Assembly (NCBI GenBank): GCA_944325415.1
Contig: CALUZW010000006.1
Coordinates: forward strand, 1 to 64,000
Length of the DNA stretch: 64,000 nt
Origin: an uncultured Bacteroidales bacterium
GTDB lineage: Bacteria > Bacteroidota > Bacteroidia > Bacteroidales > UBA11471
Reading direction: 5' to 3'
Part shown: piece after piece, positions 1 through 64,000 of the stretch
How positions within the stretch are numbered: position 1 is the first letter of the stretch
Layout: every line of letters begins with the position of its first letter
Position numbers and translations under genes: made by a program
Notes under the pieces: model-generated
Seen by the model: the letters and a program-made list of their open reading frames with translations, nothing else
Databases searched by the model: none
Told to the model about the DNA's origin: nothing

Positions 1-1250
1 GCTACTCCGACATCACCGCACTGCCTGAAAGCCTGTCAGTGGGTGGAAATATCGACCTGAGCGGAACACGCATCACCGCTCTGCCCGAAAGCCTCTCGGT
101 AAAGGGTAATCTCAACCTATTTTGGACACACATCACCACGCTGCCCGAAAATTTATCGGTGGAAGGGGATCTCGACCTACGCAACTCCGACATCACCGCA
201 CTGCCCGAAAATTTGTCGGTGAGAGGAAGTATCGACATGAGTAGCACACACATCACCGCACTGCCCGAGAATTTATCGGTGGAAGGGGATCTCGACCTGA
301 GCTACTCCGACATCACCGCGCTGCCCGAAAATTTGTCGGTGAAGGGTAACCTCAACCTGTGTGGAACACGCATCTCTTCCTTGCCCAATAATTTATCGGT
401 GGAAGGGAATCTCGATCTACAATTATCCGACATCACCACGCTGCCCGAAAGCCTATCAGTGGGTGGAAATATCGACCTGAGCTACTCCGACATCACCGCA
501 CTGCCTGAAAGCCTGTCAGTGGGTGGAAATATCGACCTGAGCGGAACACGCATCACCTCCCTGCCCAATAATTTATCGGTGGAAGGGAATCTCGATCTAC
601 AATTCTCCGACATCACCACGCTGCCCGAAAATTTATCGGTGAAGGGTAAACTCGACCTGTGTGGAACACGCATCTCCTCCTTGCCCAATAATTTATCAGT
701 GGAAGGTGATCTCGACCTATGTAGAACACGCATTTCCTCCTTGCCCGAAAATTTATCCGGGATAAGAAATATCCACCTGTGCGCAACACGCATCACCGCA
801 CTACCTGAGAATTTATCGGTAGAAGGGGATCTCGACCTGAGCCACTCCAACATTACCGTTCTACCCGAAAATTTATCTGTGGGTGGAAGTCTCTACCTGA
901 GTAACACTCACATCGCTACGCTGCCTCAAAAACTATCGGTAGGTGAAAGTCTCGACCTGAGCGGAACACACATCACCGCTCTGCCTGAGAATTTATCTGT
1001 CAAGGGGGATCTCGACCTGAGTGAAACACGCATCTCTTCCTTGCCTGAAAACCTGTCGGTAGGTGAAAGTATCGACCTGAGCAGAACATGCATTACCGCC
1101 CTGCCTGAAAACCTGTCGGTGGAGGGAAACCTCAACCTGAGCGGAACACGCATTACCGCCCTGCCTGAAAACCTGTCGGTGAAGGGGGACCTCGATCTGA
1201 GTGAAACATGCATCACCGCGCTGCCTCAAAAACTATCGGTAGGCGGAAAA
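1..1250 (+). repeat. Tandem 60-bp coding repeat, about 21 units
   Basis: The DNA repeats with an exact 60-bp period and no indels across the whole stretch. Each unit contains a core close to ACATCACCGC-CTGCCCGAAAA-TTATCGGT. Some unit pairs differ by only a few bases; for example, the units beginning near 1 and 481 are nearly identical over more than 60 bp. This is the pattern of recent unit duplication or gene conversion inside the LRR gene, and the copy number could vary between strains. Confidence 0.9.
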
Positions 1251-1286
1251 ATAATTCTTCCCGGGTCATTCTTCTCCAAAGTTTGA
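3..1286 (+). CDS. Leucine-rich repeat protein, 5' end outside window
   Basis: The reading frame is already open at the window edge (first full codon at position 3), so the start and any signal peptide lie upstream. The visible part consists almost wholly of 20-residue repeats of the form ITALPENLSVxGDLDLSxTx, about 21 of them, and ends in a short non-repeat tail (GGKIILPGSFFSKV). The spacing of Leu, Pro and Ile is that of a short bacterial LRR solenoid. Similar LPxxLxVxGxLDLxGT repeats are known from phage-linked and secreted bacterial proteins. Such solenoids normally bind proteins, but no catalytic or targeting domain is visible, so the function is unknown. A GTG at position 39 could be taken for a start, but the repeats run through it. 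Two small ORFs follow on the same strand. Confidence 0.8.
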   Translation, partial: YSDITALPESLSVGGNIDLSGTRITALPESLSVKGNLNLFWTHITTLPENLSVEGDLDLRNSDITALPENLSVRGSIDMSSTHITALPENLSVEGDLDLSYSDITALPENLSVKGNLNLCGTRISSLPNNLSVEGNLDLQLSDITTLPESLSVGGNIDLSYSDITALPESLSVGGNIDLSGTRITSLPNNLSVEGNLDLQFSDITTLPENLSVKGKLDLCGTRISSLPNNLSVEGDLDLCRTRISSLPENLSGIRNIHLCATRITALPENLSVEGDLDLSHSNITVLPENLSVGGSLYLSNTHIATLPQKLSVGESLDLSGTHITALPENLSVKGDLDLSETRISSLPENLSVGESIDLSRTCITALPENLSVEGNLNLSGTRITALPENLSVKGDLDLSETCITALPQKLSVGGKIILPGSFFSKV

Positions 1287-1298
1287 CCTATTACAAAC

Positions 1299-1391
1299 AT
1301 GAACTACGGGATAACCTCTCAACCCCAGAATAATGACATATGGATATATGCCGGTAATGCCAAAGACCGTAAACATGAGGCACCACTCTAA
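1299..1391 (+). CDS. Possible 30-residue peptide
   Basis: An ATG 12 bases after the stop of the LRR gene opens a 30-codon frame (begins MNYGITSQPQ, ends RKHEAPL) that stops 12 bases before the next ORF. The tight spacing on both sides is what supports it. There is no recognisable family and no strong ribosome binding site, as is usual in Bacteroidetes. It could also be a remnant of a longer gene. Confidence 0.25.
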   Translation: MNYGITSQPQNNDIWIYAGNAKDRKHEAPL

Positions 1392-1403
1392 AAACAAATA
1401 CTT

Positions 1404-1637
1404 ATGCCCAAAATGATTAAACGCGGAAAAGAACTTATCCGCATCTCCCCGGTTTCAGCAGGGAAACTCGAATATTCTTTCACGGACGGAAGATCATGGA
1501 CCGTTCGGTTCCAACCAAACTCCAATATCGGAGATTTTCTGGATTTGATCGATAATGGAAAAGAAATTTTAGCCCAAACGACCAAAGGACTGTTTTATTC
1601 GACAACCGAAGGTAGGTCATGGACCAAGCGCAGCTAA
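1404..1637 (+). CDS. Small unknown protein with two Asp-box-like motifs
   Basis: This 77-residue protein has no signal peptide or membrane segment. Two motifs, SFTDGRSW (near residue 25) and STTEGRSW (near residue 67), resemble the Asp-box/BNR turn motif of beta-propellers, although two blades cannot form a propeller. It follows the LRR gene and the 30-codon ORF on the same strand and ends just before a strong terminator, so the three are probably one transcript. The family is not recognised. A role with the LRR protein is inferred from position only. Confidence 0.6.
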   Translation: MPKMIKRGKELIRISPVSAGKLEYSFTDGRSWTVRFQPNSNIGDFLDLIDNGKEILAQTTKGLFYSTTEGRSWTKRS

Positions 1638-1640
1638 AAT

Positions 1641-1677
1641 AAAACAGGCAAGCGCAAGCTTGCCTGTTTTATTTTTT
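1641..1677 (+). terminator. Rho-independent terminator after the LRR cluster
   Basis: A perfect 13-bp stem (AAAACAGGCAAGC at 1641-1653, GCTTGCCTGTTTT at 1658-1670) with a 4-base loop is followed by ATTTTTT. It ends the LRR/small-ORF transcript. Confidence 0.9.
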
Positions 1678-1720
1678 CATTACAGAACCTAAGCGGCTCG
1701 ATATAAAATTATCTTTTCCT

Positions 1721-2007
1721 CTTTGTCTCTGCTCTCGCCTTTCACTATATTTTCAGAATACAGGAGGCGGCTCGGCATAGTCATCGATGAAAACTTTGTT
1801 TTCTCTCTTGCCTCTGCTCTCGCCTTTCACTATATTTTCAGAATACAGGAGGCGGCTCGGCATAGTCATCGATGAAAACTTTGTTTTCTCTCTTGCCTCT
1901 GCTCTCGCCTTTCACTATATTTTCAGAATACAGGAGGCGGCTCGGCATAGTCATCGATGAAAACTTCGTTTTCTCCTTGTCTCTGCTCTCGCCTTTCACT
2001 ATATTTG
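1721..2007 (+). repeat. Array of 85-bp intergenic repeats carrying promoter boxes
   Basis: Four copies of the core GCTCTCGCCTTTCACTATATTT start at 1731, 1816, 1901 and 1985, giving periods of 85, 85 and 84 bp. Between the cores lies CAGAATACAGGAGGCGGCTC followed by GGCATAGTCATCGATGAAAAC. 85 is not a multiple of 3, so the array is non-coding. In each unit a TTTG- or TTG-like box lies 20 bases before TATATTTT/TATATTTG, matching the Bacteroidetes -33/-7 promoter. Only the last, gene-proximal unit has the full TATATTTG. The same family occurs inverted at 13599-13843. Confidence 0.9.
1976..2007 (+). promoter_or_regulatory. Promoter of the WYL regulator, within the last repeat unit
   Basis: A CTTG box at 1976-1979, a 20-base spacer and TATATTTG at 2000-2007 match the Bacteroidetes consensus TTTG-N19-21-TAnnTTTG. 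The ATG lies at 2014, only 6 bases after the -7 box, so the mRNA would be leaderless or nearly so. Confidence 0.75.
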
Positions 2008-2013
2008 TACATT

Positions 2014-2925
2014 ATGGCAAAAAATCTATTTACCAGATACATCTGGCTCATCAATACCATTTATCGGGCAGGCAAAATTTCGCTCGAAGAAATCAATGAA
2101 AAATGGTTACTCTCCGACATGAGCGAGGGAGAGACCATACCCATACGCACATTCCATAATCACAGAAAAGCCATCGAAGATATTTTCGATATCAACATCG
2201 AATGTGAGAGACGCAACGGATACTGTTATTACATCGAAAATGTTGAAGACATTGAAAAAAATGATATAAAAAAATGGTTACTGAATACTTTCGCCGTAAA
2301 TAATATCATTAATGAAAATCATCTCCTCAAAAAAAGAATTCTATTGGAGAACATACCTTCGGGCGAAAAATACCTTATTCCCATGATCGAAGCCATGCGC
2401 TGCAATAGAGTGGTAACCATTTCGTATCAAAGTTTCTGGAAAAAATCGACCAAAACGTTCGACATAGAACCATACTGTCTAAAAATATTCCGTCAACGCT
2501 GGTATGTATTGGCACGCAGCTGCCGGCAAAACGATTTATTGGTTTTTTCGCTGGATCGCATTTCTTCTATCCATATAACCGAACAGACTTTTTCTTTGCC
2601 GGACGACTTCGATGCCCAGGAATTTTTCTCTTCCTGTTTCGGCATTATCGTGGAGCCGGACAAAAAGATAGAGACGGTACGCCTCATCGTTTATGGCAAC
2701 CAATATAAATACATACGTTCGTTGCCCCTGCATCACAGCCAGAAAGAGATAAAGACCGACAAAGAGATGGATTTCAAGATTTTTGAATACCAACTGCGAC
2801 CCTCTTTCGACTTTGTCAAGGAAATACTCTCCTACGGCGATGAGATAGAGGTGGAGTCACCTTCGTGGCTGCGCGACGTGGTAGCCAACATAACCCGCAA
2901 TGCCGGTATGTTATACCGGGAATAA
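2014..2925 (+). CDS. WYL-domain transcriptional regulator
   Basis: This 303-residue protein has an N-terminal helix-turn-helix region (residues 1-75, including an RTFHNHRKAIED segment) and a WYL domain at about residues 130-210 (CNRVVTISYQSF, then an RWYVLARS strand). WYL domains bind small ligands or nucleic acid and usually control defence, phage or stress genes. An upstream in-frame ATG at 1957 would add 19 residues encoded by the 85-bp repeat and would start before the promoter box, so 2014 is preferred. No restriction or CRISPR genes are adjacent, so the target is unknown. Neighbouring genes are not in an operon with it. Confidence 0.85.
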   Translation: MAKNLFTRYIWLINTIYRAGKISLEEINEKWLLSDMSEGETIPIRTFHNHRKAIEDIFDINIECERRNGYCYYIENVEDIEKNDIKKWLLNTFAVNNIINENHLLKKRILLENIPSGEKYLIPMIEAMRCNRVVTISYQSFWKKSTKTFDIEPYCLKIFRQRWYVLARSCRQNDLLVFSLDRISSIHITEQTFSLPDDFDAQEFFSSCFGIIVEPDKKIETVRLIVYGNQYKYIRSLPLHHSQKEIKTDKEMDFKIFEYQLRPSFDFVKEILSYGDEIEVESPSWLRDVVANITRNAGMLYRE

Positions 2926-2991
2926 AACAACATTTTCAAGGAAACCTCGTTATCTGAGAAATTGAATTAGTTTAACAAAAGTATTCTGCCC

Positions 2992-3411
2992 ATGCGCACG
3001 TTTAAATCGGGAATCGACGGCACGGCGTTTTATTCGCTGCTGGCGGTGGCGACGGCTGCCATGCTCTACTGCCTGTGGGTGGGGTATGTGGTGGCATGGG
3101 TGGTGTGCATGCTGGGAGCAGTGTTTCTCATTGCCCGCATCACCGGTACCGAATACCGTTTTCTCGACGACGGCACGCTTGTCGTGCGTTCGGGCTATCT
3201 GGCCACCTGCCGTGTACCGGTAACGGCTATCACCGGCGTGGCCGTCACCGTGCGGCGCTGCCCGTTTGCGGCTGCCTATGCCCTCTCCCGCCGCGGTGTC
3301 GTGCTGAGGCTGAGAGGGGCGAAACGGCCGCTCTTCGTCTCGCCCAAAGAGCTCGACGCTTTTGTAAGGGAACTGTCGCGCCGCAACCCCGCTATCGAGA
3401 TTTCCGACTAA
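2992..3411 (+). CDS. PH-domain (bPH) membrane protein
   Basis: This 139-residue protein has two N-terminal membrane helices (residues 13-50) followed by a small cytoplasmic beta domain: EYRFLDDGTLVVRSGYL, then VPVTAITGVAVT, ending in VSPKELDAFVRELSRRNP. The layout is that of the bacterial PH-like (DUF1200-type) family in Bacteroidetes. Its role is not established. It is convergent with the CNNM/CBS gene and shares a hairpin terminator with it. Expression probably starts in the 66-base gap after the WYL gene, though no clear -7 box is seen there. Confidence 0.7.
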   Translation: MRTFKSGIDGTAFYSLLAVATAAMLYCLWVGYVVAWVVCMLGAVFLIARITGTEYRFLDDGTLVVRSGYLATCRVPVTAITGVAVTVRRCPFAAAYALSRRGVVLRLRGAKRPLFVSPKELDAFVRELSRRNPAIEISD

Positions 3412-3425
3412 AAAATAAAAAGAAA

Positions 3426-3456
3426 GAGAGGCTCTGCCGCCGTGGCAGAGCCTCTC
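3426..3456. terminator. Bidirectional terminator between convergent genes
   Basis: A perfect 13-bp GC-rich stem, GAGAGGCTCTGCC (3426-3438) and GGCAGAGCCTCTC (3444-3456), lies between the stop codons of the PH-domain gene and the CNNM gene. A-rich sequence on its left gives a U-tract for the minus strand. Confidence 0.85.
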
Positions 3457-3479
3457 TCCAGTTTGTCGTACCGACGACA

Positions 3480-4523
3480 CTACATCTCCTTGTAGCGTTG
3501 CAGGCGGGCGTTCCAGCGGTCGCGGGCCAACTGCTGCATATCGACGACGGTATCGGTCTCGTCTATGATTTCGAGGCCGAAGATGGTCTCTACCACATCT
3601 TCCATGGTGATGATGCCGCGGAAGCAGCCGTACTCGTCGACAATGAGGGCTATCTGCTCCTTGTGTTCGAGAAGTTTTTCCCACACGGTCGATACCGACT
3701 TGTTTTCGGAGAAATAGGGTATGGGCCGGCGTATGTCTTTGAGTTTCATGTCGAACTTGTCTTCGGTGAGGTTTTCGAGCACCGTGCGCCGCAGCACATA
3801 GCCGGTGATGTAGTCTTTGCTGTCGCCATAGACGGGTATGCGCGAATAGAAACGGTAGGACTTCTCGTTGTAGAAGTCGCGCAGGGTCATCTCTTCCGAG
3901 GCCACGGCCGTCACCACGCGGGGGGTCATCACCTCTTTTACCTTCACGTTGTTGAGTCGGATAAGGTTCTGTATCACCTTGTTTTCCTTCGACTCGAAGA
4001 CTCCCTCTTCTTCGCCCACCGTGAGCATGGCCGATACCTCTTCACGGCTTACCGACACCTCTTTCTCCTTGGGAGAGAATACGCGGGTTATCAACTCCGA
4101 AAGCAGCACGAGCGGATAGCAGATGTAGACAAACACCCGTATCACCTGTGCCGAGAAGAGGGCCAGCCTGCGCCAGTACGAGGCGCCGATGGTCTTGGGT
4201 ATAATCTCGGAAAGCACGAGAATGAGTATGGTGAGTATGGCCGAGATGATACCGAAATAGGCCTCACCGAAAATCTTCACCGCCTCGGCTCCCACACCGG
4301 CCGCACCGATGGTGTGGGCAATGGTGTTGAGCGAAAGTATGGCCGAGATGGGCTTGTCGATGTTCTGTTTGTATTTTTTCAGCAGTCGGGCCGACGCTCC
4401 GCCTCCCTCCTGCTCTTTCATCGTGATAAACGACATCGGCGTCGAGAGCAACACGGCTTCGAGTACCGAACAAGTAAATGATACACCTAATGCCACGAAT
4501 AGGTATAAGAGCATTAATCCCAT
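3480..4523 (-). CDS. CNNM/CBS-domain (HlyC/CorC-like) membrane protein
   Basis: This 347-residue protein has an N-terminal DUF21/CNNM transmembrane domain (residues 1 to about 180, four hydrophobic segments, with EIIPKTIGASYWRR) and a pair of CBS domains (about 200-325, MTPRVVTAV and VDEYGCFRGIITMEDVVE). Relatives move Mg or Co ions or sense adenine nucleotides through the CBS pair. It stops soon after the second CBS domain, so the C-terminal CorC_HlyC domain of longer relatives such as GldE is missing. The start at 4523 places the first membrane helix at the N-terminus. Confidence 0.88.
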   Translation of the reverse strand: MGLMLLYLFVALGVSFTCSVLEAVLLSTPMSFITMKEQEGGGASARLLKKYKQNIDKPISAILSLNTIAHTIGAAGVGAEAVKIFGEAYFGIISAILTILILVLSEIIPKTIGASYWRRLALFSAQVIRVFVYICYPLVLLSELITRVFSPKEKEVSVSREEVSAMLTVGEEEGVFESKENKVIQNLIRLNNVKVKEVMTPRVVTAVASEEMTLRDFYNEKSYRFYSRIPVYGDSKDYITGYVLRRTVLENLTEDKFDMKLKDIRRPIPYFSENKSVSTVWEKLLEHKEQIALIVDEYGCFRGIITMEDVVETIFGLEIIDETDTVVDMQQLARDRWNARLQRYKEM

Positions 4524-4749
4524 AATATTTTTTTACGAAAAACTGATTTGATTTTTTTGAATACGTTATTTTTCTGTCTCACCCTACACTCTATGGAAAA
4601 CGGTGCGACTAAATGCGCATGAAAAAGAAAACGGCGCGGCTGAATGTGGTCGTGCAGACATTGGCGACACCCGGAGATGTCAACGATTGAGTAAGGATAA
4701 TATGTGTATGATAAGGCTCGAAAGCGGTATTGTGTTTTTTGATGTTTCG

Positions 4750-4757
4750 CAAATATA
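4750..4757 (-). promoter_or_regulatory. -7 box TATATTTG upstream of the CNNM gene
   Basis: CAAATATA on the plus strand reads TATATTTG on the minus strand, a full match to TAnnTTTG. No good -33 box is seen at 19-21 bases, and the distance to the gene is long. Confidence 0.4.
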
Positions 4758-4903
4758 CAGGATTATTTTAAAACAACGATTTTTTTGCAACTATTTTTCG
4801 GAAAAACAGTTACGGCTGTCGATTTTCGGCCGACGATGCACGGCGGTTTGCTGCCGGTGGTGCAAGCCGTCGGGGCAAACAGGAGGCGATGGGGGGACAG
4901 CGT

Positions 4904-4964
4904 AAAAAAGCAGACTTTCCGAGGCGCCTGCCCTTGCGAGCAGTGTACGTCTTGAAAAGTCTGC
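4904..4964 (-). terminator. Terminator after the cytochrome c peroxidase gene
   Basis: GCAGACTTT (4910-4918) pairs with AAAGTCTGC (4956-4964). On the minus strand the stem is followed by TTTTTT. The 37-base loop is unusually long. Confidence 0.55.
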
Positions 4965-5006
4965 ATACTTCACCGCCCGAAAAGAGCGGCAGGAGAGAAA
5001 AAACGT

Positions 5007-6401
5007 TTACTTCATGTTGTCGTTGACAAGGGTTTCGCCCTTGTACTCACCCGTGAGGGCGCGCAGGAAAGCAGAAATGGTGGCGATGTTCTCATCGGAC
5101 AGTTCCTTGCCTACCTGATATTTGGCCATCATGCCCACAGCCTCTTCGAGGGTCTCGACACTACCGTCGTGGTAATAGGGATAGGTGAGAGCCACGTTGC
5201 GCAGGCCGGGGGTGCGGAAGCGGAAACGGTCGCGTTCGATACCGGTCTGAGCCCAACGGCCGTTGTCGCCATCGGTCAGGCCCGAGCGCTCTTGAAGCTC
5301 GCGGTCTTTGAAGTAGTCGGCCCGCTGACCCATCAGTTCATAGCTCAATCCGCCCATGTTCACACCGGCGTGGCAGGTGGCGCAGTTGTACTCCTTGAAG
5401 AGTTCAAAGCCTTTGACTTGCTCGGCGGTGAGAGCCTCCTTGTCGCCTTTGAGATAACGGTCGAAAGGCGAGTTGGGGGTAACGAGCGTGCGCTCATACT
5501 GGGCAATGGCATCGGTAATGGTGGCCTGGCTCAACCCTTCGGGATAGACGGCATTGAAGGCCTTTGCGAAAGCCTTGTCTTCGGCCAGACGGGCTACGAT
5601 TTCATCGAACGAGGCGCAACCCATCTCTACGGGATTCAAGGGAGGTCCGGCAGCCTGGTCGGCCAGCGTGGCGGCCCGTCCGTCCCAGAACTGTACGAAG
5701 TTGAACACGGCATTGAACACCGTGGGGGCATTCACGCCACCGAGCTGTCCGCCGATGCCTTCGGAATATTTCAGGTTGTCGACACCGCCGGTATTGATAC
5801 CGTGGCAGGTGGCACAGGAAACGGTACCGTCGGCCGAGAGGCGGGTGTCGTGGTAGAGAAGTTCACCGAGAGCAGCCTTGGCGGGGTCATACTCCACCGA
5901 GTCGGGTACCGGTCTGATGGTCTCGTTGGCAAACTCGGCAGCGGCCAGCGTATTGGGATAGAACTTTGCGCGGTGGTCGCTTATCCAGGCCAGCACCATG
6001 TCTGTCTTCGGACGGGTGAGCGACGAGCCCCAGTGTATCACGGCATATTTGGCCAGCGGCATCGTACCGTCCATTACGGCCTTCTCCACCTTGGCCAGGT
6101 CTACTTCGTTTATGGCTTCGCCGTTTTTGATGGCCTCCATCATGGGTATGATATCGAAGGCTTTGTATCCGTTGAGAATATCTTCGGTAATGACTTTACG
6201 GGCAATGGGCCAGTTGGAGAAGAAGGGAAGCGCGGGGTCGGCCGTGTGGCACTCGGCACAACCGCCATCTTCAAAGATTTTCACGATTCGTTCATCGGCC
6301 GGCATCGACTCGGGAGGTGCCGTGTTGACAGCCCGGTAAACAATCGCTCCTATTGCGACGATTCCTATCGCAACAAGAATGGTTTTCGAACTTGTTTTCA
6401 T
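5007..6401 (-). CDS. Tri-heme cytochrome c peroxidase (MauG/CcpA family)
   Basis: This 464-residue enzyme reduces hydrogen peroxide to water using electrons from c-type cytochromes or quinol, in the periplasm. An N-terminal membrane anchor or signal (residues 8-24) is followed by three CxxCH heme sites: C48-H52, C196-H200 and C340-H344. The last two belong to the classical di-heme peroxidase core (QFWDGRAATLADQA; final heme domain with TPGLRNVALTYPYYHDG). The first sits in an added N-terminal heme domain common in Bacteroidetes homologues. Upstream on the same strand lie ccsA and the ResB-like gene, the machinery that attaches heme c, with a 44-base gap. This strongly suggests one transcript. 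Electron donors are not visible nearby. Confidence 0.93.
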   Translation of the reverse strand: MKTSSKTILVAIGIVAIGAIVYRAVNTAPPESMPADERIVKIFEDGGCAECHTADPALPFFSNWPIARKVITEDILNGYKAFDIIPMMEAIKNGEAINEVDLAKVEKAVMDGTMPLAKYAVIHWGSSLTRPKTDMVLAWISDHRAKFYPNTLAAAEFANETIRPVPDSVEYDPAKAALGELLYHDTRLSADGTVSCATCHGINTGGVDNLKYSEGIGGQLGGVNAPTVFNAVFNFVQFWDGRAATLADQAAGPPLNPVEMGCASFDEIVARLAEDKAFAKAFNAVYPEGLSQATITDAIAQYERTLVTPNSPFDRYLKGDKEALTAEQVKGFELFKEYNCATCHAGVNMGGLSYELMGQRADYFKDRELQERSGLTDGDNGRWAQTGIERDRFRFRTPGLRNVALTYPYYHDGSVETLEEAVGMMAKYQVGKELSDENIATISAFLRALTGEYKGETLVNDNMK

Positions 6402-6445
6402 TTTTCTGTACGTTTAGTTTTTGGTTTATACTGAAATTTAGTCTC

Positions 6446-7222
6446 TTACATATTATAGAGATGCAGGCTTTCGCCCGACGAAGGTAAGTATTTATACCCA
6501 TACCAGCACATTTGCAGCAGGAGAAAGCTCACCACCACCACGACATAGAGCCAGCGGCTCTCCGATACCCGGGTGAGGCGCAGGTGTATGTAGGCCAGAT
6601 ACCCGGCTGCCGTAACGGCAGCCCACGTCTCCTTGGGATCCCAGCCCCAGAAATCGCCCCAGGCCTCCTTGGCCCACAAGGCGCCCGAGAGCATGCCGAG
6701 AAAGAGCAGCCCGGTGGCAATGTACACCAGATTGTCTATCGACTCCAAATAGCCATACCTGCCCTGCACAAGACCGGCCACAGCCAGCAGAAAGGCACAG
6801 GCCAGCAGACCGTAGGCAAACATGTAGACGGCCACATGCGGTATGAAGTAGACACTCTGCAATGCTGGTGCGAGCGTGGCATCGTGTATCTCGGGCTTCA
6901 CCACGTTGATGATGCAGAACACGCCCGACAGTACGGTGGTGAACAACAACAGCCACCGGTAATTCCACCGCCGGTAGACGAAGAGCCCCGCCATCATTAC
7001 AAAGAGCGAATACCAGAGGCGTGTCTCGCCCATGGTGCGCATGGGAGGCCGTCCGAGCGAGAGCCAGAACCCGCCGATGAAAAAGGCCAGCACTCCCACA
7101 CCGGCCAGCGACAGGAGCAGGGCCGTCGGCGACCGCCGGGGGTTGCGCAGGGCACATACGGCTCCCGCAAGCGACAAGAGCACCGAGAGGGCGGCGATGT
7201 ATGGAAAATGTTCCCAGTTCAT
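6446..7222 (-). CDS. ccsA: Cytochrome c biogenesis protein CcsA/ResC
   Basis: This 258-residue polytopic membrane protein has the tryptophan-rich WWD signature WGDFWGWDPKETW at residues 188-200, flanked by conserved histidines (H129 and H113). With ResB/Ccs1 it exports heme and ligates it to CxxCH apocytochromes in the System II pathway. It overlaps the ResB-like gene by four bases (ATGA), so the two are translationally coupled, and the tri-heme peroxidase follows. It ends in LHLYNM with no extra domain. Confidence 0.93.
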   Translation of the reverse strand: MNWEHFPYIAALSVLLSLAGAVCALRNPRRSPTALLLSLAGVGVLAFFIGGFWLSLGRPPMRTMGETRLWYSLFVMMAGLFVYRRWNYRWLLLFTTVLSGVFCIINVVKPEIHDATLAPALQSVYFIPHVAVYMFAYGLLACAFLLAVAGLVQGRYGYLESIDNLVYIATGLLFLGMLSGALWAKEAWGDFWGWDPKETWAAVTAAGYLAYIHLRLTRVSESRWLYVVVVVSFLLLQMCWYGYKYLPSSGESLHLYNM

Positions 7223-8043
7223 GACAAGTTTTTCTTTTTACCGCCCCACACCATCAGCAGCGAACCTGCCACAAACAGCAGCAGACCGGCAAGGGCGACG
7301 TTTTTCCACGGCTGCACGACAAATTCCAGCACACCATACTCGCTCCCGCCACCCGCAGCCGTGTCATAGGCAGCCAGATAAATATCTTCTTTCCAGGATT
7401 TATGCCAAGGGGCATTCACCCTGATGGTGCGACTCTCACCGTCGGCAACAACCTCGGCCCGGAAATCGGCCGGTATCTGCCGGGCGGCATCGTAATATTC
7501 TATTTCGAAATGTTTCAGTGTCAATGTATATCCGAGCGGACGGGCAACCCCTTCGCGGGTATAGGCCTTGTCGATGCTCTCGCCCACCTTCACGGATGCC
7601 CGCATCACACGCATGTCGGCCGCCCCGAAAGCCAGCCCCACTACCAGTATGAGCAAACCGGCATGGTTGAGGTAAAAGCGCCACCTGTGCCGTCCCCTGT
7701 ACCGCAGCAGGGCCAGGAAAAGATTGGAGACGAGGAGCAACAGCACGGCGTCGAAAATCCAGGACTTCTGAAATGCGAGAGAGGGGAAAAAGAGCATCAC
7801 CAGCCCCGCCATACCGGTCAGTACAATAGCCGACACAGCGGTGCGACCCGACGCAAGGGCCACTAAAAAACGGTTCGCAGCGTACTCTCTGTTGAACACA
7901 TAGAGCCCGCCAAACAACAGCAGAACAATAGCCGCATTTACCGGAAAAGCAAAAACAGAGAGGTCGGGGTTACCGAAAATCACCTGTATGAATGCGGCCA
8001 CCAAAAGAAGAGGGATAAAGAGAGAGAACCGTGTTTTACCCAT
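7219..8043 (-). CDS. ResB/Ccs1-like cytochrome c biogenesis protein
   Basis: This 274-residue protein has about four membrane helices in the first 145 residues, a periplasmic domain (about 150-240) and a last helix near 245-265. This is a compact version of the ResB layout. HAGLLILVVGLAFGA contains the conserved membrane histidine. It starts the ccs operon. A weak -7-like box (TATTTTTA on the minus strand, 8061-8068) lies 18 bases upstream of the start. The family assignment rests on topology and on coupling to ccsA more than on a diagnostic motif. Confidence 0.8.
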   Translation of the reverse strand: MGKTRFSLFIPLLLVAAFIQVIFGNPDLSVFAFPVNAAIVLLLFGGLYVFNREYAANRFLVALASGRTAVSAIVLTGMAGLVMLFFPSLAFQKSWIFDAVLLLLVSNLFLALLRYRGRHRWRFYLNHAGLLILVVGLAFGAADMRVMRASVKVGESIDKAYTREGVARPLGYTLTLKHFEIEYYDAARQIPADFRAEVVADGESRTIRVNAPWHKSWKEDIYLAAYDTAAGGGSEYGVLEFVVQPWKNVALAGLLLFVAGSLLMVWGGKKKNLS

Positions 8044-8208
8044 AACTTTATTTCACGGCGTAAAAATAATTCTTTGTCCGACATTATCGGTCATAAATTC
8101 CACTTTATTTCTTTCAAACTCATTTCTCCTTCATCTACCCGAACAACAATAAATATACCTATAAACAAAAATTTTTCATAAAAATTATTTTTAGAAAAAT
8201 ATAATATA

Positions 8209-8216
8209 TATCTTTG
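8209..8216 (+). promoter_or_regulatory. -7 box of the lipoprotein/M6 protease transcript
   Basis: TATCTTTG fits TAnnTTTG and lies 32 bases before the ATG at 8249. The -33 region is only T-rich. The surrounding 200 bases are strongly AT-rich. Confidence 0.6.
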
Positions 8217-8248
8217 CAACCTAGAAAACTTTATTAAAAAATTATCTC

Positions 8249-8680
8249 ATGAAAAATTTCAGACTTCTGGCTATTTTAATGGCCGCCGTAACTTTTAGTT
8301 CAATTTTTACTTTCACTTCATGCAACAAAGATGAAGATAAGGAAAATTCTCTTTATACCGATTCTACTGTTGGTAATACAGATGCCGGTACATATGTTTC
8401 AGGTACTTATACGGGAAAATTAGTTAGTGGAGGAGAAGTTATCAGAGACGCTTATGTAGTAACCATCACTCGCATATCAAGCAGCGTGGTAAAAGTAAAT
8501 GCCGATTTATTCAACGGTAGCGTAAATTTCAATGTATCATCTTCCAATGGACAATACATCTTGTCAAATTCAGAATCAGAATATTCTCAAGTGAATATTT
8601 CGATACAAGGTAAATCTTTAACAATCACGTTTTTAAATATTTTTGGAACAATAACGACCTTCACTGGTTATAAAGATTGA
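8249..8680 (+). CDS. Small surface lipoprotein, candidate protease inhibitor
   Basis: This 143-residue protein has a lipoprotein signal ending in FTFTSC (Cys at residue 26) followed by the acidic stretch NKDEDKE, resembling the Bacteroidetes surface-export signal. The mature part of about 115 residues is rich in alternating Thr/Ser/Val and looks like a small beta-barrel (YVSGTYTGKLVSGG; later LTITFLNIFGTITTF). Three bases separate it from the M6 protease gene, and both share the same AT-rich composition. Tannerella encodes each KLIKK protease beside a small lipoprotein inhibitor (potempin), and this pair has that architecture. The inhibitor role is inferred; no sequence match can be checked here. 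Confidence 0.72.
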   Translation: MKNFRLLAILMAAVTFSSIFTFTSCNKDEDKENSLYTDSTVGNTDAGTYVSGTYTGKLVSGGEVIRDAYVVTITRISSSVVKVNADLFNGSVNFNVSSSNGQYILSNSESEYSQVNISIQGKSLTITFLNIFGTITTFTGYKD

Positions 8681-8683
8681 TTT

Positions 8684-10978
8684 ATGTTACGCATAATTAT
8701 CTTTTTACTTATATTCATAGCTTCTTTTACTGCAAATGGTGTACCTGCCTATCCACGCAAAATAAAAATAAAGACAGAAGACGGTACCATTTACATCACA
8801 CTACAAGGTGATGAATATACGAAATGGGCTTTGACAGAAGATAATTATACATTACTTCCAGATTCATCTTCTTGGGTGTATGCCCAAGAAGATGAATCTG
8901 GTTTTGCAATTCCATCTACCCACAAGATAACCGACTCTAAATCGAAATTAAAAATATTTCTTTCTACATTAAAGAAAAATATTCCCGTTAAAGAGGTTCT
9001 TCACACGCAAATTATTCAGAAGACAAGTCATCAACAAGCTGTATCAAAATCTGTTTCGGGTTATAGAAAGGCTCTCGTTATTCTTATGCAATTTCCCGAT
9101 TGTCATTTTACGAAAACGTATGAAGAACTTAATGATCTTTTCAATAAAACCGAATATGCAACCGATGGGGCCAAAGGCAGTGTACATGATTTTTTTAATT
9201 ACGCGTCATACGGCCAGCTGAATTTTACGTGCGATTTGGTAGGCCCCTTCACAGCCGAACACAATATGCCCTTTTACGGGACAAATAGTGGCATTGGCGG
9301 ATATGATATAAATCCTTATACTCTTTTCTTAGAAGCTATCGAACAGGCTGCTAAAGAAAAAAATTTATCAGAATACGATGGTAATGGTGATGGATATGTC
9401 GATAATATACACATAGTCTTTGCAGGATATGGCGAAGAAGCAGGAGCCCCCTCATACACCATATGGTCACATGAAATGACTTTTTCTCCCATTACCATAC
9501 AAAACATGATGATAAACAAATATTCCTGCGCACCCGAATTAAGAGGAAACAGTGGAACAGGTATTTCCCGCATCGGACCGCACTGCCATGAAATGGGACA
9601 CGCTTTGGGTGCCATGGACTATTACGATACAAATTATAGTACGGATGGCTACTATGAAGGTACAGGAGAATGGGATATTATGGCATCGGGCAGTTGGAAC
9701 AACGACGGTATAACACCAGCTAATTTCAACCCTTATGTTAAAGCTTATAATTTTGGTTGGTGTAAAATAAAATATCTTGAAAAAGGAGTAAATATCATAC
9801 ACAGTTCCAATTGGAATAATAATGAAATATATCGCATTGACACTCCTGTCAAAAATGAATATTATTTACTCGAAAATCGCCGTCGCGAAAATTTTGATAT
9901 CAACAATCCGGGAGAAGGCCTTCTTATCTATCATATACACAAAGATATAGAAAATATGGCTTACACAAACAGCATCAACTCATCTCACCCCCAAGGGTGT
10001 TATATTGTCTGTTCACAGTCAACTTATCCTATTCCTACCAGTAACAATCAAAGTTACGGAAATATAAATGATACCTACTGCCCTTTCCCCGGAACCGAAA
10101 ACAATATAAACTGGAACGATAATAGCACACCATCGGCATTTTGCTGGGACGGAACGTATACCGGAATAGACTTATTTATAAAAAAAGAAGACGACAATAA
10201 AATATCCATAACATTACAAAACGAAACAAACGTAGAAAATGAATCTATATGGCAAGAAAATTTCGATGGTGTAAATGTTTTACACTCTTGGAATGAAGAA
10301 ATTCTGCAAGGAAATAATACATGGAAAATATTAAATACAGAAAATGAATATACCATAACAGATCCTTTATTACCCGTCTGTCTCAATGGTAAATATGCTT
10401 ACATTATAAGAAAAGACTTTTTAAATAATGCTCCAGATATTAACAGACTTGTCTCACCTGCTATTGTTAGCCATAATTATTTGATAAATGAAATTACATT
10501 TTTTGTACATCGAAAGTCAACAATCAAAAATGACAAAAACATATTGAACATTTATTTCAGAGAAAATGCAGATAAGGATTGGATTTCTATTGGCAACTGC
10601 ACAAAAGAAACCAATAAATGGGAATCTTTTTCGTATACATTAACCGCTCCTGTTGAATCTGTTCAATTGATGTTTGAAAGCAAATTGTACAATATAGGCA
10701 GTTTCAGTATAGACGAAATAAAAATAAAAGGCAAAGCCACTGAAAGCACACTTTCAAATACAGATATCTATTCAAAAAATATATATTTTATAGATTCCAA
10801 TCATACAGTACTTTATGTGGAAAACGGAAAAGAAAATGATATAATCCATATTTACGATCTTCAAGGAAAGCTTTGTTTTCAAACTCATCTATCCAACAAA
10901 AGATGTAAAATTAACCTATTGCCCGGTATATATATAGGCGTACTTAATCATCAAAATTTCAAATTAATAATTCCTTGA
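8684..10978 (+). CDS. M6-family metalloprotease with T9SS C-terminal tail
   Basis: This 764-residue protein has a signal peptide (residues 1-18), a propeptide region up to about residue 115, and a catalytic M6 domain. The zinc site is HEMGHALGAMD (H302, E303, H306, with the downstream Asp as in M6 immune inhibitor A). There is a calcium-loop motif DGNGDGYVD and a Met-turn-like WDIMASGSW. A beta-sandwich region follows (about 520-690), then a tail with HIYDLQGKLCF, INLLPGIYIGVL and FKLIIP, the pattern of a T9SS sorting domain. It is expected to be secreted or surface-bound through T9SS; PorZ of that system is in this window. It is AT-rich compared with its neighbours, which suggests transfer. 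Confidence 0.92.
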   Translation: MLRIIIFLLIFIASFTANGVPAYPRKIKIKTEDGTIYITLQGDEYTKWALTEDNYTLLPDSSSWVYAQEDESGFAIPSTHKITDSKSKLKIFLSTLKKNIPVKEVLHTQIIQKTSHQQAVSKSVSGYRKALVILMQFPDCHFTKTYEELNDLFNKTEYATDGAKGSVHDFFNYASYGQLNFTCDLVGPFTAEHNMPFYGTNSGIGGYDINPYTLFLEAIEQAAKEKNLSEYDGNGDGYVDNIHIVFAGYGEEAGAPSYTIWSHEMTFSPITIQNMMINKYSCAPELRGNSGTGISRIGPHCHEMGHALGAMDYYDTNYSTDGYYEGTGEWDIMASGSWNNDGITPANFNPYVKAYNFGWCKIKYLEKGVNIIHSSNWNNNEIYRIDTPVKNEYYLLENRRRENFDINNPGEGLLIYHIHKDIENMAYTNSINSSHPQGCYIVCSQSTYPIPTSNNQSYGNINDTYCPFPGTENNINWNDNSTPSAFCWDGTYTGIDLFIKKEDDNKISITLQNETNVENESIWQENFDGVNVLHSWNEEILQGNNTWKILNTENEYTITDPLLPVCLNGKYAYIIRKDFLNNAPDINRLVSPAIVSHNYLINEITFFVHRKSTIKNDKNILNIYFRENADKDWISIGNCTKETNKWESFSYTLTAPVESVQLMFESKLYNIGSFSIDEIKIKGKATESTLSNTDIYSKNIYFIDSNHTVLYVENGKENDIIHIYDLQGKLCFQTHLSNKRCKINLLPGIYIGVLNHQNFKLIIP

Positions 10979-10982
10979 TTTC

Positions 10983-11762
10983 TCAATAGGATACCTGAGC
11001 CTTGATGCCCAGGGCTTCGACACGGCGGGCAATGGCGTCGAGTGTGGCGGGCGGGGCCTTGCGCAGCTCCTTTTCGGGGGTTTCGCGGTCGATGGTGTAT
11101 ATCATCACCTCCTTGGGGGCTATGTGGCGCACGGCATCGAGCCAGGGGCGAAGCTCCTCTTCGGTGGTGTTGTCGACCGTTGTGCCGTTGTGGCGGCCTT
11201 GGAGGAAGAGGGTCTGCACAATAAGGTTACCGTTGAAACGGCAGAGAGCATCGATGAGTTTCTCGACCGTGAAGGAGGGCGACGCGGGCGAATTGATGAG
11301 ACGCACCGTCTTGTCGAGCGACGAATCGAGTTTCAAGATGTTGTTGTCTACCTTGTTCAGAGCCGCAAACACATCGGCACGGTCGATGCGCGTGGCATTG
11401 GAAAGCACACTCACCTTGGCCTCGGGATAATAGGTGTCGCGCAGGCGCAGCGTATCGTCGATGATGGCGGCAAAGTCGGGGTGCAGTGTCGGCTCGCCGT
11501 TTCCGGCAAAGGTGATGACATCGAGTTTCTCGCCTCGGCCGTGCATGGCAATGAGACGGTTTTTCAGACACTCGCTCACCTCCTCGCGCGAAGGCAATCC
11601 GCTGTGGGCATGACGCTCGCTGTTGTAACCACACTCACAATAGATGCAGTCTAAAGAACATACCTTCCCGTCGACAGGAAGAAGATTCATTCCCAACGAT
11701 ATTCCCAGCCGCCGGCTGTGTACCGGTCCGAAAACGATTTCGCGAAACAGAAGTGTAGACAT
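10983..11762 (-). CDS. Radical SAM protein
   Basis: This 259-residue protein has the iron-sulfur motif CSLDCIYC (C35, C39, C42) and a glycine-rich SAM site (ITFAGNGEPTLHPDF). The N-terminus GPVHSRRLGISLGMNLLP is typical of the COG0731-like radical SAM group. The substrate is unknown. Relatives are annotated loosely as wyosine-type tRNA enzymes, which is unlikely to be literal in a bacterium. It converges on the M6 protease gene with a four-base gap and has its own promoter. Confidence 0.88.
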   Translation of the reverse strand: MSTLLFREIVFGPVHSRRLGISLGMNLLPVDGKVCSLDCIYCECGYNSERHAHSGLPSREEVSECLKNRLIAMHGRGEKLDVITFAGNGEPTLHPDFAAIIDDTLRLRDTYYPEAKVSVLSNATRIDRADVFAALNKVDNNILKLDSSLDKTVRLINSPASPSFTVEKLIDALCRFNGNLIVQTLFLQGRHNGTTVDNTTEEELRPWLDAVRHIAPKEVMIYTIDRETPEKELRKAPPATLDAIARRVEALGIKAQVSY

Positions 11763-11784
11763 TGCTTTTTTATATTTTTCGCTA

Positions 11785-11792
11785 CAAAGGTA
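11785..11792 (-). promoter_or_regulatory. -7 box of the radical SAM gene
   Basis: CAAAGGTA on the plus strand reads TACCTTTG on the minus strand and lies 22 bases before the start codon. Confidence 0.6.
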
Positions 11793-11890
11793 ACATTAAA
11801 ACGACAACCTTTGTTGCATCGCCGGGCATTTGTCGACTTGCGGTAAGGAATAGCGAAAATCAAGATTGGAATGTTTTTCTTATCAAAAGT

Positions 11891-12195
11891 TGTTGATAAT
11901 CGCCATGTTCAATATTTATATATTGATATACAGATATTTATAAAATATGATTTTATAAATATCAACATCTTACCGATAGGTTATCAACCGCAGGAAAGAG
12001 AAAATAAACGATTCTTTGTCCTCCACCGGTCGCAGGCGACAGCACCGCAGGCGGAATTGTTCTGTCCACCGACATGACGTCTATTTTATAAAATGCTGTT
12101 CATAAATATCACATTTAATATTATTTTATTGATATACAATTATTTATAATAATATATTGTATAGATATAAACATTTTATTTAGGAGTTATCAACA
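11891..12195. other. AT-rich region with DnaA-box-like 9-mers, possible replication-linked locus
   Basis: TTATCAACA, one base off the DnaA consensus TTATCCACA, occurs inverted at 11891-11899 and direct at 12187-12195. TTATCAACC lies at 11981-11989. Outside this interval TTATCAACA recurs at 12897-12905 and 14204-14212, and TTTTCAACA occurs inverted at 13883-13891. No gene is seen between 11763 and 12260. The function is uncertain. Confidence 0.4.
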
Positions 12196-12217
12196 TAAGG
12201 AAGAGAGAAAATAAAAC
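11921..12217 (+). repeat. Imperfect direct duplication of a ~90-bp AT-rich segment
   Basis: Copy 1 (11921-12010) and copy 2 (12127-12217) share, in order, TATTGATATACA, an AT-only stretch with TATTTATAA, GTTATCAAC, an AGGAA segment and GAGAAAATAAA. They lie 206 bp apart. Each copy holds one DnaA-box-like site preceded by an easily melted AT stretch. Confidence 0.65.
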
Positions 12218-12247
12218 TTTTTAAGCGCTTATTCGGCTGCAATACAC

Positions 12248-12255
12248 TACTTTTG
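12248..12255 (+). promoter_or_regulatory. -7 box of the DUF4294 gene
   Basis: TACTTTTG fits TAnnTTTG and ends 5 bases before the ATG at 12261, so transcription would start at or next to the start codon (leaderless mRNA). Confidence 0.65.
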
Positions 12256-12260
12256 CGGTG

Positions 12261-12854
12261 ATGAAGAAGGCCTGTATCATTATGCTTCTGTCGCTGATTG
12301 GCCTGGGCACATTCACAGCCCAAGCCCAACAGTCACGGTACTATCAGCGCATTACCCGCATCGTAACCGATGCCGGCGACACAGCTACGCTCATCATACT
12401 TCGCCCGATTTACTGTTTTCCGAAAAGAACCTTCAAAAGTCAGAAGGAGAAAGAGTACTATTGGCGCAACGTGCGCGACGTGAAGAAGGTGCTGCCCTAT
12501 GCCAAACTGGTACACAATGCCCTGATAGAAACCTACGAATATATTCAGACCCTCCCCGAAGAGGAACGCGAAAAACACCTTAAACGCATGGAGAAGGAAC
12601 TCTTCGAGGAATACAAGCCGGTGCTGAAAGATTTCACCTACAACCAGGCCAAGCTGCTGATACGTCTCATCGACCGGGAGTGCAACCAGTCGTCCTACCA
12701 GCTTATAAAAGCCTTCCTGGGTGGTTTCAGAGCCACCTTCTGGCAGACATTCGGCGCCATGTTCGGCGTGAGCCTCCGCAAGGAGTGGGAACCCGAAGGC
12801 AAAGACCGCATGCTCGAAGAGATTGTGATATTGGTAGAGAACGGCCAACTCTGA
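12261..12854 (+). CDS. DUF4294 exported protein
   Basis: This 197-residue protein has a signal peptide ending near AQA (residues 1-23). The rest matches the DUF4294 family of Bacteroidetes: FKSQKEKEYYWRNVRDVKKVLPYAKL in two blocks, and a C-terminal GKDRMLEEIVILVE. The function is unknown. It is mostly helical and periplasmic. A GTG at 12258 directly precedes the ATG; the ATG is chosen as the normal start. A strong terminator follows. Confidence 0.85.
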   Translation: MKKACIIMLLSLIGLGTFTAQAQQSRYYQRITRIVTDAGDTATLIILRPIYCFPKRTFKSQKEKEYYWRNVRDVKKVLPYAKLVHNALIETYEYIQTLPEEEREKHLKRMEKELFEEYKPVLKDFTYNQAKLLIRLIDRECNQSSYQLIKAFLGGFRATFWQTFGAMFGVSLRKEWEPEGKDRMLEEIVILVENGQL

Positions 12855-12940
12855 CGCTTCCCCTCCTCCGCCCTGCTTTTCCCTCTCTCTACACGGTTAT
12901 CAACAGCCGCATCTCTTTTTTATAATCCTTTTTATGAAAC

Positions 12941-12997
12941 AGACGCAGACGTTCTCTTTCTTCAAAGAGGGTGTCTGCGTCTCGAAAATTTTTTTAT
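12941..12997 (+). terminator. Terminator after the DUF4294 gene
   Basis: AGACGCAGAC (12941-12950) pairs with GTCTGCGTCT (12973-12982), with an inner partly paired CTCTTT/AAAGAG. It is followed by CGAAAATTTTTTTA. Confidence 0.8.
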
Positions 12998-13038
12998 ATT
13001 CTTTACGGCTGACAATCAGCACTATATTGGTAAACAGA

Positions 13039-13569
13039 TTACCTGAAAAGTTGTTTGAAAAAATCCCATATCACCAGTCCGGCCGTTACCGAAACATTGA
13101 GTGAATGTTTCGTTCCATACTGAGGTATTTCTAGGCAGGCATCGCACTTATCAACAACCTGCTGTTGCACACCGTTCACTTCGTTGCCCAGCACCACGGC
13201 ATATTTTTTCTCGGGAGAGAGTTCAATATCGGCCAGCGACACACTCCCCTCTACCTGTTCTATGGCATAGACAAAATATCCGCGGGCATGCAGTTCATCA
13301 ATCAGAGCAACGGTATCGGCCGCATAGTGCCATTCCACACTATCTTCGGCCCCCAGAGCCGTCTTGTGAATCTCGGGGTGAGGAGGCGTAGAGGTAATGC
13401 CACAGAGATAGATGGCCGATGCCCTGAACGCATCGCTCGTGCGGAATACCGACCCTACATTGTTGAGACTGCGCACGTTATCGAGAACTATGACAAGGGG
13501 TATCTTATCGGCTGCCTTAAACTCATCTACCGATATGCGTTGCATATCGAGAACGGTTTTCTTCTTCAT
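13039..13569 (-). CDS. TrmH/SpoU-family RNA 2'-O-methyltransferase
   Basis: This 176-residue protein is a minimal SPOUT methyltransferase with all three signature motifs: NVRSLNNVGSVFRTSDAF (residues 31-48), VVLGNEVNGV (about 125-134) and LNVSVTAGLVIWDF near the C-terminus, which forms the knotted SAM site. It methylates a ribose in tRNA or rRNA; which nucleotide cannot be told. No N-terminal substrate-binding domain is present. Its promoter lies within an inverted copy of the 85-bp repeat family. Confidence 0.9.
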   Translation of the reverse strand: MKKKTVLDMQRISVDEFKAADKIPLVIVLDNVRSLNNVGSVFRTSDAFRASAIYLCGITSTPPHPEIHKTALGAEDSVEWHYAADTVALIDELHARGYFVYAIEQVEGSVSLADIELSPEKKYAVVLGNEVNGVQQQVVDKCDACLEIPQYGTKHSLNVSVTAGLVIWDFFKQLFR

Positions 13570-13598
13570 CTTTACGCTTCACTTACAATAATTCTTTA

Positions 13599-13630
13599 CA
13601 AAGATAGGGAAAGGTGAGAGCAGAGGCAAG
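13599..13630 (-). promoter_or_regulatory. Promoter of the TrmH-family gene, inside a repeat unit
   Basis: On the minus strand CTTG (13627-13630) is followed after 20 bases by TATCTTTG (13599-13606), with the ATG 30 bases further on. Spacing and sequence are the same as in the repeat-borne promoter at 1976-2007. Confidence 0.75.
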
Positions 13631-13843
13631 TGAAAAACCCCGTTTTCAGATTGACTATGCCGAACCGCAACCTATCTTCGTGAAACAAAGATACTAAAAG
13701 GCGAGAGTAAAAAGACCAAACGAGATTGAGATTTTTACCGAGCCGCATCCTATCTTCTATAAAGATAGGGAAAGGTGAGAACAGAGGCAAAGAGAAAACA
13801 GAGTTTTCATCGTTGACTATGCCTAACCGTATCCTATCTTATA
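13599..13843 (-). repeat. Second array of the promoter-bearing repeat family
   Basis: Three units of roughly 75-85 bp (about 13599-13680, 13686-13757, 13758-13843) are inverted relative to the array at 1721-2007. On the minus strand they share GCCTCTGYTCTCACCTTTC, a TATCTTTR -7 box and CGGCATAGTCAA-GATGAAAA-type segments. The gene-proximal unit has a perfect TATCTTTG. The distal unit has TTTG-N20-TATCTTTA. The middle unit is more diverged. Open frames through it are not protein-like. Confidence 0.85.
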
Positions 13844-14059
13844 AATCACAAATACAAACCGTGATGATAAGTTGTCGATAAGTGTTGAAAAGCTGTGAAA
13901 AAAAACTTCAAAAAAAAGAATAGAAAAAAACACACACTTTTCCAAACTATTTTATACCGGCAACCAAAGAGAAACTCCAAATAATAAAATCACTTTTTTT
14001 CGGCGAGATACCAAAAGACAAATAAACCGTTTTCTACCCTGCATATAAAAGAAAATTTC

Positions 14060-14067
14060 TAACTTTG
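14060..14067 (+). promoter_or_regulatory. -7 box of nadA
   Basis: TAACTTTG fits TAnnTTTG and implies a leader of about 190 bases before nadA. The -33 region is not clear. Confidence 0.55.
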
Positions 14068-14078
14068 CCCGTTGTAAA

Positions 14079-14162
14079 CAGATGTTGAATACATCTGCAA
14101 ATCGCTTATAATAAGCAAAAAAAGAGGTTAATAATCTATTCATAAGTAGAACTTCTCTTTTT
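14079..14162 (+). promoter_or_regulatory. Structured nadA leader, possible attenuator
   Basis: Three hairpins follow each other: CAGATGT/ACATCTG (14079-14097), GCTTAT/ATAAGC (14104-14116), and a longer one in which AAAAAGAGGTT pairs with AACTTCTCTTTTT (to 14162), leaving a U-rich 3' edge. The last resembles an intrinsic terminator upstream of the coding region. The rest of 13844-14263 is A-rich, and no gene is seen in it. Confidence 0.4.
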
Positions 14163-14263
14163 ATAACCGAAAAAGCAAATAAAACAGGAAAAAGTTTTGA
14201 GTATTATCAACAGGATAATATCATAAGCATAAAAAGTCTTTAAAGAAAAAATAAAATAATAAT

Positions 14264-15238
14264 ATGATGAATGTTTGTACCTCGTCAAAGTCTACCCCGA
14301 ATGATGCGTTAATCGAAGAGATCAATCTCCTGCGTCGGAAGAAAAACGCCGTGATACTGGCCCACTACTACCAGCGCGGCGAATTGCAGGATGTGGCCGA
14401 CTATGTAGGCGACAGCCTGGCTCTGGCACAATGGGCGGCCAAGACCGATGCCGATGTGATTGTGATGTGCGGTGTGCACTTCATGGGCGAGACTGCCAAG
14501 ATATTGTGTCCCGACAAGAAGGTGCTGGTACCCGACATGGAGGCCGGCTGTTCGTTGGCCGACAGTTGTAGGGCCGATGAGTTTGCCCGTTTTGTCGAAG
14601 CACACCCCGGATACACGGTCATCTCTTATGTCAATACGTCGGCAGCCGTGAAGGCCTATACCGATGTGGTGGTAACATCGACCAATGCCCGGCAGATTGT
14701 GGAAAGTTTCCCCAAGGATGAAAAAATAATTTTCGGTCCCGACCGCAACCTGGGCAACTACATCAACAGTATTACCGGTCGTGAGATGTTGCTTTGGAAC
14801 GGTGCCTGCCACGTACACGAACAGTTTTCGGTAGCCAAAATCATGGAGTTGAAAAAGCAGTACCCCGATGCCGATGTGCTGGCTCACCCCGAATGTAAGG
14901 CTGTACTGTTGAAACTGGCCGACAAGGTAGGCTCTACGGCGGCGCTGCTGAAACATGCCGTGAAATCGGACAAGAAACGCTTTATCGTGGCTACCGAGTC
15001 GGGTATACTGCATGAGATGCAGAAACAGTGTCCCGACAAGGAGTTCATTCCCGCTCCTCCCGAAGACAGCACCTGTGCCTGCAACGAGTGCAACTACATG
15101 CGCCTGAACACGCTCGAAAAACTGAGAGACTGCCTGCGCGACGAGACTCCCGAAATTATAGTGGACAAGAATATAGCCGAGAAGGCGATACGACCCATAC
15201 AGCGCATGCTCGACATATCAAATCTATTATCTTTATAA
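14264..15238 (+). CDS. nadA: Quinolinate synthase NadA
   Basis: This 324-residue enzyme condenses iminoaspartate with dihydroxyacetone phosphate to quinolinate in de novo NAD synthesis, using a 4Fe-4S cluster. Family motifs are present: ILAHYYQRGELQDVADYVGDS (two blocks), MCGVHFMGETAKIL, PDMEAGCSLADSC, NGACHVHEQF and the C-terminal CACNECNYM. nadB and nadC are not adjacent, so it stands alone in its own transcription unit with a long leader. Confidence 0.95.
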   Translation: MMNVCTSSKSTPNDALIEEINLLRRKKNAVILAHYYQRGELQDVADYVGDSLALAQWAAKTDADVIVMCGVHFMGETAKILCPDKKVLVPDMEAGCSLADSCRADEFARFVEAHPGYTVISYVNTSAAVKAYTDVVVTSTNARQIVESFPKDEKIIFGPDRNLGNYINSITGREMLLWNGACHVHEQFSVAKIMELKKQYPDADVLAHPECKAVLLKLADKVGSTAALLKHAVKSDKKRFIVATESGILHEMQKQCPDKEFIPAPPEDSTCACNECNYMRLNTLEKLRDCLRDETPEIIVDKNIAEKAIRPIQRMLDISNLLSL

Positions 15239-15352
15239 AAGATATATTAGGCATTCATTATTATTTGTTTTTATGTAAACAATAAAAATAAATTTTTATA
15301 TATTTACAAAAATATTATAATAATATATAGGAATTTTGCTTTAATCATCTGC

Positions 15353-15931
15353 TTGTTAGCAGTGGTATTTTCTTGTGGTAGAGATACGAGAAATGCTGTT
15401 GAAGTTTTTTCATATAAGTATGATCCGCAATCGTCGGTCTCCTTACAGAAAGAGCGAATCTATTACGGTATGCTTCTCCAACCGGTAGTAAGAGAGGGAA
15501 AGCTGTCTCTTCCTACCCTTTCAAAAGAAGAAAGAGACAATATTCCCGATGTATATGTGTCGTATGTATCGGACTATGTAGACCTGGTCAATACCTGTTT
15601 GGACAAGTTGTCCGCTGAGCAGAGAGAGCATGTTCTTTCGTTTTATGAAGCGTGGTCGATACCCGATGTCGTAATGTTCGATTATTTGGCGTTTGGCGAC
15701 AGTGTCGTTTTTTCGCTCGGAGAGAAAGAGGCTGTTGAGATAGGAATACCGGAAGAGAATTATCGGGACATGCTTCAAACGGTAAAAAATTTCAATACAT
15801 TGGAAGCAAAAATTAAAGTGAATTATAAAATGGAGAATATCAGTAGTATATTTATGAGTAATGATTTACTCAGCACATATGATACTACCTTCATTTCAAA
15901 GTTTGATTTACTGAATAGTAAATATAATTGA
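15353..15931 (+). CDS. Small lipoprotein of unknown function, no canonical upstream start
   Basis: The frame is open for 192 codons from a TTG at 15353. Read upstream in the same frame, the DNA encodes YRNFALIICLLAVVFSCG, a complete lipoprotein signal ending in FSC, which the TTG start would cut in half. No ATG, GTG or TTG is found further upstream in the frame; the natural position is an ATA triplet at 15317, 15320 or 15323. Either an unusual initiation codon is used or the start has mutated (ATG to ATA). The mature protein is acidic and helical with no recognised family. The DNA before it is strongly AT-rich. Confidence 0.6.
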   Translation: MLAVVFSCGRDTRNAVEVFSYKYDPQSSVSLQKERIYYGMLLQPVVREGKLSLPTLSKEERDNIPDVYVSYVSDYVDLVNTCLDKLSAEQREHVLSFYEAWSIPDVVMFDYLAFGDSVVFSLGEKEAVEIGIPEENYRDMLQTVKNFNTLEAKIKVNYKMENISSIFMSNDLLSTYDTTFISKFDLLNSKYN

Positions 15932-15965
15932 TATAAGAATATTTATTTTCTTATACACATTTATA

Positions 15966-15998
15966 ATAAGTCTTTCTATTTTTTATAGAAGGACTTAT
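15966..15998. terminator. Hairpin between convergent genes
   Basis: ATAAGTCTTTCTAT (15966-15979) pairs with ATAGAAGGACTTAT (15985-15998), a 14-bp stem with one G-U pair. It lies between the lipoprotein and the deacetylase stop codons. Confidence 0.65.
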
Positions 15999-16004
15999 CA
16001 TTAA

Positions 16005-16613
16005 CTATAAAAGTCCGAAAGCGTAGCCCTGGCTCTTTATCCATTCGATGGATTTGGGCAGGGCGTAGCGCAGATTTTTCTGTCCTTTCAACGAGTCGTG
16101 AAAGACGATGATGGAACCGTTGCGGGTATATTTCTTCACGTTGTTGAAAACCTGTTCGCCGCTCAGTTTTTTGCTGTAATCGCGGGTAACCACGTCCCAC
16201 ATGATGATTTTGTATTTCTGTCGCAGTTCGTGGGCCTGGCCGAAACACATGTGTCCGTGAGGCGGGCGGAACAGAGCACTATGTATCAGTTCGTTAGCGG
16301 CATCGACATTGCGCACGTAATCCTTGATGGAATATTTCATGCCTTGAATGTGATTCATGGTGTGGTTGCCGGTGTGGTGTCCGCGTTTGAGAATCTCGGC
16401 ATAGAGTTCTGTGTTGCGGGCCACATTTTCGCCTACGCAGAAGAAGGTGGCCTTCACATCGTAATAGTCGAGCAGGTTGAGTACCCAGGGGGTGATTTCG
16501 GGCACCGGCCCGTCGTCGAAGGTGAGATATATGGTCTTTTCCTTGCACGGCAGTCTCCATATCGTTTCGGGAAAGAGCATGCGGTAGAAAAGCGGGGGAC
16601 GTTCTATAAACAT
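16005..16613 (-). CDS. NodB-type polysaccharide deacetylase
   Basis: This 202-residue protein of the CE4 fold has the metal and catalytic motifs TFDDGP (residues 30-35) and HHTGNHTMNH (near 78-87), plus RPPHG and a C-terminal IVFHDS. The family removes acetyl groups from peptidoglycan or other amino sugars. No signal peptide is obvious: the N-terminus MFIERPPLFYRMLF is weakly hydrophobic, so cell location is uncertain. It lies downstream of the DUF2723 gene but behind that gene's terminator. Confidence 0.9.
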   Translation of the reverse strand: MFIERPPLFYRMLFPETIWRLPCKEKTIYLTFDDGPVPEITPWVLNLLDYYDVKATFFCVGENVARNTELYAEILKRGHHTGNHTMNHIQGMKYSIKDYVRNVDAANELIHSALFRPPHGHMCFGQAHELRQKYKIIMWDVVTRDYSKKLSGEQVFNNVKKYTRNGSIIVFHDSLKGQKNLRYALPKSIEWIKSQGYAFGLL

Positions 16614-16687
16614 GACGCGTTACAGTGTGTGTAGGTTTACATAAGGAGTAGATGCGGTTTGGTGGCGTAATGCTGCACGGGCGTAAT

Positions 16688-16721
16688 AAAAAAGCTCTGC
16701 CCGGAAAGGCAGAGCTTTTTT
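16688..16721 (-). terminator. Terminator after the DUF2723 gene
   Basis: AAAAAAGCTCTGCC (16688-16701) and GGCAGAGCTTTTTT (16708-16721) form a perfect 14-bp stem with flanking A and T tracts. Confidence 0.9.
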
Positions 16722-16743
16722 ACGATATAGAGGGTTGTACGGT

Positions 16744-19700
16744 TTATCTCGAAGTATCGGTTCTCAGGTAGCGGTTGATGTTGACACCGGCCAGAGCTGC
16801 CATTTCGAGGTATTTCTTTCCGCTCTCTTCATCGCCGAAGCGGTAGAAGGTGGGAATGGCCTGTTCGACGAGAGCTCTTTCGTTGTAGGTGTAATCACGC
16901 ATTACCGAACGTTTTTTGTTTTCGCTGAGCGAGTTTATCCACATGACATATTCGAGGGCACTGTCGGCAATTTTGGTAAGCAACTCTTTTCCCTTTTCGT
17001 TCTCGCCCAGGAAGTAGTAGTCCATGGCCAGTTGCAGGGAGATGTAGTTGTGGGGCACGACACTGTCGGGTATCTTTTCCATACAGTAGTCGAGAGCTTT
17101 CAGTGCTTTCTCTTTTTTACCCTCCTGTATCAGCTGGTCGATGAGATCGATGAACATGATGCGGTAGGAGTAGCACATGCGTCGTATGGTCTCGTCGAAG
17201 TAGACGTCGGGGTTGACATCCATACCGCCCCAGGCAAACTTGTTCATGACGTTGTCGTACATTTCGTCGGTATCGACCTGATAACGTCCCGAGCCGTTGG
17301 AGAGCTCGACAGGAACGATTTTGTAGGCCATACCCGTGCGCATGAAGTATTTGTCGGTCTCGGTAAAGAGCGAAGGATCTACGGTCGAGGCAAAGTAGAT
17401 GGGTCGTTTCCAGCCCTGCTCGGCATTGGTACTGAGCATGTCGATAATAGCCAGTTCGTTGAGCATGAGGGTGCTCTTGTTGGAGAGCGAGAGGTCCATG
17501 CGGTCGACAATCTTATCTTCGTAACCGGCCGGTACGATGCCCGACTTCTTGATTTTCTCCTTATCGATGTCGATGTAGAGTTCGCCGGTGGGCAGGTGGT
17601 TGATGTTTCCGTATCCGGGAATGTACTTGGTACCTTCCTTGTCGGAAAGGAAATATTCCATGGCTGCTTTTACCGATACAGGATAGTTTACGCGATCGAG
17701 TATGTAGGCATATTCGCGTTTCTTGTTTCCATACTGTTGCTCTTCCATGGAGATGGGCAGCGGATCCGACTCATAGGCCTGCGATTTCATTTGCGACACA
17801 TACCAGTCGGTTTGCAGGTAAGAGAGGTTGCACACGCGCACGTCGGTGCGGTATCCTTCGGTCTCCTGGGCATACCACAGGGGGAAGGTATCGTTGTCGC
17901 CGTTGGTGAAGATGATACCGTTCTCGTCGACCGAAGTGAGGTAGTTCTTACCGAAGTCGCGGCAGGCATAGCGGCCCGAGCGGTCGTGGTCGTCCCAGGT
18001 CTGGCTTACCATCTGCACCGGCACGGCCAGCGATACGACGGTGGCGATGGAGGCTGCAACCACGGGATTGATTTTTTTGGACAGCAGCTTGTATATGGCA
18101 GCTACGCCGATACCTATCCAGATGGCAAATGCGTAGAACGAGCCGGCATAGGCGTAGTCTCGCTCACGGGGTTGGTAAGGTGTCTGGTTGAGGTAGATGA
18201 CAATGGCCAGTCCCGTCATGAAGAAGAGGAAGAAGACCACCCAGAAACTTTCGATACCTTTCTTGCCCGAGTAAAGCTGGAAGAAGAGTCCCAGCAGACC
18301 CAGCAGCAGAGGCATCATGAAGAATACGTTGCGGCCCTTGTTCTCTTTCAGGTCGGTGGGGAGGAGTGTCTGGTCGCCCACCAGGAATTTGTCGATGAAG
18401 TTGAAACCGGTAATCCAGTTGCCGTAGGCTGCGTCGCCATGGCCCTGAATGTCGTTCTGCCGGCCGGCAAAGTTCCACAGGAAGTATCGCCAGTACATGA
18501 AGTTTACCTGGTAGTCGATGAAGAAACGCATATTCTCGACGAAGGTGGGTTTACGCACGGTGCGGCCGTTTACCTTCACCGGTTTTCCCTTGAAGCCCGA
18601 CCACTCCTTGTAGGCGGCGATGTGGCGACTGTCGGGGCTGTACATGCGGGTGAAGAGCATGCAGAGTTCGGGCGTGTAGATGTAGTTGCGTTTGTGGTCG
18701 ATGATTTCGTAGCGGTCGGGCTCGTCTTCCGACGTCTTTATCACGCGGGCCCATACGGGAGCCCCCTCTTCATAGAGAGGAGCGCCGTCTTTGCGTTCGA
18801 CATCGGCCACGAAGGTCTGTCCGTAGAAGAGCGGACGGTCGCCGTACTGCTCACGGTTGAGGTAGCTGCCCAGGGCAAAGACATCTTCGGGCGAGTTCTG
18901 ATCCATCGGTGTGTTGGCCGACGAGCGTATGACGATGAGTGCATAGGAAGAGTAGCCGATGAAGATGACCAGCACCGATACCAGCACCATGTTGAGCAGC
19001 CGCACGGGCAACTGTTTCTTGTAGAAAAGAAATATGGCCAGTGCCGCAGAGATGAGTATGCCGATGTAAATCTTACTGCTGATGAAGGGCAGGCCCACCA
19101 GTATGACACTGATGAGGAACGACAGGCGCAGCCGGTTGAGACTGTTCTGCTTGTAGGTTTCGTAAATACCCCAGGAGATGCAGCCTATCACCAGGAAGAA
19201 GTAGACGATGACACCCGAGTTGAAGGGCATACCGAATACGTTGACGCAGAGCAGTTCGGCCCAGCCGGCCACTTTTACGAATCCCGGAACGAGACCGTAG
19301 AGCAGGAACACGATGCCGGCAAAGGAGAGCAGCAAGGCTATGAGCGCCCCTTTTGTCGTGGGGTTGGGGAACTTGCGGAAGTAGTAGACCAGCACCAGTG
19401 CAGGTATGGTAAGCAGGTTGAGCAGGTGCACGGCGATGGATATGCCTATGACGTAGGCGATGAGTATGATGTAACGGTCGGAGTGCGGACGGTCGGCTAC
19501 ATCTTCCCATTTGAGAATAAGCCAGAATACCAGTGCCGTACAGAACGACGAGTAGGCATATACCTCACCCTCGACGGCCGAGAACCAGAAGGTGTCGCTC
19601 CATGTGTAGGCCAGTGCGCCCACGGCACCGCAACCGAGAATGACAATCATTTGGGCAAGAGTCATTTCGCTGTCGTCTCTCACGATAATCCTGCGGGTAA

Positions 19701-19998
19701 GGTGAGTGATGGTCCAGAAGAGCAGCAGTATGGTGGCGGCACTGAACAGGCCCGACATGAGGTTTATCATGTAGGCTACCTGCGAGGGGTCGGAAGCAAA
19801 GTTGGCAAAGAAGCGTCCGGTGAGCATGAAGATGGGGTTTCCCGGCGGGTGTCCCACTTCGAGTTTGTAGGCCGACGAAATAAATTCACCGCAATCCCAG
19901 AAGCTCGCCGTCGGTTCGAGCGTAAGGATATACGTTACGGCGGCAATCACAAAGACCACCCAGCCGCAAATGTTGTTCAATAGTTGGTATTGTTTCAT
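16744..19998 (-). CDS. DUF2723 (GT117-like) membrane glycosyltransferase-type protein
   Basis: This 1084-residue protein has a polytopic N-terminal half with the conserved first-loop motif ASFWDCGEFISSAYKLEVGHP, in which the Asp and Glu correspond to GT-C catalytic acids. A later membrane cluster (about residues 500-620) and a C-terminal soluble region of about 400 residues follow. DUF2723 proteins are treated as protein O-glycosyltransferase-like enzymes in Bacteroidetes. The activity is inferred from family membership. The open frame extends upstream to 20142, but that stretch overlaps the promoter box at 20120-20127. The ATG at 19998 puts a membrane helix at the N-terminus and is chosen. 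Confidence 0.88.
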   Translation of the reverse strand: MKQYQLLNNICGWVVFVIAAVTYILTLEPTASFWDCGEFISSAYKLEVGHPPGNPIFMLTGRFFANFASDPSQVAYMINLMSGLFSAATILLLFWTITHLTRRIIVRDDSEMTLAQMIVILGCGAVGALAYTWSDTFWFSAVEGEVYAYSSFCTALVFWLILKWEDVADRPHSDRYIILIAYVIGISIAVHLLNLLTIPALVLVYYFRKFPNPTTKGALIALLLSFAGIVFLLYGLVPGFVKVAGWAELLCVNVFGMPFNSGVIVYFFLVIGCISWGIYETYKQNSLNRLRLSFLISVILVGLPFISSKIYIGILISAALAIFLFYKKQLPVRLLNMVLVSVLVIFIGYSSYALIVIRSSANTPMDQNSPEDVFALGSYLNREQYGDRPLFYGQTFVADVERKDGAPLYEEGAPVWARVIKTSEDEPDRYEIIDHKRNYIYTPELCMLFTRMYSPDSRHIAAYKEWSGFKGKPVKVNGRTVRKPTFVENMRFFIDYQVNFMYWRYFLWNFAGRQNDIQGHGDAAYGNWITGFNFIDKFLVGDQTLLPTDLKENKGRNVFFMMPLLLGLLGLFFQLYSGKKGIESFWVVFFLFFMTGLAIVIYLNQTPYQPRERDYAYAGSFYAFAIWIGIGVAAIYKLLSKKINPVVAASIATVVSLAVPVQMVSQTWDDHDRSGRYACRDFGKNYLTSVDENGIIFTNGDNDTFPLWYAQETEGYRTDVRVCNLSYLQTDWYVSQMKSQAYESDPLPISMEEQQYGNKKREYAYILDRVNYPVSVKAAMEYFLSDKEGTKYIPGYGNINHLPTGELYIDIDKEKIKKSGIVPAGYEDKIVDRMDLSLSNKSTLMLNELAIIDMLSTNAEQGWKRPIYFASTVDPSLFTETDKYFMRTGMAYKIVPVELSNGSGRYQVDTDEMYDNVMNKFAWGGMDVNPDVYFDETIRRMCYSYRIMFIDLIDQLIQEGKKEKALKALDYCMEKIPDSVVPHNYISLQLAMDYYFLGENEKGKELLTKIADSALEYVMWINSLSENKKRSVMRDYTYNERALVEQAIPTFYRFGDEESGKKYLEMAALAGVNINRYLRTDTSR

Positions 19999-20119
19999 GA
20001 TGATATGATGAAATAACGTATATTTCGATTTATAACCGTTCTCACAGGAAGCGGTGCTGATGGAACGGGCGATGTAAATGCCTCCCGTTCTGTGCTGTCG
20101 CTCTCTGTCATCGCGCGAG

Positions 20120-20127
20120 CAAAGATA
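20120..20127 (-). promoter_or_regulatory. -7 box of the DUF2723 gene
   Basis: CAAAGATA reads TATCTTTG on the minus strand. It gives a leader of about 115 bases to the ATG at 19998. Confidence 0.6.
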
Positions 20128-20280
20128 GGAAAAGTAAGCCATTTATCTTTTTAAAAGATGGTAATAATCATCGTATATTCCTATTTATGGCTCGAAAAGT
20201 GCAAAAATAGGGTGCCTCGGAAGGTAAAACCGATAAATCGTCGTAATTTTAAAGCCTGTTATTCTTATCATTTTTCAGCC

Positions 20281-21297
20281 ATGCCGAAACGTATTCTGAT
20301 AACCGGTGCCGGCGGTTTCATAGGCGGTTTTCTCGTAGAAGAGGCTTTGCGCCGCGGATATGAGACCTGGGCGGGGGTGCGTGCCTCGACCAGCCGGGCC
20401 TACCTTACCGATGAGCGCATACATTTTGTCGACCTTACTTTTGCCGACAAGGCCAAGTTGAAGAGCCAGCTTACCGAAGGTGATACTTTCGACGGGGGGC
20501 GTCGCTGGGACATCATTGTTCACAACCTGGGGGTAACCAAGTGCCGTGACAGTGCCGATTTTGAACGCATCAACTATGGGTATGTCAAGAATTTTTCGGA
20601 GGCATTGATAGAGACCGGTACCGTTCCCGACCAGTTCATACTGATGAGCAGTCTCGGTGCCTGGGGGGCCGGCGACGAGCGCCGTTACACGCCGATACGT
20701 CCCGACGACGAGCCTCACCCCGATACCCTGTATGGCCGCAGCAAGCTCAAAGCCGAACGGTTTTTGCAGTCGCTGCCCGATTTCCCCTATGTGTTTATGC
20801 GCCCTACGGGTGTCTACGGTCCTCGCGAGAGAGATTATTACCTGATGATGAAGAGCATCAAGGCGGGTTTTGACTTTTCAGTGGGATACCGCCGCCAGCT
20901 GCTCACGTTTATCTATGTCAAGGATTTGGTGAAGGCGGTCTTCCTGGCTGCCGACAAGGGGGTGAAGCGTCGCGGCTATTTCCTCTCCGACGGCGGGGTG
21001 TACACCTCGTCGCAGTTTCGCCGTTATGTGGCGCGTGAGTTGCACAAGGGGGTGGTCGTGCCGGTGCGTGTGCCGCTCTTTCTGTTGAAGGCCGTTTGCT
21101 ATGTGGCAGGTTTTCTGGCAGGCATATTCGGCACATCGAGTACGCTCAATCGCGACAAGTACCGCATCATGAAACAGCGCAACTGGGTGTGCGATACGAC
21201 GGCGGCGCGGGAGGAGCTGGGTTTTGTGCCCGACTATCCGCTCGAACGTGGTGTGGCCGAAGCCGTGGCCTGGTACAGGCGCGAAGGTTGGCTCTGA
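20281..21297 (+). CDS. NAD-dependent epimerase/dehydratase (extended SDR)
   Basis: This 338-residue protein has the Rossmann motif GAGGFIG (residues 9-15), an SDR active-site YGRSK with an upstream MSSLGAWG serine segment, and an MRPTGVYGPRE substrate-side segment. The family changes nucleotide-sugars or related substrates; the substrate cannot be told. The frame is open from 20158, but the ATG at 20281 directly starts the Rossmann strand and is preferred. It is divergent from the DUF2723 gene and convergent with porZ. Confidence 0.88.
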   Translation: MPKRILITGAGGFIGGFLVEEALRRGYETWAGVRASTSRAYLTDERIHFVDLTFADKAKLKSQLTEGDTFDGGRRWDIIVHNLGVTKCRDSADFERINYGYVKNFSEALIETGTVPDQFILMSSLGAWGAGDERRYTPIRPDDEPHPDTLYGRSKLKAERFLQSLPDFPYVFMRPTGVYGPRERDYYLMMKSIKAGFDFSVGYRRQLLTFIYVKDLVKAVFLAADKGVKRRGYFLSDGGVYTSSQFRRYVARELHKGVVVPVRVPLFLLKAVCYVAGFLAGIFGTSSTLNRDKYRIMKQRNWVCDTTAAREELGFVPDYPLERGVAEAVAWYRREGWL

Positions 21298-21346
21298 CTT
21301 TTTTCCGGAAAAATTTTTTACAGGGAGTTTGTGCCCGGGCGATGTT

Positions 21347-23662
21347 TCATCGCACGACGGCAAATTTGGCCACTACCCCCTCTCCTCCATTATCGACCGA
21401 GGCAAAGACCAGGTAGATGCCGCTGCGCAGACGGTCGCCGCTGCGGGTGAGGCCGTTCCATACCAGTTGGCCGCCGGTAGAGAAGTTCTGGTAGATGAGG
21501 TTGCCTGCCGTGTCGGTAATCTTCACCAGTGAGTTTTCCTGCAAGCCGGTAATGGTGATGTTGCCCTCGTAGTTGGGCCGCACGGGGTTGGGGAAAACGT
21601 AGACGTCGGAGTAGTTCTCTTTCGGTTCGGTGGCTTCGGCACGGAAAGAGACGAGACCCCCTTCGGTGGCAAAGAATACTTCGCCGGTCTCGGGGTGTAC
21701 GGCAATGTCGTAGATGTTGTCCGAGGGAAGGGGCGAATTGTCGGCCGTGAAGTGATAGATGGTTTCCTGTCCGTCTTTCGATATGAGGTAGGCTCCCGAG
21801 TTGCGGGTACCGAACCATTTGCGGTCGGCGCCGTCGATGGCGATGGTCTGTATGGTTTCGTCGTTGAGCAGATAGTCGGCCAGATTGGTACCGTCGTTGC
21901 GGGCTATCTTTATGCGGTTGCAGGTGAAACTGCTGCTGGCGAAATTGTCGGGCCGTGTAATGACGATGAGGCCACGGTTGGTGGCTATCCACAGTTGTCC
22001 TTGGCGGTCTTCGGCCATGTCGTAGAAGATGTTTCCGTCGATGCTCTCGCCATTCTGGTCGGTAAAGGTGGTGAATTTGCGGGTCTGGTCGTCGGCGATA
22101 TCTTCGGTTCCGTTTTCGTTGAAGGCAAAGACAAATGAGTTGTAGGCGGGGCACACCACCCATTTGGCCGACGATTTTTGGGGTATGAGTATCTGACTCA
22201 GGTTGCGCTGGTTTTTCAGTTCGTCGTAGTCGAGCCGATACCAGGTCTCGTTGCGGCGCATGACCGAAAGTCCGCTCTCGGTGTTGAAGGTAAGGACGTA
22301 GAGTTTCTTCTCCTTGTCGAAGGCCGTGTATCCTGCCTTCCAGGCCCAGTCCGAGGCGTTGACTATGGTGCTGTTCTCGTCGTTCCAGTGGGTGTCATAA
22401 AGGTTGTTTTTGAAACGGTAGAGCCCTTCAAACCATGTACCTACATAGAAGGTGTTCTTGTCGTCGGGGTCGACGGTGATGTTGTAGAGGTTGCCCCAGG
22501 TATAGTCGGGGTGTTTCGTGGTGGGTATGCCGTCGGGGAGAATGTTGGTCCACTTTCCGTTTTCGAGTATGGAGATGTACCCGTCGATATCCTGTTCGTC
22601 GTTGAGGTAGCCTACACCGGCCGTGGCTACATAGAGACGACCGTTGGCTACGGTGAGGGAGAAGGGGTCGTAGATTTTCTGGTGAGCGTCGCAAGGTATG
22701 TCTACTTCCTGTGTGAGGGTAGATGATGCGTCGTCGTATGAAAGGGCGGTTACCGATTCGGTACCGATTATCCACAGGCGGTTCTGGTTGTTTGCGGCGG
22801 TAACGTCGGCGGGGGTGTAGCCGGCCTCTTCGAGCCGGAGACGGCCGGTAAGTTGCCTGTTTTCGTCGTAGAGAAGCACTTCGTTGTCGACGGTGTATAT
22901 GAGCAGTCGGCTGTCGTGGGTCTCTGTTTTCTTCGTAAGGTTGTCGGCAAGCAATAGCGAGGTGTTTCCTTCGTTGTCGCGGTAGTAGAGATTGCTGTTC
23001 TGGTGCAGCATGAGCAGGCCGTCGGCGAAGGGACGCAACTGCGTGATGTAGGAGTTGTTGAGTTTTTCCCAGCTGTTGATGTCGTAGGGTATGCCGTCGG
23101 CCGGGCAGCGGTAGAGAGAGTAGTCGGCACGCATGCAGTAGAGGTAGTCGCCCTGGCGGGCCGCCGAGGTGATTTTCTCGTTGAAAGTGTAGGTGGTCTT
23201 TATCTCTTTCTTGCTGTTGTTGAGTACCACGATACCGAAGTCGGTGGCCAGGTAGGTCTCGTCGCCTGCAAACGAGATGTCGTTGATGCCCTTGGCCGTG
23301 AGAGAGGCGTTCTTGATGTAGGGCAGGTTGTAGCATCTCTCGCTGCTCATGTCGATGAGGTCGATGTTGCTGTTGTCGTAGACGACGACCAGCAGGTCGT
23401 TCTCGTCTTGTGAGGCGATGCGGGCGATGCGGTTGTCCGACAAGATATTCAGCCGCGAAAGTTCCCTCACCTCCCGGTCGTTTTTCCCGTAGGAGAAGAG
23501 AGAGTTGTCGGCAAGGAAAAAGATTTTTTCGGCTCCTTCGCATATCTGTTTGGGCACGCGGAATGAGGCATGTATTTCCCACTCTCCCACCGGTTGTAAG
23601 GCCTGTGCCGGGAAGGTGGCGATGTAGCACGATAGCAGGAGGAGAACGAAAAATCTTTTCAT
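21347..23662 (-). CDS. porZ: T9SS component PorZ
   Basis: This 771-residue protein has a signal peptide (residues 1-21), two beta-propeller-like domains built from repeated WLGTxxG-type blades (for example [40 protein letters not shown]), and a C-terminal T9SS-type domain (about 685-771: [18 protein letters not shown], then [12 protein letters not shown]). Length and layout match PorZ of Porphyromonas gingivalis, which sits on the cell surface and supplies anionic LPS to the PorU attachment complex. It overlaps rdgB by four bases. Its presence supports a working T9SS for the tailed proteins in this window. Confidence 0.88.
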
Positions 23663-24240
23663 GCGTCTTTCAGTAAAAATTCGGCCAGTTTCTTCACGGC
23701 ACGCGCCCGGTGGCTGATGGCGTTTTTGCGGTCGTCGCCCATCTCGGCAAAGGTGAGGGTTTCGTTTTCGGGACGGAAGATGGGGTCGTAGCCGAATCCG
23801 CCTTCTCCGCGGCGTTCGTCGAGAATTTCGCCTTTGATTTCGCCCTCGAATGTGTATTCGCCCTCGCCGGTGACAAGAGCCACGACGGTGCAGAAGCGGG
23901 CATTGCGGTTGCTCTTGCCCTGCATGAGCGAGAGTACCTTGTCCATGTTTTTTTCGGAGTTGTGCCCCTCACCCGCAAAACGGGCCGAGTAGACGCCGGG
24001 TGCGCCTCCGAGTGCCTCGATTTCAAGGCCGGAGTCGTCGGCAAAGCAGTCGTATCCGTATTTTTCCTTGATGTATCGGGCCTTGATGAGGGCGTTGCCG
24101 GCAAAAGTGTCGGCCGTCTCTTCGATATCGTCGTGGCAGCCGATTTGCACCATGCCGAGTATTTCAAATGTGTCGCCCAATATGTTTCGCACTTCGTCGA
24201 GCTTGTGGGCGTTGTTGGTAGCAAATACAAGTTGTTTCAT
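23659..24240 (-). CDS. rdgB: Non-canonical purine NTP pyrophosphatase (RdgB/HAM1)
   Basis: This 193-residue protein has the family motifs [14 protein letters not shown] (residues 4-17), [22 protein letters not shown] in two blocks (about 66-87) and [10 protein letters not shown] (about 148-157), with [10 protein letters not shown] near the end. It hydrolyses ITP, dITP and XTP to keep deaminated bases out of nucleic acid. It is translationally coupled to porZ and lies 53 bases downstream of yitT. Confidence 0.96.
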
Positions 24241-24254
24241 ACCGTTATAACGGT
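24241..24254. promoter_or_regulatory. Perfect 14-bp palindrome abutting the rdgB start codon
   Basis: ACCGTTATAACGGT is its own reverse complement and ends exactly where the rdgB ATG begins. It could be an operator or an mRNA hairpin at the start codon. No second copy was noticed. Confidence 0.35.
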
Positions 24255-24293
24255 GGCAGGTCGCAGAATATTGCCCGGGCGGGTCTCTGCGGG

Positions 24294-25169
24294 TTATGTT
24301 TTTATCTTGTCGAAACCTTCACCGTAGACGCCGATGACGTTTGATTGCGAGATGAAGGCATGGCTGTCTATCTGTTTCACGAGGCGGAAGATGCTGGTCG
24401 ACTCGGTGCGTTTGGCCAGCACGACGATGACCTTCTTGGGTTGTTTCGAATACCAGCCCATGCCGTCGAGAATGGTTACGCCGCGGTTGATGTCGCGGTT
24501 GATGTGGTCGGCAATCTCTTCGTATTTGTCGGAGAAGATGAGCAGTTGTATCGACTGTCTGATACCGTTGATGAGCAGGTCGCACGAGTAGGTCGACACG
24601 GCCAGTACCACAAAACCGAAGACAATCTTTTCCATGTCGTGGAAGAGCATGTAGGACGAGGAGATGATGAGCAGGTCGCAGTAGAGAATGCTGCGGCCCA
24701 GCGTGATGGGCTTGTACTTGTTGATGATGGCGGCAATGATGTCGGTACCTCCCGTGCTGCCGTTGCGGGTAAAGGCCACGCCGATGCCCACACCGAGCAT
24801 GATACCGCCTATGATACACGACATGAAGGGCTCGTCCTTGATGAGGGGCTCTTTGATGTAATAGGCCCATATCGACAGTTGTATGGTGGTCATGACGACG
24901 CCGAATATGGAGCGTATGCAGTATTGCCAGCCGATGATGCGAATGGCGGCGATGAGCAAAATACCGTTGATGGTAAAGTAGGATATGGGCACGGGTATAT
25001 TGGTGCCGAAGTAGATGATGGCCGACAGACCGGTTACGCCTCCGGTTACGATTTCGTTGGAAACGAGAAAGGCGGTCCACCCGAAGGTGTAGCACATCAG
25101 TCCCAAGGTAATGATGGTGTAGTCTTTTACCTCGTTCCAGATGTCGCGGGGGGTCAATTTCATAGTCAT
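24294..25169 (-). CDS. YitT-family membrane protein
   Basis: This 291-residue protein has five to six membrane helices in the first 200 residues with family signatures ([14 protein letters not shown]-like segment near 42-56 and [14 protein letters not shown] near 133-146) and a C-terminal DUF2179 domain (about 215-285, [21 protein letters not shown]). The transported substrate is unknown. A TTG at 25175 and ATGs at 25169 and 25163 are all possible starts; 25169 is taken. It probably heads the yitT-rdgB-porZ operon. Confidence 0.9.
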
Positions 25170-25211
25170 ACTCAATAAGGTTTAGCGACTTATACCGTTA
25201 CAAGTCCGATA

Positions 25212-25219
25212 CAAAGATA
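25212..25219 (-). promoter_or_regulatory. -7 box of the yitT-rdgB-porZ operon
   Basis: CAAAGATA reads TATCTTTG on the minus strand, about 43 bases before the chosen ATG. Confidence 0.6.
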
Positions 25220-25284
25220 ACCATTTTTTAGTTTTTGTTTTCACGCATGAACCCATTTTTACAGGGGTGAGTGTGAGAATAGAA

Positions 25285-25310
25285 AAGACTCCCGCCGACG
25301 CGGGAGTCTT
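25285..25310 (-). terminator. Terminator after the fucosidase gene
   Basis: AAGACTCCCGC (25285-25295) pairs with GCGGGAGTCTT (25300-25310). On the minus strand the stem runs into TTTTCT. Confidence 0.75.
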
Positions 25311-25385
25311 GGATGAAGTGGACGGCTTGTTGTGGCCCATGCAAGATGGGTGTGGTCAAACAGAAATAGGGCGACGGGTTGTCTC

Positions 25386-26768
25386 TTACAGCAGTTCCCT
25401 GTCGGTCAGATCCCTGTTTGTCGTTATTTTTATCACCGTAACATACCTGTCTCTACACGATTCGGGTACCGAAAGTTCGACCCCGTTTTTCCCGGCCTTG
25501 AAATCGATGGCTTTGTCTCCGACGGTTATCTCTTTTATTTTCAATCCGGTAATAGGTAGTAATGCCGGAAACGAGTTCCAATCCTTGACAAGCAGATAGA
25601 GGTTCTTTCCCTTCCGAGTAGAGACGCCCCAGTCGGCCGGTCTGAGAAAACCTCCCTGTGTGCCGTAGATGGCTTCGCCGTTCCGAGCCAGCCATTCGCC
25701 CATGATTTTCAGACGGCTTTTTTCACGCGGGTCTATTTGTCCTGTGGGGAGCGGGTCGATATTCAGCAGCAGGTTACCGTTTCCGCCGGCACAGTTTATC
25801 AGGTAGTCGAAGCATTTCTCTACGGGAATCACTTCGTTTGCGAATCCTCTCCAACTCCATTCCCCGGTAAATGTCATGCACGATTCCCACATTGTCTCCA
25901 TGTCGATGCTGCCGACACGCTGTTCGGGGGTGTAGTAGTCGCCCGGTACGCCACATCTGTTGTTGATGAGAATGTCAGGGGCGATGGCATATATCTCCTT
26001 GAAGAGGGTTTCCGACTCCCATACTTCGGGGTCTTTGTTCCAGGCATGGGCATCGAAGAAGATTCCTGCCACGGGGGCGTATTTGGTGAGCAACTCTTTT
26101 ATCTGGTTGCGCATGTAGAGATTGTACCGGGGCAGGTTTTCGGAGGAGTAGTCGGGGTGATGCCAGTCTCTCTGGGAATAGTAGATGCAGAATTTCATGC
26201 CGTGACGGTGGCAGGCATCGGCCATTTCGCTCACGATATCTCTTGCAAAGGGGGTAGACATGATGTCGTAGTCGGTATATTCCGAATCCCACATGCAGAA
26301 ACCGTCGTGATGTTTGGTAACCATGACGATGTATTTCACGCCGGCCTGCATGGATGTGTGTACAATGGAGTCGGCATTGTACATGGCCGGATAGAACGAT
26401 TTGTGCAGGTGGTCGTAGATTTCTTTGGGTACGGCCGGCTTGAACCAGCTTATCCAGTCGGTGTGTTCCTGCGCCTTGCAGTGTTTCAATGTGGGGCGCG
26501 GATTGTGAAGCAGCTTTTCGCCGTCGTCGTCGTAGAATTGTTTGCTCCAACTGATTTCGGCGGCCACTACGCTGGACTGGTTCCAGTGTATGAACATTCC
26601 CAGTCTTGCCTCTCTGAACCACTGTGAGCGCTCTTGGGCCGTGGGCGATTTCTCTTTCAGTCGGGCTATCTGGGCATCGGCCCAGGCTTCTTCTGTACCG
26701 TACTTTTCTTGCGGCGATGCGTTCAATGCCAGTGCAACCGTGAGCAGGGTTGCGATAAATCGTTTCAT
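25386..26768 (-). CDS. GH29 alpha-L-fucosidase
   Basis: This 460-residue protein has a signal peptide (about residues 1-19). The catalytic barrel carries GMFIHWNQSSV near the N-terminus, the family motif KYIVMVTKHHDGFCMWDSEYTDYD in two blocks, and GIFFDAHAW with the expected Asp nucleophile. A small beta-sandwich closes the C-terminus. It removes L-fucose from host glycans or plant polymers, in the periplasm or at the surface. It is not in a polysaccharide utilisation locus here; the neighbouring TonB receptor pair is of another type and lies behind its own terminator. Confidence 0.93.
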   Translation of the reverse strand: MKRFIATLLTVALALNASPQEKYGTEEAWADAQIARLKEKSPTAQERSQWFREARLGMFIHWNQSSVVAAEISWSKQFYDDDGEKLLHNPRPTLKHCKAQEHTDWISWFKPAVPKEIYDHLHKSFYPAMYNADSIVHTSMQAGVKYIVMVTKHHDGFCMWDSEYTDYDIMSTPFARDIVSEMADACHRHGMKFCIYYSQRDWHHPDYSSENLPRYNLYMRNQIKELLTKYAPVAGIFFDAHAWNKDPEVWESETLFKEIYAIAPDILINNRCGVPGDYYTPEQRVGSIDMETMWESCMTFTGEWSWRGFANEVIPVEKCFDYLINCAGGNGNLLLNIDPLPTGQIDPREKSRLKIMGEWLARNGEAIYGTQGGFLRPADWGVSTRKGKNLYLLVKDWNSFPALLPITGLKIKEITVGDKAIDFKAGKNGVELSVPESCRDRYVTVIKITTNRDLTDRELL

Positions 26769-26856
26769 GTCATCATGGATTTAAGGATATTCACATTTGA
26801 AGGCAAAATAGTTTTCGTATCGAAAAAATCAAAGGGCTCGCCTTGCGACAAAAAAA

Positions 26857-26879
26857 CCCCCGACTATTAAAGTCGGGGG
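26857..26879 (-). terminator. Terminator after the beta-helix lipoprotein gene
   Basis: CCCCCGACT (26857-26865) pairs with AGTCGGGGG (26871-26879). A run of seven T follows on the minus strand. Confidence 0.88.
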
Positions 26880-26917
26880 TGTGGAACGGGTGGTTGAAAA
26901 AATGGGCTGACAATTGA

Positions 26918-28414
26918 TTAATAGTCGGCGTTTTGGGGATCAAATTCGGTCCACCCGTCGAGCCAGTTATCGTTGGCGTCGAAGGCACCTATGTAGCTCA
27001 CCTGTTGCATCGAGGCGAGTTTGCTGTCGCTGAACGAAGCGGCCGAGAGCAGCGGGCTGCCGGCTGCGGGGCGGAAGTTGGTTCCTACGGCAGTTTCGGC
27101 ACCGGTGAGGTTCATCTCGTCGAGGGTGCTCACCTTGTTGCCCGACTGGGCGAGGAAGAAGCGGCTCGAGAACGAAGTCTGGGTGTTGTCGTAGATGGCT
27201 TTTCCATCGGCATCGTAACCGGTTACCAGCACGTCGTCGTAAGATTTGTTGGCATCGCTACCGGTAATGTCCATGTCGGCAAACCAGATGTTTTGGAGTT
27301 TCAGCAGGCCGTTGGTGGCAGCGCTTTGGGTGTCGCCCTTCTGGTTGTCGAGAATGAGCCCGATGGGGTAGCCGATGGCGATGGAGTTGAAGCAGCTGAG
27401 ACGGCTGTTGCGGCGTATCTGCATGGCAGCCTGGAAGCGACCCAGAGCCGAGCCGTTGTTGGGATATACTTCACCGCCGTTGATGTAGTCGGTAGAGTTT
27501 TCAAAGTTGGCATCGACGGCTTTGGGACCTACGAAGGTGATGTTGCTGAACGTAGCGGTGGTGTAGGGGTCGATGGCGGCACCGTCGGCGCAGTTGTCCG
27601 ATTCGAAGCCGTTCGATTGGGAGGTATCGGCAATGCGGGAGTCGCGCACGCTGAGGCAGAACTGTACTTTGCCCGAGAAACCGTTGTCGGTATCGAACTC
27701 GTCGTCCCAGCCTTTGTAGGCCACGAGGTATTTGGCATTGACCGTACCGCCGAACCACTCGTAGGAGTCGTCGTTGCAGTACGATACCTGTACGTGGTCT
27801 ACTTGTGTGCCGTTACCTACCGAGCCGAAGGTTACACCGTTGATTTCCTTGTCGCGCTCAAAGGGATAGCCGGCAAATTCTACGCGCACATAGCTGATGA
27901 TACCCGAGTTGTCGGCATCGTTGCTGCCGCCGTGTTTGGTACGGGGGCCGCCTTCGATTTGCATCTGGCCCTGGTTGTTGTGGGCGTTACCGCAGATGAT
28001 GAGTCCGCCCCAGTCGCCGGGACGACGGTTGCCCTTGGCCTCTTCCGAGGTGAAGACGATGGGTTTGTCGGCAGTACCCTGTGCATAGAGTTTTCCGCCG
28101 GGCTCTACGATAAGGGCAGCTTTGGTCTGCTTGTCGCCTTTGATGATGGTACCCGGCTCGATGGTGAGTTCGGCACCGTCGGCAATGTATACCCAGCCTT
28201 TGAGCAGGTAGGTGCCTTGGGCGAGGGTCTCTTTGCCCGAGAAGACAAATTCCTGGTCGCCGTTACCGATGACGTTGCCATCGAATACGAGGCTGCTGCT
28301 GCCGCCTTGACCCTGATTGTCGATATCCTTGTTGTCATCGTCGTCGCTGCAAGCGGTTACAGCTCCACACATAAGGGCGATGAAGGCCCAGTTGAGAAAT
28401 TTTTTCGATTTCAT
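26918..28414 (-). CDS. Surface lipoprotein with right-handed beta-helix
   Basis: This 498-residue protein has a lipoprotein signal with Cys near residue 22 followed by SDDDDNKD, a strong Bacteroidetes surface-export signal. The body shows beta-helix features: GTYLLKGWVYIADGAEL followed by TIEPGTIIKG, then PGGKLYAQGTADKPIVFTS, then repeated GI/V-x-Y-V/N turns. The C-terminal part ends in SYIGAFDANDNWLDGW. It lies 67 bases downstream of a TonB-dependent receptor gene and precedes a terminator, so the two form an operon and probably a receptor/surface-partner pair unrelated to SusD. The substrate is unknown. Confidence 0.82.
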   Translation of the reverse strand: MKSKKFLNWAFIALMCGAVTACSDDDDNKDIDNQGQGGSSSLVFDGNVIGNGDQEFVFSGKETLAQGTYLLKGWVYIADGAELTIEPGTIIKGDKQTKAALIVEPGGKLYAQGTADKPIVFTSEEAKGNRRPGDWGGLIICGNAHNNQGQMQIEGGPRTKHGGSNDADNSGIISYVRVEFAGYPFERDKEINGVTFGSVGNGTQVDHVQVSYCNDDSYEWFGGTVNAKYLVAYKGWDDEFDTDNGFSGKVQFCLSVRDSRIADTSQSNGFESDNCADGAAIDPYTTATFSNITFVGPKAVDANFENSTDYINGGEVYPNNGSALGRFQAAMQIRRNSRLSCFNSIAIGYPIGLILDNQKGDTQSAATNGLLKLQNIWFADMDITGSDANKSYDDVLVTGYDADGKAIYDNTQTSFSSRFFLAQSGNKVSTLDEMNLTGAETAVGTNFRPAAGSPLLSAASFSDSKLASMQQVSYIGAFDANDNWLDGWTEFDPQNADY

Positions 28415-28481
28415 GTTTTTTCTTTTTTGGTTTGTGGGTCTCCTGATGCAGAAACCCGGTTTATGGTTGTTTATGAATGTT

Positions 28482-31286
28482 TCAGAAGGTATAGCTTACC
28501 GAGAGGTTGAAGTTGCGTCCCGGACGGTATTGGCGGGTAATCTCTTCGACGACCTTGCTCTCTCCGGCCTTTGTGGTTACATCGTCGAGTTGCATGAAGG
28601 TTACCTTGTCGGCCAGCAGGTCGCGGATACCCAGTTTTACCTCCCAGTGTTTCTTGGCTTTCCAGGAGAGGCTCAGGTCGATGACATCGCGCGGCATCTC
28701 GTAGGAGTCGGGTATGCGCACGGTCTCTTCGTTGCCCGAGCTGCCGAGATAGCGGCCCACACCGGCGATGCGTTTGCCTATGCGGTTGTAGAAGAGGGCG
28801 GCGGTGATACCGCTCTTTTCGTGGCGGTAAGAGAGGCCGGTGTTGATGAGGTAGGGCGACTGGCCCTGCATGGGGCGGTCTTTTTCGCGGTCGCCCTCGG
28901 GAAACTCTACAAGGCTCTTGATGAGGGCGCCGTTGAAGACGAAGTCGAACGAGGGCATTCCCATGAAGGCGAGGTTCTTGCGCAGGTCTACTTCGAGTCC
29001 GTAGCTATATGCGCCGTCGGCATTGCGGTAGGAGTAGACGAGGTCGGTACCTCCGGCCACGGTGTAGGTCCACTCGATGGGGTCGTCGAAGTGTTTGTAG
29101 AAGAGGGCTACCGATATCTGTTCGCCTTTGGAGGGATACCATTCGTACCGCAGGTCGAAGTTCTGCACATAGCAGGGACGCAGCTCGGTGTTACCCTGTA
29201 CGTTCGAGGCCAGGTCGAAGTCGTAGAAGACCGAGGGTGATACCTCGCGGAACTCGGGACGGTTGACCGACTTGCCGTAGGAGGCGCGCAACTGGTGCGC
29301 TTCGTTGAACTTGTAGGTGGCGTTGGCCGAGGGGAAGAGATCGTCGTAGATGTAGTGGGTGCTCTGCGGGCTCTCTTCGTAGTCGCGGGTGTTGCGTATG
29401 AGCTCCATGTCGCTGTGTTCGAAACGCACGCCGGCATAGAGGTTGAATCCTCTCCACGGCAGGTTCACGCCCACGTATCCGGCTCCCAGCAGGTTGTTGC
29501 CGTCGTAGTTGTTGCGCATTTTGAGCTCTTCGAGCAGGTAGAGCTTGTCGGCACCGTAGTTTTCGTCGATGAGGAGTTCGGTGGGAAGGTCCATGTGGCG
29601 GAATCCGTCGGGCAGGGTGTTCTGGCTGTAATTCCAGTTGTAGATGAAGCTGCGGGTGCGGTAGCTGCGGGTGCGGTATTCGCCGTAGGCTCCGGCTTTG
29701 ACTGTGGGGGTAAAGCTGCCCCACTCGAAGTCGTGGCGGTAGTTGGCGTTGGCCGAGACGATGTGTTCGTCGAGGCGGGTAAATTCGCGGGTGATGTCGT
29801 TACCGGTCGAGAGGGCGAGCACGCCGGTTTCGAGGGCATCGTCGATGAGGTATTTGCGGCGGTCGGGCAGCAGGCGGTTGGCGTAGGCATAGCCGGCGCT
29901 CCAATCGAAGTAGTCGCTCTCGAAGGTGTGTTTGCCGGTGAACTGGCCGTTGTAGGTGGTGCGGCTGCTGTAATAGTATTCGGCGTTCTCTTCGTGGTTG
30001 TTCTGGGCACTGGTACCGGTGCGGTAGGTATAGCGGTCGGTGCCTATCTGGTTGAAGATGTTTTTGAATTCAAAGTGGTTGTTGTCTTTGGCGGGGACAA
30101 ACGTGAGGTTGAGCATGGCACCGATGCGGGCGGTGTGGTTGAACTGGTCGTCCTGACTGTGGCGCAGGTAGTTGCTGCGGTCGTTCTCGGTGTCGTAGGC
30201 GCCGAAGAGCGAATTTTCCATGTCGAGGAATGTCTTGTAGCTGTTGCTGTAATTGAGGGCACCGATGAGTCCCAACTTGCCACCGTCGGCAAGGCGGCGT
30301 ATGCGGCTCACGTCGGCGCTGAGGCTGAGGTCGCCCACGGGATTCATCGTGCGCACCCGCCAGTCGTTGTTGAAGCCGTTGCCTTGCAGGTCGACACCGT
30401 TGCCGGCAATGGGGTTGAGGGTGGCGTCGATGCCGCCGGGCAGGGCGCGCAGGCCGTTGTCAAATCCGAGGAAGTCGGTGCGGCTGCCCCGGCTGTACTT
30501 GAAGTTGCGGAAGTGGGTGGCGTCGTTGATGTTGCCGCCTACCGAGAGGGTGAAGTTGTTCTCGGCGGGGAGGTCCTTGGTAGTGAGCAGGATAAATCCG
30601 CCGCTGAAATCGGCCGGATATTCGGGAGCGGGCGATTTGACGATGGCGATGTTTTCGAGCTGCGAGCTGGGTATGATGTCGAACGAGAAGGCGCGCGAAT
30701 CGGCTTCGGTGCTGGGCACGGCGCTACCGTTTATCCACACGTTGTTGTAGCGTTCGGAGAGGCCGCGCACCATTACAAACTTGTCGTTGATGAGGCTGAT
30801 GCCCGGCACCCGGCGTATGGCTTCGGAGGCGTCCTTGTCCTGGGCTATCTTTATCTGTTGCGACGACACGCCGCTCTGTATCACGAGGCTGGTCTTGGTG
30901 GCGGCAATCATGCCCAGTTCGGTGTTGCGGCGCATCTGCCCCACGACGACCACCTCGTCGAGGTTCTGGTCGTCGGCTTTGAGCCGTATGTCGAGGGTGA
31001 GCGGGGCGCTTTCGAGTACCCGCTTGTCGGCGAGGGTGAGGGTCTGGTAGGAGATGTAGTTGACGATGAGGGTGTAGGCTCCGGCTTTGAGGTTGTCGAT
31101 TTGAAAGAGTCCGTTTTCGTCGGTAAAGGCAGCCAGGTTGGTACCGCTCACCGATATGGTGGCTCCGGCGAGGGGTTCGCCGGTGGCGAGGTCTCTGACG
31201 GTACCCTTTATGACGGCGCACCAGGCTGTGGCCGGCAGGAGGGTGAGAAGTGTGGCAGCGATGATGATTCTTGTCAAGCGTTTCAT
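28482..31286 (-). CDS. TonB-dependent outer-membrane receptor
   Basis: This 934-residue protein has a signal peptide (about residues 1-22), a CarboxypepD_reg-like domain (about 24-105, VIKGTVRDLATGEPLAGATI), a plug domain (VVVVGQMRRNTELG onward, with RRVPGISLINDKFVMVRGLSERY) and a 22-strand barrel ending in FNLSVSYTF with the terminal aromatic. It lacks the SusC signature and is paired with a beta-helix lipoprotein. An upstream in-frame ATG at 31391 would add 35 residues before the signal peptide, so 31286 is chosen. The cargo is unknown. Confidence 0.9.
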   Translation of the reverse strand: MKRLTRIIIAATLLTLLPATAWCAVIKGTVRDLATGEPLAGATISVSGTNLAAFTDENGLFQIDNLKAGAYTLIVNYISYQTLTLADKRVLESAPLTLDIRLKADDQNLDEVVVVGQMRRNTELGMIAATKTSLVIQSGVSSQQIKIAQDKDASEAIRRVPGISLINDKFVMVRGLSERYNNVWINGSAVPSTEADSRAFSFDIIPSSQLENIAIVKSPAPEYPADFSGGFILLTTKDLPAENNFTLSVGGNINDATHFRNFKYSRGSRTDFLGFDNGLRALPGGIDATLNPIAGNGVDLQGNGFNNDWRVRTMNPVGDLSLSADVSRIRRLADGGKLGLIGALNYSNSYKTFLDMENSLFGAYDTENDRSNYLRHSQDDQFNHTARIGAMLNLTFVPAKDNNHFEFKNIFNQIGTDRYTYRTGTSAQNNHEENAEYYYSSRTTYNGQFTGKHTFESDYFDWSAGYAYANRLLPDRRKYLIDDALETGVLALSTGNDITREFTRLDEHIVSANANYRHDFEWGSFTPTVKAGAYGEYRTRSYRTRSFIYNWNYSQNTLPDGFRHMDLPTELLIDENYGADKLYLLEELKMRNNYDGNNLLGAGYVGVNLPWRGFNLYAGVRFEHSDMELIRNTRDYEESPQSTHYIYDDLFPSANATYKFNEAHQLRASYGKSVNRPEFREVSPSVFYDFDLASNVQGNTELRPCYVQNFDLRYEWYPSKGEQISVALFYKHFDDPIEWTYTVAGGTDLVYSYRNADGAYSYGLEVDLRKNLAFMGMPSFDFVFNGALIKSLVEFPEGDREKDRPMQGQSPYLINTGLSYRHEKSGITAALFYNRIGKRIAGVGRYLGSSGNEETVRIPDSYEMPRDVIDLSLSWKAKKHWEVKLGIRDLLADKVTFMQLDDVTTKAGESKVVEEITRQYRPGRNFNLSVSYTF

Positions 31287-31412
31287 TTGATTCCCATAAT
31301 TTTTTCGACAGCAAAAGTCGGAGATTCTTATTACAGGAGAGATGCAAAGTCTTGACGTTTCTGTAACATGCGTGTGACAATTCGGTTTCAAATGCTACCG
31401 GCCGAAGAAACA

Positions 31413-31445
31413 GAAACGGCTGCACCCGGGAGGTGCAGCCGTTTC
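31413..31445 (-). terminator. Terminator after leuS
   Basis: GAAACGGCTGCACC (31413-31426) and GGTGCAGCCGTTTC (31432-31445) form a perfect 14-bp stem. It could also act in the other direction. Confidence 0.85.
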
Positions 31446-31472
31446 GCTTTATAATAAGTATGAAGGGGGAAA

Positions 31473-34244
31473 TTATCCTACGACAATGTTGATGAGCTTG
31501 CCGGGTACGACAATGACCTTCTTGATGTTTTTGCCGTCGAGCCATTTGGCCGAGTTTTCGTGGGCAATGACCTGTTTCTCTATCTCCTCTTTGGGGGTGT
31601 CGATGGGGAATTCGAGGTTGAAGCGCACTTTACCGTTGAACGAGACGGCGTAGTTGACCGAGTCTTCTTTGAGGTACTCTTCGTTATAGTCCGGCCACTG
31701 GGCATCGCACACCGTGGTGTTGTGTCCGAGGGCGTGCCACAGCTCCTCGCTCAGGTGCGGGGTGAAGGGTGCGAGCAGCACGACGATGGGTTCGAGTATG
31801 TGGCGGTTGCGGCATTTCAGGGCGGTGAGCTCGTTGACGCATATCATGAAGGCGCTTACCGAGGTGTTGTAGGAGAAGGTCTCGATGTCGCCGCTCACCT
31901 TCTTGATGAGCTTGTGCAGGCTTTTGAGCTCCTCTTTCGAGGGTTTGCCGTCGGTGAGGGCGAGGGTGTCGCCGTCGAAGAAGAGGTTCCAGAATTTTTT
32001 GAGGAAGCGGTGCACGCCGTCGATACCGTTGGTGTCCCACGGTTTGCTCTGCTCGATGGGGCCGAGGAACATCTCGTAGAGACGCAGCGTGTCGGCACCG
32101 TAGCGTTCGACGATGTCGTCGGGGTTGACAACGTTGAACATCGATTTCGACATCTTCTCTACCGCCCAGCCGCAGATGTAGCGACCCTCTTCGAGTATGA
32201 ACTCGGCATCTTTGAAGTCGGGCCGCCAGTTGCGGAAGGCCTCGATGTCGAGCACGTCGTTGCTTACGATGTTTACGTCGACGTGTATGGGGGTAGTCTC
32301 GTACTGCTCTTTGAGGTTGTAGGAGACAAACGTGTTGGTGTCCTTGATGCGGTACACGAAGTTGGAACGGCCCTGTATCATGCCCTGGTTGACGAGCTTC
32401 TTGAAGGGTTCGTCTTCGCACACAAATCCTAGGTCATAGAGGAACTTGTTCCAGAAGCGGCTGTAAATGAGGTGTCCCGTGGCGTGCTCGGTGCCTCCCA
32501 CATAGAGGTCGACGTTGCGCCAGTAGGTATCGGCCTCTTCCGACACGAGAGCGGCGTCGTTGTGCGGGTCCATGTAGCGCAGGTAGTAGGCCGACGAGCC
32601 GGCAAATCCCGGCATGGTGCAGAGTTCGAGCGGGTAGTGCTCTTCGGTTTCCCAGTTTTTGGCACGTCCCAGAGGCGGCTCGCCCTGTTCGGTGGGGAGG
32701 AACTTGTCGATGCCCGGCAGCAGCAGCGGCAGACGGCTCTCGTCGAGCATGTAGGGAAGATTGTTCTTATAGTAGACAGGGAACGGCTCGCCCCAGTAGC
32801 GCTGGCGGCTGAATATGGCGTCGCGCAGGCGGTAGTTTACCTTGACGCGGCCGATGCCTTTTTCCTTGATGAAGGCTTTGGTCTTGGCGATGGCCTCTTT
32901 CACGGTGAGCCCGTTGAGGTCGAGTCCGTTGCCGCAGGAGTTTATCATGATGCCCTCTTTGGCGTCGAAACTCTCCTGCGACACGTCGCAGCCCTCGATG
33001 AGGGGTATGATGGGCAGGTCGAAGTGCTTGGCAAAGGCGTAGTCGCGGCTGTCGTGGGCCGGTACGGCCATGATGGCGCCGGTACCGTAGCCGGCCAGTA
33101 CATAGTCGCTTATCCAGATGGGTATCTCTTTTCCGTTGAGGGGGTTGATGGCGTATGCGCCCGAGAAGACGCCGCTCACGCTGCGGTCCATCATGCGTTC
33201 GCGTTCGGTACGGTGCTTGATCTGGTCGAGGTAGGCATCGACGGCGGCTTTCTGTGCGGGAGTGGTTACCTGTGCCACATATTCGCTCTCGGGGGCGAGT
33301 ACCATGAAGGTAACGCCGAAGATGGTGTCGGCCCGGGTGGTGAAGATGGTGAAGGTTACGTCGCTGTTTACGACCTTAAACTCCATCTCGGCACCTTCGG
33401 AGCGGCCTATCCAGTTGCGCTGGGTCTCTTTGAGCGAGTCGGTCCAGTCGATGGTGTCGAGGCCGTCGAGCAGGCGTTGGGCATAGGCCGAGACGCGGAG
33501 GCACCACTGGCGCATCACCTTTTGCTCTACGGGGTATCCGCCGCGCACCGAGAGGCCTTCGCTCACTTCGTCGTTGGCCAGCACGGTACCCAGCTTGGGA
33601 CACCAGTTCACCATCGTGTCGCCCAGGTAGGCAATGCGGTAGTTGAGCAGGGTTTTCTGCTGCTCCTCCTCGCTCATGGCGCACCACTCGTCGGCCGTGA
33701 AGGAGAGTGTTTCGGTGCAGGCTACGTTCAGCCCTTCGGTACCGTTAGTCTCGAAGGCTTCGACGAGGGTGTTGATGGGGAGTGCCTTCTGCTCGTTGTA
33801 GTCGTAGTAGCTGTTGAACATCTGTATGAAGGCCCACTGCGTCCACTTGTAATATTCGGGGTCGCAGGTGCGTATTTCGCGGTCCCAGTCGAAGCAGAAT
33901 CCTATCTTGTCGAGCTGCTCACGGTAGCGGTTGATGTTTTTTTCGGTGGTGATGGCAGGGTGTTGACCCGTCTGTATGGCATATTGTTCGGCGGGCAGAC
34001 CGTAGGCGTCGTATCCCATGGGGTGCAGCACGTTGAACCCTTTGAGCCGCTTGAAGCGGGCGTAGATGTCTGAGGCGATGTAGCCCAGCGGGTGTCCCAC
34101 ATGCAGACCGGCTCCCGACGGGTAGGGAAACATGTCCAGAACGTAGTATTTGGGTTTCTGACGGTTCTCGGTTACGCGGTAGGTGTGGTTATCTTTCCAG
34201 TACTGCTGCCATTTCTGCTCGATTTCTCTGAAATTATATTCCAT
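31473..34244 (-). CDS. leuS: Leucyl-tRNA synthetase
   Basis: This 923-residue class I synthetase charges tRNA-Leu. The HIGH-type motif lies in [16 protein letters not shown] (about residues 37-52). The CP1 editing domain occupies about 230-430 ([19 protein letters not shown]) and KMSKS lies near residue 697. The anticodon-binding and C-terminal domains end in [12 protein letters not shown]. The length is somewhat above the usual 860-880 residues because of small insertions. It is transcribed alone, divergent from dusB. Confidence 0.97.
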
Positions 34245-34289
34245 CGTTTTTTTCGATTTGGAGGTGGATATTTACCCTATTTAATGCTG

Positions 34290-34297
34290 CAAAAGTA
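34290..34297 (-). promoter_or_regulatory. -7 box of leuS
   Basis: CAAAAGTA reads TACTTTTG on the minus strand, 46 bases before the leuS start. Confidence 0.6.
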
Positions 34298-34436
34298 ATA
34301 AAAAAAAGGAGATGGCGCCAAAAAACCGTTCTATTACGACGATTTATGCCGTTTTTGCTGTCGCGGTGCGGGTGTTGCCCGGGCGAGCTTTTCCGATTTT
34401 GGGGCCGGGTGCGGTGGCCGGCTGGTGAAAATGTAC

Positions 34437-34444
34437 TATTTTTG
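34437..34444 (+). promoter_or_regulatory. -7 box of dusB
   Basis: TATTTTTG fits TAnnTTTG and lies 27 bases before the dusB ATG. Confidence 0.55.
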
Positions 34445-34470
34445 CCGCGCAATACCTAATTTGTTACAGT

Positions 34471-35460
34471 ATGAAAATCGGGACAATCGATTTGGGCGAA
34501 CGCCCGCTCTTCCTGGCTCCGATGGAAGATGTTACCAACGCTCCTTTCCGCCTCCTGTGCAAGGAGTTCGGTGCCGACATGGTAACGACCGAGTTTGTGT
34601 CGAGCGACGCGCTCATCCGCTTTGTGGGCAAGACACAGGCCAAGCTCTCCATTGCCGAGGCCGAGCGGCCGGTGGCGATACAGATTTACGGCCGCGATGT
34701 CGACTCGATGGTCGAGGCGGCCCGCATCTGCGAGGCGGCGCGTCCCGATGTTATCGATCTCAACTTCGGCTGCCCGGTGAAGAAGGTGGCCGGCAAGGGG
34801 GCCGGGTCGGGCATGCTGCGCAACGTGCCGCTGCTGCTGGCCATCACCCGGGCGGTGGTGCAGGCGGTGAAGCTGCCCGTGACGGTGAAGACCCGCCTGG
34901 GCTGGGACCACGACTCGCGCATCATCGTGGAGCTGGCCGAGCAGTTGCAGGATTGCGGCATTGCCGCCCTGGCCATTCACGGCCGCACCCGCAGCCAGAT
35001 GTACACGGGCGAGGCCGACTGGTCGCTCATCGGACGGGTGAAGGAGAATCCCCGCATGACGATTCCCATTATCGGCAACGGCGATATCACGACGCCCGAA
35101 AAGGCTCGCGAGGCGTTCGACCGCTACGGGGTCGATGGCGTGATGGTGGGCCGGGCCTCGATAGGGGCGCCGTGGATTTTCGGCGAGATGAAGCAGTATC
35201 TGCGCGAGGGTGCCGTAACGCCCCTCACGGTGAGTGCCAAGATGGAGGTCTTGCGGCGCCAGTTGCGCGAGAGTGTAGCGCGGCTCGATGAGCGTCGCGG
35301 TATTCTGCACATACGGCGACACCTGGCGGCTACTCCGCTTTTCAAGGGTATCCCCCACTTCCGCGAGACACGCATTGCCATGTTGCGGGCCGAGACGCTG
35401 GCCGACCTCTACCCTATTCTCGACCGCGTCGAGGAGCTGTTGCTCTTACCGACCGAGTAG
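34471..35460 (+). CDS. dusB: tRNA-dihydrouridine synthase (DusB type)
   Basis: This 329-residue FMN enzyme reduces uridine to dihydrouridine in tRNA D-loops. Motifs: LAPMEDVTNAPFR (residues 15-27), LNFGCPVKKVAGKGAGSGML with the catalytic C101, HGRTRSQMYTG and GNGDI/VMVGRASIGAPWIF for FMN binding. A C-terminal helical domain recognises tRNA. In E. coli dusB is linked to fis; here it is alone. Confidence 0.93.
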   Translation: MKIGTIDLGERPLFLAPMEDVTNAPFRLLCKEFGADMVTTEFVSSDALIRFVGKTQAKLSIAEAERPVAIQIYGRDVDSMVEAARICEAARPDVIDLNFGCPVKKVAGKGAGSGMLRNVPLLLAITRAVVQAVKLPVTVKTRLGWDHDSRIIVELAEQLQDCGIAALAIHGRTRSQMYTGEADWSLIGRVKENPRMTIPIIGNGDITTPEKAREAFDRYGVDGVMVGRASIGAPWIFGEMKQYLREGAVTPLTVSAKMEVLRRQLRESVARLDERRGILHIRRHLAATPLFKGIPHFRETRIAMLRAETLADLYPILDRVEELLLLPTE

Positions 35461-35609
35461 CAACCCCTCTCCCCTGCTCTTCTCTTGCCGGGGTTGACCG
35501 GGTGCCGTGTTTCTCCTGTTTGTGATTTTTCTTTTTCCGTTTTACGATTCGTTTACGATTATGTTTCTCTCTCTGGGCGATTGTGTCGCGTCAAGGTGAG
35601 GTGATAAAA

Positions 35610-35642
35610 ACAAACGCACCGGATTTTTTCCGGTGCGTTTGT
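35610..35642. terminator. Bidirectional terminator between dusB and topA
   Basis: ACAAACGCACCGG (35610-35622) and CCGGTGCGTTTGT (35630-35642) form a perfect 13-bp stem with a T-rich loop. Confidence 0.85.
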
Positions 35643-35676
35643 TGTATGATGTGAGGGGTAGCTCCCACCCTTGTTT

Positions 35677-38016
35677 CTATTTCTTGCGCGGTGCCCGGCG
35701 GGCTTTGGCTTTGGGCTGACTGTCGTTCTCGATGATTTTCAGGCAGTCGTCGCTCGACAACTCTTCGGGTTTGGTGCCTTTGGGTATTTTGTAGTTTTTG
35801 CCCTTGTAGGCGATGTAGGGGCCGAAGCGTCCGTTGAGGATTTCGAGGTCGCCGTTTTCGGGGAAACTCTTGATGAGGCGGTTTTTCTCTTCTTCGCGCT
35901 TTTTCTCGATGAGAGCCACGGCTTCGTCGTAGGAGACGGTCTGCGGGGCATACTCTTTGGGCAGCGACACATACTTTCCGTTGTGGCGTATGTAGGGGCC
36001 GAAGCGGCCGGTCGATACGGTGATGGTCTCGCCTTCGTACTCGCCCAGCGTACGAGGCAGGTCAAAGAGTTTCAGAGCTTCGTCGAGGGTGATGGTGTTG
36101 ATAGACTGTCCCTTCTGCAACGAGGCGAAGAGGGGCTTTTCCTTGTCTTCGGGGAGACCTATCTGTACCAGGGGGCCGAAGCGGCCTATCTTCACCGATA
36201 CGGGGCGTCCGCTCTTGGGGTCGATACCGAGCTGGCGTTCGCCCACGCGGTGTTCGAGGCGCAGCGAGAGGGCCTCTTCGACTACGGGGTGGAAGAGGGT
36301 ATAGAAGTCTTCAATCGACTTGTTCCACTCGGTCTTTCCCTCGGCCACTTCGTCGAACTTGCTCTCGACCTGGGCCGTGAAGTTGTAGTTGAGTATTTCG
36401 GGAAAGTGTTCGGTAAGGAAGTCGTTGACTACGATGCCGATGTCGGTGGGCAGCAGTTTGCCCTTTTCGGCTCCGACGGTTTCGGTCTTCTCCTTATCGG
36501 AGATTTTCCCGTTTTTGAGGGTGAGTACATTGTAGGAGCGTTCGGTGCCGGGACGGTCGCCGCGCTCTACATACTCGCGTTGCTGTATGGTCGATATGGT
36601 GGGGGCGTAGGTCGAGGGGCGGCCTATGCCCAGCTCTTCGAGTTTGCGCACGAGCGAGGCCTCGGTGTAGCGGGGTGGCCGTTGGGTGAAACGCTCGGTG
36701 GCCTCGATTTCGAGGGCCGGCAACTCTTCGCCCGTAGCGAGGGGGGGCAGCATCTTGCTGTTGCCTTCGCCGTTCTCGCCTTCGTCGTCGGTCGACTCGT
36801 TGTAGACACGCAGGAAACCGTCGAATTTCAGCACTTCGCCCGTAGCGATGAATTTCTCCTTGCGGCCCGAGATGTCGATGACGGCTGTGGTCTTTTCTAT
36901 CTCGGCATCGCTCATCTGTGAGGCGATGGTGCGTTTCCAGATGAGTTCGTAGAGGCGTTTTTCCTGGGCCGACCCTTCGATGTCGTGATGGTCGATGTAG
37001 GTGGGGCGTATGGCTTCGTGGGCCTCCTGGGCGCCTTTGGTCTTGGTGTGGTAGTTGCGGGTGTGCTGGTATCTCTCTCCCCAGGTTTTGAGGATTTCGG
37101 CCTTGGAGGTGTTCAGGGCGAGGGAGGAGAGATTGACCGAGTCGGTACGCATATAGGTGATGAATCCCGACTCGTAGAGGCGCTGGGCAATAATCATGGT
37201 CTGTGCCACCGACAGGCCCAGCTTGCGCGCGGCCTCCTGTTGGAGGGTCGAGGTGGTGAAGGGGGCGGCCGGCGATTTGCGGGCGGGCTTTACCTGCACC
37301 TCTTCGATGGTGAAGCGGGCGTCGCGGCAGGCATTGAGCAGGGCGAGAGCCTCTTCTTTGGTTTTGGGGCGGGTGTTGAGCTCGGCTTTCATCTCGACGG
37401 TCTCACCGGCCGGGGTGGCTACGGCAAAGGTGGCTACGATGCGGTAGGAGGCTTCGCTCACAAACTGCTCGATTTCTCTCTCCCGCTCGACGATGAGCCG
37501 CACGGCGACCGACTGCACGCGGCCGGCCGAGAGGGCGGGTTTTACCTTTTTCCACAGCACGGGCGACAGCTCGAAGCCCACGATGCGGTCGAGCACGCGG
37601 CGTGCCTGCTGGGCGTTGACGCGGTCGATGTCGATGTTGCGCGGGTGCTCGATGGCGTTGAGTATGGCGCTTTTGGTGATTTCGTGGAAGACGATACGGC
37701 GGGTCTTTTCGGGGTTGAGCCCGAGTACCTCGTAGAGGTGCCAGGCGATGGCTTCTCCTTCGCGGTCTTCATCGGAAGCGAGCCACACCATGTCGGCCTT
37801 GGCGGCCTCTTCTTTCAGGGTCTCGACGAGCTGTTTCTTGTCGGAGGGTATTTCGTATATGGGGTTGAAGTTATGGTCTATGTCGACACTGAAATCTTTC
37901 TTTTTCAGGTCTCGGATGTGGCCGTAACTCGATAAGACTTTATAATCTTTTCCTAAAAATTTTTCGATCGTTTTTGCCTTGGCAGGCGACTCTACAATGA
38001 CTAAATTTTTCGGCAT
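35677..38016 (-). CDS. topA: DNA topoisomerase I
   Basis: This 779-residue type IA topoisomerase relaxes negative supercoils. The N-terminal Toprim domain has VIVESPAKAKTIEKFLG and SDEDREGEAIAWH. The catalytic Tyr lies in ESGFITYMRTDSVNLS. The C-terminus (from about residue 585) carries repeated GRFGPYIxxxGK modules instead of Cys4 zinc fingers, and ends in a basic tail, KARRAPRKK. This is the normal form in Bacteroidetes. Confidence 0.97.
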   Translation of the reverse strand: MPKNLVIVESPAKAKTIEKFLGKDYKVLSSYGHIRDLKKKDFSVDIDHNFNPIYEIPSDKKQLVETLKEEAAKADMVWLASDEDREGEAIAWHLYEVLGLNPEKTRRIVFHEITKSAILNAIEHPRNIDIDRVNAQQARRVLDRIVGFELSPVLWKKVKPALSAGRVQSVAVRLIVEREREIEQFVSEASYRIVATFAVATPAGETVEMKAELNTRPKTKEEALALLNACRDARFTIEEVQVKPARKSPAAPFTTSTLQQEAARKLGLSVAQTMIIAQRLYESGFITYMRTDSVNLSSLALNTSKAEILKTWGERYQHTRNYHTKTKGAQEAHEAIRPTYIDHHDIEGSAQEKRLYELIWKRTIASQMSDAEIEKTTAVIDISGRKEKFIATGEVLKFDGFLRVYNESTDDEGENGEGNSKMLPPLATGEELPALEIEATERFTQRPPRYTEASLVRKLEELGIGRPSTYAPTISTIQQREYVERGDRPGTERSYNVLTLKNGKISDKEKTETVGAEKGKLLPTDIGIVVNDFLTEHFPEILNYNFTAQVESKFDEVAEGKTEWNKSIEDFYTLFHPVVEEALSLRLEHRVGERQLGIDPKSGRPVSVKIGRFGPLVQIGLPEDKEKPLFASLQKGQSINTITLDEALKLFDLPRTLGEYEGETITVSTGRFGPYIRHNGKYVSLPKEYAPQTVSYDEAVALIEKKREEEKNRLIKSFPENGDLEILNGRFGPYIAYKGKNYKIPKGTKPEELSSDDCLKIIENDSQPKAKARRAPRKK

Positions 38017-38044
38017 TTTCTGTCGCTTCTTTTATTTTCGCCTG

Positions 38045-38052
38045 CAAAAGTA
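38045..38052 (-). promoter_or_regulatory. -7 box of topA
   Basis: CAAAAGTA reads TACTTTTG on the minus strand, 29 bases before the topA ATG. Confidence 0.6.
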
Positions 38053-38114
38053 GAAAAAAAGCGATTGACAGTCAGCTATTTTGTCGTTAAAATTTTCTTT
38101 TCCTCTCTAAATTC

Positions 38115-39845
38115 TCAGAAAACAACCCCCGCTCCTACGAGAAAATGGAAGCGTTGTGCCGGCATTCCGTAGAAGAGGTCGGTGCGTTTGGAGAGCAGGT
38201 TGTTGAGCTGGGCCGAGAAGTGTATGTGCTTGTTGAGTCGGTATATGGCGCCGAGGTTGAGGGTAACGATGTTGGGGAGGTTTCCCGACGAGGGGTAGTC
38301 GACCATGCCCTCTGTGAGGTTGCGGTATCCGAGACCGTCGGCAAAGTAGAGGTCGGCCGAGATGTCGAGCGGGCGAATGGGCACTACCGTTACGCCGGCT
38401 TTCCACTCGTTGCGGGGTTGCGACGAGCATATGCGTGCCTTGCTGCCCTGCTGGTGCCACTCGTTGTGTTCCCAGGCGAGGTGGGCCTTGAAGAAGTCGC
38501 GCGGGTTGTACTGTATCTCAAAACCGGCTTTCCAGGCATAGGCATCGGTGGCGTAGAAGCTGACCACGGGACGGGTGAGGCGGCCGCCGGTGCCGGTGGC
38601 CTCGATGTATTGCCAGCGGTAGTCGAAGAGGGCGTCGATGCTGTATTTGATGCCGCCGTAGAGGGTGAAGTGCAGCTGCTTGAAGGTGGCGGTGCGCAAT
38701 CCCACGGTGAAGTCGGCCGGCGTGTAGGTGTTGCTCATCTTGCGGCTGGGGTCGACATAGGCGGTGATGGCGCTCATCTTCTCCCAGGTGTTGAGGCTCT
38801 TGCCTCCGGTGAGGCTGGTGTAGAGAAACCAGAGTTTTTCAAATTCCCATTCCAGTTGCACGTCGGGGGCGATGCGGAAGATGGTGTTGTCGTGAATCGA
38901 GAGGTCGACAACGGCACCGGCTCTGAATTTCAGGGCTTCCTTTTCGATGCCGAAGTAGGGATTGGCCCGCAGCACCGTATAGTTTTCACGGTCGCAGCGA
39001 TTGTAGATGAGATTGTCCATGCCCACGGCCACACCTATGAGGTAGGTGTCGCCCAGGGGGGCACTGCCGTCGAGTCGGGTGCTGAGGTGGTTTTCGAGTA
39101 CGCCGCGCTGGCCGTAGAAGAGGCCGAGGTCGCTGTTGTAGCCCCGGTAGCTTATCTCGGCGGTGTAGTTGAACTCCTTATTGGGCTTGGAGGCGATGCG
39201 GGTGTCGAAGCCGTAGTGTTGCACGGTCTGCTGGTCGGTGGTGGTGCTGAGCCCGGCAAGACGGTTCTTGTCGATGTTGTAGAGGGGCATGCCGTAGTAG
39301 TTGAAGCCGTTGTAGCGGTAGTAGGCCGTGGTGTTCCAGCTGGCGCGGTCGAAGGTGTGGGTATAGGCAAGATTCAGCTTGTTGTCGTTGCGGCGCTGGT
39401 GGGTCTTGTTGTTGTCGGTGAGGTAAGCGAGGGTGCCGTTGGTCGAGTTGTGGCTGTACCAGAACAGCAACTGGTCGCGCTGCCTGTCGACGATGCGAAT
39501 ACCGGCATTGGCGTTGATGTTGAGATAGTTGCCCATCTCTATCTGGGCATATCCCCGCTGGCGGTCGGGGGCTTCGACACCGCCGTCGCCGGCCGGAAGC
39601 AGGTCGAGGGTGGGTGTCTCGTTGCGGGCGTTTTTCCACTCGGTGTATCGTATGTCGGGGCGTGCCGAGGCCGATACCTCCATCTCGGGTATGACGTTGA
39701 TTTTCGAGGCGTCCTGCACGATGGGGGTAAACTCCTTTTCGATGGTTACGGCACGTTGCAGGGTGTTTTTGTTGTCGGTCTGGGCGCTGGCGCCGAAGAG
39801 GGCCGGCACGGCAAAGAGCAGCAGGGTGATATGGCGGGTATTCAT
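38115..39845 (-). CDS. Outer-membrane beta-barrel protein (TonB-receptor-like)
   Basis: This 576-residue protein has a signal peptide (about residues 1-21), a short N-terminal region with VTIEKEFTPIVQDASKINV, and then a barrel made of alternating strands to the C-terminus (RFHFLVGAGVVF, terminal Phe). It is too short for a full TonB receptor and shows no clear plug. It overlaps the upstream TPR-protein gene by four bases, so the two are translationally coupled and probably act together at the outer membrane. Similar TPR/barrel pairs are common in Bacteroidetes; the function is not known. Confidence 0.75.
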   Translation of the reverse strand: MNTRHITLLLFAVPALFGASAQTDNKNTLQRAVTIEKEFTPIVQDASKINVIPEMEVSASARPDIRYTEWKNARNETPTLDLLPAGDGGVEAPDRQRGYAQIEMGNYLNINANAGIRIVDRQRDQLLFWYSHNSTNGTLAYLTDNNKTHQRRNDNKLNLAYTHTFDRASWNTTAYYRYNGFNYYGMPLYNIDKNRLAGLSTTTDQQTVQHYGFDTRIASKPNKEFNYTAEISYRGYNSDLGLFYGQRGVLENHLSTRLDGSAPLGDTYLIGVAVGMDNLIYNRCDRENYTVLRANPYFGIEKEALKFRAGAVVDLSIHDNTIFRIAPDVQLEWEFEKLWFLYTSLTGGKSLNTWEKMSAITAYVDPSRKMSNTYTPADFTVGLRTATFKQLHFTLYGGIKYSIDALFDYRWQYIEATGTGGRLTRPVVSFYATDAYAWKAGFEIQYNPRDFFKAHLAWEHNEWHQQGSKARICSSQPRNEWKAGVTVVPIRPLDISADLYFADGLGYRNLTEGMVDYPSSGNLPNIVTLNLGAIYRLNKHIHFSAQLNNLLSKRTDLFYGMPAQRFHFLVGAGVVF

Positions 39846-42800
39846 TGTACGTCGGTGTTTGCAGGTTCAAGTTTTTCGAGGCGCACGGCGACACGCTCCT
39901 TGATGTCGTCGTCGGCGGTGTAGTTGTTTTGGAGGCTCAGCAGGTATTGCCGGGCTTTGAAGGTGTCGCCCCGTCGGGTATAGACGTCGGCCAGCACGAT
40001 GAATCCGCGGGCCAGCCAGTACTGGTGCGAGGTGCCGTCTTCGAGCAGGCGGTTGACGACGGCTTCGGCCTGGGTGTCGTCGCCCTTGTCGAAGTGGTAC
40101 TGGGCCAGCTGGTAAGCGGCTTTGGCGCCGGTCTCGGTGCGGGGGTCTTCGGCGAGTTTCTCCCATTCGCCGGCGGCCTGTGCCGAATCGCCCAGGGCGA
40201 TGAAGCTGCCGGCCCGTGCGGCCCGTGCGTCGCGTATGTGTTCGGGCGAGAGGGTGGGGTCGGCCAGCAGGCGTGCCGATACCTCTATTACGGCCCGGTT
40301 GTCGCCCAGCTGCACGGCGGTGCGCAGCATGCCCAGGCGGGCCAGTTGCCGCGACTCCTTGCGGGAGGCGAGACGTTCGAGTTTCTGGTAGCTGACAAAG
40401 GCTTCGGGATACTCTTTGCTCTTCTCCTGTATGTCGGCCAGGCGGGTGAGGGCCTCTTCGGTGTAGGGATTATTGGGCGTTTGCAGCACGGTGGTGAGTT
40501 CCTTGCGGGCTTTGCCATACTCCTTGCGGTCGTAGTAGTAGAGGCTCAGGTAGTGGTGTGCCGGCAGGGTGTAGGCTCCGCGGGGGTATTTTTTGAGGTA
40601 TTGTTGGAGCTGGTTGGCCGAGGCGGCATTGGGGGTTTTGAGGAAGGCGCGTTCGGCGGTGAGGAACGAGAGGGAGTCGAGTTCCGAGATTTCGGTCGAT
40701 ACGTTTCCGCCGAGGGTTTTCAGGTAGGCGGCATAGGCGTCGACATCGTTCTGGGCCACATACACGGCTTTGAGGTCTTGCAGGGCGATGTGGGCCTCTT
40801 CGGTGCCGGGGTAGTCGGCTATGACGCTCTTGTAGGTGGCGATGGCTTTCTGGGGCTGTTTGTCGTTGTAGTAGAGCATGCCCAGTTGCACGCCGGCTTT
40901 GCGGGCAGTTGCCTGGTCGGGATATTTTTCGAGCAGGGCGGTGAAGCAGGCGGCAGCCTTTCCGTCGTGGAGGGCGACGTGGGCGAGGCCCTCTTCGAGC
41001 CAGGCTTCGTCGATGTAGTCCGATTGCGGGTAGCGTTGCCGCAGCTGTTGCATGGCGGCAATCTTTTCGACCTGTTTCTTTTGCAGTCCGGCCATGAAAC
41101 CCTGCTGGTAGAGGGCGTAGTCGCCCATGGCGGGATAGAGGGCTACGGCCTTGTTGTAGGTGGCTTCGGCCTCGGCAAAGCGGCGCTGTCCGTAGAGGCA
41201 GTCGGCCAGGCGGGTACAGGCGTCGGCGATGCGGGGCAGCCGGTTTTCGTCGGGCGTTTCGCTCTTGATGTATTGGGTGAATTGCGATTGTGCCCCGGCA
41301 AAGTCGTGCTGTTTGAAGCTGGCGTATCCGAGGTTGTAATAGACCAGCGGGTCGACCGCAGAGGCGGTTTGCAGGTAGAGGCGGTCGTTCTGGGCGGCCC
41401 CGGTGTAGTCTCCTTCGCGGTAGCGGCACTCGGCGAGCCACAGGTAGGCATCGGCCTTGGCTTCGCGGTCGTAGTTACCCAGGGCGATGGCCTGGGTAAA
41501 GTAGTCGGCGGCCCGTTTCAGGTCGTTGTTGGCAAAACATTCGGTGCCGAGCCGGTAGAGGATACGTTGCTTGGCGGTATAGATTTTGGCCGTGGGGTGC
41601 TGTATCTTGTTGATGGAGTTGAGTGCGCTCTCGTAGTTGCGGGTGGTCATGTAGACGTCGACGAGGTAGTCGTTGATGGTGTCGGCGTGTTGCGACCGGG
41701 GGAAGAGGTTGAGAAATTTCTCAAACACGGTAACCGACTCGGCAAAGGGCGAGAAGGTGGCGGCGTGCAGCGTGAGGGCGTAGTTGTACAGGGCGGCCTC
41801 CTGCACCTGCGGGTCGAAGTCGTATTGTGAGGCCATCTCGAAGGCCAGACGGGCGTTGGTGGGGTCGTTGAGCCGCAGGTAGCTCTGCCCGATGAAGAGG
41901 TAGGCGCTTTGTGCCAAGGCATCTTTCCGGTCGGTAACCCTCCCCAGCTGTTCGATGGCTTCGAGGTATTTTCCCGTTTGATAGTAGGCCATACCCAGGG
42001 CGTAGTGGCTGCTGCGTTGTGGTGCAGTGCAGTAGGTGGTGTAGCCCGAGAGGTATTTGATGGCCTGGGTGTTGTCGCCCGTGCGGAAGTGGCTCTCGCC
42101 GAGAATACGTTCCATCTCGTAGTAGGTCGAGTCGGCAGGATAGCGCTCCATGTACCGGCCGGCCGTTTCGATGGCCTCGGGATAGTTGGCCTGGGCAAAG
42201 CGGCACTGGGCGAGCAGGGCCGTGGCCTGGCGGGCAAATGTCGGGTCGTCGGCGATGGGCAGCAGCTCGCTCTCGGCGCTCTCGTATTTGCCTTCGAGGT
42301 AACGGCGGTGGGCGTCGTGGTAAAGGGCGGCCTTCTCGTAGGGACCGCCCACTTCGATAATAGCGGCGAAGCAGGGAGCGGCCTGTTCGGTATCGCCTTT
42401 CTCTACATAGGTGCAGCCGAGGTGCAGCAGCAGGTCGCCCTGTTTTTCGGGTGAGAGCTTGTCGATGTCGATGGCACGGTATATTTCGAGCGCCTTGTCG
42501 TAGTCGCCGCGGTCGAAGTAGCAGTGTCCTTGCAGGAGTTGGGCCTCGGTGCTGTGCGGGGTCTTGGGGTGGTCGGCGAGGTAGCCTTCGATGAGGTCGA
42601 GGGCGTTTGGCTCGCGCGAAGCGTAGGCCGAAGCGGCAATCAGGAAGTCGGCCTTGGCCTTGTCGATGGTGCGGGTGGCCTCTTTGCGGTATGCGGTCAG
42701 GAGGTCGATGCAGCCGGCGTAGTTTCCCTCATTGTACAGGAGTTGCGCACGGTCGAAGATGTAGGCGGGCTGTTCGATGCGGACGGCCTTCTGTGCCGGT

Positions 42801-42865
42801 GTTGCCAGCGGCACGGCGCTGCACAGCAGGGCACAGGCTATATGGCGAATGGTATTTTTTTTCAT
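39842..42865 (-). CDS. Large exported TPR protein
   Basis: This 1007-residue protein has a signal peptide (about residues 1-24) and then TPR repeats along its whole length, for example LLQGHCYFDRGDYDKALEIY, YALGMAYYQTGKYLEAIEQL and AYLWLAECRYREGDYTGAAQ, so it is a long periplasmic or outer-membrane-associated solenoid. No catalytic domain is visible. An in-frame ATG at 42886 overlaps the -7 box at 42884-42891, so 42865 is preferred. It is coupled to the barrel gene downstream. A scaffold role is inferred. Confidence 0.85.
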   Translation of the reverse strand: MKKNTIRHIACALLCSAVPLATPAQKAVRIEQPAYIFDRAQLLYNEGNYAGCIDLLTAYRKEATRTIDKAKADFLIAASAYASREPNALDLIEGYLADHPKTPHSTEAQLLQGHCYFDRGDYDKALEIYRAIDIDKLSPEKQGDLLLHLGCTYVEKGDTEQAAPCFAAIIEVGGPYEKAALYHDAHRRYLEGKYESAESELLPIADDPTFARQATALLAQCRFAQANYPEAIETAGRYMERYPADSTYYEMERILGESHFRTGDNTQAIKYLSGYTTYCTAPQRSSHYALGMAYYQTGKYLEAIEQLGRVTDRKDALAQSAYLFIGQSYLRLNDPTNARLAFEMASQYDFDPQVQEAALYNYALTLHAATFSPFAESVTVFEKFLNLFPRSQHADTINDYLVDVYMTTRNYESALNSINKIQHPTAKIYTAKQRILYRLGTECFANNDLKRAADYFTQAIALGNYDREAKADAYLWLAECRYREGDYTGAAQNDRLYLQTASAVDPLVYYNLGYASFKQHDFAGAQSQFTQYIKSETPDENRLPRIADACTRLADCLYGQRRFAEAEATYNKAVALYPAMGDYALYQQGFMAGLQKKQVEKIAAMQQLRQRYPQSDYIDEAWLEEGLAHVALHDGKAAACFTALLEKYPDQATARKAGVQLGMLYYNDKQPQKAIATYKSVIADYPGTEEAHIALQDLKAVYVAQNDVDAYAAYLKTLGGNVSTEISELDSLSFLTAERAFLKTPNAASANQLQQYLKKYPRGAYTLPAHHYLSLYYYDRKEYGKARKELTTVLQTPNNPYTEEALTRLADIQEKSKEYPEAFVSYQKLERLASRKESRQLARLGMLRTAVQLGDNRAVIEVSARLLADPTLSPEHIRDARAARAGSFIALGDSAQAAGEWEKLAEDPRTETGAKAAYQLAQYHFDKGDDTQAEAVVNRLLEDGTSHQYWLARGFIVLADVYTRRGDTFKARQYLLSLQNNYTADDDIKERVAVRLEKLEPANTDVQ

Positions 42866-42883
42866 TGCGGTAAATCTTTGAAA

Positions 42884-42891
42884 CAAAAATA
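42884..42891 (-). promoter_or_regulatory. -7 box of the TPR/barrel operon
   Basis: CAAAAATA reads TATTTTTG on the minus strand, 19 bases before the ATG at 42865. Confidence 0.6.
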
Positions 42892-42941
42892 GAAAAAACT
42901 TCGTATCGCTGGGGGACCTCCCGGTTTATTAACTTATTTTT

Positions 42942-43631
42942 TTATGTGTCGGAGCCGTCGGGGCGGCGGGCTTGCAGTATTTCGCGTTTCCCGCCCGGCG
43001 GGCCGGGGGTGCGTTGCACGACGAGCCCTGCCTGTTGCAGGCGGCGGCGCACCTCGCCTTTGGCGCAGTAGGTCGAGAGTACCCCTCCCCTGCGCAGGGA
43101 GCGGGCTACACGGCCCAGCAGTTCGGCGCTCCACAGCTCGGGCTGTTTTTCGGGGGCGAAGGCGTCGTAGTAAATCACGTCGTAGCTTTCGTCGCCCAAG
43201 GGGTAGTCGGTGAGGTCGGCCCCGACCTTGTGCAGCGTGAAAAAGGGGGTGATGGCCACCTCTCTCTCCCACTCGCAGCGGTGCAGCTGCTCGAAGAGGG
43301 GGCGGCTGCCGGGCTGTATCGTTTCGGGGTAGGCAAGGCCGATGGCCCGTTCGGCATCAAGCGGGAAGGCTTCGACCACGGTGTAGTGTATGTGCCGGCG
43401 GCTTTGTCCGGCGGCAAGGAGGGTGAGAAATGCGTTTAGCCCGGTGCCGAAGCCACACTCAAAGAGGTCGACCGTTTCCCGCCCGCAGGCTTCGAGGCCG
43501 GTCTTGATGTAGACGTGCATCGACTCGGCCACGGCTCCCCGCACCGAATGGTAGTGCTCGTCGAGGCCGGGCAGGTAGAGGGTGGGTGTGCCGTCGTCGG
43601 TGATGACGGTTACGGGCGTTTCGCGCTTCAT
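42942..43631 (-). CDS. mnmD: MnmD-like tRNA methyltransferase
   Basis: This 229-residue SAM-dependent methyltransferase of the MnmC-N/MnmD family converts aminomethyl-uridine to methylaminomethyl-uridine at wobble position 34 of tRNA. Motifs: LFECGFGTGLNAFLTLL for SAM, VVEAFPLD, and YDVIYYDAFAPEKQPELW near the active site. The FAD oxidase half of MnmC is absent, as in stand-alone MnmD. The start at 43631 overlaps the stop of the U32 gene (ATGA). A longer open frame upstream is the shadow of that gene. Confidence 0.88.
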   Translation of the reverse strand: MKRETPVTVITDDGTPTLYLPGLDEHYHSVRGAVAESMHVYIKTGLEACGRETVDLFECGFGTGLNAFLTLLAAGQSRRHIHYTVVEAFPLDAERAIGLAYPETIQPGSRPLFEQLHRCEWEREVAITPFFTLHKVGADLTDYPLGDESYDVIYYDAFAPEKQPELWSAELLGRVARSLRRGGVLSTYCAKGEVRRRLQQAGLVVQRTPGPPGGKREILQARRPDGSDT

Positions 43632-44881
43632 CGTTTGAGGGTTTCGGGGGCGACCCATTTGTAGAGTTTGTCCGAGGGGCGTATCTTCTGGTCGAGCTTT
43701 ATCGAGAAGTGGTCGCCCTTGACGGCCTCTTCGACCGGTTTGAGGTCGACGCGCATCTCTTCGACGGTGGTGATGATGGCGCCCGTCGTGGGGCCGGTGA
43801 TGACGATTTCGTCGCCGACGTGCAGCGACTGGGTCTCGACGACAAACTCGGCTACCCCGAGGTTGGAGTAGTATTTCACCCCCTTGCCTATGTAGACCTT
43901 CACGCGGGTGGCTTCGGAGCCGTAGGTGTGGCTCCACTCGCCCAGCCGCTGGCCGAGGTAGTAGCCGTTCCAGAATCCGCGGTTGAAGACTTGGGCCAGG
44001 CGGGTGTCCCAGGCGGCGATTTTCTCGTCGCCGTAGCTGCCGTCGATGACGCTCTCTACGGCCTGGCGGTAACACTCGACGACGGTGCGCACATACTCGG
44101 CGCTGCGGGCGCGGCCTTCGATTTTGAACACGCGCACGCCGGCCTCCATCATGCGGTTGATGAAGTGTATGGTTTTCAGGTCTTTGGGCGAGAGTATATA
44201 CTGGTTGTCGATATCGAGTTCGATGTCGCTCTCCTTGTCGCGCACGGTGTAGCCGCGGCGGCACACCTGCATGCAGGCGCCGCGGTTGGCCGAGGCGTTC
44301 ATCTCGTGGAGGCTCAGGTAGCACTTGCCCGAGACGGCCATGCACAGGGCGCCGTGGGCAAACATTTCGATGCGCACCGGCTTGCCGCTCGGGCCGGTGA
44401 TGTGGCGGCGTTCGATTTCGGCGTAGATGTGGGCCACCTGGTCGAGGTTGAGCTCGCGGGCGAGTACCACGACGTCGGCATACCGGGCGTAAAATTCGAG
44501 TGCCTCGACGTTGGTGATGTTGAGTTGAGTCGACAGGTGCACCTCTACCCCGATGCTGCGGGCGTAGGTCATGGCGGCGATGTCGCTGGCGATGATGGCC
44601 GAGATGCCGGCCTCGCGCACGGCGTCGATGATGCGGTGCATGAGGTCGATGTCGCTGTCGTAGATGACTGTGTTGACGGTGAGGTAGCTTTTCAGTCCAT
44701 GTTCCTGGCAGATGCGGGCTATCTCGCGCAGGTCGTCGAGGGTGAAGTTGTTGGAGCTGCGGGCCCGCATGTTCAGTCCTTCGACGCCGAAGTATATCGA
44801 GTGGGCACCGCCCTGAATGGCGGCGGTGAGCGATTCGTATGACCCTACGGGGGCCATGATTTCAAAGTCTTGTGCGGTCAT
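43628..44881 (-). CDS. U32-family protein, TrhP-like tRNA hydroxylation factor
   Basis: This 417-residue protein has an N-terminal TIM-barrel-like U32 domain (MAPVGSYESLTAAIQGGA onward) with conserved cysteines in LCMAVSGKCYLS and GACMQVCRRGY, then IEGRARSAEYV, and a small C-terminal beta domain. E. coli relatives (TrhP/YegQ) help make 5-hydroxyuridine at tRNA position 34. The neighbour mnmD modifies the same position, which supports a tRNA role over the old peptidase label. It lies 3 bases downstream of mutS. Confidence 0.85.
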   Translation of the reverse strand: MTAQDFEIMAPVGSYESLTAAIQGGAHSIYFGVEGLNMRARSSNNFTLDDLREIARICQEHGLKSYLTVNTVIYDSDIDLMHRIIDAVREAGISAIIASDIAAMTYARSIGVEVHLSTQLNITNVEALEFYARYADVVVLARELNLDQVAHIYAEIERRHITGPSGKPVRIEMFAHGALCMAVSGKCYLSLHEMNASANRGACMQVCRRGYTVRDKESDIELDIDNQYILSPKDLKTIHFINRMMEAGVRVFKIEGRARSAEYVRTVVECYRQAVESVIDGSYGDEKIAAWDTRLAQVFNRGFWNGYYLGQRLGEWSHTYGSEATRVKVYIGKGVKYYSNLGVAEFVVETQSLHVGDEIVITGPTTGAIITTVEEMRVDLKPVEEAVKGDHFSIKLDQKIRPSDKLYKWVAPETLKR

Positions 44882-44884
44882 GGG

Positions 44885-47506
44885 TTATTTGCCGGTGATG
44901 ATTTTGCGTATGTCGTTGAGCTTGTTGAGTGCCTCTACGGGGGTGAGGTTGTTGATGTCGGTGTGCAGAATTTCGTCGCGCACCTGCGAGAGTACGGGGT
45001 CGTCGAGCTGGAAGAAGCTGAGCTGCATGCCTCCGCCGCCGGCCGTGGCTTTTTTCTTTTCCTGGGGCACGGCGATGCCGTTCTGGCGGTTGTCGGTTTC
45101 GAGCTGGTGGAGTATCTCGTTGGCCCGTTGCACGATGGTCTGGGGCATGCCGGCCAGCCGGGCCACGTGTATACCGAAGCTGTGTTCGCTGCCGCCGCGT
45201 ACCAGTTTGCGCAGGAAGATGACCCGGTTGTCGACCTCCTTTACCGATACGTTGTAGTTGGCAATGCGGTGGAAGCTCTTCTCCATCTCGTTGAGTTCGT
45301 GGTAGTGGGTGGCAAAGAGGGTCTTGGCCCGGGCGCGCCGGTGCTCGTGTATGTACTCTACGATGGCCCAGGCGATGGAGATGCCGTCGTAGGTGCTGGT
45401 GCCGCGGCCCAGCTCGTCGAAGAGCACGAGGCTGCGGTCGGAGAGGTTGTTGAGAATGTCGGCCGCCTCGTTCATCTCCACCATGAAGGTCGACTCGCCC
45501 AGCGAGATGTTGTCCGAGGCACCCACGCGGGTGAAGACCTTGTCGACAATGCCTATGTGGGCGGCTTCGGCCGGCACATAGCTGCCTATCTGCGCCATGA
45601 TGACGATGAGGGCTGTCTGTCGCAGGAGGGCCGACTTACCGGCCATGTTGGGACCCGTAATCATGATGATTTGCTGGTGGTCGTTGTCGAGCGTTACGCT
45701 GTTGGAGATGTAGCTCTCGCCGGGAGGCATCTGCCGTTCGATGACGGGGTGCCGTCCCTCCTTGATGTCGATGGTGAGGGAGTCGTTCACCTCGGGGCGT
45801 ATGTAGTGGTACTCCTCGGCCGCCTTGGCAAAGGAGAGCAGGCAGTCGATGCGGGCTATGAGGTTGGCGTCGAGCTGTATGGCCGGAATGTAGTCGGCGA
45901 CGGCCTGCACCAGGTCGTTGAAGAGGCGTGTTTCGAGCGCGAGTATCTTCTCTTCGGCGCCGAGAATTTTCTCTTCATACTCTTTCAGCTCCTGGGTGAT
46001 GTAGCGCTCGGCGCTGACGAGGGTCTGTTTGCGAATCCACTCTTCGGGCACCTTGTCCTTGTGGGTGTTGCGCACCTCGATGTAGTAGCCGAAGACGTTG
46101 TTGTAGCCGATTTTGAGGCTGGGAATGCCGGTGCGTTCGCTCTCGCGCTGTTGCAGGTGCAGGAGGTAGTCCTTGCCCGAGCCCGAGATTTCGCGCAGCT
46201 CGTCGAGTTCGGCATTCACGCCGCGGGCAATGATGCCGCCGCGGTTGGTGAGCGAGGGGGCGTCGGGCGAGATTTCGTGCTCGATGCGGTCGCGTATGAG
46301 GGTGCAGGGGTTGAGTTGTGCGGCGATGTGGCGGAGCACCTCTTCGTCGGCCGACTGGCAGCAGTCGCGTATCGGCTCTATGGCCGACAGGGCCACCCGC
46401 AACTGCACCGTCTCACGCGGGGTGATGCGCCCCACGGCCACTTTGGAGATGAGGCGTTCGAGGTCGCCGATGAGCGCGAGCTGGCGGTCGATGAGCTCCT
46501 TGGCTTCGGGGTGGCGGAAGAAAAACTCTACCACCTCCTGACGGTCGCGTATGGGGGCCACCTCTTTCAGCGGGAAGGTAATCCACCGTTTGAGCAGGCG
46601 CGCACCCATGGGGCTCACCGTGCGGTCGATGATGTCGAGCAGGCTCTTGCCGCCTTCGTTCATCGTGGAGAGCAGTTCGAGGCTGCGCACGGTAAACTTG
46701 TCGAGGCGCACGTAGCGGTCGGCCTCGATGCGGGCCAGGGAGAGTATGTGTGAGATGTGGGTGTGCTGGGTAATGTCGAGGTAGTGCAGCAGCGCGCCCG
46801 AGGCGACGATGCCCAGTTTGAGATTCTGTACGCCGAAACCTTTGAGGTTTTTGGTGCCGAAGTGGCGCAGCAGCCGTTCGGTGGCCGCCTCCTCGGTGAA
46901 TATCCAGTCGTCGAGTTCGAAGGTGAAGTAGCGGTTGCCGAAGTGCTCCTCGAACTGTTTGCGGTGGCTGCGCTCGAAGAGTATCTCTTTGGGCTGGAAA
47001 TTTCCCAGCAGCTTGTCGACATAGTCGTAGTTGCCCTCGGCCGTGAGGAATTCGCCGGTGGAGATGTCGAGGAAGGCCACGCCGCACTGCCCGTTCTTGC
47101 CGAAGTGTACGCCGGCCAGGAAGTTGTTCTCCTTATGGTCGAGTATGTTGTCGTCGATGGAGACGCCGGGGGTTACCAGCTCGGTGATGCCGCGCTTGAC
47201 CAACTTCTTGGCCAGTTTCGGGTCTTCGAGCTGTTCGCAGATGGCGACCCGCTTGCCGGCGCGTACCAGTTTGGGCAGATAGGTGTCGAGAGCATGGTGG
47301 GGAAAGCCTGCCAGCTCGACATACTGGGCGGCTCCGTTAGCCCGCCGGGTGAGGGTGATGCCCAGTATCTCCGACGTCGTGATGGCGTCGTCGGAAAAGG
47401 TTTCGTAAAAGTCTCCTACCCTGAACAGCAGTATGGCATCGGGGTGAACGGCTTTCATCTCGATGTACTGCTTCATGAGCGGGGTTTCGACCATCTCTTT
47501 TGCCAC
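44885..47506 (-). CDS. mutS: DNA mismatch repair protein MutS
   Basis: This 873-residue protein has all MutS domains: N-terminal mismatch-binding domain with the [13 protein letters not shown] segment holding the Phe-x-Glu wedge, connector, lever and clamp, and the ABC-type ATPase with Walker [10 protein letters not shown] (about residue 615), Walker [13 protein letters not shown] and an ATHYHEL motif. It finds mispairs after replication. It heads an operon with the U32 gene and mnmD. Confidence 0.97.
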
Positions 47507-47531
47507 GGAATTTCTTGTTTTGATGAGCAGA

Positions 47532-47539
47532 CAAAGGTA
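47532..47539 (-). promoter_or_regulatory. -7 box of the mutS operon
   Basis: CAAAGGTA reads TACCTTTG on the minus strand, 26 bases before the mutS ATG. Confidence 0.6.
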
Positions 47540-47756
47540 GTGAAAAGCTCGGGCAATGGCAAGCCGGTGAAAATTTTTTGTTGACGGCCTCTCCCGTGGC
47601 GAAGGGTGGGAATGTCTCTCTCCCCGCCTGCTGCGAAGCGGCGGTGTGGAGGGGGTGCGGGGGTGCCCCTCTCCTACCCTTTCTCTCCGCAGAGCGTTGC
47701 GGCGGGTATCGGGCTATTGCGGGTGGGGTTTCGGTGAGGGAAAGAGTGTGGGTGGG

Positions 47757-48293
47757 CTACTCGGCCGCCCGCCCCAGAATACGGGCGATGCCGCGGCGTA
47801 TCGAGGCCAGTCCGAAGTCGGCGGGGTCGATTTCGTCGCGTTTCATAAACCGGGCGGCAGCTACATCGTCGTGGGCTTCGAGCCCCCGGGTGTCGGCTAC
47901 GCGACATTCAAAGAAGAGATCCATCGTAGGTACGGTAAGTCCGCCGTAGGTGTAGAGGTTGGGCAGGGAGAAGAGGTAGCGCGTGGCGACGACGGTGAGA
48001 GCGGTCTCTTCCCGCACTTCGCGGGCCACGGCCTCCTCGGCGGTCTCGTCGAGGTCGGTAAATCCGCCCGGCAGATCGAGCGTGCCGCGGGCCGGCTCTT
48101 TGGCGCGGCGGCACACAAGTATGTCGCCTTCGTCGTTGGTGATGAGGGCCACGACCGCCGCCTTGGGGTTGATGTAGTAGATGAGGCCGCAGTCGAGGCA
48201 GCGCTTCGACTGGGCGTTGTTACCGACAAACCGGGCCGAGCCGCAGTGCGGACAGTAGCCGAAGGGGTCGAGAAGCGGTGTTGTCGCGCTCAT
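47757..48293 (-). CDS. NUDIX hydrolase with N-terminal zinc ribbon
   Basis: This 178-residue protein has an N-terminal ribbon (CPHC near residue 14, CLDC near residue 32) as in NADH pyrophosphatase relatives, and a NUDIX box starting GGFTDLDE and ending REVREET (about residues 73-95). It cleaves a nucleoside-diphosphate compound; the substrate is unknown. The start at 48293 overlaps the stop of the S41 protease gene (ATGA). The open frame continues upstream, but that part is the shadow of the protease gene. Confidence 0.9.
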   Translation of the reverse strand: MSATTPLLDPFGYCPHCGSARFVGNNAQSKRCLDCGLIYYINPKAAVVALITNDEGDILVCRRAKEPARGTLDLPGGFTDLDETAEEAVAREVREETALTVVATRYLFSLPNLYTYGGLTVPTMDLFFECRVADTRGLEAHDDVAAARFMKRDEIDPADFGLASIRRGIARILGRAAE

Positions 48294-49984
48294 GACTTCT
48301 TCTCCTTTTTGTCGGAGGCTTTCCCGGGCTGCAATATTGCGCGGTACTGTTCGGGCTCGAGGAGTATCTCTTCGGCGCGTGTTACGATGGGGTCGTCTTT
48401 GAGGCTCTCGCATATCTCTCCCTTCTGGTAGTAGTAGCGCTTGACGATTTCGAAGGCGAGCTGCTCGGCTATTTCGTCGCGGAAGTTGGCAAAGTCGTGG
48501 TCGAGGTTGTGCGACAACTTCTTCGACAGGGAGTCGATTTCGGGGGTGATGTCGGTGAGGTAGCCTTCAAACTCGGCCCATTTGCGCAATTCGTCGAGAA
48601 CCTTCTGGGAGCGGCGGTCGTAGGTAAAGTTCTGGCTCTGCACATACGCCTTGAAGTCGTTGTATATCTCGTCGTCTATGACAAATGCCTCGATGGGGGC
48701 TATCGTGTCGTGTTGTTGGGCAAAGCGGGTGGCGTAGCGGAAGATGTACATGTCGTTGACCAGGTAGTACACGATGTTGGGTATCTGTTCCAGTTCCACT
48801 TTCACGTCGGGAGTGATGCCGCCACCGTCGCGCACGATGCGTCCGGCTGCGGTGGTATAGGCGGTGGTGAGGCTGTCGGGAATACGTTCGGCACGTCCGG
48901 CAGCGTTGCGGTGGGAGTAGTCGATGGCCTGTATCGAGCGGCCGCTGGGAATGTAGTATTTCGAGGTGGTGATTTTTATCATGCCGTTGTAGGGCATCGG
49001 TCGGGTGGTCTGCACGAGGCCCTTGCCGAAGGAGCGTTCGCCCACGACGACGGCGCGGTCGAGGTCTTGCAGCGTACCGGCCACGATTTCCGAGGCCGAG
49101 GCCGACTCACTGTTGATGAGAACGACCAGCGGTATTTTCTCGTCGAGAGGTTTCTGGGTGGTCTTGTAGGTCTTGTCCCACTGGCTGATGCGGCCGCGGG
49201 TCGAGAGTATCTCGGTGCCTTTGGGCACGAAGTAGTTGATGATTTGCAGCGCCTCGTCGAGAATACCGCCGGGGTTGCCCCGCAGGTCGAGTATGAGCGA
49301 GGAGATGTGGCTGTTCTTTTTCAGGTCGATGAAGGCCTCTTTCACTTCGGCAGCCGCCTTGTCGGTGAAGCTTTGCAGGTAGATATAGCCCACCCCTCCG
49401 TCGCGCACACCGTAGTAGGGTACGGCCGGCAGGGTGATTTTCTTGCGCACGATGTCGAAGGTGAGTGTGTCGAGCGTCTCGGGACGTTCCACGACGACGC
49501 GCACGATGGTGTTGGCCGGGCCTTTAAGCCGTTCGCTCACCTTGTCCGACGGCAGTCCCACGGCCGATACCGAGTCGACCCGCAGAATCTTGTCGCCGGC
49601 TTTCAGACCGCACACCTGGGCGGGCAGTCCCTCGTAAGGCTCGGCAATGTAGGTAAAGCTGTCGCGGTAGGTAATGAGCGAGCCTATGCCTCCATATTCG
49701 CCCGTGGTCATGAACTTGAAGTCTTCGGTCTCGGTTTCGGGAATGTAGGTGGTATAGGGGTCGAGCGTGTAGAGCATGGTGTTGATGCCCTTTTCCATCA
49801 TCTTGTCGAGGTCGAACGTGTCGACATAGAGTGTGTTGAGCTCTTTCAGCACCGAGTTGAATACCGAGATGCTCTTGGCGGTATCGAAGGTCTTGTCGTT
49901 GTTTTGGGCCGTGAGGGGGGTTCCTGTGAGGAAGAGGGCGGCCGTCAGAGCCAGATTTCGGGGCGAAAACAGGGCGTTGCGCAT
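48290..49984 (-). CDS. S41-family C-terminal processing protease with PDZ domain
   Basis: This 564-residue protein has a signal peptide (about residues 1-27), a PDZ domain (about 95-175, with GLPAQVCGLKAGDKILRVDS) and an S41 catalytic domain with LRGNPGG, the nucleophile in INSESASASEIV and the lysine in GERSFGKGLVQ. A helical C-terminal extension of about 150 residues ends in a lysine-rich tail. It trims periplasmic proteins. The upstream ATG at 50029 overlaps the -7 box, so 49984 is chosen. Confidence 0.93.
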   Translation of the reverse strand: MRNALFSPRNLALTAALFLTGTPLTAQNNDKTFDTAKSISVFNSVLKELNTLYVDTFDLDKMMEKGINTMLYTLDPYTTYIPETETEDFKFMTTGEYGGIGSLITYRDSFTYIAEPYEGLPAQVCGLKAGDKILRVDSVSAVGLPSDKVSERLKGPANTIVRVVVERPETLDTLTFDIVRKKITLPAVPYYGVRDGGVGYIYLQSFTDKAAAEVKEAFIDLKKNSHISSLILDLRGNPGGILDEALQIINYFVPKGTEILSTRGRISQWDKTYKTTQKPLDEKIPLVVLINSESASASEIVAGTLQDLDRAVVVGERSFGKGLVQTTRPMPYNGMIKITTSKYYIPSGRSIQAIDYSHRNAAGRAERIPDSLTTAYTTAAGRIVRDGGGITPDVKVELEQIPNIVYYLVNDMYIFRYATRFAQQHDTIAPIEAFVIDDEIYNDFKAYVQSQNFTYDRRSQKVLDELRKWAEFEGYLTDITPEIDSLSKKLSHNLDHDFANFRDEIAEQLAFEIVKRYYYQKGEICESLKDDPIVTRAEEILLEPEQYRAILQPGKASDKKEKKS

Positions 49985-50026
49985 ATCTTGAAGGTTATTT
50001 TCAAAAAAGAGTGAGAAATTTTTCCA

Positions 50027-50034
50027 CAAATATA
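50027..50034 (-). promoter_or_regulatory. -7 box of the S41 protease/NUDIX operon
   Basis: CAAATATA reads TATATTTG on the minus strand, 43 bases before the ATG at 49984. Confidence 0.6.
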
Positions 50035-50065
50035 TTGCATAATTGGAAATAACGCATTACTTTTG
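50035..50065 (+). promoter_or_regulatory. Promoter of the tRNA-Asn pair
   Basis: TTG at 50035-50037, a 20-base spacer and TACTTTTG at 50058-50065 match the Bacteroidetes consensus. The tRNA begins 26 bases later. It abuts the divergent protease promoter. Confidence 0.65.
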
Positions 50066-50090
50066 CCCTGCATTTTTAGGAATGTTATCT

Positions 50091-50167
50091 TCTTCAGTAG
50101 CTCAGTCGGTTAGAGCATCTGACTGTTAATCAGAGGGTCGTAGGTTCAAGTCCTACCTGAAGAGCCA
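50091..50167 (+). tRNA. tRNA-Asn (GTT), first copy
   Basis: The acceptor stem TCTTCAG pairs with CTGAAGA. The anticodon loop CTGTTAA carries anticodon GTT, and the T loop is GGTTCAAGTCC. The discriminator base is G and CCA is encoded at 50165-50167. Confidence 0.97.
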
Positions 50168-50207
50168 CAAAAATTCCGGGTGCGGAATCGAAACATACAC
50201 CATTTAT

Positions 50208-50281
50208 TCTTCAGTAGCTCAGTCGGTTAGAGCATCTGACTGTTAATCAGAGGGTCGTAGGTTCAAGTCCTACCTGAAGAG
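50208..50281 (+). tRNA. tRNA-Asn (GTT), second copy
   Basis: The mature sequence is identical to the first copy, 40 bases downstream. The bases after the discriminator G are CCG, so a 3' CCA is not encoded and must be added by the tRNA nucleotidyltransferase. Confidence 0.97.
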
Positions 50282-50284
50282 CCG

Positions 50285-50320
50285 AAAGGCCGCTTGCCAT
50301 AGGGCAGGCGGCCTTTTTTG
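50285..50320 (+). terminator. Terminator after the tRNA-Asn pair
   Basis: AAAGGCCGCTTGCC (50285-50298) pairs with the following GGCAGGCGGCCTTT, and a T-run (TTTTTT) ends the transcript. Confidence 0.9.
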
Positions 50321-50426
50321 TTTTACCTGTTTTAGTCTTTTTTCGGAAGAGTTAGTACATATCGTGGGGGGTGAATCGTGCAGAAAATCAGTCTTTCTGT
50401 GTCAACTTCCCGCTGCGGATAAAACG

Positions 50427-50460
50427 AAACCCCCGTTGGCCAATCGGCCGACGGGGGTTT
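50427..50460 (-). terminator. Terminator of the long SusC-to-BspA gene cluster
   Basis: AAACCCCCGTTGGCC (50427-50441) pairs with GGCCGACGGGGGTTT (50446-50460), with one G-U pair. It lies just after the stop of the BspA-like gene on the minus strand. No comparably strong hairpin was seen in the short gaps upstream to the window edge. Confidence 0.85.
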
Positions 50461-50484
50461 CTGTATGTGAGAGAAACGAAGTGT

Positions 50485-52698
50485 TTAGAGAACGACTTTG
50501 AATACCTCGTTGCCCACTTTTACCAGGAAGATACCCTTCATGTCGAGGGTCAGCGAGAGAGCCGAACCGTCGGCCACGGCACTCTTCACCTGAGCGCCAC
50601 TCAGGGCGATGACGGTTACCGGTGTGCCGGCAGCGGCGCCTTCGACAACGATGGCGTCGGCAGTAGCGTAAACGGCCGTTGTGCTGTTGCTTTCAACGCT
50701 CTCGATGGCAGAAGTCGACTCGTTGATGACGGGGAACTTGGCCCATTCGATGCCGGCGCGGTAGGTGTCGGCACAGCCTTTGGGCACGACGAGGGTGTAG
50801 CCCAGGTCGTTGTAGTTCTCTTCGGCCGGTTTAGACGAGAGTACGCTGCTGAAAGCACGTTCGGCGGCTTTGGTGGCGGTGCCGAGACATACGACAGTCT
50901 TCAACGCCTTGGGTTGATAGAAGGCGCAGGGAGCGATGGAGTCGACCGATGCGGGAATGGTGATGGTCTCAATGGCGTTGCATTGATAGAAGGCATTCTC
51001 GCCGATGACCTTGGCTCCCTCAGGCAGGATAATCGAGGTGGCTACCTTGCAGCCGCGGAAGCTGTTGTTGCCGATTTTTTCCATGGCGGTGCAGTCGCTC
51101 AAATCGATTGTTTCGAGAGCAGAGTTGAGGTTGAGGAAGGCACGGTTGCCGATGGTGGTGAGCGAGGTGCAGCCGGTGAAGTCGATCGAAGCGATTACCT
51201 TATCGTTGGTGAAAGCATAGTCGCCAATCGATTCGAGTTTGGCACAACCGTTGAAAGATACGGTGGTAAGAGTCTCCTGTATCGAACCGAAAGCATAGGT
51301 ATGGATTTCTTTCAGTTCGGCGCAGTTGCTCAGGTCTACGGTTTCGAGCTCGGCCATGTAGAAAGCTTCGTCGCTGATGGTTACGAGCGAGTTGGGGAGC
51401 ACAACTTTTTTGAGCGATTTGTTGCTCTTGAAGGTTGCTTCGGGAATGGTGTTCTCGGCGTAGGTTACATCGCCCTCGGTCGAGGCCACGATGTTGGCGC
51501 CGCTCAGGTCGAGGGTAGCCAGGGCGGGCATACCGTTGAGGGTGTCGAGGTCGGCTTTGTTGATGGAGCCGGTTACGGTGAGGGCGGTCAGGGTAGCGGC
51601 CTCATCGGCGGTGAGAAGGGTACTGAGCGTACCGGCGGTCTCTACGGCTACGACTTTTCCGTCGCCCGGCTCTTCGGCAGCTTCGTTGATGACGGGGAAC
51701 TTGGCCCACTCGATGCCGGCGCGGTAGGTATCGGCACAGCCCTGGGGTACAACGAGGGTGTAGCCCTTGTCGGTGTAGTTCTCCTCAGCAGGTTTGGTCG
51801 AGGGCGAAGAGATGTAGGTGTTGTTGGAGAAAGCCATTTCGGCGGCGCGGGTATCGGTGCCGAGGCATACGACAGTCTTCATCGCTTTGGGTTGTCCGAA
51901 AGAGTGGGGAGCGATGGAATCGACCGAAGCGGGCAGGGTGATGGTTTCGAGCGAATGGCAGGAGTAGAAGGCACCCATACCGATGATTTCGACATTCTCG
52001 GGAAGAGTGAGCGAGGTCATTTTCTTCAACGATTTGAAGCTGCTCTTTCCGATGACGGTGAGCGACGTGCAATCGCTCAGGTCGAGCGTCGTGAGGGCTT
52101 CGCGCACGTTGTTGAAGGCATTGGCCCCGATTGTGGAGAGGCTGGTGCAGCCGGTGAAGTCGATGGTGGCGATGTAGAAGTCGTTGGAGAAAGCATATTC
52201 GTCGATGGTGGTGAGTTTGGAGCAGCCGTTGAAAGAGAGGCTTTCAAGACCGTCGATACCACCGAAGGCTCTGTAACCCACCGTTACGAGTTCGGGACAA
52301 GCGCTCAGGTCGATGGCCTTGATGTTGATACAGTCGGCGAAGGCTTCGGTTCCGATATATTGGAGCGAGGCGGGGAAGAGTACCGAAACAAGAGCCTCAT
52401 TGCCCATGAAGGTTGCTTCGGGAATGGTGTTCTCGGCGTAGGTTACATCGCCCTCGGTCGAGGCTACGATGTTGGCGCCGCTCAGGTCGAGGGTAGCCAA
52501 GGCGGGCATGCCGTTGAGGGTGTTGAGGTCGGCTTTGTTGATGGAGCCGGTTACGGTGAGGTCGGTCAGGGTAGCGGCCTCATCGGCGGTAAGGAGGGTA
52601 CTGAGTGTACCGGCTGTTTCCACAGCCACGGTTTTGGTCTGTGCGTGTCCCAAAGCAAAACAGCTGAGGAACGCCGTGAAGAGTAAAAGTTTCTTCAT
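50485..52698 (-). CDS. BspA-like leucine-rich repeat protein with T9SS tail
   Basis: This 737-residue protein has a signal peptide (residues 1-19) and two homologous halves of about 310 residues. Each half starts with a VAVETAGTLSTLLTADEA segment and continues as LRR_5 repeats (IGxxAFxxCxxLETIxLPxSV). A C-terminal domain of about 75 residues (VYATADAIVVEGAAAG, then SLTLDMKGIFLVKVG) has the T9SS sorting-tail pattern. BspA-type proteins bind host proteins and other bacteria; this role is family knowledge. It is the last gene of the long minus-strand cluster, 28 bases after the membrane-protein gene. Confidence 0.9.
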   Translation of the reverse strand: MKKLLLFTAFLSCFALGHAQTKTVAVETAGTLSTLLTADEAATLTDLTVTGSINKADLNTLNGMPALATLDLSGANIVASTEGDVTYAENTIPEATFMGNEALVSVLFPASLQYIGTEAFADCINIKAIDLSACPELVTVGYRAFGGIDGLESLSFNGCSKLTTIDEYAFSNDFYIATIDFTGCTSLSTIGANAFNNVREALTTLDLSDCTSLTVIGKSSFKSLKKMTSLTLPENVEIIGMGAFYSCHSLETITLPASVDSIAPHSFGQPKAMKTVVCLGTDTRAAEMAFSNNTYISSPSTKPAEENYTDKGYTLVVPQGCADTYRAGIEWAKFPVINEAAEEPGDGKVVAVETAGTLSTLLTADEAATLTALTVTGSINKADLDTLNGMPALATLDLSGANIVASTEGDVTYAENTIPEATFKSNKSLKKVVLPNSLVTISDEAFYMAELETVDLSNCAELKEIHTYAFGSIQETLTTVSFNGCAKLESIGDYAFTNDKVIASIDFTGCTSLTTIGNRAFLNLNSALETIDLSDCTAMEKIGNNSFRGCKVATSIILPEGAKVIGENAFYQCNAIETITIPASVDSIAPCAFYQPKALKTVVCLGTATKAAERAFSSVLSSKPAEENYNDLGYTLVVPKGCADTYRAGIEWAKFPVINESTSAIESVESNSTTAVYATADAIVVEGAAAGTPVTVIALSGAQVKSAVADGSALSLTLDMKGIFLVKVGNEVFKVVL
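50721..52632 (-). repeat. Tandem ~1-kb duplication inside the BspA-like gene
   Basis: DNA at about 50721-51654 and 51683-52632 is closely similar. The segment starting CGTTGATGACGGGGAACTTG recurs at 50721 and 51683, and the stretch around GTACTGAG recurs at 51620 and 52598. The central LRR parts differ more than the edges. Confidence 0.85.
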
Positions 52699-52726
52699 AG
52701 GACTTTTTGATTAAAGGTGAATAGAA

Positions 52727-53599
52727 TTATTTGGTTACATGTTTTTTGCGGAAGAAGAGTCCGGCCGAGAAGAGCAGGAAGACAACGAACATGATGATGA
52801 TTTCGGTCTTGTACTGGCCCGGTTCGGTCCATATTTCGTGGAAGAAGTCCCAGCGGCCGAGAATTTCGACGAAATTCCAGAAGATGATGACCGTGGGAAT
52901 GGCATAACGTATGGCGTAGCCTATTTTGCGGATTTTCATGAGCTTTACAAAGAGATAGGCCGACCACACGAGGCTGCCGAAGGCTATGAAGGCCGTGACG
53001 GGGTGCCGGTCGCCCAGAATCTGGTCGTCGTAGGCAAACATCAATAACAGATAGCAGGCCCACAGCAGGATATTGGTCTCGACAAAGGTAGTAAGCGAGT
53101 GGTTGCTGTGTACCGTGTGCAGCGACTCTTCGTGGCGGTTGATGCGCAGCGCCTTCTGTATCCAGCTGAAAAAGACACAGCGGGTGCGGGCACTGAATAT
53201 GTAGAACATGAGGATAATGGCCAGGAAACCTACCGACGACATCATGACGAGGTATTCGGGTTTGGTAACGATTTCGCCGTTTTCCATGGCGGGAGCTACG
53301 TTGTAGCGGCGGGCAAAGTAGACGAAGGTAAACTCTATCCACCCGGTCCATGTCATGAGACCGCCGATGAGGCCGGCAAAGGTGGCTCCGTTTTCGTTTT
53401 TGATGTAGAAGCCCCAGATAGCCAGAGCGGCGCCCAGGAGCCCCAGTACGAAGGCCGCGGGGGTGAGATAGGTTTCTCCTAATGTCTTTTCCATGATAAT
53501 CATGGCGGCATGACCCAGCGGCATGGTGAAAAGTACAATCATGAAGGCGGCGAACCCTACAAACGAGATTTTTTGTTGTTTAGCATTTGTTGTCTCCAT
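52727..53599 (-). CDS. Unknown polytopic membrane protein
   Basis: This 290-residue protein has seven to eight predicted membrane helices, a short N-terminal cytoplasmic segment and a basic C-terminus (FFRKKHVTK). Charged or aromatic residues sit near the membrane edges (TGWIEFTFVYFARRYN, ILGRWDFFHEIWTEPG). No family is recognised. It lies 37 bases after the second DUF4857 gene and 28 bases before the BspA-like gene on the same strand, so it is likely co-transcribed with the ABC system. Confidence 0.75.
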   Translation of the reverse strand: METTNAKQQKISFVGFAAFMIVLFTMPLGHAAMIIMEKTLGETYLTPAAFVLGLLGAALAIWGFYIKNENGATFAGLIGGLMTWTGWIEFTFVYFARRYNVAPAMENGEIVTKPEYLVMMSSVGFLAIILMFYIFSARTRCVFFSWIQKALRINRHEESLHTVHSNHSLTTFVETNILLWACYLLLMFAYDDQILGDRHPVTAFIAFGSLVWSAYLFVKLMKIRKIGYAIRYAIPTVIIFWNFVEILGRWDFFHEIWTEPGQYKTEIIIMFVVFLLFSAGLFFRKKHVTK

Positions 53600-53636
53600 A
53601 ATAGTGATGAATTTTTGGGGTGAGAAGATAGATGGT

Positions 53637-54854
53637 TTATTTCCGGTTGGGGAAGAGCCATACGGCTATCAGGCCGTAGATACCTGTCAGCAGTATGACG
53701 ATGGCATCGCCCATGTTTTCGGGGCGTTTGAACGAGCGGCGCTTGTAGAGCTTGACGGCGGCCCACACCAGGAAGCACATGAGATTGACGATGCAGAAGT
53801 CGCGTACCGGGTTGGGCAGGGGTATGAAGTGGGCATAGCCCGGTGTCTTCATCGTTGCGAAGGGGAAGAGATGTCTCTCCCAGGCAGCCTCGCGGGTATC
53901 GTCGTAGTGGTCGATTTTCTCGGCGTGGCGTGCGACGAAGCCAAACGACGGATCAAGGGCAAAGAGTATGCTCGTGTCTTTTTCGCTTGTCTTGTAGGTG
54001 CGGAAGAAGTCGTTCGAGGTCATGAAGCAGCGTCCCGACGGTATCTCTATCGGAAGGGGCAACAACCGGTAGTCGGTCGTGAGTACATAGAGACGGTTGT
54101 CGGTATCGAAGATGTGGCAGAATATCTCTTCGTCGGTATGACATTTGATGTTCTTTATCTCGAACCCGGTCTCGATGTGTCGGCAGTAGGGAGCGCCTTT
54201 TGCCATCATCAGGTGGAAGAGGCGGCCGTTGCGGTCGGTGATGAAGTAGCCGCTGTCCCAGCGTTTGATAACCGAGGGTATGCCGTAGATGTCGCGGGCG
54301 GGAGCTTCAAAGCCGGCAGCCTGCATGGCCTGGGCGAAGCGTGCGCTCTTCTCGGGGAGTATCTCGCCCGTCGTGCAGTCGATAAACTCGATGCCCCTCT
54401 TGCCGATGCGGAAGATGTCGTCGGGGAGCGAGACCCCTACCCTTTCGGGTGCCGACTCGAAAAGCGGGGCAAGTCCGTAGCTGAACGAGCGGTCGGCCAC
54501 GAGCATGCTGCGTTTCACGTTTTTCAGCACGTCGGTCGTGAGGGCGACACCGTCGAGCGAGTCGGGCATGAGGCCCATGAGTTTCAGTTTACGGCGGTTG
54601 TTGAAGGGCAACAGCTGCATGTATTCGGTCTCGGTGAGAAGATTACCCCGGGTGTCGTAGTAAAGCATGGCGGCTTCCTGGGTGGTGGAGTCGATGCTTT
54701 CGCGGGCAATGACGAAGTCGTGCGACACTTCGCTGAAATATATCATGGTTTTCAGCGGACGTTTCTCGACCGTGCGTTGGTAGAGCGACGGCAGATAGAA
54801 CGACAGGGTGAAGATGGTGATGAGTATCAGGAGGAAACGTACAATCTTTGCCAT
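53637..54854 (-). CDS. DUF4857 protein, copy 2
   Basis: This 405-residue protein has one N-terminal membrane helix (about residues 5-22), a periplasmic domain of about 300 residues, and two C-terminal helices near 345-395. It shares with copy 1 the segments GFEAPxxxI and FxxDRNGRLFxLxMxxGAP. DUF4857 is a Bacteroidetes family found beside ABC permeases; its function is unknown. The frame opens upstream at 55031, but that part overlaps the permease gene; 54854 gives a membrane-anchor N-terminus. A two-base gap separates it from the permease. Confidence 0.82.
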   Translation of the reverse strand: MAKIVRFLLILITIFTLSFYLPSLYQRTVEKRPLKTMIYFSEVSHDFVIARESIDSTTQEAAMLYYDTRGNLLTETEYMQLLPFNNRRKLKLMGLMPDSLDGVALTTDVLKNVKRSMLVADRSFSYGLAPLFESAPERVGVSLPDDIFRIGKRGIEFIDCTTGEILPEKSARFAQAMQAAGFEAPARDIYGIPSVIKRWDSGYFITDRNGRLFHLMMAKGAPYCRHIETGFEIKNIKCHTDEEIFCHIFDTDNRLYVLTTDYRLLPLPIEIPSGRCFMTSNDFFRTYKTSEKDTSILFALDPSFGFVARHAEKIDHYDDTREAAWERHLFPFATMKTPGYAHFIPLPNPVRDFCIVNLMCFLVWAAVKLYKRRSFKRPENMGDAIVILLTGIYGLIAVWLFPNRK

Positions 54855-54856
54855 AA

Positions 54857-55537
54857 TCAGAGCTCTCCTTTGTTGAAACGGTGCGACGTGTAGATAACTG
54901 CCAGGCTCGATATCAGGGTGATGATGAGCAGCAGCGGGTAGGCGGTTACAGCATTTCCCACCCCGTAGCCGAGGTAGAAAAAGCGCAGGGTGAAGTAGGC
55001 GATGAGGATATAGCCGAAGCGGAATTTCCACACCGGCTCAAAGGCTATCATCGCCGTGAAGAAATAGGCGGTCATACCGCCAAGCAACCAGGGCAGCAGG
55101 GTCTGCAAGGTGGCGACGGTCACCTCTGCCGGGAAGCTGACTGCCAGTGTGATGACCGTGATGAGCAGGGCCGGCAGCAGGGTGCAGCAGAAGACGGCAA
55201 GGCCATAGAGCACCATGGTGTAGACAACGGCCGTACAGCCCACGGGCAGGTGCAGGGTGAGGCGTATGCGCTTGTTGGTAATCTCGGGCAGGAACTGGGG
55301 CAACCCTATGAGCAGAGCTATTGCCAGAGGCAGGTATTTGAGCTGAGTCATGAGGGCGATATTGCCCGTCAGCAGGGTCGAGTAGAAGAAGGCGCCGCCC
55401 AGGTCGTGAAGCATGGATACGGCATTGATGCAGGTATAGACCGACAGGGCGAGGCTCACCACCAGCCCTATGGCGGCGTACCAGCGTGTCTTTATCCACT
55501 CTTTATAGAGCAGGTGTTTTATCTGTGTGCGTGTCAT
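54857..55537 (-). CDS. ABC-2-type permease-like protein, copy 2
   Basis: This 226-residue protein has six predicted membrane helices and the family-like segment KRIRLTLHLPVG between helices 2 and 3, which is also found in copy 1. The start overlaps the stop of DUF4857 copy 1 by four bases. It is likely a half-permease for the ABC ATPase at 57477-58370. The transport direction cannot be told; no solute-binding protein is encoded nearby, which favours export, extraction or immunity. Confidence 0.8.
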   Translation of the reverse strand: MTRTQIKHLLYKEWIKTRWYAAIGLVVSLALSVYTCINAVSMLHDLGGAFFYSTLLTGNIALMTQLKYLPLAIALLIGLPQFLPEITNKRIRLTLHLPVGCTAVVYTMVLYGLAVFCCTLLPALLITVITLAVSFPAEVTVATLQTLLPWLLGGMTAYFFTAMIAFEPVWKFRFGYILIAYFTLRFFYLGYGVGNAVTAYPLLLIITLISSLAVIYTSHRFNKGEL

Positions 55538-56787
55538 AGCGGAAGTTTGTCTTTTTTATCGTTGCGGCGGTAAGGTATGGCAAATGCGCCGGCCATGCCG
55601 CAGAGGCCCAGCAGCAGTACCAGAAGGGTGTCGATGACCAGTATAGGAAGTTTGTATCCCTGACGGCGGCGCAGTAGGAGGGTAACAATGGCCAGCACTA
55701 CGTTGACGAGCAGGAAGTGGGCCGGGTTGCCCCAGCGCAGGCCGATGCCCGACGAGGCCGACTGTGTAATGCGCACCGGCAGCAGGTAATCGGCCGCCTT
55801 GAAGGCGTTGTCGGTCGCAGGGTGGGCCGAGACGTACCGGTTTACCGGACGCAGGGCCTTGTCGATGACAACATACTCGGTAGAGTCGGCCGCATCGAGC
55901 GTGAAGAAGTAGTAGAAGAGGTTGCCCGAGAGCGAGACGCTCTTGCCTGTGAACGAGGGGAGCGGCAGGCGCTGATACGAAACGCTGTCGCGGGGCATGA
56001 GGTAGCTGCTGCCGTCGGTGGTAACGACGATAGCCAGGAAATCTTCTTCGTCGCCGAAGCTCATGAGAAGCACCTCTTTGTCGTCGGGGCGGGCAAGCGG
56101 TTCGACAACGGGAGCCCCCTCGGTCATGGAGAGGCGGAAGAGGCGGCCATTACGGTCGTTGAGGAAAAAGCCCAGCTGTTCGATGTCGGTGCGGTTCGAG
56201 GGTGACCATATGCGGGTCATCGGCGCTTCAAAGCCACTCTCGGCGAGTGCCCGGTCGAAGATGCGGGTCTTGGCCGTGTCGATGCTGTTGCTTTCGGGAA
56301 GGAGAAATTCCAGCCCCGTTGCGGTGAAGCGCAGGAGGTCTTGCGTGTTGAATTTTTGCGACAGGTAGCTATGGCTGTCGACCAGGTCGTAGAGGCCATA
56401 GTCGAGAGCGGGCATCGATATGCGGTGGCGGAAGACAGCCTCTTCGGCCTGCCGTGCCGTAACGGCTACACCGCAGATGGTGTCGGGGAAGCGGTTTTCA
56501 AAAGCCAGTTGGGTGGCATTGTTGAGCGGGCTGAGTGAGTCGACAGCCGAACGGTCGATGCGGTTGCCCTGCGAGTCTCGATACACCGTGTAGGAGATCA
56601 TTCGTCCCTCTTCGTAGACCGATTCGTAGCGGGAGAAGATAAAATCCTGCAAGATTTCGGAATAGATGGCGTCGGTATAGAGATGGGAAAAGGAGCTCCG
56701 GCCACTCTTGCAGAAGTGGGGCAGAACGAGGGCTGCGGCTACGGCCGTAAAAAGAGCGGCGATGATATGCAGTATCTTGTGTGTCAT
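55534..56787 (-). CDS. DUF4857 protein, copy 1
   Basis: This 417-residue protein has the same plan as copy 2: N-terminal membrane helix, long periplasmic beta-rich domain with GFEAPMTRIW and LNDRNGRLFRLSMTEGAP, and two C-terminal helices. The two copies are clearly homologous but well diverged, so the duplication is old. It overlaps permease copy 1 by one base and permease copy 2 by four, so the four genes are translationally coupled. The periplasmic domain may hold or recognise the substrate (inference). Confidence 0.82.
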   Translation of the reverse strand: MTHKILHIIAALFTAVAAALVLPHFCKSGRSSFSHLYTDAIYSEILQDFIFSRYESVYEEGRMISYTVYRDSQGNRIDRSAVDSLSPLNNATQLAFENRFPDTICGVAVTARQAEEAVFRHRISMPALDYGLYDLVDSHSYLSQKFNTQDLLRFTATGLEFLLPESNSIDTAKTRIFDRALAESGFEAPMTRIWSPSNRTDIEQLGFFLNDRNGRLFRLSMTEGAPVVEPLARPDDKEVLLMSFGDEEDFLAIVVTTDGSSYLMPRDSVSYQRLPLPSFTGKSVSLSGNLFYYFFTLDAADSTEYVVIDKALRPVNRYVSAHPATDNAFKAADYLLPVRITQSASSGIGLRWGNPAHFLLVNVVLAIVTLLLRRRQGYKLPILVIDTLLVLLLGLCGMAGAFAIPYRRNDKKDKLPL

Positions 56788-57470
56788 TATCTTTCTCCTT
56801 TATTTAATCGGTAACCACTGAACAGAACGAGCGGGCACGACAGCAGCGCCATCAGCGCCAGTACGGGCATGGAGGTGCTGTAAGCCCCGTGGAAGGGTAC
56901 ATGGTAGAGATAGAGCGAGAGCACGACGATGCCGGTGAGGGCATAGAAGAGCTGCCGCATGCGGTTGGGTTCGAGAGCCGTGAAGGCGATGAAGTTGTAG
57001 ACCCAGTATGCGGCGAGGAACCACCCCAGCAGGGTCTCACGCACGGGCACCGTCACCTCGGCCGGGAAGAGAACGCTGTTTTTGTAGCAGAACAGGGCGA
57101 GGACGATGGCGTTGAAGAGCGTGATGAGCAGCAGGCCGTAGAGAGCCATTCCGGCTACGAGCGTGCGGTTGCCCACGGGCAGGTGCAGGGTGAGGCGTAT
57201 GCGGCGCTGGGCCACCTCGGGGGCGTATTGCGACACGCCTATGCACACGGCGGCCAGCAGCGGTATGTAACGCAGCAGTCCGTAGTAGATGACGGGCGGA
57301 TTGTTGTACAGCATATACAGGGTGTAGCCCTTGGCGCCCATGAGCGTGATGCGGTTTTCGACGCCGATGAAGATATAGAAGACCACACCGATGCCCACTA
57401 TCAGCGTGCCGAAGAAAGCGGCGCGGGTCTTAATCCATTCCTTGTAGAAGAGATGCCATATCGGTTTCAT
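56787..57470 (-). CDS. ABC-2-type permease-like protein, copy 1
   Basis: This 227-residue protein has six predicted membrane helices, LFYKEWIKTRAAF at the N-terminus (compare LLYKEWIKTRWYA in copy 2) and RRIRLTLHLPVG in the middle. It lies six bases downstream of the ATPase gene and overlaps DUF4857 copy 1 by one base. It is probably one half of a heterodimeric permease with copy 2. Confidence 0.82.
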   Translation of the reverse strand: MKPIWHLFYKEWIKTRAAFFGTLIVGIGVVFYIFIGVENRITLMGAKGYTLYMLYNNPPVIYYGLLRYIPLLAAVCIGVSQYAPEVAQRRIRLTLHLPVGNRTLVAGMALYGLLLITLFNAIVLALFCYKNSVLFPAEVTVPVRETLLGWFLAAYWVYNFIAFTALEPNRMRQLFYALTGIVVLSLYLYHVPFHGAYSTSMPVLALMALLSCPLVLFSGYRLNKGER

Positions 57471-57476
57471 TGCCTC

Positions 57477-58370
57477 TTAGTATTTACCGGTGAGACCTAT
57501 GAATGCGTCTTCGAGCGTGAGATTCATGCGCGAGAAGTTGCGGTAGGCGAGCCCTTTGGCATCGAGCAGGGCCTTGACGGCCGTCTCGTCGTCGTAGGTG
57601 TAGAACTCGTAGTGGTTGTTGATGTGTTCGACGTTGGCTGCCTCGTCTTTGCCGAAGGTTACGTCATCGCGGTCGAGGTCGAACGCGAAGCCCTTGAAGC
57701 GGTCGGTAAAGTCTTTGACGGGTCCTTGCACCAGCATGCGGTTGTAGTCCATGATGATGACGTCGTCGATGAGGCGTTCCATGTCTTGAATGATGTGCGA
57801 GGTGAGGAACACGGTCTTGTGCTGGCTCTTGCAGTACTCTCTCATGTAGTCGATGAAGAGGCGGCGGTAACCCGGGTCGAGACCGAGCGAGAAGTCGTCG
57901 AGAATGAGCAGGTCGGGATCCTGGGCGAGGATAAGGCCGAGGGCCACCTGGGCACGTTGTCCGCACGACATGGTCGATATTTTCTGGTGGGGGGTGATTT
58001 TCAGGCGGTTTATCAGCGACCAGTAGGCGTCGCGGTTCCAGTTGTCGTAGAATCCGGAGTAGAATTTCTCTATCTGGTGTACGTTCATGAAGCTATACTG
58101 GATGTGCCCCTCGATGAGGTATCCGATGCGTTTCTTGGTCTCGGGCGAGAGGTTCTGCGTGTCTTCGCCGTAGATGAGACATTGGCCCGAGCGGGGTTCG
58201 AGAAAGCCGTTGAGAATGTTTATCGTGGTGCTTTTCCCGGCGCCGTTCTTTCCCAGCAGGCCCATGATGTGGCCTTCGGGAACGACGATGTTCAGATTTT
58301 CGTAGACGAGTTTCTTCCCGTAGTAATGGGTGAGATTCCTACATTCGATGACAGGACGTTCTGCGTTCAT
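57477..58370 (-). CDS. ABC transporter ATP-binding protein
   Basis: This 297-residue protein has Walker A GKNGAGKST (residues 40-48), signature SCGQR (135-139, in place of SGGQR), Walker B LLILDDF (154-160) and H-loop TSHIIQDM (His192). The usual catalytic Glu after the Walker B Asp is Asp159 here. A C-terminal domain of about 80 residues follows. The family resembles the ATPases of ABC-2 and bacitracin- or lantibiotic-type exporters. The frame opens upstream at 58448 within the PKD-like gene; the ATG at 58370 leaves a normal 22-base gap. It is the sole ATPase for the two permease copies. Confidence 0.9.
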   Translation of the reverse strand: MNAERPVIECRNLTHYYGKKLVYENLNIVVPEGHIMGLLGKNGAGKSTTINILNGFLEPRSGQCLIYGEDTQNLSPETKKRIGYLIEGHIQYSFMNVHQIEKFYSGFYDNWNRDAYWSLINRLKITPHQKISTMSCGQRAQVALGLILAQDPDLLILDDFSLGLDPGYRRLFIDYMREYCKSQHKTVFLTSHIIQDMERLIDDVIIMDYNRMLVQGPVKDFTDRFKGFAFDLDRDDVTFGKDEAANVEHINNHYEFYTYDDETAVKALLDAKGLAYRNFSRMNLTLEDAFIGLTGKY

Positions 58371-58392
58371 ATTTAGAGGATTAGGTTTACAA

Positions 58393-59898
58393 TTATCGAG
58401 CTGTGAAGAAGACACCGCGACCCGGCAGCAGGTCGGTGTATTCGGCATAGATGCGGCCGGTTACCGTGTCGTAGACACACAGGGTGGTCTTGCGGGTCTC
58501 GGCGTTGTAGAGGAAGGCTACCGTACAGTCGTCTTCGTCGCGGAAGGTGCTGCCCTGCAAGACGAAGAGGTCGAGAAGTTCGAGGTTCTCGTCCCATTGT
58601 ACCAGCGGGGCGGCTGCGGGGGTGAAGGCTGTCATGTCGTGGTAGTCGAAGCGGTAGACGGCATTGCGGGTGGCGTAGAAGGCATACTCCTCGCCGAAGG
58701 AGCCGAACCAGTAGCGCACCTCTCCCACCAGGTCGGCCGGCAGGTCAAAGGCGGCTTCGTGTACGATGGGTTGCACCGTGGTCTTGACGTAGTCGACGTG
58801 GAAACGGTGCATCTGGTAGGCGCCGTTGCGTCCCCCTACGAGGTAGATGTCGTAGGGCTTGTTGGAGCCTTCGCCGGTGGCTTGCGTGAAGCAGCCGCAG
58901 ATGGTGTCGAGCATGAACGGTTCGCCGTCGGCTGTTACCCACTCCATCACGTCGTCGTATACGTGGAAGCAGCCTACCCGTCCGTCGTTGTGGCGCACGA
59001 AGGTGGCCTTCTTGAAGCGCATGAACTGCTTGGAGGAGACGCTTTGGGCGACGCCGGTACTTTTGATGTAGGTGCTTTCGTCGTACATGGGCAGCCGCTT
59101 TTCGAGGCCGTTGAAGACGTGCAGCGTACCGTTGCTGATGAGGTATTTGCTGGCACCTTCGCCATAGACCACGTTTTTGATGTCGAGTGTGGGTTCGCTG
59201 CCGAGGTACACGCGGCCGTAGATGTTGCCCACGATTTCGCCCACGTTGGCCACGAAGTCGTCGCCCTCGTCGGAGTCGATCATGCTCACCGTGACGCCGT
59301 AGTCGGGCGTGTGGCCGGTGAAGATGGCTATTTCGTCGGTCGAGTTGAAGGCTCCGATGAAGGGGCCCGGCACGGTGGTGCCGTTTACGCGATCTATCAT
59401 GTTGTCGTAGGTGCGGGTCCACTCATAGGGAGTGCCCTGCAACGACATCCATTCGACGTTTCCTTCGTCGGTTTCGTAGATGGCGATGTATTCGGGGGTG
59501 TATCCGGTGAGAAGACGCAGGGTGAAGGTCTGGCGGAATTCGAGTTCGTTCACCGTGTTGCGCACCACCAGTACGCCGGGAATGTCGCTGTCGAGCTTGT
59601 AGCCTTCGGGCAGGGCAACCTCCCAGTCGAGGTTTTTCTCGCGCGAGATGACTTCGCTTTTCCCGATAATCCAGCGGTAGTCGTAGTCGCCGGCCCGGGT
59701 GCTGTCGGAGAAGGTAATCTGCGGCTCACAGGTGAAGCGGTCGCCGAGGTAGAGGGTGTAGCCCTCGCTCGAAATGCCCGACACGGCGATGACGTGGTCG
59801 GGTGTCCATGTGGCCGTGCTGTCCTTGTCTTGCAGGCAGCTGCCGCACACGCCTGCGATGAGCAGGCTCAGGGTGTATATGAGGAGATTTCTTTTCAT
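58393..59898 (-). CDS. PKD-like family lipoprotein
   Basis: This 501-residue lipoprotein has its Cys near residue 20 (GVCGSC) followed by LQDKD. The first 170 residues contain a PKD-like Ig fold; the rest looks like a propeller or repeated beta sheets (TPDYGVTVSMIDSD, KPYDIYLVGGRNGAYQM). Such lipoproteins regularly follow SusC, SusD and DUF4843 genes in Bacteroidetes and are thought to sit on the surface as cargo-binding partners. It overlaps the DUF4843 gene by four bases. Confidence 0.85.
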   Translation of the reverse strand: MKRNLLIYTLSLLIAGVCGSCLQDKDSTATWTPDHVIAVSGISSEGYTLYLGDRFTCEPQITFSDSTRAGDYDYRWIIGKSEVISREKNLDWEVALPEGYKLDSDIPGVLVVRNTVNELEFRQTFTLRLLTGYTPEYIAIYETDEGNVEWMSLQGTPYEWTRTYDNMIDRVNGTTVPGPFIGAFNSTDEIAIFTGHTPDYGVTVSMIDSDEGDDFVANVGEIVGNIYGRVYLGSEPTLDIKNVVYGEGASKYLISNGTLHVFNGLEKRLPMYDESTYIKSTGVAQSVSSKQFMRFKKATFVRHNDGRVGCFHVYDDVMEWVTADGEPFMLDTICGCFTQATGEGSNKPYDIYLVGGRNGAYQMHRFHVDYVKTTVQPIVHEAAFDLPADLVGEVRYWFGSFGEEYAFYATRNAVYRFDYHDMTAFTPAAAPLVQWDENLELLDLFVLQGSTFRDEDDCTVAFLYNAETRKTTLCVYDTVTGRIYAEYTDLLPGRGVFFTAR

Positions 59899-60608
59899 AG
59901 GTCGAAGTAGATGCGGTTTCCGGTTTCTTCGTCGTAAATTTCGTTTTCGAGGAAGTATTGCGTGCAGAGGTTTATCCAGTATTCGAGTTGTATGGTACCG
60001 CCGGCATCAATCCAGTCGGGGTCGGTAATGCCGCTTATTTCGAGGAATACCTCACATTTCTTGGGGTGGTAGGGTATCTTGGCCAGCTTGCTGTTGTTCG
60101 ACCAGAAGTTGGGCATGGTGTTGAGGTTCTTCATGAAGTCGATGACGACATACTGATAGTCGGGCACACCGGAGTCGAAGGTCTCGCCCGGTACCAGTTC
60201 GAGCCATATGCGGTAGTCGTCTTCGGTGTTGAGGGCTCCCACATGTATCGTTACCGTCACGGAATCCTGATAGAGGCCTTTACGGAAGGTCTGTTCCTCG
60301 CTGAGCGAGTAATGCACGCCGTTCTCGGCGTTCTGGCTTTTCTCGGCGTTGGCCCGCACCGTGTAGTGGCGGTCGTTGTCGTAGTCGATGGTGCCTTGCA
60401 GCCTGACGGGGATTTGCAACTCGTAGTCGCCTGCCCCCACGCCCAGGAAGTAGGCGTTGAACGAGTAGCTCTCGGGATAGGTGCCGGGGTTGAATTCTCC
60501 CTTGGCAAAGTTGAGGGCGGGACGCTCGGCGTTGTAGAGGTCGATAACATCTTCGCGGCAGGCGGTGCAGAGGCTGAGTGCCACAAGCAGGTAGAGGTAT
60601 TTTTTCAT
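59895..60608 (-). CDS. DUF4843 lipoprotein
   Basis: This 237-residue lipoprotein has a signal of about 17 residues ending in CTAC, followed by REDVIDLYNAERPALNF, the typical start of DUF4843. Two beta domains follow. DUF4843 proteins accompany SusCD pairs and the PKD-like lipoprotein; the function is unknown. A GTG at 60614 lies two codons upstream; the ATG at 60608 is preferred. Confidence 0.85.
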   Translation of the reverse strand: MKKYLYLLVALSLCTACREDVIDLYNAERPALNFAKGEFNPGTYPESYSFNAYFLGVGAGDYELQIPVRLQGTIDYDNDRHYTVRANAEKSQNAENGVHYSLSEEQTFRKGLYQDSVTVTIHVGALNTEDDYRIWLELVPGETFDSGVPDYQYVVIDFMKNLNTMPNFWSNNSKLAKIPYHPKKCEVFLEISGITDPDWIDAGGTIQLEYWINLCTQYFLENEIYDEETGNRIYFDL

Positions 60609-60628
60609 GTTCACGTCCTCCGTGTATT

Positions 60629-62086
60629 TTATTGGGCTCCGTAGCCGAAGTCCTGTTCATACTCGGGCAGCGGCCAGGTGTAGTTGGCCGTGCTCATTTT
60701 CACGGTGTTTCCCGTGTAGTAACCGTCGTCGATGGCCTGTGCATTGCGGCGTTTGTAGTAGAAAAACAACTGCCCCTCGCCCTTGAACTCGCAGATGTAT
60801 TCGCGGGTGAGCTGGGTCTCGACGGCGCTGTTGTCGGCTCCGGTGGGGAGGAGCGTGGTGTTGCGGTGGCTTTTCAGCGTGTTGAGCCAGTCGGCGGCAC
60901 TCCGGCTGCTGCACGAGGGGTCGTTCAGTGCCGCTTCGGCAGCGATGAGGTACATCTCGCCCAGTTTGAGCATCGGCACGGCGGGCTTGTCGTAGAGGTG
61001 GGCATCTTCGGCCAACGTGGAGCGCTGGTAGCGAATGAGGTTTATCTTGTTGTTGGCGCTGGGGTTGGTATAGAGCCAGTTGCGGCGCAGGTCGCCGCTC
61101 TCGTAGCAGGCACCTGATTTGACGAAGTCGCCACCGAGGCTTTCATAGTAAGCTTGTGATATGCCGAGGATATTTTCATTGCCGAGGGTGAAAATCATCT
61201 CGGGCATGAAGAGACGGTCGATTTTCAGCTCTTTTCCGTAGATATCGGTCTCGATGATTTCCTCTTCTTCGATAAACCGGAAGGTGGGGCAGGCGATGAC
61301 CTCTTCGGCATAGGCGCAGGCTTGGGCGTAGTTGCCCCGGTAGAGTTCGATGCGGGCCAGCAGTGCCGTGGCGGCGTAGTAGTTCATGCGGAAGCGGCGG
61401 TCGTAGTTTACATATTTGTTCGACGAGGCGATGCCGGTGATTATCGGATCATGCTCTTTGAGCAGCTGACGGGCCATGGTGAGCTCTTCGACGAGGTAGT
61501 CGAGGGCCTGGGCGGTGGTGGCCTGTTCGCCAAGGGCGAAACCGAAATCTTTTTTCAGAGGCACGTTGCGGCAGGTGGGGTCGACGCTGTATGCCGTGTT
61601 ATAGATACGCAGCAGGTCGAAGAACATGTAGGCCCGCAGGCCGAGGGCTTCGCCGGTGAGTATCTCGCGCACCCCTTCGTCGAAGGGCGGGCAATCCTCT
61701 TTTTGCAGGTTTTCGATGAGCAGGTTGTCGTTGACAATCGTGTTGTACATTGTACCCCATACGGCGTCGATGAAGGTTTTGGCGCCGTCGGTGGTGTAGT
61801 CGTACTGGCCCCACTTCTGCCGGTCGGGGTCGTTGTCGGGCTGGGTGTACTGCTGGGTGAGCGGTTCGAGGGCCGCGAGCGGCAGGAGGCCGCCGTAGAT
61901 GTCGGAGTTGCCCATATTGACATAGATACCCGTGATGGCCGTGTAGTAGCCGTCGGTGTTGAGAAACATCTCGTCGCCGTCGATTTCGGAGTTGCTGCCC
62001 ACGTCGAGCCAGGAGCAGGCCGAGAACGAGGCCGTCAGTAGCAGCGAGGCCAGCAGGTGTGATATGTTGAGGTTGACGTTTTTCAT
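60629..62086 (-). CDS. SusD/RagB-family lipoprotein
   Basis: This 485-residue lipoprotein has its Cys in FSACSW near residue 24. SusD features are the N-terminal TPR-like helices (EALGLRAYMFFDLLRIYN, YYAATALLARIELYRGNYAQA) and the C-terminal end (LKLGEMYLIAAEAAL, FKGEGQLFFYYKRRNAQ, PLPEYEQDFGYGAQ). It forms the lid over the SusC channel and captures oligosaccharides or peptides at the cell surface. It lies four bases after susC. Confidence 0.95.
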   Translation of the reverse strand: MKNVNLNISHLLASLLLTASFSACSWLDVGSNSEIDGDEMFLNTDGYYTAITGIYVNMGNSDIYGGLLPLAALEPLTQQYTQPDNDPDRQKWGQYDYTTDGAKTFIDAVWGTMYNTIVNDNLLIENLQKEDCPPFDEGVREILTGEALGLRAYMFFDLLRIYNTAYSVDPTCRNVPLKKDFGFALGEQATTAQALDYLVEELTMARQLLKEHDPIITGIASSNKYVNYDRRFRMNYYAATALLARIELYRGNYAQACAYAEEVIACPTFRFIEEEEIIETDIYGKELKIDRLFMPEMIFTLGNENILGISQAYYESLGGDFVKSGACYESGDLRRNWLYTNPSANNKINLIRYQRSTLAEDAHLYDKPAVPMLKLGEMYLIAAEAALNDPSCSSRSAADWLNTLKSHRNTTLLPTGADNSAVETQLTREYICEFKGEGQLFFYYKRRNAQAIDDGYYTGNTVKMSTANYTWPLPEYEQDFGYGAQ

Positions 62087-62090
62087 ACGG

Positions 62091-64000
62091 TTAGAAGTTT
62101 ATGTAGGCCGAAAAGTTGATGGAGCGGGCGTAGGGATAGTTGAGACCCCTCTCCTGCTTGATGGTCGAACAGTAGAATATCTCGTTTCCGGTGACGGAGA
62201 ATTTCAGCATCGAGAGGTTGCGGCCGCGCAGCACCGAGGCCGGTACCGTGTAGCTCACGCGCAGCGAGGTGAGGCTCAGCAGCCGCTCGCGTTGCACAAA
62301 GCGGGAGGTCGACTGCGTAACGCTGTTGTCGTTGATGGCTTTGTAACGGGCCACGTCGCCGGGTTGTTTCCAGCGTTCGGTAAGGGCGCGGCGGTCGTTG
62401 TTGACCATGTAGTCGACATTCTCTATTTTCTCGTGCAGGGTGTAGTTGTAGCGGTCGGCGCCGAACGAGTAGTTGAACGTGGCACCTATCTCCCACCCCT
62501 TGTAGCGGAAGTTGCTCCCGATGTACCCTTCGAGTATCGGCTCGTCGACACCTACCGGCACCTGGTCGTCGGCACTCCATGTGAAGGTCTTTTCACCCTC
62601 CTTGGTGAGGAAGATTTCCTTTCCTGTGCCCGGGTCTATGCCGAGGCTGCGCACGGCGTAGATGGTGTTCATCGACTCTCCCTCCTGGAAGAGGAAGACG
62701 TTGGCAGCCCCCTCTTCGGCCTCTTTGCTTATCTCTTCGTTGTACTTGCGCAGCGTGTCGGAGATGCGGGTGATGCGGTTGGTATTATGGGCACCGTTTA
62801 GGGTGAAGTTGAGCGTCAGGTCGCGGGTGCGCAGCGGGGTGTAGCTGAAACTGAATTCGACACCCTGGTTGGTGAGGTCGCCCATGTTGGTCTTGTAGGA
62901 GCTGAATCCTATCGAGGGGGCGATGGTGATTTCGGTAAGATTGCCCTGCGTGGTGTTGTAGTAGTAGTTGACGTCGAAGTTGAACTTGTTGTCGAAGAGT
63001 GTTCCTTCGGCGCCGATGTTGCGGTTGTAGGTGATTTGACCTTTGAGGTCGGGGTTACCGAGCGTGGAGATGATGGCACCGAAGTAGCCGCCATAGCTGG
63101 CGGTGAGGAACGTGTAGAGGCTGGTAGCCTGGCTCTTGGTGAAATTCTGGTTGCCGGTGGTACCGATGTTGAGGCGCAGGGCCAGCTTTTGCAGATGGTC
63201 GTTGCCTTTGAGGAACGACTCGTTGTGGGCGTTCCAGCGGAAACCGGCCGACCAGTACGGGGCGGTCTGCTGGTTTTTTCCATAAATCGACGAGCCGTCG
63301 ATGCGTCCGGTGAGGTCGACCAGGTAGCGGTTGCGGAACGAGTAGTTGAAGTTGGCAAACGTTCCGGCGGCCCGCACCTTGCTCTCGCTGCCCGACGGCC
63401 GTCCGTAGAGCTCGTACTGCACGCCGTAGGAGAGGTAGTTGAGGGCATCGCCCAGGAAGCCGGTGAGTGTGTAGCCGTCGCTGTTGTAATCGTCCTGGCT
63501 CACTTCACCACCCCAGATGGCCTGTATGTCGTGGTAGCCGAACGAGCGGGTGTAGGAGGCTACCACGTTGCCCTTGTAGCTGAGCGAAGAACTGTTTCTC
63601 AGCGTGTATTTTCCCCGGCTGTACAGCGTGCTGGGAGTAGTCGACGAGTTGTCGTCGCTGTTGATGTAGGAGAAGCTCTGCGGGGAGATGTAGGCGTCGG
63701 TGCGGTTGAAGCCGTACGATACCGAGAAGTTGGCCCGAATACGCAGGTCGGAGAATACCTCCCAGTTGACGCTGGTGTTGTTGGTGAGGTTATAGGTCTC
63801 TTTTTCGGTAAACGAGTTGAGGTATTTGGCTTCGTACACGGGCGACTCCTGCTGGGCAAGAATGGAGAGGCTCATGCCTTCGGGGGCGACATTGGCCAGC
63901 GACAGGGTGCGGTAGTAGTTGCCATCGGCATCTTTTTCGCGGTGGTAGGGCAGGGCCTGTGTGTAGCTCGAAAATTCGCCGTAGGGCGATTCGCTGTTGC
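62091..64000 (-). CDS. SusC/RagA-family TonB-linked outer-membrane protein, N-terminus outside window
   Basis: The C-terminal 636 residues or so of a SusC-type transporter are visible. The frame remains open to the right edge, where it encodes SESPYGEFSSYTQALPYH, typical of the mid-barrel region. The body shows strand-rich barrel sequence with GGYFGAIISTLGNPDLKGQ and YWSAGFRWNAHNE-type motifs common to the family, and it ends in SINFSAYINF. It imports its cargo with SusD using TonB energy. The signal, the CarboxypepD_reg domain and the plug lie outside the window. Confidence 0.95.
   Translation of the reverse strand, partial: NSESPYGEFSSYTQALPYHREKDADGNYYRTLSLANVAPEGMSLSILAQQESPVYEAKYLNSFTEKETYNLTNNTSVNWEVFSDLRIRANFSVSYGFNRTDAYISPQSFSYINSDDNSSTTPSTLYSRGKYTLRNSSSLSYKGNVVASYTRSFGYHDIQAIWGGEVSQDDYNSDGYTLTGFLGDALNYLSYGVQYELYGRPSGSESKVRAAGTFANFNYSFRNRYLVDLTGRIDGSSIYGKNQQTAPYWSAGFRWNAHNESFLKGNDHLQKLALRLNIGTTGNQNFTKSQATSLYTFLTASYGGYFGAIISTLGNPDLKGQITYNRNIGAEGTLFDNKFNFDVNYYYNTTQGNLTEITIAPSIGFSSYKTNMGDLTNQGVEFSFSYTPLRTRDLTLNFTLNGAHNTNRITRISDTLRKYNEEISKEAEEGAANVFLFQEGESMNTIYAVRSLGIDPGTGKEIFLTKEGEKTFTWSADDQVPVGVDEPILEGYIGSNFRYKGWEIGATFNYSFGADRYNYTLHEKIENVDYMVNNDRRALTERWKQPGDVARYKAINDNSVTQSTSRFVQRERLLSLTSLRVSYTVPASVLRGRNLSMLKFSVTGNEIFYCSTIKQERGLNYPYARSINFSAYINF

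Follow-up and report, generated by a model that had tools for sequence, protein, structure and literature searches.

The window analysed here, 64,000 nucleotides at the start of contig CALUZW010000006.1 of an uncultured Bacteroidales bacterium (genome G000 below), carries an intergenic array of four head-to-tail units at positions 1683-2007, upstream of a gene for a WYL/WCX-domain regulator (Table 1). The units are direct repeats whose starts are spaced 85, 85 and 84 nt apart, and Tandem Repeats Finder returns a period of 85, 3.5 copies and 97% matches over 1714-2006. Their right halves, CTTTCACTATATTTK, end at 1753, 1838, 1923 and 2007 with 0 mismatches in all four; when up to two mismatches are allowed, the right half is found five times in the window against 0.11 expected, a number that none of 100 shuffles reaches. 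The four units of about 85 bp that the original prediction placed before the regulator are therefore real, and the array begins at about 1683, earlier than first noted, with a decayed first unit. Each conserved stretch is followed by a box of the general form TATATTTK, in order TATATTTT, TATATTTT, TATATTTT and TATATTTG, as had been reported. The TTG said to lie upstream of the last box was also verified in the sequence: occupying 1977-1979, it precedes the box at 2000-2007 by exactly 20 nt, the layout of sigma-ABfr promoters (TTTG at -33 and TAnnTTTG at -7, as described in PMC7366714).

Table 1. Features of the two arrays of element E in the window (the name SpoU-like was taken from the N-terminus).
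Feature	Position	Strand	Evidence
Inverted repeat and T-run bordering the array on its 5' side, resembling a terminator of the preceding gene	1636..1675	+	Arms of 18 nt, 100% complementary; also at the E-free site of sister genome G003
Element E copy 1; left arm decayed (CAGAACCTAAGCGGCTCG...), right half intact	1683..1745	+	Sequence; other units; 5' junction compared with the G003 empty site
Duplicated -7-type box TATATTTT	1746..1753	+	Sequence, right-half match
Element E copy 2	1754..1830	+	Direct repeats; model R1 match 1757-1837
Duplicated -7-type box TATATTTT	1831..1838	+	Right-half match
Element E copy 3	1839..1915	+	Direct repeats; model R1 match 1842-1922
Duplicated -7-type box TATATTTT	1916..1923	+	Right-half match
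Element E copy 4, adjoining the gene	1924..1999	+	Direct repeats; model R1 match 1927-2006
-33 TTG of the presumed active promoter, supplied by E, 20 nt 5' of the -7 box	1977..1979	+	Sequence; consensus as described in PMC7366714
-7 box TATATTTG, most likely native, presumed active; alone at the G003 E-free site	2000..2007	+	Right-half match; G003 comparison
Gene for the WYL/WCX-domain regulator, downstream; 6 nt between box and start codon	2014..2925	+	PF13280 3.6e-15, PF25583 1.1e-6
Second array of the E family, three copies (13761-13840, 13687-13756, 13600-13678), final box TATCTTTG, 5' of a SpoU-like gene	13599..13840	-	Family matches, model R1; E-free site in G003

At the beginning of the window (1-1286) lies an open frame of 20-residue leucine-rich-like repeats with a 60-bp period, for which no Pfam match was obtained.

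Anatomy and folding of the unit

The general plan of the unit is TATnTTT(G)-E-TATnTTTG, that is, a fold-back hairpin (E) flanked by two copies of the sigma-ABfr -7 box. E amounts to about 77 bp plus the box and is non-coding (85 is not a multiple of three), and where precisely it ends is known to within 1-2 bases. In the direction of the promoter, the box TATnTTT is followed by one base (G, T or A), in most cases by another three, and by an arm, AAnATAG, whose sequence is the box in reverse complement; beyond this arm come the core GGATGCGGCTCGGCATAGTC, a variable central hairpin and TTTGCCTCTGCTCTCGCCTTTCAC, and then the box again. The final box of an array, directly before the gene, is TATnTTTG, with one terminal box in G000 (MscL) reading TATCTTTA. 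Arm and box types correspond (A box with T arm, C box with G arm, T box with A arm) in 116 of 129 units, the set that remained of 143 extracted units after removal of 14 whose 5' arm is unclear; the 13 disagreements indicate that this match is not strictly needed. Upstream and downstream boxes match in 108/113 units. For the first units of arrays, which were counted manually, the upstream box was not recognisable in 15 of 45, and in 25 of the 30 others the two flanking boxes match.

The last base of the box depends on its place. In G000, internal boxes end in T (19), G (7) or A (1; n=27) and terminal boxes in G (19) or A (1; n=20), which suggests that selection keeps the last box. The expectation that only the gene-proximal unit has the complete box thus holds as a strong tendency in G000 and not as a rule, given the seven internal boxes with G and, at the public loci (64 units), the retention of G in 18/25 internal boxes. 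Likewise, all units carry the -33/-7 layout, but the proposal that every one of them is a promoter is doubtful, since most internal boxes of G000 lack the final G. A second intergenic repeat, approximately GGATTCCCGcTCtGnGGCGGGAATGACA, often adjoins E, as in the upstream regions of L046, L072, L053, L076 and L078.

The two arms of E pair over 23 positions, the inversion being imperfect and the outermost pairs taking in the target box. Among 68 non-redundant units, covariation of the stem scores 0.124 on the promoter strand (0.061 when shuffled) and 0.157 on the non-promoter strand (0.091 when shuffled), with 0/500 shuffles reaching the observed value in either case and far lower scores for slid controls. 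At three loci (L167, L161 and L184) the central hairpin has been swapped outright and is still a hairpin. Additionally, the non-promoter strand folds better in 66/68 units with DNA parameters and in 57/68 with RNA parameters, counts in which related units are not independent; this strand bias could partly reflect the constraint that the promoter places on the 3' arm.

Distribution and orientation of the family

A whole-genome search bears out the repeat family that had been proposed: G000 contains 62 matches to the unit, and the right half with up to three mismatches occurs at 39 places, against 0 for the reversed control. The matches C4:108139, C1:127579, C19:32391, C1:54098 and C11:21962 of this genome fall outside the loci that were read individually. 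An orphan right half at G000:C4:113512, considered as the end of a longer autonomous element, turned out to be a complete single insertion before another gene. Three of the seven genomes of the genus carry E according to model R1 (G000 59, G003 42 and G002 11 matches), as do 20 of 295 genomes in an even sample of Bacteroidales that was surveyed with strict filters among the matches listed (up to 15 per genome). An exact 23-mer scan, by which well-preserved copies are favoured among the public loci, returned 40 stretches, with Barnesiella sp. An22, Proteiniphilum acetatigenes, Phocaeicola barnesiae and Mediterranea massiliensis among the carriers. One clean box-E-box copy lies on a plasmid of Phocaeicola massiliensis and eight short unannotated faecal contigs labelled 'Bacteriophage sp.' hold a copy, while the viral_contigs collection contains 0 exact 23-mer matches; a phage or plasmid vehicle for E was considered, and one plasmid and eight contigs do not prove one. 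Several contigs end inside E arrays (C6, C9, C11, C14 and C24 of G000; C16 and C26 of G003), and draft genomes therefore probably under-count such arrays. At the end of C6 (L039, 3035-3110), an E unit is directly followed by what we take to be Illumina adapter-like sequence.

Sister genomes differ in their E loci. For 16 genes that E precedes in G000, manual reading shows it to be present in G003 at about 10 and missing at 6. Such turnover and the patchy spread are more in keeping with a mobile element than with a fixed regulatory device. Units are more similar within an array than between arrays (0.887 vs 0.794), but only 18/34 have their closest match in their own array, so that both local duplication and repeated insertion look likely.

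The orientation of the arrays relative to genes was the check that the original prediction had called for, and copies lie promoter-forward just upstream of genes far more often than in the mirror control. A frame on the same strand starting with ATG is found within 200 nt downstream in 87/91 arrays, at a median distance of 28 nt, whereas in the mirror control, which applied the identical rule to divergent starts within 200 nt upstream, 32/79 arrays qualify. In this count, arrays with an identical 40 nt of 3' flank were counted once, and L054 (the 13.6 kb array of the window) and arrays with less than 450 nt on the 3' side were left out. It replaced an earlier count with a crude gene finder, whose lower values (22/23, 10/11, 29/38 and 16/21) arose because open frames often began within the array. 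Three of the four arrays without such a frame precede an RNase P RNA (L185), a tRNA-Gly (L235) and a CRISPR array (L194). The fourth (L183, 6912-7062) is directed at the 3' end of a tRNA-Arg gene, with no gene start in the 200 nt ahead of it, and is the sole real exception. In L185 the 5' end of the RNase P RNA (5161) is located 5 nt past the last base of the E box (5166), which corresponds to the start distance that would be expected for a sigma-ABfr promoter. The genes downstream of E arrays are diverse, and a homologous promoter is dispersed before unrelated genes, as in a putative mobile promoter; gene names other than WYL, bPH_4, CNNM/CBS and the RNA genes were read from N-termini.

The distance between the final box and the start codon can be very short. 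In all seven genomes of the genus, the -7 box of the gene taken to be prmC (L049, L079, L097, L117, L125, L137, L102) ends exactly 4 nt before the ATG, and a start 5 nt past the box would make this mRNA leaderless. The WYL gene is similar, with a gap of 6 nt in G000 and 4 nt in G003.

E-free sites and the proposed insertion

Upstream regions of orthologous genes were compared across the six other genomes of the genus, the set of genomes varying from gene to gene. E-free orthologues usually have a single TAnnTTTG box at the matching place, followed by recognisable downstream sequence. TATnTTT(G) stands on both sides of E and in one copy in E-free relatives, a target-site duplication. Counterparts with a single box and alignable flanks are available for the Trx, M20 peptidase, L155 and WYL genes and for the CRISPR repeats of L194. 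The Trx gene is preceded by box-E-box-E-box in G003 and by one box in G000, and at the L155 gene alignable flanks enclose a single box in G000 and a pair in G003. At the M20 peptidase gene, a lone TATTTTTG in G001 corresponds to TATTTTTG-E-TATTTTTA-E-TATTTTTG in G003, and the sequences on either side can be aligned; the flanking boxes in G003 are T-type and the arm of the first unit is C-type. The WYL gene of G003, an E-free site, is preceded by ATTTCAT-TATATTTG-TATC-ATG, and the G000 locus reads TTTCATTA, the array, then TATATTTG-TACATT-ATG. Since the expected 5' box is not intact there (CATTA|CAGAA), we infer the duplication at the WYL array from the relatives.

The clearest case is L194, from an uncultured Barnesiella, where E interrupts two CRISPR repeats, in each case precisely at TATCTTT. 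The other ten repeats of this array are intact, TATCTTTG being present in nine of them and TATCTTTA in one. The copies of E (1100-3500, reverse strand) sit within repeats at one end of this CRISPR-DR49 array, in which each repeat has its own TATCTTTG and perhaps a promoter. The E in L194 has a T-type arm between C-type boxes; here and at the M20 gene the arm type differs from that of the flanking boxes, which points to the target, rather than the element, as the most likely source of the box. In L194 the left box copy is TATCTTTA and the right copy TATCTTTG, and as one uninterrupted neighbour also has TATCTTTA, E could conceivably have brought a 3' box of its own at this site. Over all comparable loci, the box is of the same type as in the first E-free relative in 17/21 (shuffled mean 8.9, p = 0.00016) and differs at LpxB, SbcD, MscL and L155; the PTPase gene, whose positions do not correspond, was excluded. 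Judged by these comparisons, the -7 box is most likely the host gene's own and was duplicated by insertion, with E supplying the -33 region and the spacer.

We therefore consider it probable that E is a small non-coding mobile hairpin that inserts at -7 boxes and duplicates the box, so that the gene keeps its promoter. According to this model, E would insert at the -7 box (TATnTTT|G) of an existing sigma-ABfr promoter and leave one copy of the box upstream and one downstream. The 3' arm would bring the -33 TTG to the correct distance from the downstream box, which, at its unchanged native distance to the gene, would stay the active promoter. E would then be tolerated, and fixed in the promoter-forward direction only, because this last box is still used. 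Arrays would grow by local duplication and probably also by repeated insertion beside the gene. Movement is presumed to be MITE-like, with a recombinase supplied in trans that acts on the non-promoter strand in its folded form; through its complementarity to the box, the 5' arm may help to choose or hold the target.

It is conceivable, with a rather low probability, that E represents a promoter-parasitic class in which the 5' arm guides E, folded as a single strand, into the -7 region while the open complex keeps it melted. If true, this would account for the precision of insertion at -7, the fixed direction, the folding bias towards the non-promoter strand and the 4 nt that usually separate box and arm, a gap by which the arm lies at about +1 of the upstream box. 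Gene conversion or selection for the hairpin could also make the arm complementary to the box.

The mobilising enzyme was not found when the Y1 and integron integrase families were searched in 13 E-bearing genomes. As one version of this enzyme, a tyrosine recombinase may treat E as a cassette-like substrate and exchange strands within TATnTTT, using either a folded single strand, in the manner of integron attC sites, or a tiny circle, in the manner of CTnDOT. This candidate is a serious alternative, though one of fairly low probability. The 7-base core direct repeats and the tandem arrays adjoining a gene are in its favour, as is the bias of folding towards the non-promoter strand, and the attB site of CTnDOT resembles TAnnTTTG, a resemblance for which the literature searched gave no account. 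A bottom-strand preference has been described for attC sites (PMC2727003, PMC6393395). Tyrosine recombinases are encoded in 13/13 E-bearing genomes, but relatives of XerC/D occur everywhere and their presence is not evidence. E is also unusually small for a cassette, and none of the 13 genomes has an integron integrase above the curated cut-off; TIGR02249 gave sub-threshold matches only, both in these genomes and in all 14 control genomes.

A repeat that delivers promoters, as the original prediction had it, would bring the whole promoter including the -7 box to genes. The tuning of expression by copy number that was suggested along with it is hypothetical. The dispersed family with its -33/-7 layout stands, as do the box at the end of every unit and the promoter-forward bias, and the right copy in L194 has G where one uninterrupted neighbour has A. 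The delivery of a whole promoter is nevertheless improbable, as the box is already present, with conserved downstream sequence, in E-free relatives, its type follows the relative at most loci compared, and the three box types track the locus and not the element, the arms at M20, L194 and L148 being of another type. About as improbable is a non-mobile, conserved operator or RNA leader that the promoters of a regulon retain and that slippage has multiplied. The conserved, covarying hairpin and the likeness of units within arrays would suit such a device, whereas the diversity of downstream genes, the many loci that differ between sister genomes, the restriction of E to a minority of genomes in both genus and order, and its insertion in CRISPR repeats and in a plasmid are at odds with it; moreover, no Rfam family exceeds threshold at the E copies in 9 loci or in the window at 1300-2300. 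Finally, a REP sequence moved by a RAYT (Y1, HUH) transposase, which the small, dispersed, imperfect intergenic palindrome with one better-folding strand brings to mind, is very unlikely and is rejected because Y1_Tnp (PF01797) is absent from 12/13 E-bearing genomes, including G003 (99% complete) and the single-contig G295, and a box-sized direct repeat flanks E.

If insertion at -7 boxes is correct, tiny mobile elements across several Bacteroidales families target the promoter cores of housekeeping type and survive by duplicating them, so that the gene keeps its promoter. Mobile sequence could then inhabit promoters without silencing genes, which would constitute a mechanism of promoter rewiring without loss of expression. 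In that case, the family would also provide a natural promoter-replacement set for probing sigma-ABfr rules, and E would mark recombination activity in gut Bacteroidales.

Relation to known systems

E is short, non-coding and dispersed and has imperfect terminal inverted repeats and a target-site duplication, all of them features of MITEs; no related autonomous element or transposase was found among the Y1 and integron integrase families searched. Neither a description of the family nor a match to four E sequence strings was found in the literature searched, a coverage that extends to few subscription journals. Among published elements, the BrickBuilt MITE of Porphyromonas gingivalis is, like E, intergenic, made of tandem repeats and found in Bacteroidales; promoter activity was reported for it and the authors suggest the term 'Putative Mobile Promoter' (PMC4596501). 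As described there, BrickBuilt consists of 23-nt repeats between a leader and a tail, with 12-bp IS5-like inverted ends, and its duplications vary in length and sequence, whereas the target of E is a -7 box and its direction is fixed. In addition, the 85-nt unit of an E array is itself the hairpin element. Correia elements have a TA target, and the target duplicated by E is the host's own -7 box. The Correia elements of Neisseria, according to their description, share with E the small size, the non-autonomous nature and the promoter-bearing position upstream of genes, and differ from it in being larger and in having internal, sigma-70-like promoters (PMC10969869). BrickBuilt and Correia elements are the nearest published relatives in kind, and their descriptions, as far as these go, give neither of them a fixed -7 target, a fixed direction and arrays of whole elements.

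REP sequences and their RAYTs resemble E as dispersed intergenic imperfect palindromes with strand asymmetry; E is set apart by its promoter-forward orientation, its box-sized direct repeats and the lack of a Y1 transposase in 12/13 of the genomes that bear it. The attC sites of integrons are likewise imperfect palindromes with one better-folding strand, arranged in head-to-tail arrays to which, as is also proposed for E, additions are made repeatedly at one end. Unlike attC, E has no cassette gene, no integron integrase above the cut-off and many promoter sites in place of one attI. With ordinary sigma-ABfr promoters, as described in PMC7366714, the E site shares the layout of TTTG/TTG at -33 and TAnnTTTG at -7, and the difference would lie in the origin of its parts, the -33 region being contributed by the inserted repeat and the -7 box by the host.

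Follow-up and report, generated by a model that had tools for sequence, protein, structure and literature searches.

The window analysed here comprises 64,000 nucleotides of contig CALUZW010000006.1, from an uncultured gut Bacteroidales bacterium. ORF calling and Pfam analyses delineated a 13-gene operon on the minus strand, with tandem SusC/SusD pairs, located between tRNA-Gln and tRNA-Asn genes. Its eleven in-window genes are separated by at most 37 bases or overlap by 1-4 bases, in agreement with the initial sequence-only reading. The latter placed the start of the cluster at the window edge, which must be corrected: the SusC gene extends to contig position 65435, and a second pair lies beyond it, with a SusD-like gene (contig positions 65436-66914) directly and almost gaplessly upstream of SusC, itself preceded by a SusC-like gene (contig positions 66917-69412). 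A promoter-like region and then tRNA-Gln are found 5' of this last gene. At the other end, the terminator proposed to close the cluster was recovered as a strong intrinsic terminator at 50426..50461 on the minus strand (fold -30.3 kcal/mol, z -6.1), and two tRNA-Asn(GTT) genes on the plus strand (50091-50167 and 50208-50283) bound the island downstream. Neither terminator-like matches (15, versus 12.4 +/- 3.9 in shuffles) nor promoter-like matches (6, versus 5.1 +/- 2.1) are in excess inside the cluster. As the Rfam scan yielded tRNAs only and no riboswitches, a corrinoid system controlled by a cobalamin riboswitch is unsupported.

The outer-membrane half of the operon has the composition of a SusCD locus, with SusC-type TonB-dependent transporters adjoining SusD proteins in two tandem pairs. 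The in-window SusC sequence (62091..64000, minus strand) is the C-terminal part of a RagA-type TonB-dependent transporter of 1114 residues, which harbours Plug and CarbopepD_reg_2 domains (Pfam, locus L004) and is 72% identical to its Coprobacter secundus orthologue. Its N-terminus is STN-like, scoring 13.7 bits for STN here and above the cut-off in the C. secundus protein. It is followed, on the same strand, by genes for a SusD lipoprotein of 485 residues (60629..62086; PF14322 and PF07980 above cut-off, lipobox LTASFSAC), a DUF4843 lipoprotein (59895..60608; PF16132, 44 bits) and a PKD-like (PKD_2) lipoprotein of 501 residues (58393..59898; PF16407, 53 bits). The latter two gave no match in PDB sequence searches. 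SusC-SusD-DUF4843-PKD_2 constitutes a recurring module, usually followed elsewhere by genes for thioredoxin-like proteins and sometimes for peptidases. Glycosidases or peptidases, usual but not obligatory in SusCD loci, were not found among the 13 genes; the suggested absence of processing enzymes downstream of SusCD is thus real, and the usual redox or peptidase tail is missing. SusCD complexes have been studied as glycan and peptide importers, and we found no paper linking them to iron or haem uptake in the literature searched.

The inner-membrane half comprises, on the minus strand, one ABC ATPase gene (57477..58370; PF00005), the only one for two permease/DUF4857 units. The ATPase harbours Walker A (GKNGAGKST), signature (MSCGQR) and H-loop (TSH) motifs, and an Asp replaces the catalytic Glu in its Walker B motif (LILDD); the Walker B and signature motifs are kept in 130+ of 136 relatives. 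Its best NCBIfam match is PmtA, at 143 bits, below the cut-off of 350. Permease 1 (56787..57470, 227 residues) and permease 2 (54857..55537, 226 residues) are 38% identical. The AlphaFold2 model of permease 2 (pLDDT 92.2) has an ABC-2/type V permease fold, with matches to NosY (Z 15.0, rmsd 4.2 over 198 residues), CcmB (Z 14.5, rmsd 4.3 over 200 residues), ABCG1 (Z 13.5, rmsd 4.0 over 211 residues) and PmtCD, the phenol-soluble modulin exporter (Z 10.2). The ABCG matches, at Z 11-13.5, fall only a little short of NosY (Z 15). By homology, permease 1 probably adopts the same fold.

DUF4857 protein 1 (55534..56787, 417 residues; PF16149, 188 bits) and DUF4857 protein 2 (53637..54854, 405 residues; PF16149, 243 bits) are both organized as an N-terminal transmembrane segment, a periplasmic domain and two C-terminal transmembrane segments, as predicted for the former from a transmembrane scan. 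The AlphaFold2 model of protein 2 (pLDDT 91.7) yielded weak matches to beta-propellers, with Z up to 9.2, and NosD is absent among the matches listed. DUF4857 proteins are therefore predicted, from this model, to be membrane-anchored with a propeller-like periplasmic domain. Pfam analyses detected no solute-binding protein in the operon, and the early description of an ABC-2-type system, in which one ATPase serves both units and a solute-binding protein is lacking, is borne out, with the precision that the permease is NosY/CcmB-like. Permeases of the ABC-2/NosY-like kind act mostly in export or mechanotransmission rather than import, and NosY and CcmB are tied to copper-site and haem maturation.

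The operon ends with genes for a polytopic membrane protein of 290 residues (52727..53599, minus strand), without Pfam or NCBIfam match, and a BspA-type LRR_5 protein, part of which is tandemly duplicated (50485..52698, minus strand; PF13306, 223 bits). Among 17 loci with homologues of the 290-residue protein, 3 are hmu-like haem loci and 4 harbour flavodoxin/DUF6686/hemerythrin genes, both kinds in other Bacteroidales, and 10 have mixed contexts. The prediction of a surface LRR protein secreted by the T9SS holds for its BspA/LRR_5 part; the C-terminal tail resembles a type A T9SS signal but remains below threshold (TIGR04183, 13.9 bits for a cut-off of 23), whereas the C. secundus orthologue scores above it (32.7 bits). 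SprA is present in the genome.

The island behaves as a unit of gain and loss. The operon is missing from three congeneric species, whose tRNA-Gln and tRNA-Asn genes are 0.7-1.15 kb apart. The same gene order is found in genome G001, Coprobacter sp. RGIG4084 and C. secundus, and one of the species with this order belongs to a different GTDB family. It is also kept in Alistipes metagenome-assembled genomes, minus the last two genes. Genes for ECF/FecR proteins adjoin the C. secundus locus and are not adjacent to the operon in the window genome. It is very improbable that at least two independent units were merely packed together by recent rearrangement. Such a view could draw on the varying distribution of the island among congeners (G000-G002 have it, G004-G006 do not) and on the two tail genes not being found in Alistipes metagenome-assembled genomes. 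Nevertheless, the order is kept in several lineages, stop and start codons overlap, and there are no internal terminators above chance. Recurring as it does in the genomes named above, the grouping is more than fortuitous, and the proposal of a single operon-like cluster stands. The presence of this conserved system in a named strain, C. secundus 177, makes its function testable there.

We searched genome contigs with the ATPase to locate relatives of the inner-membrane module. ABC ATPase-permease-DUF4857 modules are widespread: of 392 genomes sampled in the order, 53 carry them, and they also occur in Chitinophagaceae, Flavobacteriaceae and Calditrichota; the operon is thus a hybrid of two recurring modules. 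A TonB receptor or SusC gene lies at most 9 kb from the ABC/DUF4857 module in 46/50 loci of the order sample and in all 56 named loci. For 17 loci centred on homologues of the 290-residue membrane protein, a nearly identical reference set yielded one match. Many of these receptors are not of the SusC type. Other partners of the module include PepSY transmembrane proteins or polyferredoxin-like 4Fe-4S membrane proteins. The frequent proximity of a TonB receptor supports the proposal that the ABC/DUF4857 part works together with TonB-dependent uptake across the outer membrane. A free-standing immunity-type exporter, also envisaged initially, is not supported as the main reading, as the module rarely occurs without a nearby TonB receptor.

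An old duplication gave rise to the paired permease/DUF4857 units. In the phylogenetic tree, DUF4857 proteins 1 and 2 group with the Butyricimonas proteins Da and Db, respectively (SH-aLRT 86/90). Butyricimonas retains two ATPase genes, and the duplicated ATPases of Butyricimonas and Mariniphaga are 91-100% identical, whereas their permease/DUF4857 pairs have diverged. The two-permease, two-DUF4857 layout would correspond to a heterodimer that arose when an ancestral, homodimeric ATPase-permease-DUF4857 unit was duplicated.

We propose, with a probability of about one half, that the operon takes up an iron-type ligand in short supply, for which an iron chelate or a haem-containing ligand is the likeliest candidate, and that the ABC complex drives a periplasmic handling step. 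Judging from the protein families, the two SusCD pairs and the DUF4843 and PKD_2 lipoproteins would capture the ligand, which would be brought across the outer membrane with TonB energy. The inner-membrane complex, in which a single type of ATPase would join two distinct NosY/CcmB-like permeases and two distinct DUF4857 proteins, would spend ATP on a step in the periplasm. There, the propeller-like domains may take up the ligand, free the metal or hand it on, or dispose of the ligand once stripped. The 290-residue protein might assist as an iron-starvation membrane factor. Both the substrate and the direction of transport are inferred.

Most of the cues encountered favour iron or haem: iron limitation induces the related locus BT3625-33 37-128-fold (PMC10434189), and hmu-like and flavodoxin/hemerythrin loci contain homologues of the 290-residue protein. 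P. gingivalis PG1019-22, coding for DUF4876 and a TonB receptor, is likewise induced 21-215-fold (PMC10434189). The permease fold, the conserved order, the TonB-receptor association and the duplication also back this reading, and the PepSY or polyferredoxin partners found elsewhere fit a reductive release of iron of the kind put forward for XusC (PMC13142918). The junction of SusCD with an ABC motor that elsewhere neighbours iron-starvation TonB receptors hints at a mode of iron or haem-chelate scavenging for which we found no description in the literature searched. That it represents a new metal-acquisition machine, in which SusCD is devoted to iron or haem chelates and two membrane-anchored DUF4857 domains strip or hand over the metal in the periplasm with an ATP-driven NosY-like motor, is a tentative and rather doubtful extension. 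Other features count against iron: no recognizable reductase or iron permease is encoded in the operon, ABC-2/NosY-like permeases are mostly not importers, the 290-residue protein homologues are mostly in mixed contexts, and the advantage of NosY over ABCG proteins is small. Guilt by association across modules may also not hold after recombination.

Since its SusC/SusD/DUF4843/PKD_2 type is usually accompanied by thioredoxin-like proteins or peptidases, peptides would fit the outer-membrane half at least as well. It is possible, if doubtful, that oligopeptides or a small protein enter through SusCD and that the ABC/DUF4857 complex expels or detoxifies a noxious peptide arriving by the same route, in line with the uptake and protection suggested in the initial sequence-only reading. 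The thioredoxin-like, Met-zincin and S9 peptidase genes following this module elsewhere, the ABC-2 fold without solute-binding protein and the PmtCD and PmtA similarities would agree with this, but the operon itself lacks a peptidase, ABC/DUF4857 modules nearly always accompany TonB receptors, many not of the SusC type, and one relative strongly responds to iron limitation. A maturation role, with SusCD supplying a metal or haem cofactor that the ABC/DUF4857 complex loads onto periplasmic or outer-membrane proteins in the manner of NosDFY/CcmAB, appears unlikely. The permease fold, the membrane-anchored periplasmic partner and the polyferredoxin and PepSY partners of relatives are in line with it; nevertheless, no client such as NosZ or a cytochrome was noticed in the neighbourhoods inspected, and the DUF4857 model resembles propellers, the NosD beta-helix being absent among the matches listed.

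The inner-membrane crossing of iron after TonB-dependent uptake in gut Bacteroides was called unknown in a 2026 study (PMC13142918). If the extended iron reading, with a new metal-acquisition machine, is correct, this machine could fill that step in Bacteroidota. Like hmuYRSTUV and XusABC, the operon would perform TonB-coupled iron or haem capture, and some hmu-like operons carry homologues of the 290-residue protein, but HmuY, HmuS/CobN, ExbB, DUF2149 and PepSY are missing here. HmuY and CobN were not found in G000 (83% complete), G001 or G151, and CobN is absent from all eight genomes, operon-bearing or not. The absence of HmuY and the presence of the operon looked complementary in the genus, an observation of little weight as G004-G006 are close relatives. 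The system shares with NosDFY/CcmAB the permease fold, a small ATPase and the absence of a solute-binding protein, and NosY also has a periplasmic partner; it differs by its Walker B Asp and by a membrane-anchored, propeller-like DUF4857 partner instead of NosD, and no nos or ccm genes were seen nearby. Loci such as L217, L219 and L224 encode SusC, SusD, a lipoprotein at the DUF4843 position and PKD_2 in the same order, with related SusC proteins (564-685 bits), and come with ECF/FecR genes, but their TlpA-like or peptidase tails are replaced by ABC/DUF4857 in this operon. A parallel to the inner-membrane half is BT3625-BT3633 of Bacteroides thetaiotaomicron, in which an ABC ATPase, a small permease and DUF4857 likewise adjoin a TonB receptor and are coupled to TonB-dependent uptake. 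It is the only locus of this type for which induction by iron limitation is known (PMC10434189), and it encodes DUF4876, two PepSY transmembrane proteins and a single DUF4857 protein; in place of DUF4876, DUF6850, PepSY or polyferredoxin partners, the present operon combines SusCD/DUF4843/PKD_2 with a duplicated permease/DUF4857 unit, the 290-residue membrane protein and the LRR protein.

The sequence-only reading had placed eleven minus-strand genes between the window edge and a terminator, and ORF listing and Pfam matches confirmed them. Their spacing is as tight as claimed, with overlaps of 1-4 bases at several junctions and gaps of at most 37 bases, the widest separating the second DUF4857 gene from that of a 290-residue membrane protein (hereafter MEM, 52727-53599). 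The terminator downstream lies at 50426-50461 (fold -30.3 kcal/mol, z -6.1), and consensus matches for internal promoters or terminators that would split the cluster are no commoner within it than in shuffled sequence. The upstream limit needs revision: the operon extends past the window edge. In the contig continuation, SusC starts at position 65435, and a second, diverged SusC/SusD pair is found upstream of it within contig positions 64001-69412 (L004:1-5412). SusD0 (65436-66914; PF07980, PF14322) and, upstream of it, SusC0 (66917-69412; Plug just below the cut-off) are 33.8% and 28.5% identical to SusD and SusC, respectively, and belong to the same operon. As SusC is preceded by these genes, the operon comprises 13 genes, two SusCD pairs in tandem among them, and we infer a single transcript from layout and conservation. 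Upstream of SusC0 are a conserved promoter-like stretch and a tRNA-Gln gene. The BspA-like protein (50485-52698) consists of two similar halves, with for example VAVETAGTLSTLLTADEAATLT repeated, a recent internal duplication.

The full gene order, SusC0-SusD0-SusC-SusD-DUF4843-PKD_2-ATPase-permease 1-DUF4857-1-permease 2-DUF4857-2-MEM-BspA-like, was found in Coprobacter sp. RGIG4084 and in C. secundus 177. The latter belongs to a different GTDB family from the window genome; its identities with the eleven window proteins range from 31% (BspA-like protein) to 87% (ATPase). One further genome, G001, has the same order as far as its contig end, inside the BspA-like gene. Three Alistipes MAGs harbour the operon set without detectable MEM and BspA-like genes, and the SusC0/SusD0 pair is kept in C. 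secundus, Coprobacter sp. and the Alistipes MAGs. The short contigs of a Porphyromonadaceae and an Odoribacter MAG contain the parts of the operon that fit on them. The operon of C. secundus is likely under cell-surface signalling control, because genes for an ECF sigma factor and a FecR anti-sigma factor precede it and its SusC has an STN domain.

The operon is also gained, lost or moved as one unit, since three species of the genus devoid of DUF4857 (G004-G006) have adjoining tyrS-tRNA-Gln and tRNA-Asn-prc, with 0.7-1.15 kb between the tRNAs, and Coprobacter sp. RGIG4084 has the operon at another site. In the window genome the operon, roughly 19 kb, fills the tRNA-Gln to tRNA-Asn interval, and in G001 its start adjoins the same tyrS and tRNA-Gln. 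In Coprobacter sp. RGIG4084 the interval (G002:C7, L107:1751-9184) is occupied by about 7.4 kb of different genes, and so may be a hotspot for insertions within the genus.

Both parts of the operon have free-standing counterparts. PKD_2 is present in 31 of 392 genomes, and SusC-SusD-DUF4843-PKD_2 type modules stand alone in many Bacteroidales. SusC and SusD precede the PKD_2 gene at nine of the ten loci opened, several with FecR upstream. S9 peptidase and Met-zincin aside, eight of the nine scanned proteins after PKD_2 are thioredoxin/TlpA-like (L216-L219, L217 among them, L221, L223 and L225); an S9 prolyl oligopeptidase follows PKD_2 in L219 and a Met-zincin with DUF5117 in L224. Of the 392 genomes sampled from the order, 53 encode an ABC ATPase-permease-DUF4857 module, mostly as a single copy accompanied by a TonB receptor, DUF4876, DUF6850 and either two small PepSY-pair proteins or one polyferredoxin-like 4Fe-4S membrane protein. 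Among loci flanked on each side by 4 kb of sequence or more, 46 of 50 from the order sample and all 56 named ones have a TonB receptor or SusC no further than 9 kb away; as a rough control, MEM-centred loci gave one match in 17 with a nearly identical reference set. A Chitinophagaceae locus (L145) also has SusC-SusD immediately before ATPase-permease-DUF4857. The window operon combines the first module, minus its redox or peptidase tail, with the second. DUF4857 loci of Prolixibacteraceae and other Bacteroidales (within L122-L190, e.g. L126, L134, L141) encode the 4Fe-4S protein, an ECF sigma factor and a T9SS-tailed BNR protein, instead of the PepSY pair of Bacteroides loci.

The single ATPase with two permease/DUF4857 modules is most simply read as the product of an old whole-unit duplication, after which permeases and DUF4857 proteins diverged and the Coprobacter/Alistipes/Odoribacter type lost one ATPase; the remaining ATPase would therefore serve both pairs, which may join into one heterodimer or act as two transporters. 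In the DUF4857 tree, the eight first and seven second copies form separate clades, with which the Butyricimonas copies Da and Db group respectively (moderate support, SH-aLRT 86 and 90). Butyricimonas retains the ATPase-permease-DUF4857-ATPase-permease-DUF4857 order, its paired ATPases being 91-92% identical, its permeases 38% and its DUF4857 proteins 31%. Mariniphaga has a separate tandem copy with ATPases identical over 295 residues. In such tandem duplications the ATPase looks as if kept constant via gene conversion or shared use. Tandem ATPases 91-100% identical beside strongly diverged permeases and DUF4857 proteins characterize L117, L118, L178 and L179 (Butyricimonas, Prolixibacteraceae).

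The predicted structure of permease 2 (72 aligned sequences, pLDDT 92.2) agrees with the suggested ABC-2 type: among PDB structures it most resembles NosY (Z 15.0, 4.2 Å over 198 residues), followed by CcmB (Z 14.5, 200 residues) and then ABCG proteins (Z about 11-13.5), and so belongs with the ABC-2/type V permeases. In the DUF4857-2 model (74 aligned sequences, pLDDT 91.7), a single N-terminal transmembrane helix is followed by a domain built from numerous antiparallel strands, and further transmembrane helices lie at the C-terminus; we call the domain 'propeller-like', because beta-propeller matches reach Z 9.2 at most, over part of the chain. DUF4857-linked ATPases have LILDD (in LILDDFS) or a near variant in Walker B, with Asp at the catalytic Glu position. 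Together with an MSCGQR signature, this is found in the window ATPase (57477-58370) and in nearly all of 136 relatives, suggesting that they hydrolyse ATP slowly or in an unusual way.

The link to iron concerns two of the operon's parts and is one of association rather than proof of the substrate. Iron depletion raises BT3625-BT3633 (DUF4857, hypothetical, ABC ATPase, two PepSY TM, fimbrillin-like, two DUF4876 and TonB receptor) 36.7-128-fold, and tabulated colitis data show a 14-19-fold increase; PG1019-22 (DUF4876, TonB receptor) rises 20.8-214.5-fold (PMC10434189). A P. gingivalis DUF4876 gene is among those most changed by hemin availability (PMC10470040). MEM has no Pfam match, and homologues occur in 22 of 392 genomes. 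Of the 17 MEM loci inspected, three resemble hmu loci (L197, CobN-HmuT-ExbB-DUF2149-MEM; L207, HmuR-HmuY-MEM; L202, HmuY-TonB receptor-MEM), four (L199, L201, L203, L204) have flavodoxin, DUF6686 and/or hemerythrin genes and ten are mixed; flavodoxin and hemerythrin genes are on the iron-starvation-induced list (PMC10434189). MEM is a candidate new iron-starvation membrane protein of an unnamed family. Within the genus, HmuY is intact in just the three operon-free species; it is missing in the operon-bearing window genome, G001 and C. secundus, and G002 and G003 have only broken-up HmuY-like matches. With so few independent lineages, the pattern is tentative.

In the best-supported reading, SusCD and the lipoproteins would import an iron chelate or haem-containing ligand in a TonB-dependent manner, after which the NosY-like/DUF4857 complex would use ATP to drive a periplasmic step, either metal release and hand-over or clearance of the stripped ligand. 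Peptide uptake plus detoxification and cofactor maturation are the rival explanations. The import reading may be compared with the XusABC proposal, in which an inner-membrane PepSY reductase frees iron and an unknown inner-membrane transporter is then needed (PMC13142918). The window operon has no recognisable reductase, a role that MEM could conceivably take. Loci like either half of the operon are known, their functions partly or not at all. The literature searched yielded no report of the two halves together, of the paired modules or of a SusCD system tied to iron.
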